Positions 1-64,000 of a stretch of DNA of 64,000 bases are shown here, piece by piece. A model generated the notes under the pieces. That model did not search any database and was not told the DNA's origin. It saw nothing but the letters and a program-made list of their open reading frames with translations. This DNA comes from an uncultured Anaerolineales bacterium. GTDB taxonomy: Bacteria > Chloroflexota > Anaerolineae > Aggregatilineales > Aggregatilineaceae. The stretch lies in assembly GCA_937135955.1 (NCBI GenBank), contig CAKZOB010000052.1:1-64000 (forward strand). Direction: 5' to 3'. Within the stretch, counting starts at the first letter, position 1, and the number at the start of each line of letters is the position of its first letter. The translations under genes were made by a program, and so were the position numbers.

Positions 1-775
1 CCTGCAACCGCTGGACATACAGGCGCTTCATGGCCTCATCTATGGTCACTTCCTGGGCGACGCCCGTCTCCACGTCAATCAGTTTCAGGTCGCCCGCCAG
101 CACGGGGTCAACTTCGTCGGGCGATAGCACCTGGATGAGGGTCAATTCGTGACCACGCCCCTGCAAGGCCCGCAATCCCCGCTCAAACCCCTCTGGCGAC
201 ATGAGATCGGAGATCACAATGCACACGCCTGCCCGCGCCATGCGCCGGGCATAAGCAGCCAATGCTTCTTCCAGACGCACCGCGCCACGGGTATAGCTTG
301 CTGTCAGCCAGCCAAGCAGATCGAGCGTCCGCCCTCGCCCGCGCCAAGGCCCCCACAGCGCCATGCCATCGCCGCGCACCGTCGCGATAGTGACCTGGTC
401 GCCGCCGCCCAGTGCGATATAAGCCAGCCCGGCCACCAGCCGTCGCGCGTAGAGGAACTTGTGCTGATCGCGCTCGCCGGTGCGTGGCCAGTCCATGCTG
501 GCCGAAGCATCCAGAATCAGGTGCACCGCCAGGTCTTCCTCGTCTTCGTGTAACTTAATGAAGGGGCGCTCCAGCCGCGCGTAAATGTTCCAGTCCACCC
601 GGCGCAGGTCGTCCCCGCGCGCATAAGGCCGGTAGTCGGCGAACTCGATGCTGGTGCCGCGCTTGGTCGAACGCCGCTCGCCCTTGATCGCCCCGGCGCG
701 TACCTGATTGGCCAGAATGGTCAGCCGTTCCAGCTTGCGCAGCGTCTGCTCGTCGAACAGAGATTTGTCGGCCAT
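1..775 (-). CDS. DUF58 domain protein (C-terminus beyond window)
   Basis: The first 258 residues are visible; the stop lies left of base 1. The ATG at 775 follows the upstream permease gene by 26 bp. The DUF58 hallmark is seen at about residues 40-68 (a GTSIEFADYRPYARGDDLRR-like stretch followed by VDWN). A von Willebrand A-type metal-site motif follows (D89-A-S91-A-S93-M). DUF58 proteins typically sit beside MoxR ATPases and are thought to act with them as chaperone-like or metal/peptidase-maturation partners; the exact role is unknown. A MoxR gene lies 3.2 kb upstream in the same apparent operon, which supports the assignment. No membrane segment is seen in the visible part. Confidence 0.88.
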   Translation of the reverse strand, partial: MADKSLFDEQTLRKLERLTILANQVRAGAIKGERRSTKRGTSIEFADYRPYARGDDLRRVDWNIYARLERPFIKLHEDEEDLAVHLILDASASMDWPRTGERDQHKFLYARRLVAGLAYIALGGGDQVTIATVRGDGMALWGPWRGRGRTLDLLGWLTASYTRGAVRLEEALAAYARRMARAGVCIVISDLMSPEGFERGLRALQGRGHELTLIQVLSPDEVDPVLAGDLKLIDVETGVAQEVTIDEAMKRLYVQRLQ

Positions 776-801
776 GATGGGCTACCTGGGCACCGTCCTC
801 G

Positions 802-1692
802 TCAGGAAGTGATATCCTGGCGCTGAAAGAGAGTGACTGTCAGCGCGATTAGACCGAACACCCACAACGCCAGAAGCGCCACCGAAAATCCCAGGCTATC
901 CGAGAAGACGATGTCGGAATATTTGCTTTCCTCGAAGGGACGCATGGTGTTCGGAGCATTGTCGTTGATCCAGCTCGCCACGTTGATCAGGTTGTAGCCC
1001 GGCGTGAACCGATACAGATGCACAATCCTGGGGATATCCAGAAACCAGCCGATCAACATCAGGGCGACAATCGAGAGATTCTCGACGAATGTCAGGGCGA
1101 ACCCGGCAATGACGCCGCCCAGGATCGAGCGGGTGAACATCGCCGCCAGAGCCGCATACCCTGCTGCGATGAGCGTCGAGGTGAAGGCCAGCCCTGCCGC
1201 CAGCGCGTAGTCTTCCCCAAAATCCTGCAGCACCGCCCAGGTGATGCGCGGGCCGTAAGATACGTCCGCGATGCGCGTCAGCACCGCCCAGCCCGCTGTC
1301 CACAGAGCGGACATCAGCGAAAAGGCCAGCACGACGAACGCGCCCAACGCCAGGAATTTGATCAGGATCAGCGCGGCACGGCGGTTACGGGGCACCACAT
1401 TCTTCCACGTCTGCCACTGATATTCGCCAGCGAAGACCACTGCCGTGAAGCCGAGCAGGATCAGCCGTCCGACCGGATTGTTAGGAAAATTCCACACGCC
1501 GATCGCCTGTTCTGTCCACAGGAACACCTCGTCCTGGCGCAAACCTGTGCGCGCTGATGACGATAGCGCCAGAACCAGCCCGGCGACTGCGAAGAATGCC
1601 ACAGCCCCAATCGGGAAAATCCAGATCAGGCAGCCAGCAACCCAGCGATTGCCGGCGATCTTGATCCACTCGGCACGAAACAGGTTACGCAT
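802..1692 (-). CDS. ABC-2 type transporter permease
   Basis: A 296-residue integral membrane protein with about six hydrophobic segments (roughly residues 18-45, 74-92, 110-135, 155-185, 190-222 and 268-288). Between the first two lies a hydrophilic loop with a WNFPNNP stretch, as in ABC-2 permeases of the NatB/CcmB/GldF kind. Its start overlaps the stop of the ATP-binding gene (1685-2611) by 8 bp, so the two are translationally coupled and form one exporter. Substrate unknown; ABC-2 systems export drugs, lipids, polysaccharides or proteins. It is distinct from the second permease of the same cluster at 6839-7771. Confidence 0.82.
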   Translation of the reverse strand: MRNLFRAEWIKIAGNRWVAGCLIWIFPIGAVAFFAVAGLVLALSSSARTGLRQDEVFLWTEQAIGVWNFPNNPVGRLILLGFTAVVFAGEYQWQTWKNVVPRNRRAALILIKFLALGAFVVLAFSLMSALWTAGWAVLTRIADVSYGPRITWAVLQDFGEDYALAAGLAFTSTLIAAGYAALAAMFTRSILGGVIAGFALTFVENLSIVALMLIGWFLDIPRIVHLYRFTPGYNLINVASWINDNAPNTMRPFEESKYSDIVFSDSLGFSVALLALWVFGLIALTVTLFQRQDITS

Positions 1693-2611
1693 GGCTTCCG
1701 TTCTCCCGCACTACCGCCAGGAAATATTCTTCCAGCGTCTGCCGCTGCGCCGCGACCTGATAAACGTCCACCCCCGCTTCGACCAGACGGCGGACGACGT
1801 GAGGCGAATCTTCGTGACTGGCGCTGACCGTCAGCCACGTTTCGTTGGTGACGATCGGCCAGTACTGCCGCAGCACTTCGGCAGCCCGCTGCAAAGGCCG
1901 CGCTTCCACGCGCAGAGTGCTCTTGCCCGCCAGCAATTCGTCAACCGCCCCTTCGCGCACGATTTCGCCCAGGTTGATAATCGCCACCCGGTCGCATACC
2001 TGCTCGACCTCGCCCAGCAGATGGCTGGACAGAAACACCGTCTTGCCCTGCTCGTCCACCAGCCGCCGGATGAAGGTGCGGATTTCGTGCATCCCGCCAG
2101 GGTCAAGGCCGTTGGTCGGCTCGTCCAGGATCAGCAGGTCTGGATCGCTCAGCAACGCCGCCGCTAACCCCAACCGCTGCTTCATGCCTGTTGAATATCG
2201 TTTGACGCGCTGATTGGCGCGTTCGGCCAGCCCCACCTGTTCCAACAACTGCTCGATGCGCCGGGGATCGTAGCAGTTGGCCGTGCGCGCCAGCACCTCA
2301 AGGTTTCTGCGCCCGCTCAGGAAGTTATAGAAGGTAGCGCCTTCTACCAGAGTACCTACCCGTCGCAAAATTTCGTGATGGCGATGCACATGCCTGCCGT
2401 AGAGGTACACATCGCCAGCGGTGGAGTGAATGAGATCGAGCATCATGCGGATGGTGGTGGACTTGCCCGCGCCGTTCGGCCCCAGAAAACCGTAGACCTG
2501 CCCGGCGCGCACCTCAAGATTGAGGTGTTTGACCGCCTCGATCCGTTTGCTGGCTCTGCGACCGAACGTCTTGCACAGGTTGCGCGTCTCGATGGCAATC
2601 TCGGTGCTCAT
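1685..2611 (-). CDS. ABC transporter ATP-binding protein
   Basis: A 308-residue ABC ATPase of the DRA/CcmA-like exporter class. Walker A GPNGAGKST is at residues 44-52, the signature YSTGMKQ at about 139-145, Walker B LLILDEP at about 159-165 with the D-loop GLD, and the switch His in SSHLL. After about residue 215 there is the C-terminal extension typical of ABC-2 ATPases. It should energise the permease encoded immediately downstream (8-bp overlap). The start overlaps the stop of the upstream helical protein by 4 bp (ATGA). Substrate not deducible. Confidence 0.92.
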   Translation of the reverse strand: MSTEIAIETRNLCKTFGRRASKRIEAVKHLNLEVRAGQVYGFLGPNGAGKSTTIRMMLDLIHSTAGDVYLYGRHVHRHHEILRRVGTLVEGATFYNFLSGRRNLEVLARTANCYDPRRIEQLLEQVGLAERANQRVKRYSTGMKQRLGLAAALLSDPDLLILDEPTNGLDPGGMHEIRTFIRRLVDEQGKTVFLSSHLLGEVEQVCDRVAIINLGEIVREGAVDELLAGKSTLRVEARPLQRAAEVLRQYWPIVTNETWLTVSASHEDSPHVVRRLVEAGVDVYQVAAQRQTLEEYFLAVVRENGSHA

Positions 2612-3219
2612 GCCTGCAACACTCCTTGTTCACACAGCGCGGGCAACAACCCCGCCAGCCGAATAGCCAGCAGATACTGGAACAGCCGCACCACCAGGGC
2701 AACTCGTATGGCGGGTTCGCGGCGAGTGTCGCGTACCGCGGCCAAAAGTGTGTCGAGCAGAACACGCCGCCGTTCGAAGGTCAACTCCGGCTGTGTCTCT
2801 ACCGATAGTTCCCACCACAGCCGATACAGGTGCCAGACGGCCTCCTCGTGCACCGAAGCAAACTCGCGCTCCCATGCCTTAACGTGCTCGAAGGTGCCCA
2901 ATGTCTCCAGTGTTGCCGCCAGCCCGCCGGAGAGCAAATTGCCGATGGCGCGCTTGCGGTCGCTGGCGAGCGCCTCCAATACATCCTGCATGGCAATCAC
3001 GCCCACCGAGCCAGCCGCCAGATGCGCTGCCGCCGAACTGTGTTCCTTCGAAACGAGCTTGCCTGTCACACACGACAGATAGCAATAGAACAGGCGAGCC
3101 ACCTCGCGGGCGGCGACGGCCTCCGCCCCATCAATGGCCAGCAGGTACGGATGCAGACGCCACAAGTCGTCGGCGTTGGGCGCAGTCAGCAGCCGTTCGA
3201 GCAGGGTCTGTTCGCTCAT
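2608..3219 (-). CDS. Unknown helical protein in MoxR/ABC cluster
   Basis: A 203-residue soluble, probably all-helical protein; no family recognised. There is no signal peptide or clear membrane segment; the N-terminus (MSEQTLLERLLTAPNADDL) looks cytosolic. Four Cys and several His occur but do not form a recognisable metal site. It lies 4 bp after the MoxR gene and overlaps the next ABC ATPase by 4 bp, so it is expected to be co-translated with them. It could be an adaptor between the MoxR ATPase and the exporter, but that is inference from position only. Confidence 0.7.
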   Translation of the reverse strand: MSEQTLLERLLTAPNADDLWRLHPYLLAIDGAEAVAAREVARLFYCYLSCVTGKLVSKEHSSAAAHLAAGSVGVIAMQDVLEALASDRKRAIGNLLSGGLAATLETLGTFEHVKAWEREFASVHEEAVWHLYRLWWELSVETQPELTFERRRVLLDTLLAAVRDTRREPAIRVALVVRLFQYLLAIRLAGLLPALCEQGVLQA

Positions 3220-3223
3220 GGCC

Positions 3224-4234
<1,011 letters not shown>

Positions 4235-4286
4235 CGTCTCTCTGTCCTCACACGGGGGTCAGCCGGCGACCGAAGACACTTTGCCC

Positions 4287-4928
4287 CTACACTGGCAACT
4301 GCGGGATATTGGGGACAACCGTGTTGCCCTCGGCGTTGATGGCGGTGATGACCGTGGCAGCAACTACATCGGGCCGGACGATCAGAAACCCGCCAGCCTG
4401 CGGCGCTGTCTGCTGACTGGTGCCATCGTTGAACACAACCGCAACGGCTGTCGCGGCTGGATTCATCACCCGCCCAAAGACGATTGTGGTGGGGTCGCCG
4501 GTGGAAGTCAGGAAATACGTCACGGCGGCGAACGCTTCAGTAGCGGGAGAGTCGGCGCAGACCAGCGCGCCGTTGTTGGGCTGCCAGACGCCGCCGATCG
4601 CCGTCGAGAGCAGATACCCGACACACGGCACCCCTGTCATCCCTGTATACGAGAATCCCTGCAGTCGGTCGAATGCCTGCGGCTGGTCATACCACACCTG
4701 CAAACCGTTCGGCTGCTCACCACGGCTGAGGATGAACTGCTCAACCAGCAGTGTCGGCGAAGGGGTGGCACCCGCAGGTATCACTATAGAGGTGGCCGTA
4801 GGCACAACTGCAAAGGGGGCCAGTGCTGTCCGCGTCAGGTCAACGGTGCTCACAGGCTGGATGCAACCACTGATCATGATGATCAACGCCAGCAGCGCGA
4901 TAGACCAGCTCAGACGCCTGATCGGCAT
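4287..4928 (-). CDS. Putative lipoprotein of MoxR/ABC cluster
   Basis: A 213-residue exported protein of unknown function. The N-terminus MPIRRLSWSIALLALIIMISG-C is a lipoprotein signal with a lipobox Cys at about residue 22. The reading frame stays open for 37 codons further upstream, but that part overlaps the preceding gene and has no signal. The ATG at 4928 is preceded by GGAG at a good distance, so it was chosen. The mature part is beta-rich and has paired Cys; no family recognised. It sits between the 614-residue membrane protein and moxR and probably acts at the outer face of the membrane. Confidence 0.75.
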   Translation of the reverse strand: MPIRRLSWSIALLALIIMISGCIQPVSTVDLTRTALAPFAVVPTATSIVIPAGATPSPTLLVEQFILSRGEQPNGLQVWYDQPQAFDRLQGFSYTGMTGVPCVGYLLSTAIGGVWQPNNGALVCADSPATEAFAAVTYFLTSTGDPTTIVFGRVMNPAATAVAVVFNDGTSQQTAPQAGGFLIVRPDVVAATVITAINAEGNTVVPNIPQLPV

Positions 4929-4953
4929 CGTCTCCGTTCTCCCTTCCGGTACG

Positions 4954-6798
4954 CTAGCGCGCCAGAGACGAGAAATAGTCGTGAATGACATCGCGCTGAT
5001 CGAGCGGGATGCGCCCGCTTTCGAGCGCCTGACTGACAACCGCTCGAAACGCCCTCAGCGCCCCCGTATATGTCAGCGCCGCCTCACCCGCTGGATTAGG
5101 GGCCAATTCGCCTTCTTGCAACGGCAGGCCCTGCCCTTCAGGGATAGCTCCGCCCACATCCAGCAATTGATCGCTTTGGCCCCCCAGCGTCGTAGGGGCA
5201 TGTTGCGGTGTATAGTCGTGGAACTCGCCTTCGGGCGCACTGAAGGGTACCTGTCCGGTTCCCCCTTCAACCTGTGCGCCGGTGGTAGTATCTACGCCCG
5301 CGCCGCCCTCGCCGCTCCCCGCTCCCAACGCGGCCTCGCCCTCGCCCTGTTCCGCATCAGCAGACTGCCCCGCTGGCGCAAAGGATTCGCCCGCCCCCGC
5401 GCCAGTTTCTCCCGCCTCCTCCGCCTGACTGCCCACGGGGCCAGCGCCGGTCGTGCCGGAATCCTCGCTCCCTGGGGCGCTCTGCGCTTCAGCGCCAGAT
5501 TGTACCTCGCCTGCGCCAGGTTGCGCCTGCCCCTGCCCGGCAGCGCCCTGCTCTTCCGCCATAGACGATGCAGCGCCAGACAGCTCCTCCGAGACTCCCG
5601 CCGTAGACTCTTCGTGCCCCGCCTGGGCTACCGCCCGCTGCCCCGTTGCCGCCTGTTGCTGCGCTGCGCGGGCCGCGTCCGCCAGGGCCGATTGCTCAAG
5701 CTGTTCCTGCTGGGCGCGCAACACCTGGGCTGTCTGATTCAACGCCTGCTGCGCCGCCGCCATATCTCCGCGACGCAGCGCCTCGGCCACATCGCGCAGA
5801 TTTTGCGACAAAGCCGGATTCTGGGCCTGTAGAGCCTCCGCCGCTGCCTCAAACTGCCTGGCCAGGTCTTGGCGCTGCGACTCGCTGAGACCGGACTGTG
5901 CCAGGTCACGGGCCACGCCTTCCACCGCCTCGGCGGCTTCGCCCAGGTCCGGCTGACGCAGCGCCTGGGCAACCCGCCCTGTCATCTCCGACTGTGCCAA
6001 TTCCCGCGCAGCCTGCTCATAGGGCGCTGCGGCTTCGGGCAACAGGCCATCCGCCAGGTCGCCTAGCGCCTGCGATGCCTCTGCCAGTGCCGCGACCGCT
6101 TCCTCGCGCGAGATGCCGGGCTGTGACAGGATTTCCAGAGCTTCGCGCAAAGGTTCAGTCAATGCCATCTGTTCAGCAGGGGAGAGTTGCGCGTTTTCCT
6201 CCACCGCCTGGATGGCTTCCTCCAAAGCTGCCGCCTGCGTAGCAATAGCCGCGTCGAGTTCTCGGCGAGCGCGGAGCCGTTCTGCCTGCGGATTGGTGGT
6301 GAGCAGCCAGGCCAGCGCCCCTGCCAGCAAGAGCGCGACCAGCACCTCGCGCCAGCGCACGCGCAGGGGCAAATGCGCCGCTGCCCGCACCCGCGCCGTC
6401 GCCTGTGCCGTGTCAGTGAGTTGCCATTCGGCCAGCAGCGGAGAAGCGGGAATGCGTCCAGCCAGCAGTTCGAGCGCTGTGCTGACCCGCTCCTTGAGGT
6501 CGAAGCGCTGATCGAAGTAGCGCGCGTTGCGCGTCACCGAGCGGGGCCAGCCCCAGATCACCAGCAAGATCAGCAGGGTCACTGCACCTGTCAGCGCGAC
6601 CGTCAGGCGCAAGACTTCCTCCGGCAACAGCCAGGGCCGCAACCGCGCCGCCGTCGCCAGAGCCACCCCGACAGCCAGGCCCAGCACCATCCCGCGCGGC
6701 ACCCAGGTGATCGTGTTCACCAGGCGTAGCCGCCGATCCCAGCGGCGTACCCGTCGGCTTAAGGTGACGGTCAGTTGTTCGGCCAGAATGGCGTTCAT
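4954..6798 (-). CDS. Large membrane-anchored coiled-coil protein
   Basis: A 614-residue protein resembling DUF4175-type proteins that accompany MoxR/DUF58 genes. Two or three membrane segments lie near the N-terminus (about residues 36-55, 63-84 and 150-168). They are followed by about 230 residues of Gln/Ala/Glu-rich helix that should form coiled coil. Then comes about 110 residues of Gly/Ala/Glu/Ser low complexity, and a conserved-looking C-terminal domain (about 535-614) containing DQLLDVGG and ending in a YFSSLAR-like helix. The low-complexity stretch is GC-rich but in frame. Probable role: structural or scaffolding partner of the exporter/MoxR cluster (inference). Confidence 0.75.
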   Translation of the reverse strand: MNAILAEQLTVTLSRRVRRWDRRLRLVNTITWVPRGMVLGLAVGVALATAARLRPWLLPEEVLRLTVALTGAVTLLILLVIWGWPRSVTRNARYFDQRFDLKERVSTALELLAGRIPASPLLAEWQLTDTAQATARVRAAAHLPLRVRWREVLVALLLAGALAWLLTTNPQAERLRARRELDAAIATQAAALEEAIQAVEENAQLSPAEQMALTEPLREALEILSQPGISREEAVAALAEASQALGDLADGLLPEAAAPYEQAARELAQSEMTGRVAQALRQPDLGEAAEAVEGVARDLAQSGLSESQRQDLARQFEAAAEALQAQNPALSQNLRDVAEALRRGDMAAAQQALNQTAQVLRAQQEQLEQSALADAARAAQQQAATGQRAVAQAGHEESTAGVSEELSGAASSMAEEQGAAGQGQAQPGAGEVQSGAEAQSAPGSEDSGTTGAGPVGSQAEEAGETGAGAGESFAPAGQSADAEQGEGEAALGAGSGEGGAGVDTTTGAQVEGGTGQVPFSAPEGEFHDYTPQHAPTTLGGQSDQLLDVGGAIPEGQGLPLQEGELAPNPAGEAALTYTGALRAFRAVVSQALESGRIPLDQRDVIHDYFSSLAR

Positions 6799-6838
6799 GG
6801 TGACCTTCTCCGGGCATACCTGCGGTCGTCAGGCCGAT

Positions 6839-7771
6839 CTATTCCATGACCACGTGCACCCTGCGCACTGCCAGGAACAGGAATATCCCAGCCAGCGCCA
6901 GGTAAAACACCGTGAAAGGTATCCAGGGCGCTATCAGGGTCACGGAGTCACCGTTCACTAATGTATACGAGAATAGTCCGGCAGTGTGTCGGTTGACAAG
7001 CAGATATTGGGTCAGCAAAGCGGTGGCGGGCGGATTCAGACTCAGCACTGCCCCTGTGCCATAGAGCATGGCTACCTCGAAGGCCGACCCTCCGACACTG
7101 TCCAGCGAGAAATCCGCCAGCAGCCAGATCATCCCCACCAGCAGAGGAAGGCCGAACATGAAGAACAGCGTCACACCCAGGGCCAGCAGGCTGGCCGAAA
7201 GCGTGCGCCACGATCGCGCCGAGAAGTACACCCCTACCGAGCAAAAGAACAGCGCGGACACGGATAGCACCACCAGCGCCAGGAGCAATTCGGTCTCAGA
7301 GACCCCGCCGAAGAAAAAGGCGATACTCTGCAACGGGATCGCTGCCAGCAACAGCAGTAACACATAGAGCATGGCCGAGGTCAGTTTGCCCAGCACCAGG
7401 GCATAGGCAGGCAACAACGTCGCCCGCAGCAATTCGAACGTCTGATGTTCCCGCTCCCCGCTGATCGCCCCCGACGTGAAAGCCGGAGCCAGAAAGGCGA
7501 TCAGCAGCATTTCGACAGCCACCACGCCGCCGAACAAGGTTCGCCCGATCTCGCCGACATCGGCCTGCCCGCTCACGCTGGTCGAAGACTCGGTCACGGC
7601 AATGTAGACCAGCACAGCGAAGACGCCCAGCAGTGTCAGGTAGATGGTGAGCACGCTAAACGCCCGCGCTCCGCGCATCCGCCCGCGCAGTTCTTTGACC
7701 ATCACCGGATTGCGTAGCAGCAACCCCGTTCCCCTGCGCCATGCTGCAGCTCGCCCCGTCATCAGCGCCAT
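6839..7771 (-). CDS. ABC-2 type transporter permease
   Basis: A 310-residue membrane protein with about six segments. After an N-terminal cytosolic stretch (LLLRNPVMVKELRGRMRG, the usual NPV-KELR motif of ABC-2 permeases) come TM1 at about 40-60, a loop with GEIGRTLF, TM2 at about 82-100, then GAISGEREHQTFELL, a typical cytosolic coupling loop, and further TMs to the C-terminus. Its ATPase is the next gene upstream (7907-8872). The 135 bp between them hold a dispersed repeat. A second ATG three codons in (7762) has the better-placed GGAG. Confidence 0.88.
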   Translation of the reverse strand: MALMTGRAAAWRRGTGLLLRNPVMVKELRGRMRGARAFSVLTIYLTLLGVFAVLVYIAVTESSTSVSGQADVGEIGRTLFGGVVAVEMLLIAFLAPAFTSGAISGEREHQTFELLRATLLPAYALVLGKLTSAMLYVLLLLLAAIPLQSIAFFFGGVSETELLLALVVLSVSALFFCSVGVYFSARSWRTLSASLLALGVTLFFMFGLPLLVGMIWLLADFSLDSVGGSAFEVAMLYGTGAVLSLNPPATALLTQYLLVNRHTAGLFSYTLVNGDSVTLIAPWIPFTVFYLALAGIFLFLAVRRVHVVME

Positions 7772-7814
7772 CTCCGTATCTCACCTGGAGGCCGTCATGA
7801 ACTTTTGCGTACTA

Positions 7815-7885
7815 TTTTCCCCCACCCCCGCATCTCTCTTCCTCGCGGCTGCGTCGCAAGGCGAGCAGAGGCCAGGGGGTAAGGG
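7815..7885. repeat. Dispersed GC-rich palindromic repeat, copy 1
   Basis: This fills the gap between the ABC permease and ATPase genes. It contains a hairpin around CTCGCGGCTGCGTCGCAAGGC flanked by C-rich and G-rich ends. Its minus-strand core (GCGACGCAGCCGCGAGG) closely matches the palindrome at 22639-22674. It has no coding potential of its own. Confidence 0.55.
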
Positions 7886-7906
7886 ATCAAAAGTGCATAA
7901 CGCGCT

Positions 7907-8872
7907 CTAGGAGACAATGCCTCTGGTCGCCCGCATGAAGACGGACTCCAGATCGCGCATCTCTTCTGAAAAGGTCACCACCGGCAGACCCCGCTGCGCC
8001 AGCGCCTGCAACAGCGCGCTGAGCGCCGCATCGTCGCCGGTGAAGTCCACGCGCAGCCGCTTGCGTCCCCCTTCATCGGGCAAGTCGCGCACCTGTGCGA
8101 CGCCTGTCATCTCTCTGAGAATGCGCCGGGCGTCTTCTACACGGTCGAGCAAGGCAATGGTGATCTCGCGCACCGGCAACAACTGCCGTCGAATCTCCTC
8201 TACCGTGCCCTGGGCGACCAGATTGCCCGCCTCGATAATCCCCAGATGTGTACATATTTCAGCCACGTCGGCCAGGATATGCGACGAGAAGAAGATGGTC
8301 TTGCCCATCCGCGCCATTTCGACCAGCAGTTCGCGCACCTCGATACGCGCGCGCGGGTCGAGGCCAGACGCCGGCTCGTCGAGAATAAGTACGTCGGGAT
8401 CGTGGGCCAACGTGCGCGCCAGACTCAGACGTTGCTTCATACCCCGACTGAGCTTCTCGACCATATCGTCGCGCCGGTGTGTCAGATCTACCAGCGCCAG
8501 CAGATCGTCAATGAGGGCGGGCCGTTCGCGGGCGGGAATCTCGTAGCAGGCGGCAAAGAAGTCGAGATACTCCCACACCTTCATATCGTCGTAGACGCCG
8601 AAAAAGTCTGGCATATAGCCGATGCGGCGGCGCACCTCGCGCGGATACCCGGTGACCGAATAGCCGTCAATGAAGGCTTCGCCAGCAGTAGGCGGGATCA
8701 GCGTGGCCAGGATACGCATGGTCGTGGTTTTGCCCGCGCCGTTCGGCCCCACAAAGCCATAGATAGCGCCTCGCGGCACCTGCAACCACAGGTCGTCCAC
8801 CGCCACCAGCTTGCCATAGCGCTTGACCAGCCCGCGCGTCTCGATGACGTATTCGTTGCCCGCTGCGCTCAT
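7907..8872 (-). CDS. ABC transporter ATP-binding protein
   Basis: A 321-residue ABC ATPase of the ABC-2 exporter class. Walker A GPNGAGKTT is at about residues 41-49, the signature LSRGMKQRL at about 140, Walker B VLILDEPASGLDP follows, and the switch His is in SSHIL. The C-terminal about 100 residues form the accessory domain common in this class. It pairs with the permease downstream (6839-7771). This is the second full exporter in the cluster; its ATPase differs enough from that at 1685-2611 that they are not a recent duplication. Start ATG 8872 lies 34 bp after the upstream gene. Confidence 0.93.
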   Translation of the reverse strand: MSAAGNEYVIETRGLVKRYGKLVAVDDLWLQVPRGAIYGFVGPNGAGKTTTMRILATLIPPTAGEAFIDGYSVTGYPREVRRRIGYMPDFFGVYDDMKVWEYLDFFAACYEIPARERPALIDDLLALVDLTHRRDDMVEKLSRGMKQRLSLARTLAHDPDVLILDEPASGLDPRARIEVRELLVEMARMGKTIFFSSHILADVAEICTHLGIIEAGNLVAQGTVEEIRRQLLPVREITIALLDRVEDARRILREMTGVAQVRDLPDEGGRKRLRVDFTGDDAALSALLQALAQRGLPVVTFSEEMRDLESVFMRATRGIVS

Positions 8873-8906
8873 TACCTGCTACCTGTTGCCAGTCTTCCGC
8901 CTGCGC

Positions 8907-11387
8907 TCAGCGTGACAGTCGCCCGTGATAGACGATGCGCACATAGTCTATGTTATTGTACGCCAAACCGCCGGTCGAAGAGATACGTACATTGACCGCC
9001 CCCCCTGGCCCAGCGTAGCGATCGCCAGGGGTCAGGCGAACCATGGTCGCGTCCGGTGCAAATTCCAGCACCTGCCATTCCTGTGCTTCCCAGTCCCATA
9101 CTTCGACCAACAACGTGCCCTGCCCCTCGAAAAGCACGTCCACCGCCTGGACTTCGGCCAGCAAGAGGGGCGGCATAGGCCTGAACTGAAAGGCTGCCTG
9201 CGAGCCTTCGGGAATTTCGAACGAGTCAGGGGTGATAGAAGTCAGAGTGCGCGGGTCTTGTCTCTCCGCCACTGTCCAGGTCGTCAAGCCAGGTGGTATC
9301 TGCACCAGGGCGTCCGCCGCGCTCACACTCACCGGAATTTCCAGGATCAGCAGGGTCGTATCCTCGGCCTTCGGCGAATTGCCGGGCATTTCGATCTCGG
9401 CCAGCGGCCTGTCACTCCACGCAAAGATATAAGCTCCCATGCCCCGCCCCCCGCTGAGATCGTAGTCTACCGCCAGCGCGGCCAGCAGTCGGTAGCGGCG
9501 GCGGATTTCCTGCTCGTGGCGCGAGACTCCGCGCGCGGCGCAGGTGAAGCGCTCGCCCTGCATCACGTCGGTCAGAGTCAATGCCAGGCCGCGATAGTCA
9601 AAGCACCAGCCGGGCGTCTGTCGCGTGAACTGCCAGGACGGCCACAGATACAGGTTGCGCGACAGGGCGCTACCCAACGTCAGCGGGCCGGGGTCCTGCG
9701 GCCCGATGGCGAGATCGAAAGAGGTCGTCTGACCAGGGGCGAGATCGCCCAGATACCGCGCCTCGCCTTTGATCAGCAACACTGCGTCGCGCCACAGTGC
9801 GTCGGATTCGTTGGTCACGTGCCCCACCAGTCGCGGCGCATAGCCTCCGGCCAACGTCCAGTTCGCTTCTGCGGCGAAAGGCAACGCTGCGGCAAACCCT
9901 TCGGCAGCGAAACTGGCGATCGTGCCGGCGTCAATGGGCACAGAGGCAGCGCTGTAGCGCGTCCCCTCCTCCACTGTCACCGCCGTGCCCACGCCAGAAT
10001 CCGGCAATGGCCGCAGGGTGAAACCCCGCCCGGCGACCACGTCGTAGGCAGCCCGTCGCGGCGCTTGCACGCCGACCAGCGCAGTGACCTGCGCCTCGGC
10101 CTGGCCCATCCATTGGCGCACAACCGTCAGACGGCTGATCGTTGGCTCGTTGCCACGCAGGTTGAAACCGACCTGATAGGCCAGCACGCTGAAAAGCGCG
10201 ATCAGCACCGGCGTAGTGACCCAGGCCCACTCGCGCCGATTGAGCCAGCGCAGCACTGTGTAGTTCACCGGTCCGATCAGCACAATATAGGCGGCCAGGA
10301 AAACGCACAGTTGCACTAGGCCAGGCAACACACTGTGATATAGCGTCAGCGTACCCTGCCGGGCCGCAGTCCAGTCGCTGATGCCACGCCCCCAACTGGG
10401 CCGCTGCCCGCCTGCAGCTATCAGGGCGTACCAAAGCTGCGGCAGACCGTTCCAGGACCGCAACGGTTCAGCCTGCGGATCGGCGGCCAGAAAGTCTACC
10501 CAGCCAGCGCCGTAAGGCCAGCGCACCACCAGGGGCAGATCGTCCTGCGCTGCCAGGACGCTTGCGCCCGCCCTCAGCGCGACGCGGGTGACCACAGCCC
10601 GCTCGCGCAGCGGCTCGGCGGGCAGGCGCACGAAATCGGCCAGAGCGTCAAGTCCCTGGCGCACCACCGTCCCCTGCAGATCAACGGGCAGCAGGTGTGC
10701 GATCCCCGCTGTTGTGCGCTGCCAGGCGTCGCCGCCAACCACCAGCAGATGCCCTCCCGCCAGCACCCAGCGTTCGAGCGCCTGCACCTGTTCGACACTC
10801 AGCGCGCCGGTGTCTGCATCATGAATCAGCAGCACGTCCAGCCCGGCCAACGCCTGGACCAGCGGCGGCAGATGCGCTACCCGCCAGTTCACCTGATAGG
10901 CCGAGCCTACGCCAGGCACGCGGGCTGTGAGATCAACAGCTCCCAGCGGCGATTCGGTCACCACGGCCAGGAGCACGTCTTCGGGTTCGGCCATGCGCAG
11001 GGCGAACGAGCGCGATGCCATGATCCGTCCGTCCGCGTCCAGCACTTCCACCCGCAGATCGCGCGTGTACGGCTCCGGAGCAATGTATACAAAGACCTGC
11101 TTGCGCGCACCGCGCGGCAGATCGAGAGGAGTGCGGTAGTTCGTATTCTCGAACCCTCCGCTGCTGTCCGGACGCACGCGCAACGCGCCGGAGAAACTCT
11201 CGCCGGTATTGCTCACCGCAACGCGCACAGGCACCCATTGGCCCCGGCGGTAGACACCGCCGTAGCCCGCGCTGACCGACAGCTCAAGCGTCGTCTGGCG
11301 CGGCGGTGCCAGAGCCAGCAAGAAAGGGGCCGCCAACACGATGAGCAGAGAGAAAAAAGTCAGGCGGCGAGACACGGTGTCCCTCAT
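8907..11387 (-). CDS. Membrane protein with amidotransferase-like domain
   Basis: An 826-residue protein. The frame is open further upstream to 11846, but the ATG at 11387 overlaps the FHA gene stop (ATGA) and begins with a clear signal peptide (about residues 1-27). Next come an immunoglobulin-like beta region (30-130) and a class I glutamine-amidotransferase-like domain (about 136-330) with LDVLLIHDAD and WVLAGGHLLVVGGD. That domain lacks the nucleophile Cys. TM segments follow at about 353-375 and 389-408, then a long beta-rich extracytoplasmic C-terminus. The architecture recalls membrane proteins next to GldG/DUF4350-type exporters. Probably an extracellular partner of the downstream ABC-2 exporter; function not established. 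Confidence 0.8.
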   Translation of the reverse strand: MRDTVSRRLTFFSLLIVLAAPFLLALAPPRQTTLELSVSAGYGGVYRRGQWVPVRVAVSNTGESFSGALRVRPDSSGGFENTNYRTPLDLPRGARKQVFVYIAPEPYTRDLRVEVLDADGRIMASRSFALRMAEPEDVLLAVVTESPLGAVDLTARVPGVGSAYQVNWRVAHLPPLVQALAGLDVLLIHDADTGALSVEQVQALERWVLAGGHLLVVGGDAWQRTTAGIAHLLPVDLQGTVVRQGLDALADFVRLPAEPLRERAVVTRVALRAGASVLAAQDDLPLVVRWPYGAGWVDFLAADPQAEPLRSWNGLPQLWYALIAAGGQRPSWGRGISDWTAARQGTLTLYHSVLPGLVQLCVFLAAYIVLIGPVNYTVLRWLNRREWAWVTTPVLIALFSVLAYQVGFNLRGNEPTISRLTVVRQWMGQAEAQVTALVGVQAPRRAAYDVVAGRGFTLRPLPDSGVGTAVTVEEGTRYSAASVPIDAGTIASFAAEGFAAALPFAAEANWTLAGGYAPRLVGHVTNESDALWRDAVLLIKGEARYLGDLAPGQTTSFDLAIGPQDPGPLTLGSALSRNLYLWPSWQFTRQTPGWCFDYRGLALTLTDVMQGERFTCAARGVSRHEQEIRRRYRLLAALAVDYDLSGGRGMGAYIFAWSDRPLAEIEMPGNSPKAEDTTLLILEIPVSVSAADALVQIPPGLTTWTVAERQDPRTLTSITPDSFEIPEGSQAAFQFRPMPPLLLAEVQAVDVLFEGQGTLLVEVWDWEAQEWQVLEFAPDATMVRLTPGDRYAGPGGAVNVRISSTGGLAYNNIDYVRIVYHGRLSR

Positions 11388-13447
11388 GAGCCAGGTATAG
11401 GAGTGGAAGTCGGAGTACTGGCGGGCGCGCGTGCGGTTGGAAAAGCTGTAGCCGTCGGGAAAGGCGTTGGCGAGACCGGCGCAGGAGTGGGAGTGAGCGT
11501 GGCCGGTGGCGGCGGATAGGCGGTGGTCACCACCAGCCGCTGCGGATCGAAGTTGGTGCATACGAAATCGGCCAGCAGCACCCAGCCTAACTGCGCCTCC
11601 ACTCCGATCGGCACCTGCAGCCACGCGCCCGATGGATCGCGGGCGACCGGTGAGTACGAAAGCGTACCCGCAGCCACGCCGATCGGCGGTTGTGGCGGCA
11701 GGAGAGCCGAATAGCTCTCGCCGGGGCCACTGCGCACCACCGTTTGGCGCGCGCTCAACTCGCAGACCGGGTAGACGATGGGCACTTTCTGCACGATGCT
11801 TGTAACCAGCCCGTCGAACCCCTCCGCATAGAGCGTCACCAGCCATTCCGCCTGATCGCTGCCCGGCACGACCGTCACGCGCTGCTGCCCGGTCAGCGGC
11901 ATGGGCGAGACCAGTAGATCGCCCCTGCGGTCGGAACCCGTGACACGGATGTGGTAGCCGCCCTGATAGGGGCGTGCTCCGCGCACCTCCCAGGTGATTT
12001 GCACTTCCTGCGACACATTGCGCACCAGTTCTGCCCCGCCCAACACCTCCACCGACAGCGCCACTGCTGGACGTACACTGACGGTGAGACTCTGCGCGGC
12101 AACCTGCTCGCCGCCCTGCGCTTCCAGCGTGATGGTGTAGCGTCCGCTCTCGTCAAAGGACATGGCGTGAGTGACCGCGTCGGCGGGGACGCTCACGACC
12201 TGCTCGCCGCCCCCGTGAGACACGCGCAAGGCCAGGCCACTGGCATCCTCCACTGCCCAGGAGAGCGTGACCACCTCGCCGACCACTACCTCATCGGGCG
12301 CAGCGGTGAAAACAGAGATGGCGGGTGGACGCGCCGGAGTCGCTTCCTCGCCGCCGAGCAACCACAATCCCAGAGCGGAGATGGCGAGCAGTCCCAGCCC
12401 CACCAGGGGGATCAGCAACAGCGGTAGCCAGGCGGGTAACAATCCCCGCTCGGCCACCATGCCCGGCACCGCAGCAACGAAGCCAGAAGGGTCGTGCGAA
12501 CGCGCGATCACGAAGAACTCTCGCTGCACCAAGCCGCCCCACAGCCGCCGATGACGTGGATAGACCTCGCCCTTCACCGCCTGCCGCTCGCCCGGCCCCA
12601 GTTGTAAGCGCTGCACAGCCAACTGAACGTGCAACGTGCTGGCCGGGTCTACTGCACCCAGATCGAGCGTCAGCGGTGTGTTGCCCTGGTTGTGCAGATA
12701 GACCTTGAACGGCTCCCCGAAGACCACGTGTTCATCATCCAGAGCCATCCCGAAACCGCTATAGGGCAAGACGGACAGGACGGCGGGCACGTCAATGGTC
12801 TCGGCGGGTTTCGACCTGGCGCGCGCACGCACCACAAAGGGATAGTCGCCGGGGCGGGTTTCGCTCCGCCGCAATGGTTTAAAGCTGAGCACTGCCTGGC
12901 CCGCTTCCCCCGGATCGAGCATTAGCTCCACCCGATCAATGCGTACCCACCCTTTGGGCAGACCGTCAATCTCCAGGAAGTAGTGATCCGGCTCTTCGCC
13001 CGTGTTCTCGACCGTGAGCACCGCCTGCGCGTGTGCCCCCGGCGCGACCGCCATATCCGGGCCGGTCAGCTCGGCGCGAAACGTGGCCCGGCTGAGCACC
13101 ACGCGCTGTGTAGTTTCTTCCGACACCATCAGTTCGGTCGCGGAGGACGGGGGGTGGTAGATCAGGCGGATGTCGCCGATCTGAATTTCCTCACCACCGC
13201 GCAGCAGGTATGGCTCATGCGGAGGCAACCGCACCCCGTCCACATAGGTGCCGTTCGCCGACTCCAGGTCTTCAAGCTGCGCCTGATATTCGTTGAAGCT
13301 GAATTTGATGTGATAGCGAGAGACCGACGTGGTGTCGAGCACGATGTCATTGCCCGTGGAACGCCCCACTGCCACCGCCGCTTTGTTCACGCGGTAGCTT
13401 TCCACCGGACCATCTGGCCAGTAGACATCGACTCTGCCATAGAACAT
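11384..13447 (-). CDS. FHA-domain membrane protein with SH3-like domain
   Basis: A 687-residue protein from the ATG at 13447, which has GAAGGG upstream; a GTG at 13465 is possible but has no ribosome-binding site. The N-terminal FHA domain (about 1-100) has the GR..N, S-R-H and NGT signature positions (G28-R29, S43-R44-H46, N65-G66-T67), so it should bind phosphothreonine peptides in the cytosol. Immunoglobulin-like beta regions come next, then one TM segment (about 335-360), two PKD-like domains and an SH3-like module (about 575-640) outside. A Thr/Pro-rich tail ends the protein. It is the first gene of the long minus-strand cluster. It could sense Ser/Thr kinase signalling and relay it to the exporters (inference). 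Confidence 0.85.
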   Translation of the reverse strand: MFYGRVDVYWPDGPVESYRVNKAAVAVGRSTGNDIVLDTTSVSRYHIKFSFNEYQAQLEDLESANGTYVDGVRLPPHEPYLLRGGEEIQIGDIRLIYHPPSSATELMVSEETTQRVVLSRATFRAELTGPDMAVAPGAHAQAVLTVENTGEEPDHYFLEIDGLPKGWVRIDRVELMLDPGEAGQAVLSFKPLRRSETRPGDYPFVVRARARSKPAETIDVPAVLSVLPYSGFGMALDDEHVVFGEPFKVYLHNQGNTPLTLDLGAVDPASTLHVQLAVQRLQLGPGERQAVKGEVYPRHRRLWGGLVQREFFVIARSHDPSGFVAAVPGMVAERGLLPAWLPLLLIPLVGLGLLAISALGLWLLGGEEATPARPPAISVFTAAPDEVVVGEVVTLSWAVEDASGLALRVSHGGGEQVVSVPADAVTHAMSFDESGRYTITLEAQGGEQVAAQSLTVSVRPAVALSVEVLGGAELVRNVSQEVQITWEVRGARPYQGGYHIRVTGSDRRGDLLVSPMPLTGQQRVTVVPGSDQAEWLVTLYAEGFDGLVTSIVQKVPIVYPVCELSARQTVVRSGPGESYSALLPPQPPIGVAAGTLSYSPVARDPSGAWLQVPIGVEAQLGWVLLADFVCTNFDPQRLVVTTAYPPPPATLTPTPAPVSPTPFPTATAFPTARAPASTPTSTPIPGS

Positions 13448-13507
13448 CGTCGCAGGCCCTTCCACGCATTGACGAATGCCAGCGTTTCCCCTTCACCGCC
13501 TGTCTCA

Positions 13508-13535
13508 ATTGTAACGACCCGCCTCGAAACGACAA
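13508..13535 (-). promoter_or_regulatory. Putative sigma-70-type promoter of FHA/ABC/MoxR cluster
   Basis: On the minus strand TTGTCG (13530-13535) is followed after 16 bp by TACAAT (13508-13513). It lies about 45 bp upstream of the FHA-gene start, and the cluster downstream has only short gaps. Confidence 0.5.
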
Positions 13536-13618
13536 CCTACGCCCGCCATGCGTATGCAGTCCGCCACAGACGCGCCAGGTAGCGGCCCCTTTGGCGATGC
13601 GTGAAAATTTTCCTGTTA

Positions 13619-13647
13619 TTTACTTTATGTCAAAAATCTCATATACT
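13619..13647 (+). promoter_or_regulatory. Putative promoter of 718-residue protein
   Basis: TTTACT (13619-13624), a 17-bp spacer and TATACT (13642-13647) lie in an island that is strikingly AT-rich (13600-13690) compared with the rest of the window. The start codon of the downstream gene is at 13720, leaving a leader of about 65 bases with an AAGG ribosome-binding site. Confidence 0.6.
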
Positions 13648-13719
13648 TTACTTTATTCATAAACTTAGAACTGCTCTGTATTACAAACAATCGTCCGCGA
13701 TGAGCAGAAAGGCTAAACC

Positions 13720-15876
13720 ATGGCTATCACTATGCAGGGCAACTGGACCGTCAGCGTCAAGAGCAAGACAGCGGCTTTTCAGCAACGCTTCGTCATCCAG
13801 GGGAGCGACAGCGCCGACGGCGTGTATGCCGGCGATGTATCTACCCCGCCGGTGCACGTCACCGGCGCGCAGTGGACGATTGCCATCGAACACCTGCCCA
13901 CCGGCAAGGGGGCGACCTGGAAACCGTCCGCCGAACGCCTGGGCACGCCCTCCGCCATGGGCGGACAGATCGTCTTCGATATTCTGTCCAACGACACCGG
14001 AGCCGATCAGGACTACGACGACCTGATACTGACCTGTTCGATGGCGCAGTCTCCCACGGACTATGTGGTCTATGGACGGGTGCGCAGCTATGCGGGCCTG
14101 TGCCGGGCCAACCCGTGCTTTCCCTTCTACTTTGTCATTGACACGCCCCTGCAACTTGCAGAACTACTGAAACATCCCACCCTGCGCGAGACGCTGGAGC
14201 AGTTGTACGGCGATCGCATCCGGCAGTTCGAGAGACGCATACCCTTCCCGCCCATCCCGGAACCTGACCCACCTCCCTTCCGCCCCATGATGGTGCCGCT
14301 GCGCAGCGCGCCCCCCGAAGAAGCAGGCGTGAGTCAGGCTGCACCAGAGATGTCGGTTGTGGCTCGGTCGTCCCGTCCTCCCCTGGGCACAGCCGTCTTC
14401 AACAACGAACTGTCATATGTGCGCGACTTCGCCCGCTTCAAAGATGCCTTCAAGTTCTACTGCGAAGTGAAGAATCAGCCGGGCTTGCTGCTGCGCTTCG
14501 TCGAGTATGACCGCACCGAAGACGAACTGGCGGGCGGGCCATACACGGGCACGGGCGACCGTCAGACGCTGGGCCTGACCGTCACCGATGAGCGGGGCAA
14601 CTATCTATGCCGTTTCACGCAGACGCTGCCCGATATCGCTGCCGAAACCGAGGATGTCGTCTCTGGCGGGGCACCGCTCGCCACCCAACTGCGCCCCGAC
14701 TTGCTGGTGCAGGTCGTCAGTGGGACGGGCGGTACCGCGGGCGTGTTGTTCGAGACAGGGCTTTTCAGCGACATCCCCAACTTCAAGCGCATCAACCTGT
14801 GTCTGCCGGAAAGTGTCATCAACCCCGGCCCGACAGCCTGCCAGGGCGGACGCGCCATTCAGTCCATCGGCAACATCTGGGTGATCTCCGGACTGGGCAA
14901 CACCCTGGATGCCCAGGGCCGCATCACTGCCACTAACTCGCTTGGCCCGCAGCTCACGCGCGGCGCGTGGGCTGGGCGGCTGCATCTGTTCGCCTGCTTC
15001 ACCGACGCCAAGCCCGCTGTGGCCTATTACACCATCCGCTTCCGCCGACCGGGCGGAGGTTGGGCCTTCGTGCAGGAATACCACGAGCACCCCAAGATTT
15101 CCGACATCGGCTCCAGCCCCGACTACACCGGCACCAAGGTAGGGCCTTTCACCACTGTGCCGCTGAAGGTTGATGGCGGCCCGCCGCAGACGGTGCCCTA
15201 CTACCTCAACATCGAATCCGATCCCGGTTGGGTGCTCACACACCGCACTCTCAAGGTTCGCCTCAGCAGTTCCTACTACGAGAATCTGCTCTATCTGCCA
15301 GAACAGGACCCACGCACAGTGGAATTCTGGATCGAGGGCTACGACAGCACCGGCAAGAAAGTGCCCGGAGCCGACGACAAGATCAAGCTCTACCTCGACA
15401 ACCGCCCCATCACCGGCGACATCGCCAGCATCGCCATGGGTGGCGTCGCGCCGGGTGAATGCGGCCTGTTCGACCTGCCCACCCCCAACGCCACGCTGAC
15501 GGTACGCTTTCGGGTGCATCAGCCGGGTGGTTTCGTCAATTCCTACAACCTCAGTGTCCTGCGTGGATCGGCCACACCTGTCGCTGTGCAGGACGTCGTC
15601 GCGCCACCACAGCCGCTCAGCCTGGTCTACGACGAGCCGACACATGGCAACACTTTCTTCGGCACCGCTAACGCCGTTGGCCCAGACCTGGACAACTACG
15701 TGGTGGCCGAGTTACAGGCAGTAGCCGGAGCGTGGCTGCCAGGAGGCAAGAATTTCTGCGCCTTCGCCTTCGAGATTCACGCTGCGCCGCGCACCACCAA
15801 TGGCTATGGCGTCTTCGGCGGCTACCGGCTGGATACCGAATTAATCGGCATCAGCTACAACCCGCCGACACCCTAA
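13720..15876 (+). CDS. Unknown 718-residue beta-rich protein
   Basis: No family recognised. The N-terminus (MAITMQGNWTVSVKSK) has no signal peptide and there are no membrane segments. The composition is beta-rich, with a DQDYDDLILTC stretch near residue 100 that resembles calcium-binding acidic loops. A Pro-rich linker (about 180-210, PFPPIPEPDPPPFRP) precedes a region around 240-330 that could be a transthyretin-like fold. Cys residues are scattered. It has its own AT-rich promoter and a terminator, so it is a single-gene unit. It may be exported by a non-Sec route or act in the cytosol as a large binding protein; both are guesses. The ATG at 13720 has AAGG seven bases upstream. Confidence 0.8.
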   Translation: MAITMQGNWTVSVKSKTAAFQQRFVIQGSDSADGVYAGDVSTPPVHVTGAQWTIAIEHLPTGKGATWKPSAERLGTPSAMGGQIVFDILSNDTGADQDYDDLILTCSMAQSPTDYVVYGRVRSYAGLCRANPCFPFYFVIDTPLQLAELLKHPTLRETLEQLYGDRIRQFERRIPFPPIPEPDPPPFRPMMVPLRSAPPEEAGVSQAAPEMSVVARSSRPPLGTAVFNNELSYVRDFARFKDAFKFYCEVKNQPGLLLRFVEYDRTEDELAGGPYTGTGDRQTLGLTVTDERGNYLCRFTQTLPDIAAETEDVVSGGAPLATQLRPDLLVQVVSGTGGTAGVLFETGLFSDIPNFKRINLCLPESVINPGPTACQGGRAIQSIGNIWVISGLGNTLDAQGRITATNSLGPQLTRGAWAGRLHLFACFTDAKPAVAYYTIRFRRPGGGWAFVQEYHEHPKISDIGSSPDYTGTKVGPFTTVPLKVDGGPPQTVPYYLNIESDPGWVLTHRTLKVRLSSSYYENLLYLPEQDPRTVEFWIEGYDSTGKKVPGADDKIKLYLDNRPITGDIASIAMGGVAPGECGLFDLPTPNATLTVRFRVHQPGGFVNSYNLSVLRGSATPVAVQDVVAPPQPLSLVYDEPTHGNTFFGTANAVGPDLDNYVVAELQAVAGAWLPGGKNFCAFAFEIHAAPRTTNGYGVFGGYRLDTELIGISYNPPTP

Positions 15877-15907
15877 CCTGCGCCCGTATTCAGTACCGAA
15901 ACAGCGA

Positions 15908-15940
15908 ACAGCCTGAGCCGAGATGGCCCAGGCTGTTTTG
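15908..15940 (+). terminator. Rho-independent terminator
   Basis: ACAGCCTG (15908-15915) pairs with CAGGCTGT (15929-15936), extended by inner GCC/GGC, followed by TTTTG. It ends the single-gene unit at 13720-15876. Confidence 0.8.
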
Positions 15941-15989
15941 TGATTTTCAGGAACGTGAAAGCCGTGGCAGCCGATGAGCACAGCCCGAC

Positions 15990-17210
15990 TTAATCGAAGC
16001 GGATACGCGGGTCGAGCCAGGTGTACATGATGTCTACCAGGATGTTGCCAATGATCAGGAACACCGAGTACAGGATCGAGACGCCCATGATCATGGTGTA
16101 GTCGCGCGCCTGCACGCTGTCCACGAACACCTTGCCCAGGCCGGGAATCACGAAGATCAGTTCGACGACGAACGTGCCCGTCAGCACTGCCGCCAGCAGC
16201 GGGCCGAGGATCGTCACTACGGGGATCAGCGCGTTCTTGAGCGCGTGCACGTAGATGACAACGCGCTCGCGCAACCCTTTGGCGCGCGCCGTGCGCACGT
16301 AGTCCTCGTGCAACACCTGCAGCAGGCTGGCGCGCGTCAGGCGGGCGATGGTGGCACTCATGCCCGTCGCCAGGGTGAGCACTGGCAGCGCCAGAATTTG
16401 CAGGTAGTACAGCGATAGTTCTGGCCCTTCTCGCCATTGATTCTGCTGATCGGCCACCGGCACCCATCCCAGCTCTACGGCGAAGATGATGATCAGCACC
16501 GGTGCCAGCACAATGGCCGGTGTGGCTTGCCCCACGATGGCGAAGAACATCGCCACATAGTCCACGATAGTGTTGTGATAGACCGCCGCCAACACCCCCA
16601 ACGGGATGCCCAGCATGAAGCCCAGGATCACCGCGAAGATGCCCACCTGCATGGAGACCGGCAGCCGCGTGGCGATCTCGTCGCTCACGCGCACGTTCTG
16701 GTCACGCAGAGCCTTGTTCAGCGACGGGCCGAAGTCCAGCTTCAACACGCCCCACAGGTAGTTCCAGAACTGCGAGTCGAGCAGGTCAATGCGCCACACT
16801 TCGCGCTGCACCGTCTGCGCCCCGCCCTCTTTACTACCGCCTATGGTCACCGTCTCGGTGCGCTTGGTGATGATCTTCCAGTCATCGCCATCGGGGAAGT
16901 AGCCATCGTTCCAGGTATTGAAGAGCACCGGCTTGTGCAGCCCGTATTTCTCTTCAAGCTGACGCACCAGGTATTCGGGCACCTTGCGGTTTTCGCCACT
17001 GTAATTGAAGGGGCCGCCCGGCAAGAGGTGCGACAGGGTGAACGTCACCAGGATGATGGCGAACAGCACCGGAATCGCTGCCAGGAAGCGCCGGATGAGG
17101 AACTTGATCATACCGGGGCCACCCAACAGGCGCACGATCCGCTCCACAATGCCCATGAAAATACGGGCTGGGATGCTTCTTTGAGTCCCTTCGAGAGTTG
17201 TCTCGGCCAT
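15990..17210 (-). CDS. Oligopeptide-type ABC permease (OppB/DppB family)
   Basis: A 406-residue permease. The ATG at 17210 has AAGGA eight bases upstream; an in-frame ATG at 17228 lacks a good site. TM1 (IKFLIRRFLAAIPVLFAIIL...) is followed by HLLPGGPF, as in OppB. The binding-protein-dependent transport domain spans the C-terminal about 220 residues, with the EAA loop ARAKGLRERVVIYVHALKNA. Odd: the extracytoplasmic loop after TM1 is about 130 residues, well beyond the usual OppB loop, and makes the protein about 80-100 residues longer than typical. It is the last gene of the operon that starts at 22222 and pairs with the OppC-like permease at 18974. Confidence 0.9.
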   Translation of the reverse strand: MAETTLEGTQRSIPARIFMGIVERIVRLLGGPGMIKFLIRRFLAAIPVLFAIILVTFTLSHLLPGGPFNYSGENRKVPEYLVRQLEEKYGLHKPVLFNTWNDGYFPDGDDWKIITKRTETVTIGGSKEGGAQTVQREVWRIDLLDSQFWNYLWGVLKLDFGPSLNKALRDQNVRVSDEIATRLPVSMQVGIFAVILGFMLGIPLGVLAAVYHNTIVDYVAMFFAIVGQATPAIVLAPVLIIIFAVELGWVPVADQQNQWREGPELSLYYLQILALPVLTLATGMSATIARLTRASLLQVLHEDYVRTARAKGLRERVVIYVHALKNALIPVVTILGPLLAAVLTGTFVVELIFVIPGLGKVFVDSVQARDYTMIMGVSILYSVFLIIGNILVDIMYTWLDPRIRFD

Positions 17211-17248
17211 TTCAACCGTCCTTGTCATCCTCGGTCAGGGGGCCGCCC

Positions 17249-18940
17249 CTATTCAGGCGCAGCTTCCAGGTCGCGCACCGACACCACGCCGGTGATAAGG
17301 GTCGGCTCGCCCGACTGGTAGACGATCTCTCGGCGGGGCGCTTCGCCTTGCCATTCCGCGACCTGCCCCTGGCAAGACACCTCATAGTAGAAGTTGTACT
17401 TGCTGCTGGTGCGGGCCTGTTCAGCCACTACCCCGACGATATCCATGCCCTGCTCCAGCGGGCAGCGACCGACAAACTCGGTGTACTGACCAATCGAAGC
17501 CGCGCCAGTGAGATTGGCCGGTATGCGTCCCCACTTGGTGCCGTCATCATCGGTCATGATCGCCTTGCTGCTGCTCTTGAAAACAACATGCTGCCCGATA
17601 GTGAAGGGCACCGGCCCTTCCAGGTAATCCTGGCTTGTCCACCCTTGCCGCAGCTCCGTAGCGGTGCACACAGTCTCGCCATCTTCGTTGACTTCCGTCG
17701 CCACGCATTCGGAGCACTCGATGCGGTAGTAGACCTGATCAGTAGCCGCCGCGAATTCCAGCAGCCGCGCGACCGTGTTGCTTTCGCAACGCCCCACCAC
17801 ATTGGCTTCTTCGCCTTGCGGAATGGCCGGGCCAGGCTCATCTGCCAGCAACAGCGGCGGGGTGTACTCCACTACGCGACGCTGCGCTTCATCTACCAGC
17901 TCGGTAGTGGCCTCTTCTTCGGCAGTGGTAGCTTCTTCTTCGGCAGGGGTCTCGCCCGCATACTCTGCCATGATCGAGGCTAACTGATCTTCGAAGACCA
18001 GTACCGGCGGCACCACAATGACAGCCAGTTGATCCACCTCATAGCGCAGCGGGCCGACGAAGCGGCTGTCGTCCACCCAGCCCTCAACGTCACCGCAGGC
18101 CATCTTGTAGTAAGCCACGCCGTTGACAACCTCGGTCTCTTTGGCTTCCAGGATCGCACCAGGGCGGCACTCTCCCGTTACAGCGGTTTCCGCCACCACT
18201 GGCCCCGGCTCGCTGGCCATAACGAAAGTGTCGCCACCCGCCGGATCCGGCAGAGCAATAGCCCGCTCGCCGATGTTGATCTCGATCGGGCCAAACAGAC
18301 TTTCGCTAGTCACCCAGCCTTTGACCGGGCCAGCCGGAGTAGGACAGTCAATCTGATAGAACGGCTCAGGGGAGCCGTCTCCGTCCGCATCCGCCGAGGC
18401 TACCTGCAACACGGTCACGATCGTCTCCGGCTTGCACATCTGCAATGGGTTGGGAGGCATGGGACGGAAACGGTCGTCGTACATTTCCACCGCCTGCGCA
18501 CCAGGGGTAGCCTGAGCAATGCCCAGGTCTTCGCGGAGGAATTCCAGCGGACCGATCAGACGACTCTCTGCCGCCCAGCCCACAGATCCGCTGCAGTTGA
18601 TCAGATAGTAGTTCTGCCCATCGGCTCCAACGCCCGCGTAGAGCACTTTGGCCGTAGAATCACCCAGGCACGATAGCTTGGAGTTCATGGCGTTGGGCAG
18701 AAGCGGTTCAGGGTAAATCGTCAGGGCGAAGGTGGGACGGCCCGGCTCCAGCGGCACCAATACGTTGTCCAGCACCTGCAGCTTGCCCCCCACGACAGTG
18801 GGCAACGCCGTCGGAGTATAGTAGGGCGTCAGTTCAAAGACCCCAGGAATCTGCCCGGAGTAGCAGGCCAGGCTGGCCAGCATCAGGCTGATCCCCACCA
18901 GCAGCAACGCCCCTACTGCGCGCGTATATGATTTCGTCAC
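17249..18940 (-). CDS. Lipoprotein with SH3-like repeats
   Basis: A 563-residue lipoprotein with start GTG 18940 (GAGGAG upstream). The signal ends in a lipobox (MLASLA-C, Cys about 27), followed by a Thr/Pro-containing stretch. The mature protein has about five similar units, each of the form Y-x-[IVM]-x-C ... GW-x-x-[ES]-x-[LF]-x-GP. Examples are YLINCSGSVGWAAESRLIGP, YKMACGDVEGWVDDSRFVGP and YRIECSECVATEV. This looks like bacterial SH3-type repeats with paired Cys. It lies between the two permease genes of an Opp-type operon that has no substrate-binding protein. It may take the place of, or assist, that component (inference). It is not an SBP_bac_5 protein. Confidence 0.82.
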   Translation of the reverse strand: MTKSYTRAVGALLLVGISLMLASLACYSGQIPGVFELTPYYTPTALPTVVGGKLQVLDNVLVPLEPGRPTFALTIYPEPLLPNAMNSKLSCLGDSTAKVLYAGVGADGQNYYLINCSGSVGWAAESRLIGPLEFLREDLGIAQATPGAQAVEMYDDRFRPMPPNPLQMCKPETIVTVLQVASADADGDGSPEPFYQIDCPTPAGPVKGWVTSESLFGPIEINIGERAIALPDPAGGDTFVMASEPGPVVAETAVTGECRPGAILEAKETEVVNGVAYYKMACGDVEGWVDDSRFVGPLRYEVDQLAVIVVPPVLVFEDQLASIMAEYAGETPAEEEATTAEEEATTELVDEAQRRVVEYTPPLLLADEPGPAIPQGEEANVVGRCESNTVARLLEFAAATDQVYYRIECSECVATEVNEDGETVCTATELRQGWTSQDYLEGPVPFTIGQHVVFKSSSKAIMTDDDGTKWGRIPANLTGAASIGQYTEFVGRCPLEQGMDIVGVVAEQARTSSKYNFYYEVSCQGQVAEWQGEAPRREIVYQSGEPTLITGVVSVRDLEAAPE

Positions 18941-18973
18941 GTCACTTCATCTCCTCAGTCACGCCACCCGGCG

Positions 18974-20119
18974 CTATGTGCCACGCAAACGGGGGTCAAG
19001 CGCATCGCGCAACCCGTCGCCCAGGAAGTTGAACGCCAGCGCCGTGATCACCAGCGCCACGCTGGGCACTAGCAGGATATGGCGATTCGAGAAGAAGCCC
19101 CCGCGTTCGCGCACCTGCTGGATCATTGCGCCCCAGCTTGGCGTGCCAGGCTGAACCCCCAGGCCGATAAAGCTCAGGAACGCTTCGGTGAAGATATAGC
19201 CGGGGATAGCCAGCGTTTCAGAGACGATCAGCGGACCGATCACGTTGGGCAGCAAATGCACGAAGATGATGCGACGGTTGCTGGCACCAACAGCACGGGC
19301 AGCCTCCACAAATTCCTTCTCGCGGTACGAGAGCACCTGACCACGCGCCAGGCGAGCCATGCCAATCCAGCTCAGCACGCCAAGCGCCACGAAAAGGAAG
19401 AGTAGACCGCCCATACTCTTGTTCAGGTCGAGCACGAAGCCCACAAACCCGCCCCTACCTGAGTCCTGATAGGTGCGAGCGACCTCGGTGAAGTAGACCT
19501 GCAGCAGGATCACCAGCACCAGATAGGGGATGCCGTACATGAAGTCCACGAAGCGCATCATGATCATGTCTACGCGGCCCCCGTAGAAGCCGGAGATCAC
19601 GCCATAGACCAAGCCGACGATCAGGCTCATGGTGGCTCCCAGGAAGCCCACCGTCAATGAGACCTGCGCCCCGTAAACTGTCTGCGTCAACCAGTCCTTG
19701 CCGTTGCTATCGCCCCCCAACACATAGCACCATTGCCGCTGTGTCGGGTCTGGCTCCGGGCGAAAGCAATAGGTGTTCTTCACGTCGAGCAGGGCTTCTT
19801 CGCTCAGCCAACTGCACCAGTAGGGATTGCGTTCCTGGCCATCACGGGCGCACGTCCCCGGATCGGGGAAGGGATCGACCGGCTCAACGTTGACTGGATT
19901 AACTGTGTGGCGCGCCTGTGCACCGGTGCGCGCGTCCAGCAGCCCCAGTTTCGTCCAGAGACCGGCAGTGGCTGCGATGAACACAATGGTGATGATGGTC
20001 ACCAGCGCCACCATCGCCGCCTTGTTGCGCCGGAACAGCCGCCAGGCGTCAAGCCAGGGGCTTGACGGCCGAGCTTCTTCTTCTAGAGAGACGGGCTTTG
20101 CACCTTCAGCTACCGCCAT
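18974..20119 (-). CDS. Oligopeptide-type ABC permease (OppC/DppC family)
   Basis: A 381-residue permease. A cytosolic N-terminus with the OppC motif (WLDAWRLFRRNKAAMVAL) precedes TM1. An extracytoplasmic loop of about 90 residues carries four Cys (TCARDGQ, YWCSW, TYCFR, QWCYV) before LTQTVYGAQVSL, where ordinary OppC proteins have a short loop. The transport domain follows, with EAA loop VEAARAVGASNRRIIFVHLLPN and the usual C-terminus LGDGLRDALDPRLRGT. It forms the membrane channel with the OppB-like protein. The enlarged Cys-bearing loop, like that of its partner, may dock the operon's unusual lipoprotein. Confidence 0.92.
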   Translation of the reverse strand: MAVAEGAKPVSLEEEARPSSPWLDAWRLFRRNKAAMVALVTIITIVFIAATAGLWTKLGLLDARTGAQARHTVNPVNVEPVDPFPDPGTCARDGQERNPYWCSWLSEEALLDVKNTYCFRPEPDPTQRQWCYVLGGDSNGKDWLTQTVYGAQVSLTVGFLGATMSLIVGLVYGVISGFYGGRVDMIMMRFVDFMYGIPYLVLVILLQVYFTEVARTYQDSGRGGFVGFVLDLNKSMGGLLFLFVALGVLSWIGMARLARGQVLSYREKEFVEAARAVGASNRRIIFVHLLPNVIGPLIVSETLAIPGYIFTEAFLSFIGLGVQPGTPSWGAMIQQVRERGGFFSNRHILLVPSVALVITALAFNFLGDGLRDALDPRLRGT

Positions 20120-20184
20120 ATTCCAACTCTCCTAATCTCTTTCCCCTACACCGCCCCTGGCCGGCGATGCCGGCGGAGCGGCGC

Positions 20185-21228
20185 TCATATGACCCGGTGA
20201 CAGGCTACCCAGTGACCGGGCAGCACTTCGACCAGTTCCGGGTCTTCTTCGTAGCAGACACCTACCGACACCGGGCAGCGGGTGTTGAAATGACAGCCCT
20301 TGGGCGGGTTCACCGGGCTGGGAACGTCGCCCTTCAGGATAATGCGTTGCCGCTTTTCCTCCACCACCGGGTCGGGCACTGGCACCGCCGAAAGCAGCGC
20401 CTGGGTATAGGGGTGCAGGGGATTGGTGTACAGTTCCTCGCTGTCGGCAATTTCCACGATCTTGCCCAGATACATCACCGCTACGCGGTTGCACAGGTGA
20501 CGCACCATGCTCAGGTCGTGGGCGATGAACAGATAGGTCAGACCCAGGTCTTCCTGCAACTTTTGCAGCAGGTTGACCACCTGCGCCTGAATGGACACGT
20601 CCAGGGCTGAGATCGGCTCGTCGGCCACAATGAACTTGGGATTGAGCGCCAGGGCACGCGCCAGGCCGATACGCTGACGCTGCCCACCGGAGAACTCGTG
20701 AGGATAGCGCCGCACGAAATAGGGATTCAGCCCCACCAGTTCGAGCAACTCGGCCACACGCTCTTCGCGCTCTTTCTTGGTGCCAATGTTGTGCACCACC
20801 AGCGGCTCGGCCACAATGCGCCCCACCGACATACGCGGGTTGAGCGAGGCATAGGGGTCCTGGAAGATCATCTGCATCTTGCGGCGCATCTTGCGCAGCG
20901 CCTCACCCTGTAGCGTGGTGAGTTCTTCCCCCTCGAATTTCACGCTACCTTCCGTGGCGCGGTGCAACTGCAAAATAGTACGGCCCGTTGTGGATTTACC
21001 GCAGCCGCTTTCTCCCACCAACCCCAGCGTCTCGCCTTCGTAGATGTCAAACGAAACGCCGTCAACCGCCTTCACCGATGCCACTTCGCGCTGAAAGACA
21101 ATGCCCGATTTGATCGGGAAATACTTCTTCAGCCCCCGCACTTCCACCAGCACGCGCTTGCCGACTGTCCCCGCCGACGTACCCGGAGTCACCTTGGCAG
21201 CGGGTTCAGACAACCTGGATTCGCTCAT
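20185..21228 (-). CDS. Oligopeptide transport ATP-binding protein (OppF/DppF type)
   Basis: A 347-residue ABC ATPase. The ATG at 21228 has GGAG seven bases upstream; the frame is open ten codons further. Walker [10 protein letters not shown], signature [12 protein letters not shown], Walker [13 protein letters not shown] and the switch His in IAHDLS are all present. The C-terminal Opp/Dpp region has [10 protein letters not shown] and a four-Cys pattern (GCHF, TRCP, GVCY, VACH), as in OppF/DppF. In DppD-type homologues this Cys pattern is known to hold an iron-sulphur cluster. It overlaps the OppD-like gene by 23 bp and should form the ATPase heterodimer with it. Confidence 0.94.
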
Positions 21229-22222
21229 ATCCGCGCTCCTTCTCCTTGCGCACATCAACCCAGCAGGCCATCACATGATCGGAGCGTCCGTCCGGAACCG
21301 GTTGCAAGGTCGGATTCTCGTGCTCGCATTTGGCGATCTTGTACGGGCAACGAGGCGCGAACGGGCAGCCCTTGGGCAGGTAGCGCATATCGGGCGGCGC
21401 CCCCTCGATCGAGAACAGCCGCGAGCGCTTGCGATCCAGGCGAGGCAGCGACCCCAGCAACCCAATGGTGTAGGGATGGCGCGAGTCGCCGTAGACATCC
21501 TTGGCCGTGCCACGCTCGATGATATAGCCTGCATACATCACCTGCACCGTGTCCGCCAGACCGGCCACCACGCCCAGGTCGTGCGAAATCCAGATCATGG
21601 CCATGCCGATCTTGTCGCGCAGACGGCGCACCAGGTCGAGAATCTGTGCCTGAATGGTCACATCGAGCGCAGTCGTCGGCTCGTCGGCGATGAGCAACTG
21701 CGGATTGCACGACAGGGCCATAGCGATCATGGCGCGCTGCCGCATCCCACCAGAGAACTGATGCGGGTAATCGTCCAGGCGCTCTTTGGCGGAGGGAATG
21801 CCCACCATCGAGAGTAACTCAGCCGCGCGGGCACGGGCCTGTTGATTGTCCATGCCCAGGTGCAGACGCAACGCCTCCGTGATCTGCCGACCGATGGTGA
21901 GCACCGGATTGAGCGAGGTCATGGGGTCCTGGAAGACCATGGCGATCTCGGCCCCGCGCACCAGGCGGCGCTTGTTGGGCGAAAGCTTGAGCAAATCGCG
22001 CCCGCGGAAGATCACCTCGCCTTTGGTAATTTCGCCCGGCGGCTCAGGAATCAACCCCATGATGGACAGGGCATGCACTGTTTTACCGCAGCCGCTTTCG
22101 CCCACCACGCCCAGAGTCTCACCTTCGTGCAGCGTATAGGAGACTCCGTTGACGGCATAGACGATGCCTTCTTCCGTATGGAACCGGGTTGTGAGGTCTT
22201 TGACCTCCATCAGGACTGTCAA
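21206..22222 (-). CDS. Oligopeptide transport ATP-binding protein (OppD/DppD type)
   Basis: A 338-residue ABC ATPase, first gene of the operon. Walker A GESGCGKT, signature [12 protein letters not shown], Walker [13 protein letters not shown], switch His ISHDLG, then [10 protein letters not shown] and the four-Cys C-terminal pattern (GCPF, PRCP, AKCE, MACW). The start is TTG 22222, with GGGAG eight bases upstream. An ATG at 22210 would leave the ribosome-binding site 20 bases away but matches the family N-terminus ([10 protein letters not shown]), so either is possible. It works with the OppF-type ATPase and the two permeases. No oppA gene is present in the window. Confidence 0.94.
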
Positions 22223-22336
22223 ACGTCACTCTCCCCTTCTATGGACCTGCACAGCGGCCCACCATACACTCCGCACCAGCCCTACACACACCAACGCAGG
22301 CAGCCTGTCCGCATGCCTGCGGCGTTGTAGAGCTTT

Positions 22337-22365
22337 AATAATAACGGCTGGCCTCATTCTTTACA
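22337..22365 (-). promoter_or_regulatory. Putative promoter of oligopeptide-type ABC operon
   Basis: On the minus strand TTGTAA (22360-22365), a 17-bp spacer and TATTAT (22337-22342) lie about 115 bp upstream of the first gene (TTG 22222). Confidence 0.6.
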
Positions 22366-22535
22366 ATGACATCGTTGCGGCCATCGCCATAAGAAGACAC
22401 CCGGATCAAATTCAGACCTCAAGAATGTACTCTGATATGCTTATCATCTTGGCCTGAGTTTGGTTCAAAATTCGATGGTCTGCGCGATCAGTCAGCATAT
22501 TCTGCCAGGCGTGCAGGCGGAAAAACGGGGGGCGA

Positions 22536-22690
22536 GCAAAGGTTGACAGCGCCTTTGCCCCGCCCGATGGCCCTCATCCCCTGGCCCCTTCTCCCGCGCT
22601 GCGGGCGAAGGGGAGCGCTCGTGCCAGAGACAGGCAGTCCCCTCGCCCCGCGACGCAGTCGCGAGGGCGAGGGGATTGAGGGGTGAGGGG
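22536..22690. repeat. Dispersed palindromic repeat, copy 2
   Basis: Bases 22536-22606 match 37679-37749 over 71 bp with about six mismatches. To the right lies a near-perfect palindrome (22639-22674: CCCCTCGCCCCGCGAC, three-base loop, GTCGCGAGGGCGAGGGG). The core of that palindrome recurs at 7815-7885. It is non-coding and sits between the ABC operon promoter and the leuS promoter. Confidence 0.75.
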
Positions 22691-22743
22691 CAGCAGACTG
22701 CTGCAAATTGCCTGTCAAATCTTGCGCGCACCCGAAAAACGCC

Positions 22744-22772
22744 TTGACAAGCGCCCCGCACGCCGCTAGAAT
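22744..22772 (+). promoter_or_regulatory. Strong promoter of leuS T-box transcript
   Basis: TTGACA (22744-22749) is a perfect -35. A 17-bp spacer leads to TAGAAT (22767-22772). Transcription should start near 22779, just ahead of the T-box Stem I. Confidence 0.85.
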
Positions 22773-22984
22773 GACAATCACTCTTGAAAAAGTGCATAGT
22801 GCCAACAGCGATGAACGGAAGTAGTAGGCCATCGTCGCAGTGAGCCGGGGACAGTGCGAACCCGGCAGTGCGCCCCGACGAGCGCTCAGGCCGAACTCGT
22901 CCGGGAGCTGCGCGGCTGAAAGTCAGTAAGCCGCGCCGGAGATGCCCGTTACGCATAATGAGTGGGTGGCACACCACATCGCAT

Positions 22985-23058
22985 GGGCCCATAGCTCAGC
23001 TTGGGAGAGCGCCACAATGGCATTGTGGAGGTCAAGGGTTCGAGCCCCTTTGGGTCCA
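22985..23058 (+). tRNA. tRNA-Ala (anticodon GGC) inside the leuS T-box leader
   Basis: A 74-base cloverleaf. The acceptor GGGCCCA pairs with TGGGTCC (one G-T), and the D arm is GCTC/GAGC with an A-G-rich loop. The anticodon stem CCACA/TGTGG has loop ATGGCAT (anticodon GGC), then variable AGGTC, T arm AAGGG/CCCTT with loop TTCGAGC, and discriminator A at 23058. CCA is not encoded. It has no promoter of its own: the nearest is the T-box promoter at 22744. It lies between the IIA/B-like segment and the antiterminator, where Stem III of an ordinary T-box would be. Confidence 0.95.
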
Positions 23059-23095
23059 CTCTTTCAGAGGCCACCAAGCAGGGTGGTACCGCGGA

Positions 23096-23144
23096 GTCCT
23101 CTTCGTCCCTGGCCAGCAGGCCAGGTTTGCGAAGGAGGACTTTT
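23096..23144 (+). terminator. T-box terminator ahead of leuS
   Basis: GTCCTCTTCG (23096-23105) pairs with CGAAGGAGGAC (23130-23140, one bulge), followed by TTTT. A smaller TGGCC/GGCCA hairpin sits in the loop. It overlaps the antiterminator sequence, as required for T-box control. Confidence 0.9.
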
Positions 23145-23162
23145 GTGTTTCTGGGGGATATC

Positions 23163-23258
23163 ATGATCTTCCGCCGATTGCGCTTCTGGCGACGACGGAG
23201 CGGGTTTTTGTGGCGGATGCCACGCCTGCGCCGCCTGCTGTGGCGACGCTGGCGCTGA
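23163..23258 (+). CDS. Arg/Trp-rich 31-residue ORF in leuS leader
   Basis: A short frame between the T-box terminator and leuS. The ATG at 23163 follows GGGGGA by four bases. The peptide starts MIFRRLRFWRRRSGF and has 13 Arg and 4 Trp in 31 residues with almost no acidic residue. It would only be made when the T-box reads through. It could be a real small cationic peptide, a leader peptide affecting leuS translation, or a chance frame; no homologue can be named. Confidence 0.35.
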   Translation: MIFRRLRFWRRRSGFLWRMPRLRRLLWRRWR

Positions 23259-23387
23259 ATTTCGCTCCGGCACATCGCTCGCCACCCAACGGTTGTCCGT
23301 GCCTGGCCTGAATGCTCGCCGGGCAGACGGTGAGTTGCGTCTGTTTGAGAGACAGTGTCGTTAACGCAATGGAGAACGTAGATCACC

Positions 23388-26177
<2,790 letters not shown>

Positions 26178-26204
26178 TCTGCTCTGGCTTCGCCGCATGA
26201 AAAG

Positions 26205-26234
26205 AAACCGCCGGACTCTTGCGCCGGCGGTTTT
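26205..26234. terminator. Bidirectional terminator
   Basis: AAACCGCCGG pairs with CCGGCGGTTT around a short loop, with TTTTCTC on the plus side and TTTCTTTTC on the minus side. It separates leuS from the convergent peptidase gene. Confidence 0.88.
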
Positions 26235-26257
26235 CTCTCCTCTACACTCGTTTCCAC

Positions 26258-26947
26258 CTACCCCAGCACGAAGGTGCTCCCCGCCGGGTATTCGTCGAGC
26301 TGCGTCGCACTGCGATAAACGCACACGCCCCCCTGCCCCACTACCTGATAAGTGTCGTCTGGATGGCAGATGAGGGTGGCCGTCTGGTCTATGCCGATCA
26401 GGGTTACCCCGTCTGGCAAGCCCGCCAGCAGACGGTCGGGCGTCAGACGCATCCGGAACAGATTGTGATGAGCCAGAAAGGCCAGATGCGGAGCGAGAGC
26501 CAGTCCCGGCATCCACTCGTGCGCGAACCACAGCACACCTCCCAGAGCCATCGCGCTGGCCCCGGTACCCATCACGGCGGCTTTGCGCATCAAAGCGCGG
26601 TGTAAGGCCGCTTCGGTATGCGTGCCACGCAGGCGCTCGATCATGTCCACCGGACTGCCGTCGGTGAAGACGATGGCCTCCACTTTGTCGAGCACTGTGT
26701 ATTCGGTCTCGGTGTTGGCCAGGTGCCAGTTGGTGATCATCACGTGCTGCGCGTAGGTGTTCAGGTGACTGAAGTAGCGCGTGGCATTGTCCGCGACGCG
26801 CTGATGTTTCTCCATGGCCGCTACCGGCACCACCGCCACGCGCGGGCTATGTGCACCGCGCAACAATTTCAGCCAGGCGCGATCGGCCTCCTTACTTTCG
26901 GGGACGAACGCCTGGCCACCATTCAAAACCAGATAGCCTTTGTGCAT
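26258..26947 (-). CDS. Cyanophycinase-like / peptidase S51-type protein
   Basis: 229 residues with the class I amidotransferase-like fold of the S51/cyanophycinase group. The opening MHKGYLVLNGGQAF carries the GG motif, RVAVVPVAA is a beta strand, and VFTDGSPVDMIERLRGT matches the F-x-GG-DQ..L position. MGTGASAMALGG stands where the nucleophile Ser (G-x-SAGA) is expected, so the nucleophile elbow is altered (G-A-S-A). A peptidase or acyl hydrolase acting on Asp-containing peptides is likely, but the substrate is unknown. It starts 32 bp after the 3' end of rnpB with no terminator between, so the two are probably cotranscribed. Confidence 0.75.
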   Translation of the reverse strand: MHKGYLVLNGGQAFVPESKEADRAWLKLLRGAHSPRVAVVPVAAMEKHQRVADNATRYFSHLNTYAQHVMITNWHLANTETEYTVLDKVEAIVFTDGSPVDMIERLRGTHTEAALHRALMRKAAVMGTGASAMALGGVLWFAHEWMPGLALAPHLAFLAHHNLFRMRLTPDRLLAGLPDGVTLIGIDQTATLICHPDDTYQVVGQGGVCVYRSATQLDEYPAGSTFVLG

Positions 26948-26979
26948 GGAGTGTCGCTTCCTGTGTGGAAAAGGCGAGA

Positions 26980-27350
26980 CTCAAGCCAGCCTGTAAGCCG
27001 CGTTCTGTACCCGCCAAGGCGGGCGGTGATCATCTCTCTGGGACGCCGGTTACCCGACGCCTCAAGCAACCTACCCGGAACTGATAACGGGACGGGCCGC
27101 CCCATCGTTCCTGCTTGGTTTTGCTCCCGGTGGGGTTTGCCTGGCCGCCTGTGTCACCACAGACGCCGGTGCGCTCTTACCGCACCGTTTCACCCTCACC
27201 CCACATGCCTGCGCATGGGGGCACTCTGCCTCTCTGTTGCACTTTGCCGTCGGGTCACCCCGCCTGGCCGTTAGCCAGCACCGTGCCCTGTGGAGCGCGG
27301 ACTTTCCTCATCTCGCCCAAGGCGAGACGCGATCACCCGGCCAACTTGAG
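26980..27350 (-). ncRNA. rnpB: RNase P RNA, class A
   Basis: About 371 bases on the minus strand. Conserved elements are GAGGAAAGTCCGCGCTCC near the 5' end, AGAGTG and GGTGAAACGGTGCGGTAAGAG in the middle, and GGTACAGAACGCGGCTTAC near the 3' end. P1 pairs CTCAAG (27345-27350) with CTTGAG (26980-26985). It is the catalytic subunit that trims tRNA 5' ends, including presumably the tRNA-Ala held in the leuS leader. Ends are taken from P1, so a few bases of uncertainty remain. Confidence 0.95.
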
Positions 27351-27361
27351 CCTCTACTTCT

Positions 27362-27367
27362 ATTATA
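27362..27367 (-). promoter_or_regulatory. -10 element of rnpB promoter
   Basis: A perfect TATAAT on the minus strand, 11 bases ahead of the RNase P RNA 5' end. The -35 (CTCGAA at 17 bp) is poor. Confidence 0.65.
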
Positions 27368-27452
27368 CCATCTTCGCTCGCCTGTTCGAGGGTGCGCCGG
27401 AAGCTCTGAAAGGTGTGCGCAAAATGTGACAGGCCGTTTGCTGCGCCGTGGC

Positions 27453-27541
27453 TTACCTCACCCCCAGCCTCGCTTCGCTCAGCTTGCCCCCTCCCCGACG
27501 CGGGGGGCGCGAGGCGCGTGAGCGCCGAGCGGGGGTGAGGT
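27453..27541. repeat. Dispersed palindromic repeat, copy 3
   Basis: The minus-strand sequence of 27453-27541 resembles 52461-52522 (shared ends GACCTCACCCCCGCTCGGCG and GAGGCTGGGG..TGAGGTAA), so the two copies are inverted. The element lies between rnpB and serS. Bases 27351-27452, ahead of it, hold only the rnpB promoter region. Confidence 0.65.
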
Positions 27542-27638
27542 CAACGCCTCCGCACTGGACAAATCGCTGAGAGCCTTTGCTCGCCCTCGTGAACTCAACT
27601 GAAATGCACCCGGAAGCAAGATTCACCGCCAAGGCAAC

Positions 27639-27682
27639 GAGAGCGCAGAGGAAAGTCATACAAACGAAGACTCTGCGCTCTC
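27639..27682. repeat. Inverted repeat downstream of serS
   Basis: GAGAGCGCAGAG (27639-27650) and CTCTGCGCTCTC (27671-27682) form a perfect 12-bp stem with a 20-base loop. Flanking text (CTCTGTGACCTCTGTGG) resembles short repeats common in many environmental bacteria. It may also help end the serS transcript. Confidence 0.6.
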
Positions 27683-27722
27683 CTCTGCGCCCTCTGTGAC
27701 CTCTGTGGTTCAACCCTATTGC

Positions 27723-29156
27723 TCACCGCGCCGGCTCGATCACCTCCAGCCCGCCCATGTACGGGCGCAGCACTTCCGGCACGACAACGCTGCCGTCCTT
27801 CTGCTGGTAATTCTCCAGCACGGCGATCAGCGTGCGCGTCATGCCCAACCCCGATCCGTTGAGCGTGTGCACGAAGCGCGGACGCCCGCCGTCCGCCGGA
27901 CGGTAACGAATGTTAGCGCGGCGAGCCTGGAAGTCCTCGGTGTTGCTGCACGAGCTGACTTCCAGCCATTCCCCGCAGCCGGGTGCCCACATCTCAATAT
28001 CGTATTTCTTGGCGGCGGCGAAACCCAGGTCGCCAGTGACGATCTCCACGCGCCGATAGGGAATGCCCAGCATCCCGCAGACGTTCTCCGCCGCCTGAGT
28101 GAGCGACTCCAGTTCGTCGTAGCTGGTTTCGGGCGTAGTGAACTTGTATAGCTCGACCTTCTCGAACTGATGCACGCGCTTGATGCCGCGCACATCGCGC
28201 CCGGCGCTCATCTTCTCGCGGCGGAAGCACGGCGTATGCGAGACAAAATAGAGCGGCAGTTGCGCTTCGTCCAGGATTTCATCGCGGAACATGTTGGTCA
28301 GCGCGACTTCGGCGGTAGGCAGCATGTACAACTGCGACTCAGCGTCAAAGTAGACCACGTCGCGGAACTTGGGGAACTGCGCCGAGCCGAACATGGCCTC
28401 TTCGCGCACCATGAACGGCGGATAAATCTCGGTGTAGCCATGCTGTGTGGTATGCACGTCCAGCAACCAGCTAATCATGGCGCGGTACAGACGCGCGCCC
28501 ATTCCCTTGATCAGGTAAAAGCGCGTGCCAGCCAGCTTGACGCCACGCTCGAAGTCGAGAATGTCCAGCGCCGGCCCAAGTTCCCAGTGTGGCAAGGGCG
28601 TGAAATCGAACGCGCGCAACGTGCCACGCACTTCCCCAATGCGGTTTTCCGCTTCGCTGCGCCCGATCGGCACGCTCGCATGAGGCATATTGGGAATCCA
28701 CAGCATGTGCTCGTTGAGCGCTTCCTCGACCCGCCGAATCTCGTCATCAAGCGCGGCAACCCGTTCTCCCAACGCGCCCAGCGCTTCGGTGAGATCGGCA
28801 AACGCCCGTTGCACTTCTTCGGGGGAAACCTCATGCGCCCCATCCAGAGGGGTCGGGTTCTCCAGGGCTGCCATGAACCCTTCCACGTCGGTGTTGGCCA
28901 GAGCTTGAATGGCACGCCGCGCGCCCCCGACGACCTGCGCGGGAGTCAATTGCTTGTTGCCGCGGAAGCGCCCCATCTGCTTGTTGAGTTTGTTGCGGTT
29001 AGCCTTGATCGCCTCCACCTGTGTTAACAGGGCGCGTCGCTGCGCGTCGAGTTGCAGGATGGCGTCAACGCGAGCGATGGCCGCCTCGTCATTGAGGTTG
29101 CGCAGTTGTTGCTTGACCCAGTCGGGCCGGGTGCGGATGAGATTGATATCGAGCAT
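27723..29156 (-). CDS. serS: Seryl-tRNA synthetase
   Basis: 477 residues from ATG 29156, which has GGGAGGA six bases upstream; the frame continues to a TTG at 29174. Class II synthetase. The N-terminal coiled-coil arm is followed by motif 2 (FRREKMSAGRDVRGIKRVHQ) and motif 3 (SGLGMTRTLIAVLENY), which bind ATP and Ser. The arm (about residues 65-130) is some 40-50 residues longer than usual because of an Ala/Glu-rich helical insertion, which explains the length (usual about 425). A T-box with a Ser specifier and a small membrane-protein gene lie upstream. Confidence 0.97.
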   Translation of the reverse strand: MLDINLIRTRPDWVKQQLRNLNDEAAIARVDAILQLDAQRRALLTQVEAIKANRNKLNKQMGRFRGNKQLTPAQVVGGARRAIQALANTDVEGFMAALENPTPLDGAHEVSPEEVQRAFADLTEALGALGERVAALDDEIRRVEEALNEHMLWIPNMPHASVPIGRSEAENRIGEVRGTLRAFDFTPLPHWELGPALDILDFERGVKLAGTRFYLIKGMGARLYRAMISWLLDVHTTQHGYTEIYPPFMVREEAMFGSAQFPKFRDVVYFDAESQLYMLPTAEVALTNMFRDEILDEAQLPLYFVSHTPCFRREKMSAGRDVRGIKRVHQFEKVELYKFTTPETSYDELESLTQAAENVCGMLGIPYRRVEIVTGDLGFAAAKKYDIEMWAPGCGEWLEVSSCSNTEDFQARRANIRYRPADGGRPRFVHTLNGSGLGMTRTLIAVLENYQQKDGSVVVPEVLRPYMGGLEVIEPAR

Positions 29157-29206
29157 CAGTGTTCCTCCCTGCAAAGTAGCCGTCGGCGATGACTGTCAGC
29201 AGAAAA

Positions 29207-29410
29207 TCACATCTGGTGTTTGTTGTCGTCCTGTAGAGGCACAGATCGATCTTGAGCGGAAGAGCGGCTGCGGCGGTCAGACTGTCGCTGCCGTAGCTGA
29301 TAGAGATTCCAGTCGCGCAGCAGACGCAATATCGCGAACGCAGCGCCGATCAGAGTCACACCGATCACCAGTCCGTTCCAGACCTGCGGAGTCATGAAGT
29401 CGAGATGCAT
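29207..29410 (-). CDS. Small membrane protein in serS operon
   Basis: 67 residues. The ATG at 29410 has GGAG seven bases upstream. One TM helix (about residues 10-27, GLVIGVTLIGAAFAILRLL) is followed by a charged tail rich in Arg, Gln, Ser and Asp (RQRQSDRRSRSSAQDRS). It lies between the T-box terminator and serS (50 bp), so serine limitation should raise it together with SerRS. No family recognised. Confidence 0.6.
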   Translation of the reverse strand: MHLDFMTPQVWNGLVIGVTLIGAAFAILRLLRDWNLYQLRQRQSDRRSRSSAQDRSVPLQDDNKHQM

Positions 29411-29439
29411 AGCCGCGCTCCTCAGCGATCCATCGGACG

Positions 29440-29705
29440 AAAAAAGCCCCTCGCCCGGAACATGCCAGGACGAGGGGACCCGTGGTGCCACCTGGTTTCA
29501 CCTGTGCCTCTCGACACAGGTCTCAGCGAGTCAACGACTCGCGCGCGTTAACGGGCGCTCCCGACCCCTCTTACGTTGAGCAACAACGATCGAAGGGCGA
29601 CGTGCTCAGGAGTGGATTTCCGCTGCCGACGCACCGCCTCGCACCAGCCGGCGGCTCTCTGCCAGCGCGACACAGCGTACTTGGCTCCGTCAGAGTCGTT
29701 ACAGG
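29440..29705 (-). promoter_or_regulatory. T-box riboswitch (Ser, specifier TCC) controlling serS
   Basis: On the minus strand the Stem I motif GCAGAGAGCC...GGCTGGTGCGAGG is followed by the specifier region GGAAATCCACTCCTGAGC, with TCC (Ser) at 29614-29616. The IIA/B-like CGCCCGTTAACG segment follows. The T-box motif AGGTGGCACCACGGG is at 29479-29493. Its TGGC complements GCCA, fitting tRNA-Ser with discriminator G. The terminator is CCCCTCG (29471-29477)/CGAGGGG (29447-29453) plus a T tract to 29440. Unlike the leuS leader there is no tRNA inside. Confidence 0.9.
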
Positions 29706-29707
29706 GC

Positions 29708-29736
29708 AGTGTAGCAAGCCAGTCAGAGCCTGTCAA
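29708..29736 (-). promoter_or_regulatory. Promoter of serS T-box transcript
   Basis: TTGACA (minus strand, 29731-29736), a 17-bp spacer and TACACT (29708-29713), immediately ahead of the T-box leader. Confidence 0.8.
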
Positions 29737-29768
29737 GTGCAGGATAGCCCAAAAAACCAAAGCGTTCC

Positions 29769-29797
29769 TTTACAATCAAGGAAACCTGTGTTATGAT
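29769..29797 (+). promoter_or_regulatory. Promoter of greA leader transcript
   Basis: TTTACA (29769-29774), a 17-bp spacer and TATGAT (29792-29797), divergent from the serS promoter. The start should fall near 29804, more than 300 bases ahead of greA. Confidence 0.75.
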
Positions 29798-29803
29798 AAA
29801 GCA

Positions 29804-30127
29804 CCTTGAGTTGAGAAACCTGGATCGCCCTGTGTGGCGGTCTCTTGTTTTTGTTTTTGATTCCACAATACACTCTATAGTCAGGCGCAAAAGAGGCACA
29901 GCGGGGGCTGTGTCTTTGTGCACGCCCGGCGCACGAAGGTCTTTTTGAACATGGAGTTCTTTGTCTGTAGAGATTTTGTCGGACACGAGAAACTTTGGGA
30001 GCGAATTCGATAGCCATACCCCAGGCAATGGCCCTCTGCGGAGGAGTCATTGCTGGGGCATTCCTTTGTTCTGGCCGCTGACCAGAACGCTGTGAATGGG
30101 ATACATGATGAGCTATGGAGGAGTGGG
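29804..30127 (+). promoter_or_regulatory. Structured greA leader with three hairpins
   Basis: Three stems precede greA. The first, GATCGCC/GGCGGTC (29823-29842), is followed by a long T tract to 29858 and is a complete terminator only 20 bases after the predicted start. The second, GGCACAGC/GCTGTGTC (29895-29914), is followed by TTTGTG. The third, CCCCAGGCAATG/CATTGCTGGGG (30019-30058), has an inner CCTC/GAGG hairpin and a T-rich tail. Such a leader suggests attenuation or a small RNA of about 55 bases; no known riboswitch class was recognised. Confidence 0.5.
29823..29858 (+). terminator. Early terminator in greA leader
   Basis: A seven-pair stem with six-base loop, then TCTTGTTTTTGTTTTT. 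It lies close to the promoter at 29769, so most transcripts may stop here. Confidence 0.65.
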
Positions 30128-30601
30128 ATGGCAGATGATGTCCATTATCTGACGCCTGAAGGTCTACGCGAATACGAAGAACGGCTCAACTATCTGCGTA
30201 ATGTACGCCGCCAAGAAGTCGCCGAACGTCTGCGCCTGGCTCTGGAAGAGGGCGGCGAGTTAGTCGAAAACGCCGAATACGAGGACGCCAAGAATGAACA
30301 GGCGTTCATCGAAGGTGAGATCATGCGCCTGGAGATGATCCTGAGCAATGCTCAGGTCATCGAGGACAATGGCCCCAAAGACACTGTCGGTCTGGGCGAC
30401 ACGGTGACTGTCCAGGAAGTCGGAGCGGACACCGTGGAAGTGTACACCCTGGTGGGCGCTGCAGAAGCCAACCCGCGCGCGGGCAAAATCTCGTTCAAGA
30501 GTCCTCTGGGCCGCGCTCTGATGGACAAGCGCGTTGGCGACAAAGTGGTTGTCGAAGCGCCGGACGGCCCCATCACCTTCGAGATCAAGGCCATCGAATA
30601 A
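30128..30601 (+). CDS. greA: Transcription elongation factor GreA
   Basis: 157 residues from ATG 30128 (GGAGG upstream); the open frame begins at 30050 but that part is leader. The N-terminal coiled coil (about 10-80) has the acidic tip DAKNEQAFIEGE and the Gre signature around YEDAKNEQ. The C-terminal domain has DTVTVQEV and SPLGRALMDKRVGDKV. GreA rescues backtracked RNA polymerase by stimulating transcript cleavage. It lies ahead of lysS; a hairpin at 30627-30657 separates them. Confidence 0.96.
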   Translation: MADDVHYLTPEGLREYEERLNYLRNVRRQEVAERLRLALEEGGELVENAEYEDAKNEQAFIEGEIMRLEMILSNAQVIEDNGPKDTVGLGDTVTVQEVGADTVEVYTLVGAAEANPRAGKISFKSPLGRALMDKRVGDKVVVEAPDGPITFEIKAIE

Positions 30602-30626
30602 TCCAGACCATGCCGGAGTCTGTGCG

Positions 30627-30662
30627 ACGCCCATGCCTGCTCTGCTCGCGTGGGCGTTCTCT
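30627..30662 (+). terminator. Hairpin after greA
   Basis: ACGCCCA (30627-30633) pairs with TGGGCGT (30651-30657), then TCTCTT. The T tract is interrupted, so termination may be partial and lysS may be reached by read-through. Confidence 0.55.
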
Positions 30663-30724
30663 TGACAGCTCCTGCTGTGCCTTATCTCCAGCACACCGCG
30701 TAACCAGGAGAATAAGCCGAACGC

Positions 30725-32254
30725 ATGTGGCAACCAACCAATACCCCTGAGGAAGATCGTCTGCGCAAGCTGCACGAATTGCTTGAACAGGGCATCTCCC
30801 CCTACCCGAATCGTGTTACGCGTACACACACCGCCCGCCAGGCTGTCGCCGCTTTCGAGGCGGCGGAAGCCGCCCAGTCCGCCGACCCCTCACTGGTGAC
30901 CGTCAGCGTCTGCGGGCGCATCGTGCGCCAGAATCTCAAGGGCAAGGTCTACTTCGCCCATATCGAGGATGGCACAGGGCGAGTGCAGTTATTCGTGCGC
31001 ATTGACCGCGTAGGCGAAGCGGCCTATGACCTGGTGCGGCGACACCTGGACCTGGGCGATTTCGTGCAGGCCAGCGGCGCGATGATGCGCACCCGTGCGG
31101 GCGAAGTGAGCGTGCTGGTAGACAAGATCGTCCTGCTGGCCAAGGCGCTCAGCCCCCTGCCAGTGATCAAAGAGCGCGTCAATGAAGATGGCACTGTCGA
31201 GCGTTACGGCGCGTTCAGCGATGTGGAAGAACGCTACCGGCAGCGCTACGCCGACCTGGCCGTCAACCCGGATACGCGCGAGGTCTTCCGCAAGCGCGCC
31301 CAGACGATCAACGCCCTGCGCACCTTCCTGGACGAGCACGGTTTTCTGGAAGTCGAGACGCCTATCCTGCAACCCATCTACGGCGGCGCAGCGGCGCGGC
31401 CCTTCATCACTCATCACAATCAGCTTCACCAGGATTTGTACCTGCGCATCAGTTTTGAACTGTATCTCAAGCGGCTGCTGGTGGGCATGTATGACGCCGT
31501 CTACGAGATCGGGCGCGACTTCCGCAACGAAGGAGTGAGCTTCAAGCACAATCCGGAGTTCACCCAGCTTGAATTCTACCAGGCCTATACCGACTATCAC
31601 GGCATGATGGATCTCACCGAGCGGATGGTGGCTTACGCGGCACAACGGGTCAACGGCAGTACCATCATCACCTTTGAGGGCCACACTATTGATCTCACCC
31701 CTCCCTGGCAGCGGATCACCCTGCGCGAGGCCATCAAGTCCCGCAGCGGCATAGATTACGTGGACTATCCAGACGCCCCGTCGCTGCGCCAGGCCATGCT
31801 GGCCGCGGGCTTGCAGACCAGACCGGACGCCACCTGGGGCAAACTGGTAGATACGCTGTTGGGAGACACGGTAGAGCCAACCCTCATCCAGCCGACCTTC
31901 GTGCTCGACTATCCGCGCGACATCTCGCCCTTCGCCAAGAGCGTCCCCGGCGATCCGACGCACGTCGAGCGTTTCGAGTTGTTCATCGGCGGCATAGAGA
32001 TGGGCAATGCCTTCACCGAACTCAACGATCCGCTCGACCAGGAAGCGCGCTTCCTGGAAATGCACCGCCTCTACCGCGAGGAAGACGACGAAGCCACCCC
32101 CATTGATGAAGACTACCTGCGGGCCATGCGCTACGGCATGCCCCCATGTGGAGGCTGCGGGATCGGCGTGGATCGTCTGGTCATGCTGCTGACCGATCGC
32201 AGCACCATCCGCGAGGTGCTGCTCTTCCCGCACTTGCGCGAGCGTCAGTCCTGA
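30725..32254 (+). CDS. lysS: Lysyl-tRNA synthetase (class II)
   Basis: 509 residues. The N-terminal OB-fold anticodon domain (about 60-150) contains VCGRIVRQNLKGKVYFAHIE. In the class II catalytic core, motif 2 is FRNEGVSFKHNPEFTQLE and motif 3 is GGCGIGVDRLVMLLT. Length is normal for bacterial class II LysRS. No T-box is seen upstream. AGGAG lies about 14 bases before the ATG. A ComEA-like gene follows after 41 bp. Confidence 0.97.
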   Translation: MWQPTNTPEEDRLRKLHELLEQGISPYPNRVTRTHTARQAVAAFEAAEAAQSADPSLVTVSVCGRIVRQNLKGKVYFAHIEDGTGRVQLFVRIDRVGEAAYDLVRRHLDLGDFVQASGAMMRTRAGEVSVLVDKIVLLAKALSPLPVIKERVNEDGTVERYGAFSDVEERYRQRYADLAVNPDTREVFRKRAQTINALRTFLDEHGFLEVETPILQPIYGGAAARPFITHHNQLHQDLYLRISFELYLKRLLVGMYDAVYEIGRDFRNEGVSFKHNPEFTQLEFYQAYTDYHGMMDLTERMVAYAAQRVNGSTIITFEGHTIDLTPPWQRITLREAIKSRSGIDYVDYPDAPSLRQAMLAAGLQTRPDATWGKLVDTLLGDTVEPTLIQPTFVLDYPRDISPFAKSVPGDPTHVERFELFIGGIEMGNAFTELNDPLDQEARFLEMHRLYREEDDEATPIDEDYLRAMRYGMPPCGGCGIGVDRLVMLLTDRSTIREVLLFPHLRERQS

Positions 32255-32295
32255 GCATCATTAGGGGAGAGTCTTTCGCGTAAGGACTGCGTGCC

Positions 32296-33162
32296 GTGCC
32301 CGACGAACGAACCGCACCCATGCCCATCCTGGAACAGTTCAGGCTGCCCATCCTGTTGCTGGTAGCCGTGACAACGCTGGCAGGAGCGCTTCTACTACTG
32401 CTCAACCGTCCCAAACCGGTCACCATCACGGTGCTGCCGCCCGCTCCTACGCCCATCCCCTCGGCGACCTTCACCCCATCGGCCACGCCCACGCCAGAGC
32501 CGTATCTCGTCTACATCACAGGTGCCGTAGCCACGCCGGAGATCGTGGTCACATTGCCCTATGACAGCCGCGTGCTCGATGCGCTGCAGGCCGCCGGAGG
32601 CCCCCTCACCAACGCCGACCTGGAACGGGTCAACCTGGCACAACGTGTTGCCGACGGTGATCAAATTCACGTGCCCACACGCAAAGCAGCAAACCGCCAG
32701 ACGCCTTCCGTGACGGTGATCGTCGTCACTCCGACGCCAGGCGCGCTGACGGTTTACGTGGTAGGAGAAGTAGCCCGCCCGCAAAGCATGGTGTCGCTTC
32801 CAGCAGGCAGTCGGGTCGAGGACGCCATTCGAGCCGCGGGCGGCGCTACTGACAGCGCCGACCTCAGCCGCGTGAACCTCAGCCAGAGACTCAACGATGG
32901 AGATTACGTTTACGTGCCATCTCGTGGGGCGACCGCGGAAATGATTACCCCTACTCCCAACCGCCCGCCATTGGTACACATCAACGACGCTACCCTGGAA
33001 GAGTTGCAAACTTTGCCGGGCATTGGCCCGTCGCTGGCCCAGGCCATCGTAGACTATCGCACTGAGCATGGGCCATTCATGCGCCTGGAAGACCTGGATG
33101 CTGTGCCCGGCCTTGGCCCAGCCAAGCTGGAAGCTCTGCGCGAGTTGATCGCGTTCGACTGA
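32296..33162 (+). CDS. ComEA-like protein: two SLBB domains and HhH DNA-binding domain
   Basis: 288 residues, start GTG 32296 with AAGGA upstream (an ATG lies eight codons in). One N-terminal TM anchor (about 18-36) and a Thr/Pro-rich linker (50-68) precede SLBB domain 1 (about 70-128, VYITGAVATPEIV) and SLBB domain 2 (about 150-208, VYVVGEVARPQSMV). A helix-hairpin-helix pair (about 226-288, INDATLEELQTLPGIGPSLA) ends the protein. It fits the membrane DNA receptor of natural transformation, with one SLBB domain more than Bacillus ComEA. dprA is also in the window, but comEC is not. Confidence 0.88.
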   Translation: MPDERTAPMPILEQFRLPILLLVAVTTLAGALLLLLNRPKPVTITVLPPAPTPIPSATFTPSATPTPEPYLVYITGAVATPEIVVTLPYDSRVLDALQAAGGPLTNADLERVNLAQRVADGDQIHVPTRKAANRQTPSVTVIVVTPTPGALTVYVVGEVARPQSMVSLPAGSRVEDAIRAAGGATDSADLSRVNLSQRLNDGDYVYVPSRGATAEMITPTPNRPPLVHINDATLEELQTLPGIGPSLAQAIVDYRTEHGPFMRLEDLDAVPGLGPAKLEALRELIAFD

Positions 33163-33250
33163 GATTGAGGGCGAAAGGCCATCTTGGGGGCATCGGGTAT
33201 GCGCTATGGCCAGACCCCAGGGGCACGGGCAGAATCAGTGGCCCTCAATC
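33163..33250. terminator. Inverted repeat between convergent genes
   Basis: GATTGAGGGC (33163-33172) and GCCCTCAATC (33241-33250) are perfect 10-bp inverted repeats enclosing a second GGCCAT/ATGGCC pair. The right arm runs into the end of the anti-sigma gene. It could fold in transcripts of either strand; there is no T tract. Confidence 0.35.
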
Positions 33251-34786
33251 CAGCACCCGCAGAGCGAAGACGTCGTCCCAGCGCCAGCCGTTGTACGGCC
33301 CTGCCTCTGGCAGCGCTACACTGCTCATGAGACGTCGGGGCGCTGCCCGCTCGACCAGAGACACCAGCCACACTTCCGCCGTCTCGCGCCCCTGCGGTTG
33401 CCGGATGACAAACAGATGCTCCGGCCCGCCGCAGAAGATCGCCCTTTCAGTCGCGTCAGCCGGTAGGGAGATAGCCCGCAGCGTAGACGCTTCGAGGGCA
33501 AAGAGGATCACACCCTGCCCTGGCGGTGCTCCGGCCAGCACTGCAGCGAGCCACGCCCCGTCCGCCGACCAGTCAACGGTCTGCGGCCAGGCGAGCTGCC
33601 CCGCCAGCGGCTGTTTCTTCTGCTCCTGCAGATGCCAGATGACCAGATTGCGCCCATCCCACACCAGGGCACGTGCCTGCGGCCCAAGCGGCCAGGACAG
33701 GTTCTCCCCCTGCACAGGCACCTTTCCATCCAGAGCGGTGAGCAGATGACCGCTTACGTCCACCTGGTATAGGGTCGCCAGATTCTCCCCATCTGCGGGG
33801 GATGTCTCCCAGGCCAGCAGCCCCTCACCGGAAGCCAGCCATGCCTCCGCCGACAGAAGTGCGCCAGCCTCTGGCAAACGCCGGGCCAGTTCCACGCGCA
33901 GGCCGCTTAGCACGTCCACCCGCCACAGACTCTGGTGTGTTGCGCCTCCAGCCACGGGCGGAAGCGGCCTGGCCGTTACATAGGCGATCTGTGTCCCGTC
34001 AGGGTTCCACGCCAGCTTGCCCCACGCCGATTCGCTGGCGGGCACCAGCAGACGACTGCTCAGAGTGTGGCGCTCGAAGAGCCATAGTTGCCCTGCTCCG
34101 TCGGTGTAGGCCAGCGCGCTGCCATCCGGTGACCACGCCCAGCCAGCCAGCCCAGCCAGGGGAATTTCAAGATGGGCGCCGCCCGCGCGCGTGCCCAGAA
34201 TGTGCAATATCCTGTCCTGGGTAAAAGCGAGCCATTCACCGTCCGGCGCGAGCTGTAGACCTGCTGGATGTGTAACATAAGACAGGCGCTGCTCCAGCCG
34301 CACCTCGCCGGGAACCAGGCGCACAACCACCAGCCCCCTATCGGTAACCGCCGCCAGCACGACTGGTGGCCCGTCGTAGTCTTCCAAGAGATCGAGCGCG
34401 CGCAAAGCGGCTGTGCGACGCCCTGATACCAGCCAGAAGGCCATCCACAGTAACAGGCCCAGCAGCAGGGCCGGAAACGACAGACGCCAGATCGTCGCCG
34501 GGGATGTCCGCCGCCGCGGGACACGCCACTGGCGGGCAATGCGAGAGAATTCCAGAGGTTCGGCGGGAGTGACCCTGTCGAGATCGCGGCGCAAATCGGC
34601 AGCCAGGCGTTCGCCAAACTGCCGCCATTCCTCGACTCTGGCGCGACAACGGGCACACTGCGCGATATGCTGACCCACTTCCGCTGCCTGCTCTGCCTCA
34701 GACTGCCCCAGGGCATATTCCTGAAGCACCAGGTCGTCGGGGTGGTCATCAGATGTCTTCAACGGAGTGTTTCCGTCGCCAGCCAT
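33245..34786 (-). CDS. Zinc-finger anti-sigma factor with beta-propeller sensor
   Basis: 513 residues. The N-terminal zf-HC2 anti-sigma domain has H40-x3-C44-x2-C47, one TM segment is at about 102-120, and then about 390 extracytoplasmic residues follow as repeated WD40/TolB-like blades (LAWNPDGTQIAYV, WAWSPDGSALAYT and WSADGAWLAAV are examples). It should hold the adjacent ECF sigma factor at the membrane and release it when the propeller senses a signal. It overlaps the sigma gene by 28 bp. The large propeller is unusual; most anti-sigma factors of this type are 200-300 residues. Confidence 0.86.
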   Translation of the reverse strand: MAGDGNTPLKTSDDHPDDLVLQEYALGQSEAEQAAEVGQHIAQCARCRARVEEWRQFGERLAADLRRDLDRVTPAEPLEFSRIARQWRVPRRRTSPATIWRLSFPALLLGLLLWMAFWLVSGRRTAALRALDLLEDYDGPPVVLAAVTDRGLVVVRLVPGEVRLEQRLSYVTHPAGLQLAPDGEWLAFTQDRILHILGTRAGGAHLEIPLAGLAGWAWSPDGSALAYTDGAGQLWLFERHTLSSRLLVPASESAWGKLAWNPDGTQIAYVTARPLPPVAGGATHQSLWRVDVLSGLRVELARRLPEAGALLSAEAWLASGEGLLAWETSPADGENLATLYQVDVSGHLLTALDGKVPVQGENLSWPLGPQARALVWDGRNLVIWHLQEQKKQPLAGQLAWPQTVDWSADGAWLAAVLAGAPPGQGVILFALEASTLRAISLPADATERAIFCGGPEHLFVIRQPQGRETAEVWLVSLVERAAPRRLMSSVALPEAGPYNGWRWDDVFALRVLD

Positions 34787-35367
34787 GGCACCTGTTCTTC
34801 TCCCAGCAACTCCCGCAGCCGATCCACAGCCAGGCGCAGCCGAGACCGAACTGTATTGAGCGAACAGCCCATGATCTCGCTCATCTCCTTATACGAGCAA
34901 TCGGTGTAGAAGCGCAACACAATGGCTTCGCGCAGCTTGGGGCTGAGCTGATCGAGCGCCCACAACAGGCGATCCTCCGTCTCATTGCGGATGACAACCG
35001 CTTCTGGGCCGGGCGTGTGATCGCGAATCTGATTGCCCAGGCCCAGCCATTGCGTCAGAGAGATGCTGGGCAGGAACTTACGCCGACGCTTGTCGCGCGC
35101 CCGGCAAACCGTGATGGTGTGCAACCAGGTGCTGAAGCTGCTGAGGTCGGGCCGGTAGAGGCGCAGGTTCAACAGGGCATAGGTGAGAGCATCCTGAGCC
35201 ACCTCTTCGGCATCGGCCTCGTCCCCCAGCAGGCCAAGCGCCAGACGAAAGGTGCGCAACTGATATTTCTCGAACAATTGCCGGGCAGCGCGTTCGTCTC
35301 CCTCTATGGCACGCTGAATGAGGGGTAAATCGTCCATGGCTGGGTTCACATGTGGATTCTGAGACAT
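34759..35367 (-). CDS. ECF RNA polymerase sigma factor
   Basis: 202 residues. Region 2 is about 25-95, with EEVAQDALTYALLNLRLY and FSTWLHTITVCRARDK. Region 4 is about 140-195, with LSPKLREAIVLRFYTDCSYKE and the helix-turn-helix MGCSLNTVRSRLRLAVDRL. It directs RNA polymerase to stress or envelope genes and is paired with the overlapping anti-sigma gene. An ECF-like GGAAC...CGTATT promoter lies just upstream. Confidence 0.94.
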   Translation of the reverse strand: MSQNPHVNPAMDDLPLIQRAIEGDERAARQLFEKYQLRTFRLALGLLGDEADAEEVAQDALTYALLNLRLYRPDLSSFSTWLHTITVCRARDKRRRKFLPSISLTQWLGLGNQIRDHTPGPEAVVIRNETEDRLLWALDQLSPKLREAIVLRFYTDCSYKEMSEIMGCSLNTVRSRLRLAVDRLRELLGEEQVPWLATETLR

Positions 35368-35385
35368 TCCACTGATCCTGTCCCT

Positions 35386-35413
35386 AATACGAACTTCAAA
35401 TGAGGTTTGTTCC
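35386..35413 (-). promoter_or_regulatory. Putative ECF-type autoregulated promoter
   Basis: On the minus strand GGAAC (35409-35413), a 17-bp spacer and CGTATT (35386-35391) match the common ECF pattern. The sigma gene starts about 18 bp downstream, giving a very short leader. It abuts the 3' end of hutI. Confidence 0.35.
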
Positions 35414-36718
35414 TCATCGCTGCGTCAGAACATCCAGCCTATCTCGAAGCTCATAGACCACCCGCCCACGCTGGATCACCGTTCGCGCCAGATTGCTGCC
35501 GAAGCGGTAGCTGAGATGCTGGTAAGCTGGCACTGTCCAGATCACCAGATCGGCCTGTTTGCCTGCTTCCAGGCTGCCTACGCGATCCCCCCGCCCAACG
35601 GCGAACGCTGCGTTGATCGTCGCCGCCGCCAGCGCTTCGGCGGGCGTCAGGCGCAGGTAGCGCGTCGCCAACGCCAGCACGAATTGCATGTTCTCGTTCC
35701 AGCCCGTGCCTGGATTGCAGTCTGTGGCCACGGCCAGCGCCGCGCCCGCTTCCAGGAAACGGCGAGCGGGCGTGTAACGGGTATGTCCCAGGCCAAACGG
35801 GGTACAAGGCAGCGACACGACCGCCGTATTCGAGCGCCCCAGAGCTTCGATCTCGTCGTCTGGCGTCACCACCACGTGGTCGGCGGAGACCGCCCCCAAC
35901 TCTGCCGCCAGGCGCGCGCCGCCCAGCGGCTCGAACTCATCCACATGGACCTTGAGCGGCATGCCCAGCCTCTGCGCCGCAGTGAGAATACGTCGTGTCT
36001 GCTCCAGGTCGAAGGCCCCCACCTCGCAGAAGACATCGCAGAAGATGCCCTGTGGCCAGTATGTAGCGCCCCAGGCAGCCACAGCGGGCAACATCTCGTC
36101 GGTCAGCAGCGCCACATAAGCATCGGGATCGCCGGTGTATTCCGGCGGGACAGCGTGCGCACCCAGGAAGGTCGGCACCAGGTCAAGCGGTAGTTCTTCA
36201 TCCAGGGTGCGAATGACTTCCAGCATGGTAAGTTCGGTCCGTGTTTCCAGACCATAGCCCGTCTTGCACTCAACCGTCGTCGTGCCATGTGCCAGCATGG
36301 TCAGCAGGCGCGCCCGCGTGGCAGCGATCAACGCCTCTTTGCTCGCTGCGCGCGTCTCGCGCACCGTCCGGTTGATGCCGCCGCCCGCCGCCATGATCTG
36401 CTGATAGGTGGCTCCGGCAATACGTTGCTCGAACTCGTCCGCGCGGTTGCCAGCCCAGACAACGTGCGTATGCGGATCAACCAGGCCTGGCGTGACCAGC
36501 ATCCCTCCGGCGTCCAGCACTGTCCGCGCCGCGTATGCCCGTTCCAGCCTGGCCGATGGCCCCACCTCAACGATCGCGCCGCGATGGATGGCCACTGCCG
36601 CGTCGGCCAGCAGGCCCAGGTCGCCGAGCGCCGCGCCGCGCTGCGGCCCGCCATCGTGGGCGGGAACTGTACACAGTTGCCCGATGTTCGTCACCAGCAG
36701 ATCAATCATCTCGTCCAT
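35414..36718 (-). CDS. hutI: Imidazolonepropionase
   Basis: 434 residues from ATG 36718 (GGAGG three bases upstream); another ATG is at 36709. The longer open frame to 36916 has no conserved residues. An amidohydrolase: the metal-binding HTH is in LVDPHTHVVWAG (His83, His85), and later ligands are in LKVHVDEF, SADHVVV and VATDCNPGT. It catalyses hydrolysis of imidazolone propionate to formiminoglutamate in histidine degradation. No hutH, hutU or hutG is nearby, so the pathway must be split. The size matches the family. Confidence 0.94.
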   Translation of the reverse strand: MDEMIDLLVTNIGQLCTVPAHDGGPQRGAALGDLGLLADAAVAIHRGAIVEVGPSARLERAYAARTVLDAGGMLVTPGLVDPHTHVVWAGNRADEFEQRIAGATYQQIMAAGGGINRTVRETRAASKEALIAATRARLLTMLAHGTTTVECKTGYGLETRTELTMLEVIRTLDEELPLDLVPTFLGAHAVPPEYTGDPDAYVALLTDEMLPAVAAWGATYWPQGIFCDVFCEVGAFDLEQTRRILTAAQRLGMPLKVHVDEFEPLGGARLAAELGAVSADHVVVTPDDEIEALGRSNTAVVSLPCTPFGLGHTRYTPARRFLEAGAALAVATDCNPGTGWNENMQFVLALATRYLRLTPAEALAAATINAAFAVGRGDRVGSLEAGKQADLVIWTVPAYQHLSYRFGSNLARTVIQRGRVVYELRDRLDVLTQR

Positions 36719-36818
36719 ACCCTCCAGTCTAACACAGCCGCGCAGCCGAGCATAGCTGTTTCTCCTGCGGACGTGGTACGATCGGCCCAGCACCGTTTGC
36801 ACCGACAGAGAGTATCCC

Positions 36819-37574
36819 ATGCGCATAGACATCCTGACCCTGTTTCCGGCCATGTTCGCCGGCCCCCTGACAGAGAGCATCCTCAAACGTGCCCAGGAAA
36901 AAGGGTTGCTCAGCATTCACCTGCACAATATCCGCGACTACACCACCGACAGGCATCGCACCACCGACGACACCCCTTATGGCGGCGGAGGAGGTATGGT
37001 GATGATGGTCGAGCCGCTGGTCAAAGCGGTGGAGGACGTGCGAGGAGCCGATCAGCATGTGCCCGTGATCTTGCTCACCCCACAAGGGCGCGTCTTCACA
37101 CAACGGGTGGCCTGCGAACTGGCCGCGCACGACCGGCTAATCCTGATCTGCGGGCGCTACGAAGGCGTGGATGAGCGCGTGCGGCAACTGGTAGTCACCG
37201 ACGAGATCAGCATCGGCGACTACGTGCTCACTGGCGGTGAGCTGGCGGCGATGGTCGTTGTGGATGCGGTGGCCCGGCTGATTCCTGGCGTGCTGGGCGC
37301 GCGTTGGGCCGCCGAGGAAGACTCGCACGCTATGGGCCTGCTGGAATATCCGCACTACACGCGCCCGCCGGTGTTCCGCGGCCTGGTGGTACCAGAGGTG
37401 CTGCTCAGCGGCGATCATCAGGCGGTGGAGCGCTGGCGACGGCGCGAAGCCATCCGCCGCACCTGGGAACGCCGCCCCGATCTGCTGCTCATTGCTCCGC
37501 TGAGCGAAGAAGAGCGCTGGTTCCTGGGTGAACTGGCCGAAGACGAAGCGCTCCGGCGCGCCGTACATCCATGA
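36819..37574 (+). CDS. trmD: tRNA (guanine-37-N1)-methyltransferase
   Basis: 251 residues of the SPOUT family. The opening is [31 protein letters not shown] is present, and the AdoMet knot region is [12 protein letters not shown] and [15 protein letters not shown]. It methylates G37 of tRNAs such as Leu, Pro and Arg with a G36, preventing frameshifts. It usually lies after rimM; here it is ahead of ffh and separated by a 308-bp repeat-bearing gap, so the order is rearranged. A TACGAT -10-like element is at 36777-36782, but its -35 is poor. Confidence 0.96.
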
Positions 37575-37678
37575 TTGAAGCTCAGAGCCATCGGCGGACT
37601 GCCGAGATACTGTCAGCGCAGAGAAAAAGAGCCGTCGTGGCGAATTTCTACCGCGCGCCTCGCTGCGAGAGAGTGCGT

Positions 37679-37796
37679 GCAAAGGTTGACAGCGACTTTG
37701 CCCCGCCCGATGACCCTCATCCGCCAGCTCCTTCTCCCGCGCTGCGGGCTGTTTGCCGTGAGGTAAAGCGGCAAGCGGTTTGGTGCAATCCCCCTG
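37679..37796. repeat. Dispersed repeat, copy 4 (two modules)
   Basis: Two modules lie in the 308-bp trmD-ffh gap. Bases 37679-37749 match 22536-22606. Bases 37759-37795 (starting TGAGGTAAAGCGGCAAGCGG) match 52517-52553 with one mismatch over 37 bp. The rest of the gap holds only the ffh promoter. Confidence 0.75.
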
Positions 37797-37815
37797 CCTC
37801 CCGCGAGACTGCCGC

Positions 37816-37844
37816 TTGACGGGGGCACTGCCATCCTTTACAAT
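37816..37844 (+). promoter_or_regulatory. Promoter of ffh-rpsP operon
   Basis: TTGACG (37816-37821), a 17-bp spacer and TACAAT (37839-37844), 39 bp before the ffh start. Confidence 0.75.
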
Positions 37845-37882
37845 TCCATCCCGGCATTCGGAGGAAAGCGCGAACAACCAGC

Positions 37883-39211
37883 ATGTTTGAGAGTCTGAGC
37901 GATCGCCTGCAAAGCGTCTTTGAGCAACTGGGGCGCAAAGGCCGCCTGACGGAGGAAGACGTCAATACTGCCATGCGCGAGGTGCGCATGGCCTTGCTCG
38001 AAGCCGACGTCAACCTCAAGGTGACCAAGGACTTCATCAATCGCGTCAAAGAACGAGCCATCGGCGCGGAAGTCCAAAAGAGCCTCAAGCCTTCCCAGCA
38101 GGTGATCAAGATCGTGCACGAGGAACTGATCGCCACGCTCGGCCAGCCGGGTCGCCTGAACCTGAGCGGCCCGACGCCGCGCGTGATCATGCTGGTGGGC
38201 CTGCAGGGGTCGGGCAAGACCACCACTGCCGCCAAGCTCGCGCTGATGCTGCGCCGCGACAACCGCCGCCCCTTCCTGGTGGCGGGCGACACTTACCGTC
38301 CGGCGGCGGTCGAGCAGTTGGTCACGCTGGCCAAACAGATCAACATCCCCTACTACCAAGAGGGGACGACCGCTCCCCCGCCCGACATCTGCGTGCGCGG
38401 GGTTGAGGCAGCTCGCAAAGCCGACGCGACTGTGGTCATCCTGGATACAGCGGGCCGTCTGCAGATTGACGACGAGATGATGGACGAGCTGGTCGCCATC
38501 CGCGACCGCACACAGCCCGCCGAAATCCTGTTGGTGGCCGACGCCATGACCGGCCAGGAAGCCGTGCGCATCGCCGAAGGCTTCAATCAGCGCGTGGGGT
38601 TGACTGGCCTGATCCTGACCAAAGTGGACGGCGACGCCCGCGGTGGAGCTGCGATCTCCATGCGCGCCGTGACCGGCGTGCCGATCAAGTTCCTGGGCAC
38701 CGGCGAGAAGCTCGACGGCCTGGAAGTGTTCCATCCGGATCGGCTGGCTTCACGCATTCTGGGCATGGGCGATGTGCTCAGCCTGATCGAACGCGCCGAG
38801 CAGGCGTTCGACATGGAAGAAGCCGAGCGCCTGCAGCGCAAACTGCTGAAGAATCAGTTCACGCTGGAAGACTTCCTCAAGCAGTTGCAGCAGGTCAAGC
38901 GCATGGGTAGCATTGGGCAAATCCTGGATATGCTGCCCGGCATGGGGCGTCTGCGTCAGCAACTGAACATTGACAACGAAGAAGCGCAGCGGCAGCTCAA
39001 GAAAGTCGAGGCGATCATCAATTCGATGACGCCCCAGGAACGGCGCAATCCCAAGTTGCTGAATGCCAGCCGCAAGAAGCGGATCGCTGCCGGAAGTGGC
39101 ACGACCGTGCAAGATGTCAACGCGCTGCTGCGGCAATTCCGCGAAATGCAGCACATGATGCAGATGATCGGGCGCGGGCGTTTTCCGCGTATTCCTGGTC
39201 TGTTCAATTGA
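37883..39211 (+). CDS. ffh: Signal recognition particle protein Ffh (SRP54)
   Basis: 442 residues. N domain is 1-85. The G domain has G1 GLQGSGKTTT (about 106-115), DTAGR and TKVDGDARGG. The Met-rich M domain from about 325 carries the SRP RNA- and signal-binding region (QMMQMIGRGRFPRIPG at the end). It binds SRP RNA and brings nascent membrane proteins to FtsY. The 4.5S RNA gene is not in the window. First gene of a plus-strand run of ribosome-related genes. Confidence 0.98.
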   Translation: MFESLSDRLQSVFEQLGRKGRLTEEDVNTAMREVRMALLEADVNLKVTKDFINRVKERAIGAEVQKSLKPSQQVIKIVHEELIATLGQPGRLNLSGPTPRVIMLVGLQGSGKTTTAAKLALMLRRDNRRPFLVAGDTYRPAAVEQLVTLAKQINIPYYQEGTTAPPPDICVRGVEAARKADATVVILDTAGRLQIDDEMMDELVAIRDRTQPAEILLVADAMTGQEAVRIAEGFNQRVGLTGLILTKVDGDARGGAAISMRAVTGVPIKFLGTGEKLDGLEVFHPDRLASRILGMGDVLSLIERAEQAFDMEEAERLQRKLLKNQFTLEDFLKQLQQVKRMGSIGQILDMLPGMGRLRQQLNIDNEEAQRQLKKVEAIINSMTPQERRNPKLLNASRKKRIAAGSGTTVQDVNALLRQFREMQHMMQMIGRGRFPRIPGLFN

Positions 39212-39330
39212 CGGGCATTGCCCGTATTTGCTGCGGTTGTCCGGCAGACTGCCCTGCCAACCCTCGGCAGCGCGCAGCAAACCAAACGTATGCACAGTAC
39301 TGCACCATCAGTGAGGGATAGGATACAGCG

Positions 39331-39732
39331 ATGGTTCGCATTCGTCTACGCCGCGTAGGACGTAAGAAACAACCCAGCTACCGCATTGTCGTCGCCGACG
39401 CGCGCAGCCCGCGCGATGGTCGTTATATTGAGGCCATCGGCTTCTACAATCCGCGCACCGAGCCAGAGACCATCACGGTCAAGGAAGATCGCGCGTTGCA
39501 CTGGCTGAGCGTGGGCGCTCAACCCAGCGAGCCGGTCGAACGCATCTTGAGGAAACTCGGCACGCTCGCTCGTTACGAGCGGCTGCGCCAGGGCGAAGCC
39601 CTGGAAGTACTGGTCGCCGAGGCCGAGGCCGAGGCCGCAGCCCGTGGCCCCATCAGCCCGAAGACCAGCTATCCGCCCAAGCCGAAAGCCAAAAAGGCCG
39701 AAGCGGCTGATCAAGCTGCACCGGCGAGCTAA
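39331..39732 (+). CDS. rpsP: 30S ribosomal protein S16
   Basis: 133 residues. The conserved N-terminal 80 residues (MVRIRLRRVGRKKQPSYRIV, DARSPRDGRYIEAIGFYNP) are followed by a C-terminal extension of about 50 residues rich in Ala, Glu, Lys and Pro (KPKAKKAEAADQAAPAS), longer than in many bacteria. The 119 bp upstream hold possible stem-loops (TTTGCTGCG...CGCAGCAAA) but no clear ligand class. Confidence 0.97.
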   Translation: MVRIRLRRVGRKKQPSYRIVVADARSPRDGRYIEAIGFYNPRTEPETITVKEDRALHWLSVGAQPSEPVERILRKLGTLARYERLRQGEALEVLVAEAEAEAAARGPISPKTSYPPKPKAKKAEAADQAAPAS

Positions 39733-39762
39733 CGGCGGAGCTGCTGACAATCTGACGCGACG

Positions 39763-39799
39763 AATGCGGACAGCGAGCGGTTTTGTGCTGTCCGCATTT
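39763..39799 (+). terminator. Strong hairpin between rpsP and khpA
   Basis: AATGCGGACAGC pairs perfectly with GCTGTCCGCATT (12 bp, 12-base loop). The following TTGCCCTTTG is a weak T tract. It probably lowers read-through or protects the 3' end of rpsP mRNA rather than fully terminating, since khpA-rimM-dprA follow. Confidence 0.65.
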
Positions 39800-39852
39800 G
39801 CCCTTTGCGGCGGGCAACCCTGCCCACCGGCTCAACCTGGAGGGACACTCCC

Positions 39853-40080
39853 ATGAGAGAACTGGTCGAGTATATCGCCAAGTCACTTGTTGATGACCCT
39901 GGTCAGGTACGGGTGACCGAAACCCGTCATGGCAACACCACAGTGCTTGAACTGCAGGTGGCCCCAGACGATATGGGCCGCATCATTGGCAAAAACGGGC
40001 GCATCGCGAACGCCATCCGCGTACTGGTGCGCGTCCCCGCCGCCAAACAAGGCAAGCGCGTCTCGCTAGATATCGTCTGA
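39853..40080 (+). CDS. khpA: KH-domain RNA-binding protein KhpA
   Basis: 75 residues from ATG 39853 (GGAGG upstream); an ATG at 39805 is the frame's first but lacks family residues. A single KH domain with the GxxG loop IIGKNGRI. It is usually encoded between rpsP and rimM, as here, and acts on RNA with KhpB. It probably helps ribosome or small-RNA functions. Confidence 0.95.
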   Translation: MRELVEYIAKSLVDDPGQVRVTETRHGNTTVLELQVAPDDMGRIIGKNGRIANAIRVLVRVPAAKQGKRVSLDIV

Positions 40081-40090
40081 GCACACGGTC

Positions 40091-40645
40091 ATGCCCGCTT
40101 CTGGCTCAACAGGGCGTTCGCCTGCCCCTCCTTTCCTCTTGCTTGGACGAGTCCTGCGTCCACACGGGGTGCGCGGAGAAGTACGCATTGAGGTCATCAC
40201 GGCCTATCCGGAGCGCATTGTGCCCGATCAGCGCGTCTATCTGGGGCGCGATCCGTCCGACGTGGCTACGGCTGTGCCTCACACCGTCATCAGGGCGCGC
40301 AAACACCAGCACTATCTGATTCTCCAGTTCAAAGAGGTTCCCGATCGCAACACTGCTGAGCTACTGCGCGAGCAGTATGTGATGGTGGCGCTGGAAGACG
40401 CCGTCCCGCTTGAAGAGGGCGAGTACTATCTATTCCAGGTCATCGGCCTGCAGGTGATCACTACCGAGGGTGAAGTGCTGGGCAACGTGGTAGACGTGAT
40501 CGAGACGGGGGCGAACGACGTATTCGTAGTACACGGGCCGCGCGGGGAAGTTCTGCTGCCCGACACCGACGAATGCGTCCAGGACATTGACTTTGAGGCG
40601 GGCACGCTCACCGTGCACCTGCTGGACGGCCTGCTGGGCGAGTGA
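40091..40645 (+). CDS. rimM: 16S rRNA processing protein RimM
   Basis: 184 residues. The N-terminal RimM domain (about 15-95) contains LLLGRVLRPHGVRGEVRIEV. The C-terminal PRC-like domain (about 105-184) has YYLFQVIGLQVITTEGEVLG and PRGEVLLPDTDECVQDID. It binds S19 and helps 30S maturation. It begins 10 bp after khpA. dprA follows. Confidence 0.95.
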   Translation: MPASGSTGRSPAPPFLLLGRVLRPHGVRGEVRIEVITAYPERIVPDQRVYLGRDPSDVATAVPHTVIRARKHQHYLILQFKEVPDRNTAELLREQYVMVALEDAVPLEEGEYYLFQVIGLQVITTEGEVLGNVVDVIETGANDVFVVHGPRGEVLLPDTDECVQDIDFEAGTLTVHLLDGLLGE

Positions 40646-40681
40646 CTTCGCGCCGCCCCGACGACTATCCTGAGGCAGACC

Positions 40682-41797
40682 ATGAACGCGCGCAAATACT
40701 GGCTGGGCTTCAACGCCGTCAGGGGTATCGGCCCGCTGCGACTGCGCGCTTTACGCGCCGCCTTCGACTCCCTGGAAAGCGCCTGGCACGCCTCCGAAAG
40801 CGAGCTGGCGGCAGCGGGGCTGGATCGGCGGGCCATCGGCAACCTGCTGACTGCGCGGCAGCACTTCGATCTCGACCGGATGCTGGAAACCGTCTATCAG
40901 GCGGGCGCTGCCGTCATCACGCTGGACGACGCCGACTACCCCTCTTTGCTGCGAGAACTGCCCGACGCGCCCGCCGTGCTTTTCGTCAAAGGTACGTTGC
41001 TCGAGGCCGATCGCTGGGCCGTTGCCTTTGTGGGTACGCGGCGTGCTACGGCTTACGGGCGCGAGATAACTCGTCAGTTGGTTGCGTCACTGGCAGGGGC
41101 GGGGATCACGATCGTCAGCGGGTTGGCGCTGGGCATAGACGCAGCATCGCACAAGGCCGCACTGGACGCCGGAGGCCGGACGATCGCAGTGCTCGGTTGC
41201 GGCATTGACCGCGTCTATCCGCCGGAACATCGCAAGCTGGCTGCCGACATTGCCAGCAATGGGGCGCTGATCAGCGAGTTTCCGCTGGGCACCGAGCCAG
41301 AGGGCAAAAATTTCCCCGTGCGCAACCGGTTGATCAGCGGGCTGGCGCTGGGCGTGGTGGTCGTGGAAGCGCCGCTCAACAGCGGTGCCCTGCTCACTGC
41401 CGACTTTGCCGCCGAACAGGGCCGCGATGTATTCGCCGTGCCGGGCAACGTGACTTCGCCGGCTAGCGCGGGCACCAACCGCCTGATCCAGAACGGGGCC
41501 AAGTTGGTCGTCAGCGCTGACGACATCCTGGACGAACTGAACCTGACGCGCACGACGGTCGAGACTCAGACCCAGGTACGGCAGATCGCGCCCGATTCGC
41601 CTCTCGAGGCGACGCTGGCGGCTCTGCTGGAAGACGAGCCGCTGCACATAGACGACCTGGTCGAACGCTCCGGCCTGCCCATCACCACGGTCAGCAGCGC
41701 ATTGGCGCTGATGGAACTCAAGGGAATGGTGCAGCGGCAGGAAGGCATGACTTATGCGCGCGCGCAGGGCGGAGCGCCCTTGTTGCGCCTGGACTGA
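40682..41797 (+). CDS. dprA: DNA processing protein DprA (Smf)
   Basis: 371 residues. The N-terminal helical region has an HhH-like pair (FNAVRGIGPLRLRALRAAF). The Rossmann domain (about 105-290) has FVGTRRATAYGREITRQL, VSGLALGIDAASHKAAL and GCGIDRVYPPEHRKL. The C-terminal winged helix is from about 295 to 365. DprA loads RecA on incoming single-stranded DNA during transformation. Together with the ComEA-like gene at 32296 it suggests natural competence. Confidence 0.95.
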   Translation: MNARKYWLGFNAVRGIGPLRLRALRAAFDSLESAWHASESELAAAGLDRRAIGNLLTARQHFDLDRMLETVYQAGAAVITLDDADYPSLLRELPDAPAVLFVKGTLLEADRWAVAFVGTRRATAYGREITRQLVASLAGAGITIVSGLALGIDAASHKAALDAGGRTIAVLGCGIDRVYPPEHRKLAADIASNGALISEFPLGTEPEGKNFPVRNRLISGLALGVVVVEAPLNSGALLTADFAAEQGRDVFAVPGNVTSPASAGTNRLIQNGAKLVVSADDILDELNLTRTTVETQTQVRQIAPDSPLEATLAALLEDEPLHIDDLVERSGLPITTVSSALALMELKGMVQRQEGMTYARAQGGAPLLRLD

Positions 41798-41853
41798 GAA
41801 GACTGCCACACTCACGCTGGATGTGGCAGGAGACTCTCTTACGGACAACTGCA

Positions 41854-42936
41854 ATGACCGCACTCTATGCACTCATCATGGCTGGCGGTGGCGGCACTCG
41901 TCTGTGGCCGCTCAGCCGACGCAACCGCCCCAAACAAATGTTGCCCCTGGTCGAAGACCGGACGATGTTCCAGATTTCAGTCGAGCGCCTGGCTCCGCTG
42001 TTGCCGCCGGAGCGCATTTTTGTGGTTACGGGCGTTGACCAGGTGGACGGATTGCGGGCCAGCACACCTCAGGTTCCGCCGGAGAACTTCGTCACCGAGC
42101 CGTTCGGCATGAACACCGGCCCGGCGGTTGGCCTGGGGACGATTCACATACAGCACCGCGATCCGCAGGCAGTGATCGCCGTGCTCACCGCCGATCAGCA
42201 CATCGCCGACAAAGCCCGGCTGCGGGGCGTGCTGGCCGCTGCAAGTGAACTGGCCCTGGACGGTTACATTGTGACGCTGGGTATCCGGCCAGACTTCCCC
42301 GCTACCGGCTACGGCTACATTCAGCGCGGTGCGCCGCTGCGTCAGGTCGGTGAGTTCCAGGCATACCGCGCCGACCGCTTCACCGAAAAGCCCGATCTGG
42401 AGACGGCCAAAGCTTTCCTAGCCAGCGGTCTGTATAGCTGGAACAGCGGCATGTTCATCTTCCGCGTCGAGCAGATCATAGCCGAATATGCTCGCCAGCA
42501 ACCCCTGTTGTACGGCCTGTTGCGCGACATTCAGGCCGCCCTGGGACGCCCCGACTATCCCGACGTGCTGCGTGATAAGTGGTTGCAGATGCCCAAAATC
42601 TCCATTGACTACGCCGTCATGGAAGGCGCGCAGAACATGGCCGTCATCCCGGTAGATATGGGCTGGAGCGACATCGGGAGCTGGGAAACGCTCTACGATG
42701 TGCTGGAACACGACGCCGATGGCAATGCGGCTCGTGGGAATGGCCGCGGCCATATTCACCTGGGGACAAAAAAGACCCTGGTCTATAGCGATAAGCGGGT
42801 GGTGACGATCGGCCTGGAAGACCTGATCATTGTGGACACGGACGACATCCTGTTCGTCTGCCGCCGCGACCGTTCGCAGGATGTGCGGGAGATCGTCGAA
42901 CGGCTGAAGGCCGCGGGAGAAGACGATCTACTATAG
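41854..42936 (+). CDS. manC: Mannose-1-phosphate guanylyltransferase
   Basis: 360 residues from ATG 41854, which gives the family N-terminus MTALYALIMAGGGGTRLWPL. An ATG at 41821 would add 11 residues; neither has an ideal ribosome-binding site. The nucleotidyltransferase loop is GGGGTRLWP(L)SRRNRPKQ, with TEPFGMNTGPAVG and GYGYIQRG further on. EKPDLETAK and WNSGMFIF are ManC hallmarks. It makes GDP-mannose from mannose-1-P and GTP, for glycans. It lacks the isomerase domain of bifunctional enzymes. Confidence 0.93.
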   Translation: MTALYALIMAGGGGTRLWPLSRRNRPKQMLPLVEDRTMFQISVERLAPLLPPERIFVVTGVDQVDGLRASTPQVPPENFVTEPFGMNTGPAVGLGTIHIQHRDPQAVIAVLTADQHIADKARLRGVLAAASELALDGYIVTLGIRPDFPATGYGYIQRGAPLRQVGEFQAYRADRFTEKPDLETAKAFLASGLYSWNSGMFIFRVEQIIAEYARQQPLLYGLLRDIQAALGRPDYPDVLRDKWLQMPKISIDYAVMEGAQNMAVIPVDMGWSDIGSWETLYDVLEHDADGNAARGNGRGHIHLGTKKTLVYSDKRVVTIGLEDLIIVDTDDILFVCRRDRSQDVREIVERLKAAGEDDLL

Positions 42937-42944
42937 GGGGCGCT

Positions 42945-43238
42945 ATGGTCATCATCGCCGCCACCATTGACCTGGACCTGCCGGGCGTGGCCTCGCTGAA
43001 AGAGAAGCGCGGCATCCTCAAGTCGTTGATTGCCCGCCTGCACAGTGCTTTCAACATCGCGGTAGCCGAGGTAGACCTGCACGACGCCTGGCAATCGGCG
43101 GCGCTGGGCATAGCCATCGTCAGCACCAGCGCCGCTCATGGTGAGGCCCGCCTTGAACAGGTCTTGCGCTGGATCGAGCACAACCGCCCCGACGTGACCA
43201 TTGTGGATCACGAACTGGAAGTGATTCACTTTGGCTGA
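42945..43238 (+). CDS. DUF503 family protein (YlxP-like)
   Basis: 97 residues. The DUF503 pattern is SLKEKRGILKSLIARL near 17-32, then FNIAVAEVDLHDAWQSAALG and the C-terminal strand-rich end. The ferredoxin-like fold suggests RNA or ribosome binding; in other bacteria the gene lies near rbfA or infB. It ends 13 bp inside the convergent dynamin-like gene. Confidence 0.9.
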   Translation: MVIIAATIDLDLPGVASLKEKRGILKSLIARLHSAFNIAVAEVDLHDAWQSAALGIAIVSTSAAHGEARLEQVLRWIEHNRPDVTIVDHELEVIHFG

Positions 43239-45040
43239 GGCTGGTTGTCCACAATGATCTCGATGGCATCGAGCAGCTCGCGCAGTGCCCTGGCTTCAGC
43301 GGCTTGTTCTTGCAGGGCGTTCTTCTGGCTGGTGTAGCGGTCGTGTAGCACGCTCAGTTGACTGAACACCGGTGACAGGATTTGCTGCCCATATTGCAAC
43401 AGGCGGCTCCGCTCGCGGCTGGTCAGGTCAACCAGGGCCTGGCGATAGCTGAGCTGTAGCGCGCTCAGACGTTTGTCGAGTTCGCGTTCGGCGTCGCGTT
43501 TCATTTTGCGCCAGTAGAGCACGGCAGCCGTCCCGCCGCCCACCAGCAGCGTCGGTCCCACCACAAAGGTTGCCAGGATGCTGCCAACTGCCGCTGTCAC
43601 CGCCCCGTGAGCAGCCACGCCCAGCACCACGGCCACAATACCCCCCAGCGCCGCCGTGAAGCCGGTGGAGAAGCCCAACAGATTGGCGCGGAAGCTCTGG
43701 CGCAGATTCTCCGCCAGGCTGTCGTCGGTATAGGATTTCAGTTCCGCGTCGGCGATGGCGATAGCCGCCTGCAGCGCGGCGCGCTGTTCGGCATAGCCGG
43801 TTGCGTCTACCCTGCCAATTTCGCGATCCAGGGAGGTCTGCAGAGCGGTTAGACGATCGAGGATGCTGCGCCAGTAGCGGCGGCTGCTATCCACTACCTC
43901 ATTGACATATTGCTCAGAGACTGAAGCGATCTGATCGGGTGCGTTGGCGATGACCTCACGCTCGAATTCGGCGCGCATAGCCTCGCGGTCGAGCACGCGC
44001 GGCGCGCGCTGCAGCGTCAGGTTGCGCCGGATGAACTGACTTCCCCGCTCGCGCATGGCCGCAAACACCCGGTCGAGTTCACGTTGTGCGGCAGACAGTT
44101 GTTCGTCGAGCGTGCCCGCTTGCCGGTTGAGTTCCTCGCGCAGGTTTTCGGTGAGCGTGGTGTCGCCCCTCACCAACGCGATCTGCGCCTCCAGCGCCGC
44201 GACATATCTGCGAATCATACTTTCGGCGAAATCCAGTTGGGCATAAAGCTTTTGCTTGGCGGGCGGCACGCGCTCGAAAATGCTGCGCAGGTAGTCGCGG
44301 ACGGCGTTCATACCGCCCGGATCGTGCGCAGCGCCGGCGAACAGTCCACCGCCTTTCTCTTTGAGCGCCTGTTTGGCCGATACCATGAAAATTTCCGGGC
44401 GCAGATCGAGCAATTCGTGCAGTTGCTGGCGGACGAAAGCCAGCACCTCTTTCTGCTCGTGCTTCTGCAACAGGTCGGCCTGATTGATCACCACTACGAT
44501 CTTCTTGCCGTAGTCCTTGGCCAGTTCCAGGTAGAGCCGCTCAGTTTCGGCCAGGGCGCGCTTGGCCGAAAGCAGAAAAATGACCAGGTCACTGCGGCTG
44601 AGGAAGCTCTTGGCGATCTGTTCGTGCTTGCGGAATACCGAGCCAGTGCCCGGCGTATCCACGATGACCACGCCCGGCCCGCCCGTGTTCGGATGCAACC
44701 ACTCGCGCACCACGCCCTGTTCGCGCCAGGTGAACTCGCTCTGACGCCTGGGTGCCCAGCGAATGAGTTCGATGGCGTCCGTGGTGGGTGTGATGCCCGT
44801 GGGCAACAGTTCGTCGCCCAGCAGGGCGTTGATGAAGGTGGACTTGCCCGCGTTGAATTCGCCAACTACCACTACCAGGAAGAACATTTCCTGCAGGTCG
44901 GCAGCGTTCTGTTGCAGACGCCGGCGATCCTCAGCGTGTTCTGTGCCCATCTGCGCCAGGATGTCGGCTATTGCCTGCAACAGGCGGACCGTGCGCTCAC
45001 GCGCTTCGGCAATGGGACCTTCCAGGACGATGCTAGTCAT
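43226..45040 (-). CDS. Dynamin-like GTPase 2
   Basis: 604 residues. GTPase motifs: G1 GEFNAGKST (60-68), G2 Thr in GITPTTDAI, G3 DTPG (about 129) and G4 NQAD (about 183). A long helical stalk follows, then a TM hairpin or paddle at about 445-515 (GFTAALGGIVAVVLGVAAHG, TFVVGPTLLVGGGTAAVLY). A helical C-terminus ends the protein. Bacterial dynamins remodel or protect membranes. It overlaps the other dynamin gene by 4 bp, so the two probably act as a pair, as in other tandem bacterial dynamins. Confidence 0.9.
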   Translation of the reverse strand: MTSIVLEGPIAEARERTVRLLQAIADILAQMGTEHAEDRRRLQQNAADLQEMFFLVVVVGEFNAGKSTFINALLGDELLPTGITPTTDAIELIRWAPRRQSEFTWREQGVVREWLHPNTGGPGVVIVDTPGTGSVFRKHEQIAKSFLSRSDLVIFLLSAKRALAETERLYLELAKDYGKKIVVVINQADLLQKHEQKEVLAFVRQQLHELLDLRPEIFMVSAKQALKEKGGGLFAGAAHDPGGMNAVRDYLRSIFERVPPAKQKLYAQLDFAESMIRRYVAALEAQIALVRGDTTLTENLREELNRQAGTLDEQLSAAQRELDRVFAAMRERGSQFIRRNLTLQRAPRVLDREAMRAEFEREVIANAPDQIASVSEQYVNEVVDSSRRYWRSILDRLTALQTSLDREIGRVDATGYAEQRAALQAAIAIADAELKSYTDDSLAENLRQSFRANLLGFSTGFTAALGGIVAVVLGVAAHGAVTAAVGSILATFVVGPTLLVGGGTAAVLYWRKMKRDAERELDKRLSALQLSYRQALVDLTSRERSRLLQYGQQILSPVFSQLSVLHDRYTSQKNALQEQAAEARALRELLDAIEIIVDNQPQPK

Positions 45041-46914
45041 ACGTCGCCGTTTCCTTGTGGGGGTGCCACAGGCTGGTACTTCCCGATCTCCATCTCGGCC
45101 AGGCCACGCTGAATCATCAGCAGCGCCTGTTGATGTTCGTGTAAGTCATGCCGCAGGGAGTCCAGCGCTTCGGCCTGCGTCGCGATGAGGCGGGTGAACG
45201 GCGCAGTAGCGTCGCGCCGAAGCTGTACACCGTGCGCGATCAATTCGTCGCAGGCTCGTTGCAGCGTCTCCAGGTATTCGTCGCGCAAAACCCTGATGCG
45301 CTTTTCGAAGCTCCGGCGCAATAGCCATCCGCGCAACGGCACCAGCGCCAGGCCCAGCAATACCGTCGCCAGGCCCACAACGAGCACCGCCAGCAGCGCC
45401 CCCGCAGCGGGCGGAGTCTCTGTGAAAGCCCCCGCCGCTGCCGCCAGCACCACGCACACCGTCAGCGTTTCCCACAGCGCCAGGATGATCAGCATGTTGC
45501 GCAATGTCCGGTCGAGTTGAGTCACCTCGAAGCTCTGAGCTTCGCGCAGCAATTCGTCCAGGCGCGGGCGGGCGTTGCGCAGGAATGCCCGTTCGTAGCG
45601 CAACGGAGATTGCACCCTGCCGACCAGTTTGTCCGACAGGTTGGGCGGCAGTTTCTGGACAGCGGCCCGCGTGTAGTCCACCAGATCGTCAATGTCCTGC
45701 ACGTCGCGCCCTTCCAGGCGCGGACCGAGTCTATCCACCAGTTCGGGGATGCGCCGGAAAGTCTCGCGCACTTTGTGCCGCTCGAAAGCGGCCTCGGCCT
45801 GAGTCTGGCGCTGGAAACGGCGCAGCAGCCGTCCCAGCCCGCTGATCTCCGCCAGGCCACCGAAGAACAGGCCTATCCCGCGCGAGAAATGGAACAACTC
45901 GCCAATGGCTCCGCCCCCTCGCGCTGTCGCTTCGTCCCAGGTATTGCTGATCTCCTCCAGGCTGTTGGCGACGACCTGCTGTTGCTCGCGCCGACTCTGC
46001 TCGATCTGCGCCTCGATGTTCTCCACGATCTTGCGGTGCGCATCCAGCGCAGCCTGCTGCGTCTGCACCAGGGCCAGTGCCTCCTTGACGGCGTTCTGGC
46101 AAATCTGCACAGGCGTTTCCAGTTTCTGGCGCACGCGCTCCAGGTCGCCCAGTGTCTCTTTGATGTACGCCTCGATGTCGGCGAACCCCGCCTCGTCCCA
46201 CAGGATTTCGTCGCGGGGCTTTTCTTGCTGCGCGGCCAGCGCGTCGCGGGCCGACACCAGCCAGACGGTCGGCTCGAAGCCCAGGTGCAGGCGGCTCTGT
46301 TCCAGCACGAACTCACGCACCTGTTCGCGCTCTGCCGGTTCCAGCACGTCCATTTGATTGACCACAATGATCACGCGCTTGCCGTAGGTCTTGAGTTGCT
46401 GGAGATATTCCAGATGACTGGCAGATAGCACCTGCGTGGCGATCATCACTAGCAACACCACATCGGCGCGGTGCAAAAAGCGACGCGTCACCTCGTCGTG
46501 CGTGCGAAAGACCGACTCCAGCCCAGGGGTATCTACCAGGCTCAGGTGTTCGAGCAGCGGGCTGGGGTGAAAGACTGTCTCGACCTCGCCCGCCCGCGAT
46601 CGCTGCACTTCTGGCCCGTGCCGCAGGATCACGATATGGTCGGTAGTGGGGATTGGCCCGACATCGAGAAGCTGCTCGCCGAGCAGTGCGTTGATCAGGC
46701 TCGACTTGCCCGACCCGAATGGCCCTACCATCACCATCAGAAAAGGGTGATTGGCGTGGAACAGCGCATCGCGCACCTGTTCCATGTGGATTTCTGGCAG
46801 CCCATCCACTCGCGCCAGCGTATCGAGCAGCGCGTTGATCTGCTCGAACTCCTGGCGACGCACCGCCTCGTACTGGCTCAACAGCCGGGCCGGCAATTGC
46901 ACGTCGTCCCCCAT
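45037..46914 (-). CDS. Dynamin-like GTPase 1
   Basis: 625 residues. G1 GPFGSGKSS (64-72), G2 PTTDH, G3 DTPG (about 127) and G4 NQMD (about 181). A coiled-coil stalk from about 290 follows; the hydrophobic paddle is at about 480-540 (LALWETLTVCVVLAAAAGAF and VLVVGLATVLLGLALVPL). It pairs with the downstream dynamin (4-bp overlap) and differs from it in sequence, so they may form a heteromeric coat on the membrane (inference). Confidence 0.9.
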   Translation of the reverse strand: MGDDVQLPARLLSQYEAVRRQEFEQINALLDTLARVDGLPEIHMEQVRDALFHANHPFLMVMVGPFGSGKSSLINALLGEQLLDVGPIPTTDHIVILRHGPEVQRSRAGEVETVFHPSPLLEHLSLVDTPGLESVFRTHDEVTRRFLHRADVVLLVMIATQVLSASHLEYLQQLKTYGKRVIIVVNQMDVLEPAEREQVREFVLEQSRLHLGFEPTVWLVSARDALAAQQEKPRDEILWDEAGFADIEAYIKETLGDLERVRQKLETPVQICQNAVKEALALVQTQQAALDAHRKIVENIEAQIEQSRREQQQVVANSLEEISNTWDEATARGGGAIGELFHFSRGIGLFFGGLAEISGLGRLLRRFQRQTQAEAAFERHKVRETFRRIPELVDRLGPRLEGRDVQDIDDLVDYTRAAVQKLPPNLSDKLVGRVQSPLRYERAFLRNARPRLDELLREAQSFEVTQLDRTLRNMLIILALWETLTVCVVLAAAAGAFTETPPAAGALLAVLVVGLATVLLGLALVPLRGWLLRRSFEKRIRVLRDEYLETLQRACDELIAHGVQLRRDATAPFTRLIATQAEALDSLRHDLHEHQQALLMIQRGLAEMEIGKYQPVAPPQGNGDV

Positions 46915-46937
46915 CCTCTCACCTGCGGACTGCGCTG

Positions 46938-48701
46938 TTATTGACCGGGCGGCGCAGGCATGAGCACACCCGGCACGTAATCGCGCAAAATCGAGCCGCC
47001 GATGAATTCGCGCAGCAGCGAGTTGTCCGGCACCAGGCTGGCGTCCATCGGCACCAGCCAGTTGAGGATCGAAAGCAGCCGCCGCGCCTCGATATAATGC
47101 GGCTCGCCCGGTTCAAGTTGCCGCAGCAACGGCTCGGCCATCGGGCGCAACACCGCCAGTTCATAAACCAGGGCCGAATTGAACATCACGTCGGCGTTTT
47201 CCTGGTAGGGGAAGATATTGCGCTTCTCGCCCCGCCGCACACTCTCCCAACGCGCCAGCGTTTGCGAGGCCGAATAGCCGCGGTAGGTCGCGTCGCGCAC
47301 GATACGCCGGATCAGGCGCACGTCGGTCGTGGGGACGCGGTTGTGCCGGTCAATGTTGAGCTGCGTCAGCGCCGACACATAGACGCGAAACAGACGCTCC
47401 GTGGGCAAAGACTCGGTCAGGCGTGGGTTCAGCCCATGAATGCCCTCGATGATCAGAATCTGGTCACGGCCCAGCGTGACAGTCTGCTCCTCAAAGAAGC
47501 GTCTCCCGCTGAGAAAATCGTAGTGAGGGATGCGCACAGGTTGACCGGAGGTCAACGCCAACAATTGCTCGTTGAACAACGGCAGGTCTACGGCCTCCAG
47601 CGCCTCGAAGTCGTATTCGCCGTTCTCGTCCAGGGGCGTCAGGTGACGCTCGACGAAGTAGCGATCCATCTCCAGGGTATAGGGGCGCAGGCCGTTGGCC
47701 ATGATCTGCACGGCCAGGCGCTTGGAAAAAGTCGTCTTGCCCGACGACGACGGCCCGGCGATGAGCACGATGCGCAGCCCTTCTTTGTGCCGCGCTGCGA
47801 TCTGCGAGGCGATCTGCGCGACGTGCTGCTCGTGCAGCGCCTCGTTGACCAGCACCAGCTCGCGCGCTCGCCCCGCGCGAATGGCCCGATTCAAATGGCC
47901 GATGTCTTCCACACCCAGCAGAGTCAGCCACTCTTCCGTACGGCGGAAGACCGCCGTCAGTTGCGGTGACTGCGTGTGCGGGCGGATGACGTTGGGACTT
48001 TCGCGGCGCGGGTATTGCAGGATGAACCCGTCTTCTTCGGGCAGCACGTTGAACAGAGTCAGATAGCCGGTGTGTGGCACCATGTAGCCATAGAAGTAGT
48101 CCACTTCGCCGCGCAGGCGATAGATGGTCAGGTAGTCTTTATTGCGGAATTCGAGCAGACGCACCTTGTCGTCGTCGCCGCATTCCTCGAAGATGCGTCG
48201 GGCTTCGTCCAGCGGAATCTCGTGCCGGGTGATGGGCTCGCAGGCGGCCACGATCTCGCGCATGTGCTCTTTGACCCGTTCGATCTCCGCTGGGGTCAGG
48301 GGAGGCCGCCCGCGCACTTTGCAGAAGAAAGCGCCGCTGGGCAGCGCGTAGTCCACCAGCACCTGTGTGCCGGGGAAAAGTTCCGCCACGGCGACCGTCA
48401 GCAGGAAGGCCAGCGAACGCCGGTAAATACGGCTGCCGTCACCGGAATCGGTGCGCACGATGCGCACTGTCACATCGCGAGTGACGGGCATGGTCAGTTC
48501 GCGCAACATGCCATCCACGATCGCTGCCACCGGCAGAGCCTGTTGGCTCGTCTGTCGCCTTTCGTAGGCCTGCACAAACGTCTCCAGCGAAGTTCCCACC
48601 GGTCCTTCCAGGATGATGCCGTCCTCAAAAGTCACCTGGACAGTAGTGCGCGGTGATGCTTCATGAATCAACGCCAGGTCTTCCATCATCAGCTCTTTCA
48701 A
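46938..48701 (-). CDS. TGS domain-uridine kinase-like fusion
   Basis: 587 residues. Start TTG 48701 has GGAG six bases upstream; ATGs lie four and five codons in. The N-terminal TGS-like domain (about 18-85) and a ThrRS-like second domain (YALPSGAFFCKV and EHMREIVAACEPI, about 120-180) are followed by a P-loop kinase. Its Walker A is GPSSSGKTTFSK (near 322), with LEMDRYFVER and IEGIHGLNP as in uridine kinase/phosphoribulokinase. The family is widespread in bacteria and archaea but its substrate is not settled. It precedes the dynamin pair by 23 bp. Confidence 0.9.
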   Translation of the reverse strand: MKELMMEDLALIHEASPRTTVQVTFEDGIILEGPVGTSLETFVQAYERRQTSQQALPVAAIVDGMLRELTMPVTRDVTVRIVRTDSGDGSRIYRRSLAFLLTVAVAELFPGTQVLVDYALPSGAFFCKVRGRPPLTPAEIERVKEHMREIVAACEPITRHEIPLDEARRIFEECGDDDKVRLLEFRNKDYLTIYRLRGEVDYFYGYMVPHTGYLTLFNVLPEEDGFILQYPRRESPNVIRPHTQSPQLTAVFRRTEEWLTLLGVEDIGHLNRAIRAGRARELVLVNEALHEQHVAQIASQIAARHKEGLRIVLIAGPSSSGKTTFSKRLAVQIMANGLRPYTLEMDRYFVERHLTPLDENGEYDFEALEAVDLPLFNEQLLALTSGQPVRIPHYDFLSGRRFFEEQTVTLGRDQILIIEGIHGLNPRLTESLPTERLFRVYVSALTQLNIDRHNRVPTTDVRLIRRIVRDATYRGYSASQTLARWESVRRGEKRNIFPYQENADVMFNSALVYELAVLRPMAEPLLRQLEPGEPHYIEARRLLSILNWLVPMDASLVPDNSLLREFIGGSILRDYVPGVLMPAPPGQ

Positions 48702-48725
48702 GGTGATCTCCGGCTCTCTTTCTTC

Positions 48726-50168
48726 CTATACGATGTGCCAGACTGCGCCGGTGCGCGCGGGCAAGGTCACCACTACAGTGCCGTTGTGGATGTGCGCCCG
48801 GCCTTGCCCAAAGGTCAGGGTCGCCTGTTGTGCCGGGGCAGCCAACGAGAGCCGTAGCTGTCGTTCGGTCTGCGCCGTGTTGAATGTCACCGCGAAGCGC
48901 TGTCCCTCATAAACCCGCTCATAGGCGAACAGTTCGCCCTCAGCCAGAGCTGTGCGGTACGTGCCCCGGCGCAGGGCCGGATGAGCGTGGCGTAGTTGAA
49001 TGGCAGCGCGAATGTAGTCGCGCAGGGCTGTGTCCCACTGACGCTCGTCCCAGGGCATGGCTCCCCGGCAGGCCGGATCGTAGCCCCCCTGCAAACCGAT
49101 CTCGTCGCCGTAGTAGACGGTCGGTGCGCCGGGCATGGTCATCTGGAACAGCATGGCCATCCGCAGCGCCGACTGATCGCCTTTGACCAGCGTCAGGAAG
49201 CGCGGCATATCATGACTGCTGAGCAGGTTGAGCTGTGCCAGGGTGATCTGCCAGTCGTAGAGCGCCAGCATCGCCTCGATGTCGCGGGCGAAACCTTGAG
49301 CGTCCAACGGAGTTGGAGGCGGATAGGTACCCCCCAACCACAGCGGAGCCAGCGTCCGCGCGCCGAAGAAGCGCACTGCCGCATGCGTCTGAATATAGTT
49401 CATCACCGCGTCGAATTGATCGCCCTGCAACCAGCGCTGCGCTTCTGTCCAGATTTCCCCGACAATATAGGCATCCGGATTGATCGCTTTGACCCGCCGC
49501 CGAAACTCGCGCCAGAAGTCATCGTCGTCTATCTCGGCAGGCACATCCAGCCGCCAGCCGTCCGCGCCGAACGCGATCCAGTGTTCCGCCACACCAAAGA
49601 TGAACTCCCGCACCTGCGGGTTTGCGGTGTTCAGCTTCGGCAGGGCGTGTAGGTTGATCCACGCCTCATAGTTGGGTGGTTTATCGTCGTAGGCGTGTAG
49701 CGGAAAGCCCTTGACGATGAACCAGTCCAGATAGGGCGATTGTGGGCCGCATTCCAGGATATGGTTGAACTGAAAGAAGCCCCGGCTGGCGTGATTGAAC
49801 ACCCCATCGAGGATGATCCGTATTCCGCGCGCGTGCGCCGCATCGAGCAGTTCGCGCAGCGCGGCGTCCCCGCCTAGCAGCGGGTCTACGCGGTAGTAGT
49901 CGTGCGTGTGGTAGCGGTGATTGGACGCCGACTGGAAGATGGGGTTGAGATAGATCGCCGTGATCCCCAGGTCTTGCAGATAGTCCAGGCGCTCGGCAAT
50001 TCCCAACAGGTCGCCCCCCTTGAAACCGTAGGAGGTGGGCGGTGTATCCCACGGCTCCAGATTGTTCGGCTTGACGACGCGCTCGCTGCGGGCGAAGCGG
50101 TCGGGAAAAATCTGGTAGAAAACAGCGTCCTTCACCCACTCTGGCGTTACGACTGCCTGGATCACCAT
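48726..50168 (-). CDS. Glycoside hydrolase family 13 enzyme
   Basis: 480 residues, alpha-amylase/neopullulanase-like. (beta/alpha)8 barrel from residue about 12, with DAVFYQIFPDRFA and IILDGVFNHASR. The catalytic nucleophile is in GWRLDVPAE (Asp near 206), the acid Glu in VGEIW (about 236), and the third Asp in SSHDMPR (about 318), where Ser replaces the usual Asn of N-H-D. No signal peptide, so it acts on maltodextrins in the cytosol. The C-terminal beta domain (about 405-480) is complete. Specificity (alpha-amylase, cyclomaltodextrinase or maltogenic) cannot be fixed. Confidence 0.92.
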   Translation of the reverse strand: MVIQAVVTPEWVKDAVFYQIFPDRFARSERVVKPNNLEPWDTPPTSYGFKGGDLLGIAERLDYLQDLGITAIYLNPIFQSASNHRYHTHDYYRVDPLLGGDAALRELLDAAHARGIRIILDGVFNHASRGFFQFNHILECGPQSPYLDWFIVKGFPLHAYDDKPPNYEAWINLHALPKLNTANPQVREFIFGVAEHWIAFGADGWRLDVPAEIDDDDFWREFRRRVKAINPDAYIVGEIWTEAQRWLQGDQFDAVMNYIQTHAAVRFFGARTLAPLWLGGTYPPPTPLDAQGFARDIEAMLALYDWQITLAQLNLLSSHDMPRFLTLVKGDQSALRMAMLFQMTMPGAPTVYYGDEIGLQGGYDPACRGAMPWDERQWDTALRDYIRAAIQLRHAHPALRRGTYRTALAEGELFAYERVYEGQRFAVTFNTAQTERQLRLSLAAPAQQATLTFGQGRAHIHNGTVVVTLPARTGAVWHIV

Positions 50169-50301
50169 TCACGACTCCTGGACAGAAAGCCTCCGGCCCA
50201 AAGCACAGCCGGACACGATGTGCACAGATCGTACCGCCTGACGGCACCGCAGGCAAAACAACATGCCTGAAGCCGCCCTCTGTCCGGGAAGAAGTGGACG
50301 C

Positions 50302-52350
50302 TTATACTTCGTCGCCTTCGATGTATTCCAGTGGCAGTTCGGGCGCGATGGATAGCAGGTCGTGCTCGGTGAGCACGCGGTTATTGAGCGATCTGTAGGC
50401 GACAGGATTCTCGGCAGCATCTACCGCATAGCGCCAGCGGTTTCGCCCCACCTGGCGCAGGACGGAACGGCACTCGCTGCAACGCACTACCCGTCGTACA
50501 CGCGGGATGCCCAATACGCGGTAACGCCGGTCTTCCACGTACAGAGTACCGCGCGTGCAGATAGGGCACCCGGTGACCACGAATCCTTCGCGATAACGGG
50601 TCAGGTTGGCTGCTCCCGCGACGTACATCACCGCGTAGAGCACGATGAGCGCCGCCAGAATGCCTCCCACAATCAACCCCAGCGGCGCGCCGTTCTGAGC
50701 GGGTTCTGGGGCGGGCGTGTTCTCAGGCAATCTCTCACCTGTTGTACCTGCCTGCCCGTTTTCTGCCACAGCAAGCGGCAGCGCGCCGGGCGTGACCGTC
50801 GGGCTGAAAGCTGGCGAAGGGGTCGCGGTCGGCGTGAGCGAGGCGGTCGCTGTAGGCGCGGGCGTGGGACTGTCGGTGGGCAGAGCCAGCATTACTGGGG
50901 TGGGCGAGTTCTTCGTAACGAGCGAAGGAGTCGGGCTGGACTGGGGCGCAGGAGTCTGCGTAACCGTGTCAGTAGCCGTGGGCGTCGGCGAAGCGGTGTC
51001 CGTGGGCGACGGAGTCAGCGTCGGCGTATGGGACGGGGTCGCGGTGAGCGTCGGGGAGGGCGAGGGCGTCTCTGTTGGCGAAGCGGTTAGTGTCGGCGCG
51101 GGCAACACCGCTTCGGCTCCCGATAGCAGCGTGGGTAGCGCAGTGGAAGAGGCCGTGCTGGTTGCGCTCGCCGTGGCGGAAAGGCTGGGCGTTGCCGTCG
51201 GCATTGGCGAGGGCGTCGCGCTGGGCGTTGCCGTCGGCATTGGCGAGGGCGTCGCGCTGGGCGGCGGAGTAGGCGTTGCCGAGGGCACAGGCGACGGGGT
51301 GACGGACGCAGTGACCGTTGCCGACGGTGTGACAGTGGGTGACGGCGTTGCCGTGAACGTCGCCGACGGTGTGACAGTGGCCGTGCGAGTGGCCGTCGGC
51401 GTCGCCGAGGGCGCAGGTGTCTCTGTCGGCACAAGGGTGGCTGTTGGGGAGGCGGTCGGGCTAACGGTATCTGTGGGCGAGGGCGTCGCCGTCGGAGTTG
51501 GCGAGACGGTGTTCGTCGGCACAGGCGTGTCGGACGGACTCGGCGTCAATGTGGGGCTGGGGGTGCGTGAAGGTGTCGAGGTGCGCGTCGCGCTCGGCGT
51601 AGCAGAGGCCGTCGGCGTGCGGGTGGCACGGGGGCGGGGTGGCACGGGGGTGAAGGAAGGCGTCAGGAAAGGTTCCTCAACCACCGGCAGAGGTTCGATT
51701 GGCTCTGCCCAGGCCACCAGATCGTAGCGAATCCAGCCGTAGCCGTCCCCGAAGCGGATCATCACCCAGTCTACGTCGGCGTCGCGCGCCACCGGGTCCA
51801 CGACATCACCGGTGAAGACAGTGCCAATGGCAGCGTAGCCCTGGCCTGGGCCAGCGCGCACAAAACCACCGTCTACACCGACATCCACCCAGTTGGCGTT
51901 GGGAGTATATGTCGGGCCGCCGGGGGTGCTGTAGTAAAGCGGGCGCGGGATGGGCGTAGGCGAGAGCACGGTCATGACCGGCAATGCGTTGGTGTCGAGC
52001 CGCCAGCTCACGCCGTCTACCTGCACCCATCCCTGGGTATAGAGGTAGTTGATCAGCACCCAGTTGCCGTCGAGACTGCGGGCCAGCGGCTGCACCCACG
52101 CCCCAACCGGCAGCGCTCCGACTGGCCCATAGCCAAAGCCTGGCCCACCGCGGACGTTGATTCCCTCTGGCACATGCACCCAGTTGACATTGGGCGTGGC
52201 CGTCGGGTCGCCCTGAGCCAGGATAGCAGGCACGAGCGCGGTGACCATGGCCCCCAGCCATAGCCCCAGCGCCAATCCCCCTACCAGACGCCAGCGACGC
52301 ACGATCAACCCCAACTTCTTTCTCTCTAAACGACGCCCCCATCCTACCAT
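50302..52350 (-). CDS. SH3-like, Thr/Pro/Ser-linker, zinc-ribbon membrane protein
   Basis: 682 residues. An N-terminal signal/TM (about 22-46) precedes two SH3-like modules (about 57-115 and 155-215, each with INVRGGPGFGYG- or VRAGPGQGYAA-like openings). A linker of about 330 residues of Thr/Pro/Ser/Val with TPTATPSPT-like text follows. One TM comes near 585-605. The C-terminus faces the cytosol and has a four-Cys zinc ribbon (CPIC...CSEC) around 620-650. SH3 modules outside may bind wall peptides while the zinc ribbon signals inside (inference). A 36-bp tandem repeat encodes part of the linker. Confidence 0.82.
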   Translation of the reverse strand: MVGWGRRLERKKLGLIVRRWRLVGGLALGLWLGAMVTALVPAILAQGDPTATPNVNWVHVPEGINVRGGPGFGYGPVGALPVGAWVQPLARSLDGNWVLINYLYTQGWVQVDGVSWRLDTNALPVMTVLSPTPIPRPLYYSTPGGPTYTPNANWVDVGVDGGFVRAGPGQGYAAIGTVFTGDVVDPVARDADVDWVMIRFGDGYGWIRYDLVAWAEPIEPLPVVEEPFLTPSFTPVPPRPRATRTPTASATPSATRTSTPSRTPSPTLTPSPSDTPVPTNTVSPTPTATPSPTDTVSPTASPTATLVPTETPAPSATPTATRTATVTPSATFTATPSPTVTPSATVTASVTPSPVPSATPTPPPSATPSPMPTATPSATPSPMPTATPSLSATASATSTASSTALPTLLSGAEAVLPAPTLTASPTETPSPSPTLTATPSHTPTLTPSPTDTASPTPTATDTVTQTPAPQSSPTPSLVTKNSPTPVMLALPTDSPTPAPTATASLTPTATPSPAFSPTVTPGALPLAVAENGQAGTTGERLPENTPAPEPAQNGAPLGLIVGGILAALIVLYAVMYVAGAANLTRYREGFVVTGCPICTRGTLYVEDRRYRVLGIPRVRRVVRCSECRSVLRQVGRNRWRYAVDAAENPVAYRSLNNRVLTEHDLLSIAPELPLEYIEGDEV
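51187..51258. repeat. 36-bp tandem repeat, two copies
   Basis: Two identical 36-bp units (51187-51222 and 51223-51258) in frame inside the linker of the gene at 50302-52350. They encode a Thr/Pro-rich 12-residue period and are expected to change length by slippage. Confidence 0.85.
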
Positions 52351-52460
52351 GACGCCAGACGATGAACCAATAGGCCGCGAGCGCTACCCAGGGAGATTGC
52401 ATCAAAGCCAGCCAGCAGAACCATGGGCAGAAGTAAGCTCAGGTGTGATCTGCTGGTTGA

Positions 52461-52553
52461 CCTCACCCCCGCTCGGCGCTGGCGCGCCTCTAAGCCGAGC
52501 GCAGCGAGGCTGGGGATGAGGTAAAGCGGCAAGCGGTTTGATGCAATCCCCCT
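52461..52553. repeat. Dispersed repeat, copy 5
   Basis: The left part (52461-52522) resembles the inverted copy at 27453-27541. The right part (52517-52553) matches 37759-37795 over 37 bp with one mismatch. It fills most of the gap between the SH3 gene and the cytochrome terminator. Confidence 0.72.
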
Positions 52554-52572
52554 GGAGCGCTACCGCTCGCCC

Positions 52573-52613
52573 AAAATAAAAGACTTCCGGAGTACCGCCC
52601 TCTCCGAAAGTCT
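52573..52613 (-). terminator. Terminator of alternative complex III operon
   Basis: On the minus strand GACTTTCGGAG pairs with CTCCGGAAGTC, with TTTTATTTTGG after it. It lies 34 bp after the tandem cytochrome gene. Confidence 0.88.
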
Positions 52614-52646
52614 CTTGACAGATCACAGATCGGAGAACAGCTTTGC

Positions 52647-53468
52647 CTATTGAGTCAGGATGTAGGCAATGAGGTCCTGTAGCTCTTGCTCGCTGAATGT
52701 CTCCTCGTAGGTGGCGGGCATGATATTGTTGAAGCCCTCAACTATATGAGCACCCGGCTCTACGATAGCCTGATGCAGGTATTCCTCCGCCGTAAGCCCT
52801 TCCACGCGCGACGCGGCTCGTTCGCCCATGCCGGTCAGCGCCGGACCTGCGCCATCTACCGCTCCATGACATCCGGCGCAATTCTGAGCAAAGAGACGCT
52901 CGCCATTGGCCGGGTTAGCGGTCATGGCTGTTGTCCTTTCCTCTTCTTCAGCTGGCGGAGTCTCCTGTTCGCCCGTTTCGGTCAGGATGTACGCCACCAG
53001 CGCCTGCAATTCCGCCTCGCTGAACTGCTCGCCGTAGTTCTTGGGCATGATATCCTGATATCCCTCGACCAGGTAGGCGCTCGGCTGCACAATGGACTGA
53101 AGCAGATACTCTTTCGCCGGAAGCCCCGCCACCCGCGTCGCCGCGCGCGCGCCCATGCCGGTCAACGCTGGGCCTACGCCATCGGCAGCGCCATGACAGG
53201 CTTTGCACGGCACAAACAGTTCTCTGCCCTGTGCCACCAGTTGTGCCGTATCAGGCGCTACACCACCTTCTGCTTCGGCACCGCCTTCGGGCACGGCTAC
53301 AACAGGCGCAGGTGTCGCCTGCAGCGCCTCGACCAGTTCCGGTTCCTCACCTTTGGGCAGCGTAGGGATAGGCGTCAGGTCTTCGGCCAGGTCGCCCCCG
53401 CTGCACGCCGCCAGACTTATCGCCACGATCAGCAGCGTCACCGCACCAACCGCACTTCGTTTGAACAC
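52647..53468 (-). CDS. Tandem diheme cytochrome c lipoprotein
   Basis: 273 residues. Lipoprotein signal MFKRSAVGAVTLLIVAISLA-AC (Cys22) precedes a Pro/Glu linker. Two near-identical class I cytochrome c domains follow, with CKACH at 88-92 and CAGCH at 197-201. Each is followed by GPALTGMG and ends in EAYLLQSIVQPS-like and MP[KA]-YGE[QT]FS motifs; Met ligands lie in IMPK and IMPA. The domains are clearly an internal duplication. It lies 25 bp after the ActD-ActE fusion and probably carries electrons from alternative complex III to an oxidase. Confidence 0.9.
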   Translation of the reverse strand: MFKRSAVGAVTLLIVAISLAACSGGDLAEDLTPIPTLPKGEEPELVEALQATPAPVVAVPEGGAEAEGGVAPDTAQLVAQGRELFVPCKACHGAADGVGPALTGMGARAATRVAGLPAKEYLLQSIVQPSAYLVEGYQDIMPKNYGEQFSEAELQALVAYILTETGEQETPPAEEEERTTAMTANPANGERLFAQNCAGCHGAVDGAGPALTGMGERAASRVEGLTAEEYLHQAIVEPGAHIVEGFNNIMPATYEETFSEQELQDLIAYILTQ

Positions 53469-53493
53469 ATCAACCTCCCTTCCCTTGCCGAGA

Positions 53494-54525
53494 TCACTGG
53501 CTCAGGCTGCGCACGTAATTGACCACATCCCACGTTTCGCCAGGGTCAAGATTCTCCGCCAGACCGGGCATTCGGTTCTTCCCCTTGGTGATCACCAGGA
53601 AAAGCTCCTGATCGGAAAGAGCTGCCGCGCGTTCGCCCAAGGAAGCGGGAATCTCTGGGAAGTATTTGCCCACTTCCGCTCCCTGGCGGTCTCCTGCCAT
53701 GCCATGACACATGGCGCAGTTAATGGCAAACAGCGCCTTGCCGCGCTCCAGCGAGGTTGCCGTCGCGGGCAGGGGTTTGGTCGCTGGCTCTCCGGCGATG
53801 AGCACTGGCCCCTGGATGGGCACGGACTCGGCGGGCGCGGCCAGGCGCGGCCCTTCCTGCGCCCCCACTGCCACAGTATCGGCCATGGTGTTGATCCAGG
53901 GAATATCTACCACATCGTAGGTCAGCAGCAACGGGATGGCCAGCACCACTGCGCCGCCCGTCGCCACCGCGCCCCAGAACAACAGATGACGGATGCCCTG
54001 GGGTTTGAAGTTGGCCGCGTCCTCGCGCTGAATGACGCGGGCATGATGCGCTTCGAAGACCTTGACGACCTGCTCGGCGACCCCCAGGGGCGCGCGCACC
54101 TCCACACCGATGTAGCCTTCGGTGATGCGCTCGTCGTACATGCGCCGCGTGAGAATGGGAAAACGGTTCTGCAGCAAGAAACCGATGAACGCCCCCAGCA
54201 TGGTACACAGGGAAATCAACTCGAAGAAGACAATGGCTGTCGGCGGGACAGGCGTCAGTTCCTGAAAGCCGACATGCAGCCGGTAAAGCTGCGGCGTGAC
54301 AAAGGTGATGAAGAACGCCAGCAGCGCGCCCACCCCCGCACCGCCCAGGGTGAATGGCAGAAACCACAGCCGCGCCGGTTTGCGCCCAAAAATCTTGGCC
54401 GCGTAGGGCACATTGGACATCACCGTGATCTGCTCATCTTTGACGCCCAATACGCGCACTTCATCCAGCACATCGGCGGTCGTCTCGACATTGTCAAACA
54501 GGCCCAGCAACATCAGTTCGGCCAT
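53494..54525 (-). CDS. ActD-ActE fusion of alternative complex III
   Basis: 343 residues. The first about 175 are an ActD-type (DUF3341) domain (LLGLFDNVETTADVLDEVRV) with TM segments at about 54-77 and 97-120. A third TM at about 183-205 (HLLFWGAVATGGAVVLAIPL) anchors a C-terminal cytochrome c domain with the heme motif CAMCH near 278 and ligand Met in NRMPGL. ActD and ActE are normally separate proteins, so this is a gene fusion. It should attach one heme c to the complex. Confidence 0.88.
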   Translation of the reverse strand: MAELMLLGLFDNVETTADVLDEVRVLGVKDEQITVMSNVPYAAKIFGRKPARLWFLPFTLGGAGVGALLAFFITFVTPQLYRLHVGFQELTPVPPTAIVFFELISLCTMLGAFIGFLLQNRFPILTRRMYDERITEGYIGVEVRAPLGVAEQVVKVFEAHHARVIQREDAANFKPQGIRHLLFWGAVATGGAVVLAIPLLLTYDVVDIPWINTMADTVAVGAQEGPRLAAPAESVPIQGPVLIAGEPATKPLPATATSLERGKALFAINCAMCHGMAGDRQGAEVGKYFPEIPASLGERAAALSDQELFLVITKGKNRMPGLAENLDPGETWDVVNYVRSLSQ

Positions 54526-54534
54526 GGTCTCCTC

Positions 54535-56001
54535 CTAGTGCACTTCCGTCCGCGTGGGGGCGATGGCCCGGCCTATCCGCCGCACCTGCTGCATGGCCTG
54601 CCCCTCGTATACTTCCCACACCGGAATGATCGGCACTACGCGCGTGAACAGGGCATAGAGCAGCCCCAGGAAGGCCAGCGTACCGATGGTGACGGTTACC
54701 TCAGGCCAGTGTGGCGTGTAGTTGACCCAGTTGAAGGGCAACTCGTTGCGCGAGAGCGACCCCGCCACGATCAACACGCGCTCCACGTACATGCCGATCT
54801 GCACGAAGATGCCGATCACCAGCATGGCCGGTAGCGAGGTACGCACTCGCCGCGACCATAGCGTCGCCAGGGGCACCACGATGTTGCAGAACAACATCAG
54901 GTAGAACAGCGGGGCCAACGGGCCAGTCAGCATTTGCTGAATGGCCTTTTCCATGGGCAGGTTGCCGTACCAGTTAGTGATCCACTCGGCGAAGTAGAAG
55001 TAAATCCAGGCCAAAGTCAGAAGGAGCAGGAAAATGCCCATGGCGTTGAAGTGCTCTTCGCGCAGGAAGTAGCCGAAGCGCAACGTCTTGCGGATGATGA
55101 TCATCACGATGATCACCGCGGCTACACCCGAATAGAGCGCGCCCACCACAAAGAACGGGCCAAAGATGGCGCTGTGCCAGCCAGGTTGGATGGCCATAGA
55201 CAGGTTCCAGGACACGCCGGTGTGCACCGAGAACATGACTGGAATGATCACGAAGCTGAGGATATTGCTGACGACCTCCAGACGGTGCCATTCGTCCTCA
55301 GCCCCCCGCCAGCCCAGCGCCAGCGCACCATAGAGCTTGCGTCGCCAGCCTGTGGTATGATCGCGCGCCATGGCGAAATCGGGAATCAGCGCGACGAACA
55401 TGAACAGCGTGCTGCCGATAAGGTACGTGGTGATCGCAGTCATATCCCAGAACAGCGCCGAGCGGAAGTTCGGCCACAGCTCGCGCTGATTGGGGATGGG
55501 AATCATGTAGAAGAGCTTCCACACGCTGCCCACATGGATGATCGGGAACAATCCGGCGATGGCCAGCCCGAACAACGTGATCGTCTCCGCCGCGCGGGCA
55601 ATCGGTCGCCGGAAGTCCATGCGCATCAGCCGCAACGCCGCCGAAATGAACGTCCCGGCATGGCCGATGCCGATGAAGTAGATCAGGTTGGCGATGTACG
55701 GCCCCCACATCACCGAGCGGTTCAGGCCGGTGATGCCCAGCCCACTGATGATCTGAATGAACCAGGCAATCAGAAAGGCCAGTGTCATCGCGCCCAGCCC
55801 CGCGATGATCACCCAGAAGCGCGGGCCAGTCTGCTGCATGGTGTTCAGCACCACCTGATTGAGTTCGGCAGGTGGGCGCGCATCGAGCAACAGATGCTCC
55901 TCGCGCCCGTGTTCCAGTTGGTAAGCGAGACGCTCGTCCTCCGGATCGGGTTGCTCCCAGTAGGGGCCAGTGACAGCTTTACTCTCCAACATGCGTCTCA
56001 C
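54535..56001 (-). CDS. actC: Alternative complex III subunit ActC (NrfD/PsrC type)
   Basis: 488 residues, polytopic, about ten TM helices. NrfD/PsrC family features include FIQIISGLGITGLNRSVMW near the start and YFIGIGHAGTFISAALRL. It is the quinol-binding membrane subunit that passes electrons to the ActB iron-sulphur subunits and probably couples to proton movement. The N-terminal about 60 residues are cytosolic. It overlaps the Fe-S gene by 23 bp. Confidence 0.93.
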   Translation of the reverse strand: MRRMLESKAVTGPYWEQPDPEDERLAYQLEHGREEHLLLDARPPAELNQVVLNTMQQTGPRFWVIIAGLGAMTLAFLIAWFIQIISGLGITGLNRSVMWGPYIANLIYFIGIGHAGTFISAALRLMRMDFRRPIARAAETITLFGLAIAGLFPIIHVGSVWKLFYMIPIPNQRELWPNFRSALFWDMTAITTYLIGSTLFMFVALIPDFAMARDHTTGWRRKLYGALALGWRGAEDEWHRLEVVSNILSFVIIPVMFSVHTGVSWNLSMAIQPGWHSAIFGPFFVVGALYSGVAAVIIVMIIIRKTLRFGYFLREEHFNAMGIFLLLLTLAWIYFYFAEWITNWYGNLPMEKAIQQMLTGPLAPLFYLMLFCNIVVPLATLWSRRVRTSLPAMLVIGIFVQIGMYVERVLIVAGSLSRNELPFNWVNYTPHWPEVTVTIGTLAFLGLLYALFTRVVPIIPVWEVYEGQAMQQVRRIGRAIAPTRTEVH

Positions 56002-56701
56002 CCCCTTTCAGGTAGTAGACTGCCGGTTCAGTACCCAGGTGCTCCAACAACTTGAACTGCCGCTCGTGCGGGATCATTTTTGCCACGCGGCTGTTCTCGT
56101 CCCACTTGTCACCGAAGATGAGCGCATCCGTAGGACACGATTGCACACAGGCCGGTTGTACTTCGCCATCTTCGAGCGGGCGACCCTCGACGTTGGCCTG
56201 CTCGCGGGCGCGACGGATGCGCTGAATGCAGAACGTGCATTTCTCCATGACGCCGGGGCCGCGCACCGTGACATCGGGGTTGAGTTGTTGCTCTAATGGC
56301 GGGTCAAAATGCGGTGCCCAGAAGTTGAAGATACGCACGCGGTAGGGGCAGTTATTGCCACAGTAGCGCGTGCCCACACAACGGTTGTAGACCTGGACGT
56401 TGAGGTTCTCCTCTACACTGTGGTAAGAAGCATACACCGGGCACACCGGCTCGCACGGCGCGTTGCCGCACTGCTGGCAGAATACCGGCAGAAAGCGCGC
56501 CTTGACGTTGGGATATTCCCCTTCCCAGTAGCGCTCAATGCGAATCCAGTGATTGGCGCGTCCGCGTATGATCTCATCTTCGCTGGGAGACGGGACGTTG
56601 TTCTCCGCATGACAGGCGACCACGCACGCCTGGCAACCTGTGCACTTGTCCAGGTCAACGATCATCGTCCACTTGTGTCCCTGCTGGCGTTCTTCAGCCA
56701 T
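55979..56701 (-). CDS. Alternative complex III iron-sulphur subunit (ActB C-half)
   Basis: 240 residues with four Cys clusters: CTGCQACVVAC; CQQCGNAPCEPVC; CVGTRYCGNNCP; and CTFC with CVQSCP. These hold [4Fe-4S] or [3Fe-4S] clusters like the PsrB/DmsB family. In Rhodothermus and Chloroflexus this part is fused to the molybdopterin-like domain as ActB; here it is its own gene. It passes electrons between ActC and the hemes. Confidence 0.92.
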   Translation of the reverse strand: MAEERQQGHKWTMIVDLDKCTGCQACVVACHAENNVPSPSEDEIIRGRANHWIRIERYWEGEYPNVKARFLPVFCQQCGNAPCEPVCPVYASYHSVEENLNVQVYNRCVGTRYCGNNCPYRVRIFNFWAPHFDPPLEQQLNPDVTVRGPGVMEKCTFCIQRIRRAREQANVEGRPLEDGEVQPACVQSCPTDALIFGDKWDENSRVAKMIPHERQFKLLEHLGTEPAVYYLKGGETHVGE

Positions 56702-56753
56702 TCGTCACACTCCTGTCGTTTGCCATGATGACTCTGTCAGCACAGGCTGCGCG

Positions 56754-58958
56754 CTAAAAGGGCACATGTACATCTGGCCCCGGATCAATGGTGCTCTCCA
56801 GGCGGGCCAGCGCTTGCTGCCGCTCCGTCTTGGTGATCTTCACCCGCACATTTGCCCAGGTGAAGTTCGCTCCGGCCTCATCTGCCGCCGCGCCAACCAG
56901 TTGCAGCGCATGAGCGCCGCGCTCGCGAGCATAGCGACCGGAGTCGCTGTGCCCCTGCCCCACCGGAATAGCGATCGTATCCGGACGGATAGCGGGGAAC
57001 TCGTAGACGATGACCTCAACGGCCCCATGCGGCGATGCCACGCGCACCACGTCGCCGTCCTTCAGGCCAAGTGCTTCCGCTGTGACTGGATTGATCTCGG
57101 CCCACGTCTGCCAGGCAACCGTCGTCAATGGATCGGGGGCGCTTTGTAGCCAGGGCAGGCTGGCCCCACGCCCATCGCCCAACAGCACAGAAGGATACAG
57201 ATGCAGGTAGAACGGATAGTCCGCTTCATCCCCGTCGTAGGTCGTCGGCAAGACGCCGATCGGTCCCTGCGCAGCGAGTTCAGGCGGCGCGCTCCCCGGC
57301 GCAGTCTCTGGCCACCATCCGCCGTGTTGCAAGAAGCGCGCCCAACGCACTTCGGCATCTTCGCCACCCTGCGCACCTTTGGGCAGCGCGGTGATCCGCT
57401 CTTTGATGAAGGCCACTTCGTCCGTCCAGGGCAGAGCAGCCGCCGCGGCGGGAATGCCACGCGCTACTGTCAGCAGGACATCAGCCGTGGAGCGCACATC
57501 GTGGAATGGCCCGACGACCGGCTGCTGACTGCTGACAGCGGGCATCCCTCCAAAAGCAGGTTGCACAACAGTGTAACCCCACCCTTCCAGGTAGACGCGA
57601 TCGGGCAGCAAGTAATCGGCCAACACCGCCGTCTCGTCCACCAGCGGATTGAAGGAAACGATCGTTTCCACCCTCTGCAGGGCCTCAACCACACCCGCTT
57701 CTGGCGGCAGATCGTAGACCGGGTTCGCGCCGTGCACCAGCAACGCCCTGACCTCCCCTGCCTTCATGCGCTCCAGCAACGCCTGCACCTCTGCGTACGA
57801 TGAGGGCTGCGGCGCGGTCAGACCGGCAGGCACTTCGGGCGGAAACTGCACCCCACCGGGCACGCTCAGCATTCCGGCCACAATATTGAGCAACTGCACC
57901 ACAGCGACCGCCTGCGTACCGTTGCCCGTGCCAGCCAGTGCCGCGCCTGGAATGGCGAGCGGATGCTGAGCCTCGGCGAACAGGCGCGCCAGCGTCGCCA
58001 GTTCCTCGCGCGTCATTTCGCACGCAGCGGCAGCCTCGTCGAGATCAACGTCTCCGGCCAGGCGGGCCGCCCGTTCCGCCCGTTCCGATCCGCCGTATCC
58101 TTCGTCGGCGATCAGGCGCAGCAACGCCTGTGCCACCAGTGCCTCCGCGCCGGGGCGGATGGGCACCCAGCGGTCGGCCTTGGCTCCGGTGACAGACATC
58201 TTCGGCTCGAACTGCACCAACAGGCCGCGCTTGCCGTAGGGCTGATCGCGGAACTGTCCGAACTCGACGCCGTAGGCCGTAGCCGAGAGCCACGTCCCCA
58301 GGAAATCGGCCCCGAAGGAGAAGATCACGTCGGCGCGCGCCACGTTGTAGGTTGGCAGTGCAGCCTGTCCGAAGAGAGCGGCATTCGCATCGAGCAGGGC
58401 ACGGTAACCGTTCAGGCCGGTGTACAGGTCATAGTAAACCGGCGGCGGCGCGCCGACCGCTTCAGCGTAGCGGGCGAAGAGGTCGTGCAGGTGCGCGGAT
58501 GTGCTCGATCCCAGCCAGATGCCGATGGCGCTGCCTGCCGCACTCAGTTTCTCGTACAGGGTATTGATCGCTTCGTTCCAGGCGACCGCTTTGAACTTGC
58601 GGCTGCCACGTTCTTCCTGGCGCGCTGCGCCAGTCACGCGATCGGGGTTATAGAGCAGTTGCAGGCCAGCCTGTCCCCGCGCGCACAGCTTGCCCCGATT
58701 GACAGGATGCTCCGGGTTGCCCTCGATCTTGACCGCTCGACCGTTCATGATACGCACGATAATGCCACAACCAGCGGGGCACATGCGGCAGGTCGAGGCG
58801 TACCAGCTAGGGATACCGGCCAGTTGTTCTTCCGGCGCGCGGACATAGGGTTCCAGCGTCACCCAGCGTTCTGACTCTTGCGAACAGCCCGCCAGGATCG
58901 CGGTCGCCGTGCCTGCCGCGCCGACCTTCAGAAAATCGCGGCGTGTGAAATTCGTCAT
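56754..58958 (-). CDS. Alternative complex III molybdopterin-like subunit (ActB N-half)
   Basis: 734 residues. The Tat signal is TRRDFLK (5-11) and a lipobox-like AGC is at 23-25. An [4Fe-4S] motif C57-x2-C60-x3-C64...C92 follows, then the molybdopterin oxidoreductase fold (domains II-IV) to the C-terminus. In ActB of other bacteria this domain binds no cofactor. No residue here decides whether cofactor binding is kept. It pairs with the separate Fe-S subunit 52 bp downstream. Confidence 0.92.
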   Translation of the reverse strand: MTNFTRRDFLKVGAAGTATAILAGCSQESERWVTLEPYVRAPEEQLAGIPSWYASTCRMCPAGCGIIVRIMNGRAVKIEGNPEHPVNRGKLCARGQAGLQLLYNPDRVTGAARQEERGSRKFKAVAWNEAINTLYEKLSAAGSAIGIWLGSSTSAHLHDLFARYAEAVGAPPPVYYDLYTGLNGYRALLDANAALFGQAALPTYNVARADVIFSFGADFLGTWLSATAYGVEFGQFRDQPYGKRGLLVQFEPKMSVTGAKADRWVPIRPGAEALVAQALLRLIADEGYGGSERAERAARLAGDVDLDEAAAACEMTREELATLARLFAEAQHPLAIPGAALAGTGNGTQAVAVVQLLNIVAGMLSVPGGVQFPPEVPAGLTAPQPSSYAEVQALLERMKAGEVRALLVHGANPVYDLPPEAGVVEALQRVETIVSFNPLVDETAVLADYLLPDRVYLEGWGYTVVQPAFGGMPAVSSQQPVVGPFHDVRSTADVLLTVARGIPAAAAALPWTDEVAFIKERITALPKGAQGGEDAEVRWARFLQHGGWWPETAPGSAPPELAAQGPIGVLPTTYDGDEADYPFYLHLYPSVLLGDGRGASLPWLQSAPDPLTTVAWQTWAEINPVTAEALGLKDGDVVRVASPHGAVEVIVYEFPAIRPDTIAIPVGQGHSDSGRYARERGAHALQLVGAAADEAGANFTWANVRVKITKTERQQALARLESTIDPGPDVHVPF

Positions 58959-58967
58959 AGCTTGCTC

Positions 58968-59504
58968 CTAACGATGGCAGACTGTGCAATCCCACAAGGC
59001 GTCTTTGTTCTCTTGTTCGGCATGACAATCCAGGCAGAAGCCCATATTCATCTCGACCACCGGCTTTGCCACCGTCATCTCAGCCACGGCACCATGGCAT
59101 GAGCCACAACTGACCCCCGCCGCAACGTGAGATGAGTGGTTGAAATAGACGTAACTCGGCTGAATGTTGACGCGCTTCCAGGGGATAGGTTCCTGGCGCT
59201 CCCAGTAGCCCTGCAGCTTCTGAATTTCGGGGCTGTCGGTGGCGATGTAGGTGTGACACCCCATGCACTTCTCCACGCTGGGAATGCCTGCCACCGGCCC
59301 CTTGGCCACGCCCGTGTGGCAAAACTGACACTGGATGCCATTCTGCGCGTGCGTTTTGTGACTGAAGGCGAGCGGCTGTTCGTCGGCGGCGCTGGTCTGC
59401 GCGATCACAATGGCCAGCAAGGCGACGAGCAACGCCCCCGCACCGACCACCGCCACACCCAAAATCAGCCGCTGCCGCAATGACAGGCTGGCTAGTCTAC
59501 GCAT
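58968..59504 (-). CDS. actA: Pentaheme cytochrome c ActA
   Basis: 178 residues. An N-terminal anchor (about 12-36) is followed by five CxxCH motifs: C59-H63, C80-H84, C133-H137, C157-H161 and C173-H177. It matches the pentaheme ActA of alternative complex III, which replaces cytochrome bc1. First gene of the operon; the ATG has GGGAGG four bases upstream. Distal His ligands are present (FSHKTH, FNHSSH). Confidence 0.93.
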   Translation of the reverse strand: MRRLASLSLRQRLILGVAVVGAGALLVALLAIVIAQTSAADEQPLAFSHKTHAQNGIQCQFCHTGVAKGPVAGIPSVEKCMGCHTYIATDSPEIQKLQGYWERQEPIPWKRVNIQPSYVYFNHSSHVAAGVSCGSCHGAVAEMTVAKPVVEMNMGFCLDCHAEQENKDALWDCTVCHR

Positions 59505-59538
59505 GTGGCCTCCCTTCTGCTGTGCGTTCGTCTGCCAT
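59497..59538 (-). CDS. 13-residue ORF overlapping actA start
   Basis: ATG 59538 follows AGGAGGTGA, a near-perfect ribosome-binding site, and the frame (MADERTAEGRPHA) stops eight bases inside actA. Such an arrangement suggests a translated leader that couples to actA. It could be chance, but the site is the best in the window. Confidence 0.4.
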   Translation of the reverse strand: MADERTAEGRPHA

Positions 59539-59995
59539 CCTTCACCTCCTGCTAAGCGGGTGTGTGCCCCTCGCCGACCCGCCCGGTGTGTCCCCAGGAT
59601 ACAGGGCGCCAGAGCAACTCACACTCCAATATACACCAGATTCCAAAAGAAAGAAAAACTGCTATATTAGAAAGATTAAGACAACATTGACATGCACACC
59701 GACACAAAGGCAATCTAGATCAACTGCGAGCTAGAACCCGTGCCCATACAGATCAATGGGTCTCAACTTCACCGCATGGGGTTGAGTATATGTCAGGTTG
59801 GCATTCATTTAAAACATAAAAGCTTGTTCTTTATATCACCAATCTGATATATGAGCATAGCGCGGCTGCCCGTTGCCTACAACTTTTCGACGGGAGGCTT
59901 GCATCGCGGGGTCAGGGCTTGGAGCATCCCGCCGAACTGGTATAATGGCGTGCCGGAGCAGGTGCGTCACACCTGCCACGAGGAGCAACTGCGGA
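59539..59995. other. AT-rich divergent region between act operon and murA-like gene
   Basis: 457 bases with no other gene. The part at 59640-59860 is AT-rich, unlike the rest of the window. It holds small stems (CCCAT/ATGGG at 59743-59760 and CTCAAC/GTTGAG at 59762-59786). TATAAT at 59941-59946 with a TTGGAG at a 16-bp spacing is a likely promoter for the plus-strand MurA-like gene. No clear promoter for the act operon was resolved. Confidence 0.5.
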
Positions 59996-61258
59996 ATGCG
60001 CATCATTGTTCACGGCGGCCACCCTCTGCGGGGTACCGCGCGACCTTCTGGCAACAGTAACGCGGCGCTGGCCCTGATTGCCGCGTCCATGCTCACCGAT
60101 CAGCCGGTGACACTGCACAACGTGCCGGACACGCTCAGCACGTCGGCCATGCTCGCCGCTGCGGAACGGCTGGGCGCGAGCGTGCAGCGGAACGGCAACG
60201 ACCTGCGTCTGGTCACCCCTATCCTGCTGACGCGCTCGCTCGAACGAGACCTGGCCGATCAGGTAGGGACGGTGTTGCTGCTGGCCCCGATTCTGGCCCG
60301 CCGCCGTCATGCCCGCCTGGAAGTCCCCTACGCCCTCAGCCGCCTGCACACTCACCTGACCGCCCTGCGCGACCTGGGAGTGACCGTTCGCGCTTCAAGT
60401 GGCGTGATCGAGCTGGAAGCCGCCCCCTGGGAACAGCGTAGCCTCACCCTGCTCCAGACAAGCGTCACTGCCACCGCGCTGGTGGCGATGCTGGCGGCGA
60501 CACTGGGACAGCAGACGACCATCTTCAACGCCGCCTCCGAACCGCATGTTCAGGACATGCTGCGTTTCCTGCAGGTGATGGGTGCACATATCGAGGGCAT
60601 CGGGTCGAACGTGCTGCGCATTCGTGGCAACGCCGAACCGGGTGGCGGGTCGCTGACCATTGCGCCCGACCATATTGAGGCGGCCAGTCTGGCGGCCATC
60701 GGGGCGATCACGCACGGCGCGCTGACCATCAGCGGCGTCGTCCCCGAACACCTGCATGGCATTGTGCGCGTCTTTGGACGGCTGGGAGTGCGTCTGTTCC
60801 TGAATGGCGACTCGCTGATCCTGCCAGTCCACGATACGCTGATCGCATCCGAGAGCGAAGAAGAACTAGACGTGCCCATCGAAACCGCGCCCTGGCCCGG
60901 TTTCCCTTCCGACCTGATCGCCATAGCCGCGGTGATCGCCACGCAGACGCGCGGCACCACCCTGATTCACGAGAAACTCTTCGACAATCGGCTGCTGTTC
61001 GTGGACAAGCTCACCGCCATGGGAGCGCAGATCGTGCTCTGCGATCCACACCGGGCGCTGATCGTCGGGCCGAGCGAGCTGCGTGGTGAATATCTGGACA
61101 CGCCCGACGTGCGCACCGGCCTGGCATTGCTCGGCGCGGCCCTCTGCTCCACCAGCAGTGTGATCATGGACAACGCTCAGTTGATCGGGCGGACGTTTGA
61201 AAACGTGCTGGATAAGCTCGTCCAACTGGGGGCACAGATCGAGGTTGTGCAACGGTGA
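59996..61258 (+). CDS. MurA-like protein lacking catalytic loop
   Basis: 420 residues from ATG 59996 (AGGAG ten bases upstream), with the EPSP-synthase/MurA fold. The N-terminus aligns with MurA, but where MurA has SGAKNAAL with the key Lys22, this has SGNSNAAL. The loop with catalytic Cys115 (GGCTIGARP in E. coli) is replaced by a shorter segment (LEVPYALSRLHTHL), so the Cys and the Arg beside it are absent. PGFPSD (Asp305) and DVRTG are kept. True MurA activity, UDP-GlcNAc plus phosphoenolpyruvate, is doubtful. It overlaps the hydrolase gene by 4 bp. Confidence 0.85.
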   Translation: MRIIVHGGHPLRGTARPSGNSNAALALIAASMLTDQPVTLHNVPDTLSTSAMLAAAERLGASVQRNGNDLRLVTPILLTRSLERDLADQVGTVLLLAPILARRRHARLEVPYALSRLHTHLTALRDLGVTVRASSGVIELEAAPWEQRSLTLLQTSVTATALVAMLAATLGQQTTIFNAASEPHVQDMLRFLQVMGAHIEGIGSNVLRIRGNAEPGGGSLTIAPDHIEAASLAAIGAITHGALTISGVVPEHLHGIVRVFGRLGVRLFLNGDSLILPVHDTLIASESEEELDVPIETAPWPGFPSDLIAIAAVIATQTRGTTLIHEKLFDNRLLFVDKLTAMGAQIVLCDPHRALIVGPSELRGEYLDTPDVRTGLALLGAALCSTSSVIMDNAQLIGRTFENVLDKLVQLGAQIEVVQR

Positions 61259-62043
61259 GCGAACCGCCCATCACGCTGCAAACCATCGCCGGACTGCGCA
61301 CCGGCGTCTGTGTGACCGGCCAGGGCCGCCCTGTACTGGCGTTGCATGGCTGGGGCGGCAGCATTCGCAGCTTCTGGCCCGTCGCCGAGCGACTCAGCAC
61401 TGCCGGCTACGCCGTACACTTGATTGACCTGCCCGGCTTTGGGCACACCGAAGCCCCCGCCGAACCCTGGAGCGTGGCCGACTACGCCCGTTTTGTGCTG
61501 GCCTACCTGGACGCCAGCAACCTGTCGCGCGTGGCCTTGCTGGGGCATTCGTTCGGCGGGCGCATCGGGCTGGTGCTGGCCGCGCAGTATCCTGAGCGAG
61601 TGAGTCAGATGGTACTGGCCAACAGCGCCGGTCTACGGACACCGCTCTCGTTACAGCAGCAATTGCGCAACGGCACAGCGCGCCTGGTCAGGTTCAGTCT
61701 GGACCTGCTGGGGCTGGCTTCATTGCGCGCCCGCCTACAGGCAATCTACAACCGCCGCTATGCGTCCCAAGACTACCTGAACGCCGGGCCTCTGCGCGAA
61801 ACCTTCCTGCGTATTATCAGCGAAGACCTCACTCCCTACGCGGCGCAAGTGCAAGCGCCCACCGTGCTTATCTGGGGCGATCGCGACACAGATACCCCTT
61901 TGTGGCAGGGACGTAAACTGGAGCAGGTAATGCCCGACGCAGGGCTGATCGTCTTCCCAGGGGCTGGGCACTTCTCCTACCTGGAACGGCTGAACGAGTA
62001 CCTGCGCATCGTGGAACATTTCCTAAAGGACAAGTCTGACTGA
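61255..62043 (+). CDS. Alpha/beta hydrolase
   Basis: 262 residues, start GTG overlapping the previous stop. Alpha/beta hydrolase fold: oxyanion-hole HGWGG at about 26, nucleophile elbow LLGHSFGGR (Ser near 101), acid Asp in WGDRDTDTP and His in GAGHFSYLE. Soluble; substrate unknown. Lying between the MurA-like and Mur ligase-like genes suggests a link with envelope synthesis or precursor recycling. Confidence 0.88.
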   Translation: MSEPPITLQTIAGLRTGVCVTGQGRPVLALHGWGGSIRSFWPVAERLSTAGYAVHLIDLPGFGHTEAPAEPWSVADYARFVLAYLDASNLSRVALLGHSFGGRIGLVLAAQYPERVSQMVLANSAGLRTPLSLQQQLRNGTARLVRFSLDLLGLASLRARLQAIYNRRYASQDYLNAGPLRETFLRIISEDLTPYAAQVQAPTVLIWGDRDTDTPLWQGRKLEQVMPDAGLIVFPGAGHFSYLERLNEYLRIVEHFLKDKSD

Positions 62044-63674
62044 TGGTCGAGAGTCTGATCTTCCTTTGGTTGGCGGGGATTCTGGTGCGCATCTGGCAAC
62101 TGGCCCGCTACTTTCAGATCGAGGAGTACAACAGCCGCCGCTTTCTGCGCTGGTTGCTGGCCCGTCCGCAACGCTATGTCATGTGGCGGGCGTTGGTCTT
62201 CGTAGGCGTGGCCGCCCTCACTTCTTTTGTGCTCGGTTGGTTCGGCCAGGATTCGGAGGCCGTCTATCTGCTGATCTGGAGCGCGACGGCAGTGGTAGGC
62301 ACCTGGCCAGAACGCCCCAAGGAGGTAAAAAAGCGCTTCCGGCTCACTCAGCGAGCCGCGCGCCTGCTGATCACCGCCTTCGCCCTGGCGATCATCGTCG
62401 CTTTGGGTGCTGTGGTAACGCTGAACACCGCCGTCAGTGCCAGCGACCGCACCAAATTTGTCCTCATTAGCGGGGCGGGACTGGTAGTCTTCCACCTGTG
62501 CCCGCTGGCGTTGCCCATCGCTAACGTGCTCATGGCCCCGGTCGAAGCTGGTTTCCGCCTGATGTTCCTGCATCAGGCCCGGCGGGTATTGCGCCAGAAG
62601 AAGCCGGTCGTGATCGGCATCACTGGCAGCTTCGGCAAGACGAGCACCAAACATTACTTGGCGCATATCCTGAGCGGGCGCTATCGCGTGCTGGCCACGC
62701 CCAAGAGCTACAACACCTTGATGGGCGTCTGTCTTTCGATTAACAACGACCTCAAGCACAGCGACGCCGTGGATTACTTCATCGTCGAGATGGGCGCCTA
62801 TATCGAAGGCGAGATTCGCCGTATCTGTCGCCTCACGCAGCCGCAGATCAGCATCGTCACCGCCGTCGGGCCGCAACATCTGGAGCGCTTCGGCAGTCTC
62901 GAAGCGACCGCTCGGGCCAAGTATGAAATCATCGAAGCGCTGCCTCCGGATGGCGTAGGCGTCTTCAACTGGGACAATCACTACGTGCGCGCCATGTACG
63001 AACGCGGCTATCCGGCGACGCGTATTGCCGTAAGCTGGGAGAACGCCGAACACGCCACGCAGCTTCGTTTCCTGGCCCGCAATATCGAGCAGACGCCAGA
63101 CGGTCTGAGTTTCGAAGTGATGGACACGCTGTTTGGCGAATGCGAACCCTTCGTCACATCCCTCATCGGAAAACACAACGTCACCAATATCTTGTTGGCA
63201 ACCGCCGTGGCCCGGCATCTAGGCATGTCCCTGCGCGAGATCGCCATGCGCGTCGCTACGCTGGAACCCGCCGAACATCGCCTGCACCGCAGGGTTCTGC
63301 CCGGCGGCATCACTGTCATTGACGACGCCTACAGCGCCAACCCGGTCGGTGCGCGCAATGTCCTGGAGGTGCTGGCGCTCTATGACAACGGGCGGCGGGT
63401 GTTGATCACGCCTGGCATGGTAGAGCTTGGCCCCCTCCACGAACAGGAAAACCGCGCCCTGGGCCGCCTGGCAGCCAGGGTATGCACCGATATTGTGCTG
63501 GTGGGCACCGAACAGACCCGCCCCATTCAGGCAGGGGTGCTCGAAGCCGGTTTTGACCCGGCGCACCTGTTCATCTTCGACACGCGCGAAGAAGCCATCG
63601 CCTGGTTTCAGCGCGAACTGCGCAGCGGCGATGCCGTGTTGTTCCTCAACGACCTGCCCGACACTTATGTGTGA
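62043..63674 (+). CDS. Membrane-anchored Mur ligase (MurF-like)
   Basis: 543 residues. The N-terminal about 170 residues hold four or five hydrophobic segments (MVESLIFLWLAGILVRIW, WRALVFVGVAALTSFVLGWF, LLITAFALAIIVALGAVVTL and a fourth). A Mur ligase core follows, with ATP loop GITGSFGKTSTK (about 195-206), VEMGAYIEGE, HNVTNI, EPAEHRLHRR and DDAYSANP, as in MurF. MurF adds D-Ala-D-Ala to UDP-MurNAc-tripeptide; ordinary MurF is soluble, about 450 residues. The next gene is ddl, which makes D-Ala-D-Ala, so the MurF assignment fits. Confidence 0.85.
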   Translation: MVESLIFLWLAGILVRIWQLARYFQIEEYNSRRFLRWLLARPQRYVMWRALVFVGVAALTSFVLGWFGQDSEAVYLLIWSATAVVGTWPERPKEVKKRFRLTQRAARLLITAFALAIIVALGAVVTLNTAVSASDRTKFVLISGAGLVVFHLCPLALPIANVLMAPVEAGFRLMFLHQARRVLRQKKPVVIGITGSFGKTSTKHYLAHILSGRYRVLATPKSYNTLMGVCLSINNDLKHSDAVDYFIVEMGAYIEGEIRRICRLTQPQISIVTAVGPQHLERFGSLEATARAKYEIIEALPPDGVGVFNWDNHYVRAMYERGYPATRIAVSWENAEHATQLRFLARNIEQTPDGLSFEVMDTLFGECEPFVTSLIGKHNVTNILLATAVARHLGMSLREIAMRVATLEPAEHRLHRRVLPGGITVIDDAYSANPVGARNVLEVLALYDNGRRVLITPGMVELGPLHEQENRALGRLAARVCTDIVLVGTEQTRPIQAGVLEAGFDPAHLFIFDTREEAIAWFQRELRSGDAVLFLNDLPDTYV

Positions 63675-63716
63675 TAACATTCGGACAGGGAGGCTTCAGT
63701 AAAGGATTACGCAGCC

Positions 63717-64000
63717 ATGAGCCAACAGACTTCCAGAAAGACAGTGGCCGTGATCTTTGGCAGCCGGTCGGTCGAACACGACGTGTCTATCGTCACGGCT
63801 CAGCAGGTAATGCAGGCGCTCAGTCCGCAGAAGTATCACGTCATCCCCCTCTACATCACTCGCGACGGGCGGTGGGTCACTGGCCCCGGTCTACGCGACC
63901 TGAACACCTTCAAGGTGGACAACATCTCCGAGATGATGGGGATCAAGGATGCTATCATTTCGCCGAGCACACAGCATCGCGGCCTGATTCTCTCGCCAGT
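63717..64000 (+). CDS. ddl: D-alanine--D-alanine ligase (start only)
   Basis: The first 94 residues are visible before the window ends. The ATG at 63717 follows AAAGGA. The N-terminal domain has KTVAVIFGSRSVEHDVSIVT, the hallmark of Ddl enzymes, and YHVIPLYITRDGRWVTG. It makes the D-Ala-D-Ala used by MurF. Reads on past base 64000. Confidence 0.93.
   Translation, partial: MSQQTSRKTVAVIFGSRSVEHDVSIVTAQQVMQALSPQKYHVIPLYITRDGRWVTGPGLRDLNTFKVDNISEMMGIKDAIISPSTQHRGLILSP

Follow-up and report, generated by a model that had tools for sequence, protein, structure and literature searches.

T-boxes are among the best-studied riboswitches, and the leucyl-tRNA synthetase gene (leuS) of an uncultured Anaerolineales bacterium raises a question about them: how can a leucine T-box and an intact tRNA-Ala gene occupy the same leader? 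The window, which is the whole 64,000-nucleotide stretch of DNA that we analyzed, contains such a leader on its plus strand. A preliminary description, made from the letters of the DNA, had read it as a full T-box in which a tRNA stands where Stem III belongs. From their sequences, both the T-box and the nested tRNA-Ala look functional.

Anatomy of the leuS leader

The Rfam T-box model (RF00230) matched positions 22802-23113 of the plus strand at 87.8 bits (E 1e-18) over all 219 of its 219 positions. The reading of a full leucine T-box ahead of leuS is supported, and the CTC specifier, the T-box motif and the terminator were all found. The score of this covariance search, which the preliminary description had named as a test of its T-box, lies just below the Rfam gathering score of 93; the likely cause is a 97-nt insert that holds the tRNA and that the Rfam alignment placed in the Stem III loop, although nested relatives such as L043 (133 bits), L050 (112 bits), L275 (100 bits) and L051 (94 bits) score above it.

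The specifier CUC, read from the sequence at 22896-22898 (CTC in the DNA, context GAACUCG), agrees with the downstream gene leuS, an open reading frame of 929 aa at 23388-26177, and a tRNA-Leu(GAG) gene that fits this specifier is present in the same genome (G000:C80:74666-74748). In the Rfam alignment, Stem II (GCGCGGC / GCCGCGC) occupies 22910-22936 and the Stem IIA/B region, with CCGTTA at its end, 22937-22951. The T-box motif (AGGGTGGTACCGCG / AGGGUGGUACCGCG) was located at 23080-23093 from both the sequence and Rfam, and its UGGU at 23084-23087 matches the discriminator base A73. An intrinsic terminator followed by TTTT extends over about 23095-23144, where a 73-nt fold has a free energy of -37.4 kcal/mol (z -4.3); this terminator and the antiterminator are mutually exclusive. 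All of these leader features, and leuS, lie on the plus strand. None of the seven further T-boxes in this genome encloses a tRNA.

The nested tRNA-Ala(GGC) at 22985-23058 of the plus strand, as the preliminary description had placed it, was recovered by both Rfam (59.8 bits) and ARAGORN. It is a canonical cloverleaf with a GGC anticodon, G3-U70 and A73, and CCA is not encoded. ARAGORN found no further tRNAs in the 64-kb window, and the genome as a whole contains 44 tRNA genes, among which tRNA-Ala(GGC) occurs once, as the nested copy. Because this copy is the sole one, its expression is expected, and a mature, charged tRNA-Ala(GGC) would be expected to arise from it. A GGC-specific pattern matched in 68 genomes, 64 of which had exactly one tRNA-Ala(GGC) copy, and in the Chloroflexota genomes that we compared by eye on positions, the single copy is the nested one. 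Across the 129 nested loci described below, G3-U70 and A73 are invariant (129/129), and CCA is encoded in 75, at a median distance of 22 nt from the T-box motif.

Two further observations concern the flanks of the leader. In the gap between the terminator and leuS, the window holds an Arg/Trp-rich ORF of 31 aa (23163-23258), and most same-family relatives among loci L013-L027 carry at its place ORFs of about 43 aa (...ALSPRQPAPVPIPVRD...RRR) that are similar to one another. Upstream of the promoter, a G+C-rich inverted repeat at 22573-22695 gave weak minus-strand matches to unrelated Rfam families.

Stem III around the nested tRNA

The order of elements in the leader is GAGUG, GGUGGC, the tRNA, GCCACC and AA, which puts the tRNA inside the Stem III loop. 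GAGUG (22960-22964, plus strand) corresponds to the RRRNG discriminator motif and lies immediately 5′ of Stem III, whose arms are GGUGGC at 22965-22970 and GCCACC at 23070-23075 of the same strand; AA follows at 23076-23077. RRRNG, Stem III and AA together form the discriminator element of T-boxes (PMC7778990), and in this leader both RRRNG and AA are retained at the base of the stem.

To score the covariation of the two arms, rows were aligned by their flanking motifs, independently of the pairing. The 5′ anchor was the last RAGNG-like motif ahead of the tRNA, with 16 of the 129 loci set aside, and AA stood at the expected register in 116 of the 129, the 13 without it there being set aside. 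In the 87 distinct anchored rows, 77.2% of cells were paired compared with 51.6% after shuffling, and both sides had changed in 168 cells compared with 63. None of 500 shuffles scored as high as the observed stem, and slid registers scored far lower. A 70-row subset gave 84.8% compared with 59.2% shuffled, and it looks better than the 87-row test in that it omits mostly poorly fitting rows of the Chloroflexota group f37, whose arms fit poorly to the Stem III register used. For the bare leader, minimum-free-energy folding did not yield Stem III and preferred a local GUGG/CCAC hairpin together with CCACC/GGUGG pairing; the helix therefore rests on comparison. Since the arms pair and covary around the tRNA, we rejected the idea that the tRNA takes the place of Stem III, which corrects the preliminary description on this point. 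Judged by the aligned relatives, Stem III is kept, with the tRNA in its loop. That Stem III tolerates such a guest probably reflects where the discriminator contacts are made, at its base in RRRNG and AA and not in its loop.

Distribution of the nesting and its variants

When the leader was used for a DNA search, 15 of the 17 other genomes of the family proved to share the nesting, the two without it being 73% and 80% complete, and it was also found in other families of the order. Additionally, we scanned one genome per GTDB species for the T-arm of any tRNA with a T-box core behind it (at least 120 stretches), and among the matches listed, most have tRNA-Ala(GGC) shortly before the T-box motif. 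Genomes with the pattern numbered 49 among 400 Chloroflexota, where one match is probably due to chance, and 67 among 299 from the phylum of Syntrophomonas; the reversed-pattern control gave 0 in both. Related Chloroflexota, in which the preliminary description had proposed to look for the arrangement and for covariation, share it in the family and more widely, and over the nested loci Stem III covaries. The arrangement also reaches far beyond Chloroflexota: the nested set comprises 129 loci from about seven phyla, with Ala(GGC) as the nested tRNA. Their record titles name Chloroflexota, Thermomicrobiota, Bacillota, Coprothermobacterota, Caldisericota, Armatimonadota and Actinomycetota, plus one bin called Pseudomonadota, and cultured isolates are included, for example Desulfofundulus thermosubterraneus DSM 16057 and Syntrophomonas palmitatica JCM 14374.

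Rfam confirmed the T-box in all 20 of the nearer loci scanned and in eight spread examples, and full T-box matches came from Bacillota, Thermomicrobiota, Ktedonobacteria, Coprothermobacterota, Caldisericota, Armatimonadota and Actinomycetota records. The CUC specifier in its context (AACTC[AG]) is present in 124 of the 129 nested loci. Behind the nested leader, leuS was found in nearly all loci that are long enough, several contigs ending earlier; in Desulfofundulus it lies about 2 kb further downstream, and leuS-homologous ORFs also follow nested leaders in other phyla. Candidates with other nested tRNAs (Ser, Gln and Asn; L105, L117, L119 and L149) gave no T-box at the Rfam gathering score and were taken as chance matches. 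Because the nesting recurs among family members, in further phyla and in cultured isolates, we rejected an assembly join, which the preliminary description had listed as a possible refutation, as well as a one-genome curiosity. The anatomy of the nested arrangement, its conservation, its covariation and the single copy of its tRNA were demonstrated by sequence and comparison, and by its distribution the nesting is old and wide.

Variant arrangements exist nearby. In some Anaerolineae (L264, L266 and L284), tRNA-Ala(GGC) stands outside the leuS T-box, immediately 5′ of it, and in other Anaerolineae the tRNA keeps its place upstream of leuS although no T-box was detected; nesting is therefore dispensable, and these variants can be read as nesting undone or not yet made. 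In a FastTree tree of LeuS (136 rows), the phylum labels take 10 changes where the minimum is 6, which points to a mostly vertical history with some transfer. Separately, in several Chloroflexota the nested tRNA-Ala(GGC) is preceded, at a distance of about 200-350 nt, by a second tRNA, Ala(CGC), which falls before Stem I or close to its beginning (L049, L085, L088, L114, L125, L128, L130, L131, L152, L156, L157 and L158).

Putative mechanism, alternatives and known systems

The only good promoter ahead of the window leader is a sigma-70-type TTGACA-17-TAGAAT at 22744-22772 of the plus strand (-35 at 22744-22749, -10 at 22767-22772; 11/12 matches), the same pair that the preliminary description had singled out, and it is conserved in the family: in each of the 23 loci L009-L031, TTGACA paired with TAGAAT, TACAAT or TAAAAT scores best among the upstream sites. 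Upstream sites scoring at least 9.5 occur in 81% of 120 loci compared with 14.5% after shuffling, and sites of that score between the specifier and the tRNA in 16% compared with 5%. The promoter evidence favors a shared transcript in the window's family.

We consider it very probable that the leader is a transcriptional leucine T-box that hosts the sole tRNA-Ala(GGC) gene in its Stem III loop, the two forming one transcription unit. Every transcript would start at the one promoter and carry the tRNA-Ala precursor. When leucine is sufficient, transcription would stop at the leader terminator with the precursor still made, so that the T-box terminator would also serve as the terminator of the tRNA gene. 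When uncharged tRNA-Leu(GAG) occupies both the CUC specifier and the UGGU bulge, transcription would instead continue into leuS. The supply of tRNA-Ala would then track promoter activity independently of leucine, and leuS would be expressed only on demand. If the sole tRNA-Ala(GGC) is made from the leader, it needs to be excised, although this may follow the transcription decision. RNase P, together with a 3′ processing enzyme, would cut it out, probably once read-through has been decided, and this would break up the spent sensor. We infer co-transcription, processing and the order of events.

Tentatively, and as the preliminary description proposed, processing could itself be a second input to leuS, with RNase P or tRNase Z cutting early enough to part the sensor from the antiterminator or, in another form of the same idea, with the cut setting the 5′ end and the stability of the leuS mRNA. 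The geometry would place a cut at either tRNA end downstream of Stem I and upstream of the T-box motif; in B. subtilis, the thrS and thrZ leaders are cut just upstream of the leader terminator (PMC3997798); and the nesting is kept in distant phyla. However, a transcriptional T-box decides as the polymerase passes the terminator, which perhaps leaves little time for cleavage, and conserved nesting also fits co-transcription and the cost of separating two essential parts. Somewhat more speculatively, the leader could be an ancient dual-purpose RNA, in which the maturation of tRNA-Ala out of the leucine riboswitch belongs to the control and gates expression of another tRNA's synthetase.

The promoter data also bear on a passive nesting in which the tRNA has an independent promoter within the leader, a reading that we regard as unlikely. 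In 13 loci (L208-L220) of group f37, which is probably Ktedonobacteria, a TTGNCG-17-TATAAT-like sequence is conserved between the IIA/B region and Stem III, and the window has CATAAT at about 22954-22959. The f37 lineage may drive its nested tRNA from its own internal promoter, and strict co-dependence of tRNA and leader is therefore not universal. In the window, however, our scan between the specifier and the tRNA found no promoter, and the best site there scores 6.8 (5.6 to 9.3 in relatives L009-L031) compared with 12.6 upstream of Stem I. The absence of a separate promoter ahead of the tRNA, as previously described, holds for the window and perhaps not for group f37.

It is quite improbable that the leader senses two amino acids, with the nested tRNA-Ala or its folding competing in cis for the UGGU bulge and so coupling alanine to leucine. 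The frequent encoding of CCA, the short distance to the T-box motif and the fit of A73 to UGGU are in line with such competition, but the window copy lacks an encoded CCA and the precursor has no free 3′ end; 3′-extended tRNAs are not expected to stabilize the T-box antiterminator. That the T-box has decayed and simply flanks a tRNA gene can practically be dismissed, as can an assembly join: the score slightly under the Rfam gathering score would suit decay, but the specifier, the T-box motif and the covarying Stem III are kept across phyla, and the nesting recurs in family members and isolates.

Returning to the single transcription unit, the nesting joins tRNA-Ala(GGC), usually in its sole copy, to the leucine synthetase switch in about seven phyla. 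A Stem III loop can hold a structured guest of 75 nt, and the supply of an essential tRNA would be tied to the promoter of a riboswitch. The system also allows a direct test of a possible interplay between tRNA processing and the riboswitch decision. A T-box with an essential tRNA gene in its Stem III loop is apparently undescribed, as the preliminary description had supposed: the open literature that we searched gave no earlier account of a tRNA gene inside a T-box, and the surveys of Vitreschak et al. 2008 and Gutierrez-Preciado et al. 2009, which fall outside that scope, may remark on such cases. The nesting may have been overlooked because annotation pipelines list the T-box and the tRNA separately.

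Among known systems, the thrS and thrZ leaders of B. subtilis resemble the leader proposed here in that a synthetase leader is cut between its upstream part and its terminator, whereas theirs are cut by RNase J1/J2 or RNase Y and release no tRNA (PMC3997798); by analogy, we take them as a precedent for leader cutting and not for a nested tRNA. With T-boxes of the leuS class (RF00230), the window leader shares Stem I, the CUC specifier, Stem II, the IIA/B region, the RRRNG-Stem III-AA element, the UGGU motif, the antiterminator and terminator, and leuS downstream, and it differs in holding a functional-looking tRNA gene in the Stem III loop. Similarly, the nested gene has the cloverleaf, the GGC anticodon, G3-U70 and A73 of a tRNA-Ala(GGC) gene, but instead of standing free, this sole copy lies within a helix of a regulatory leader.
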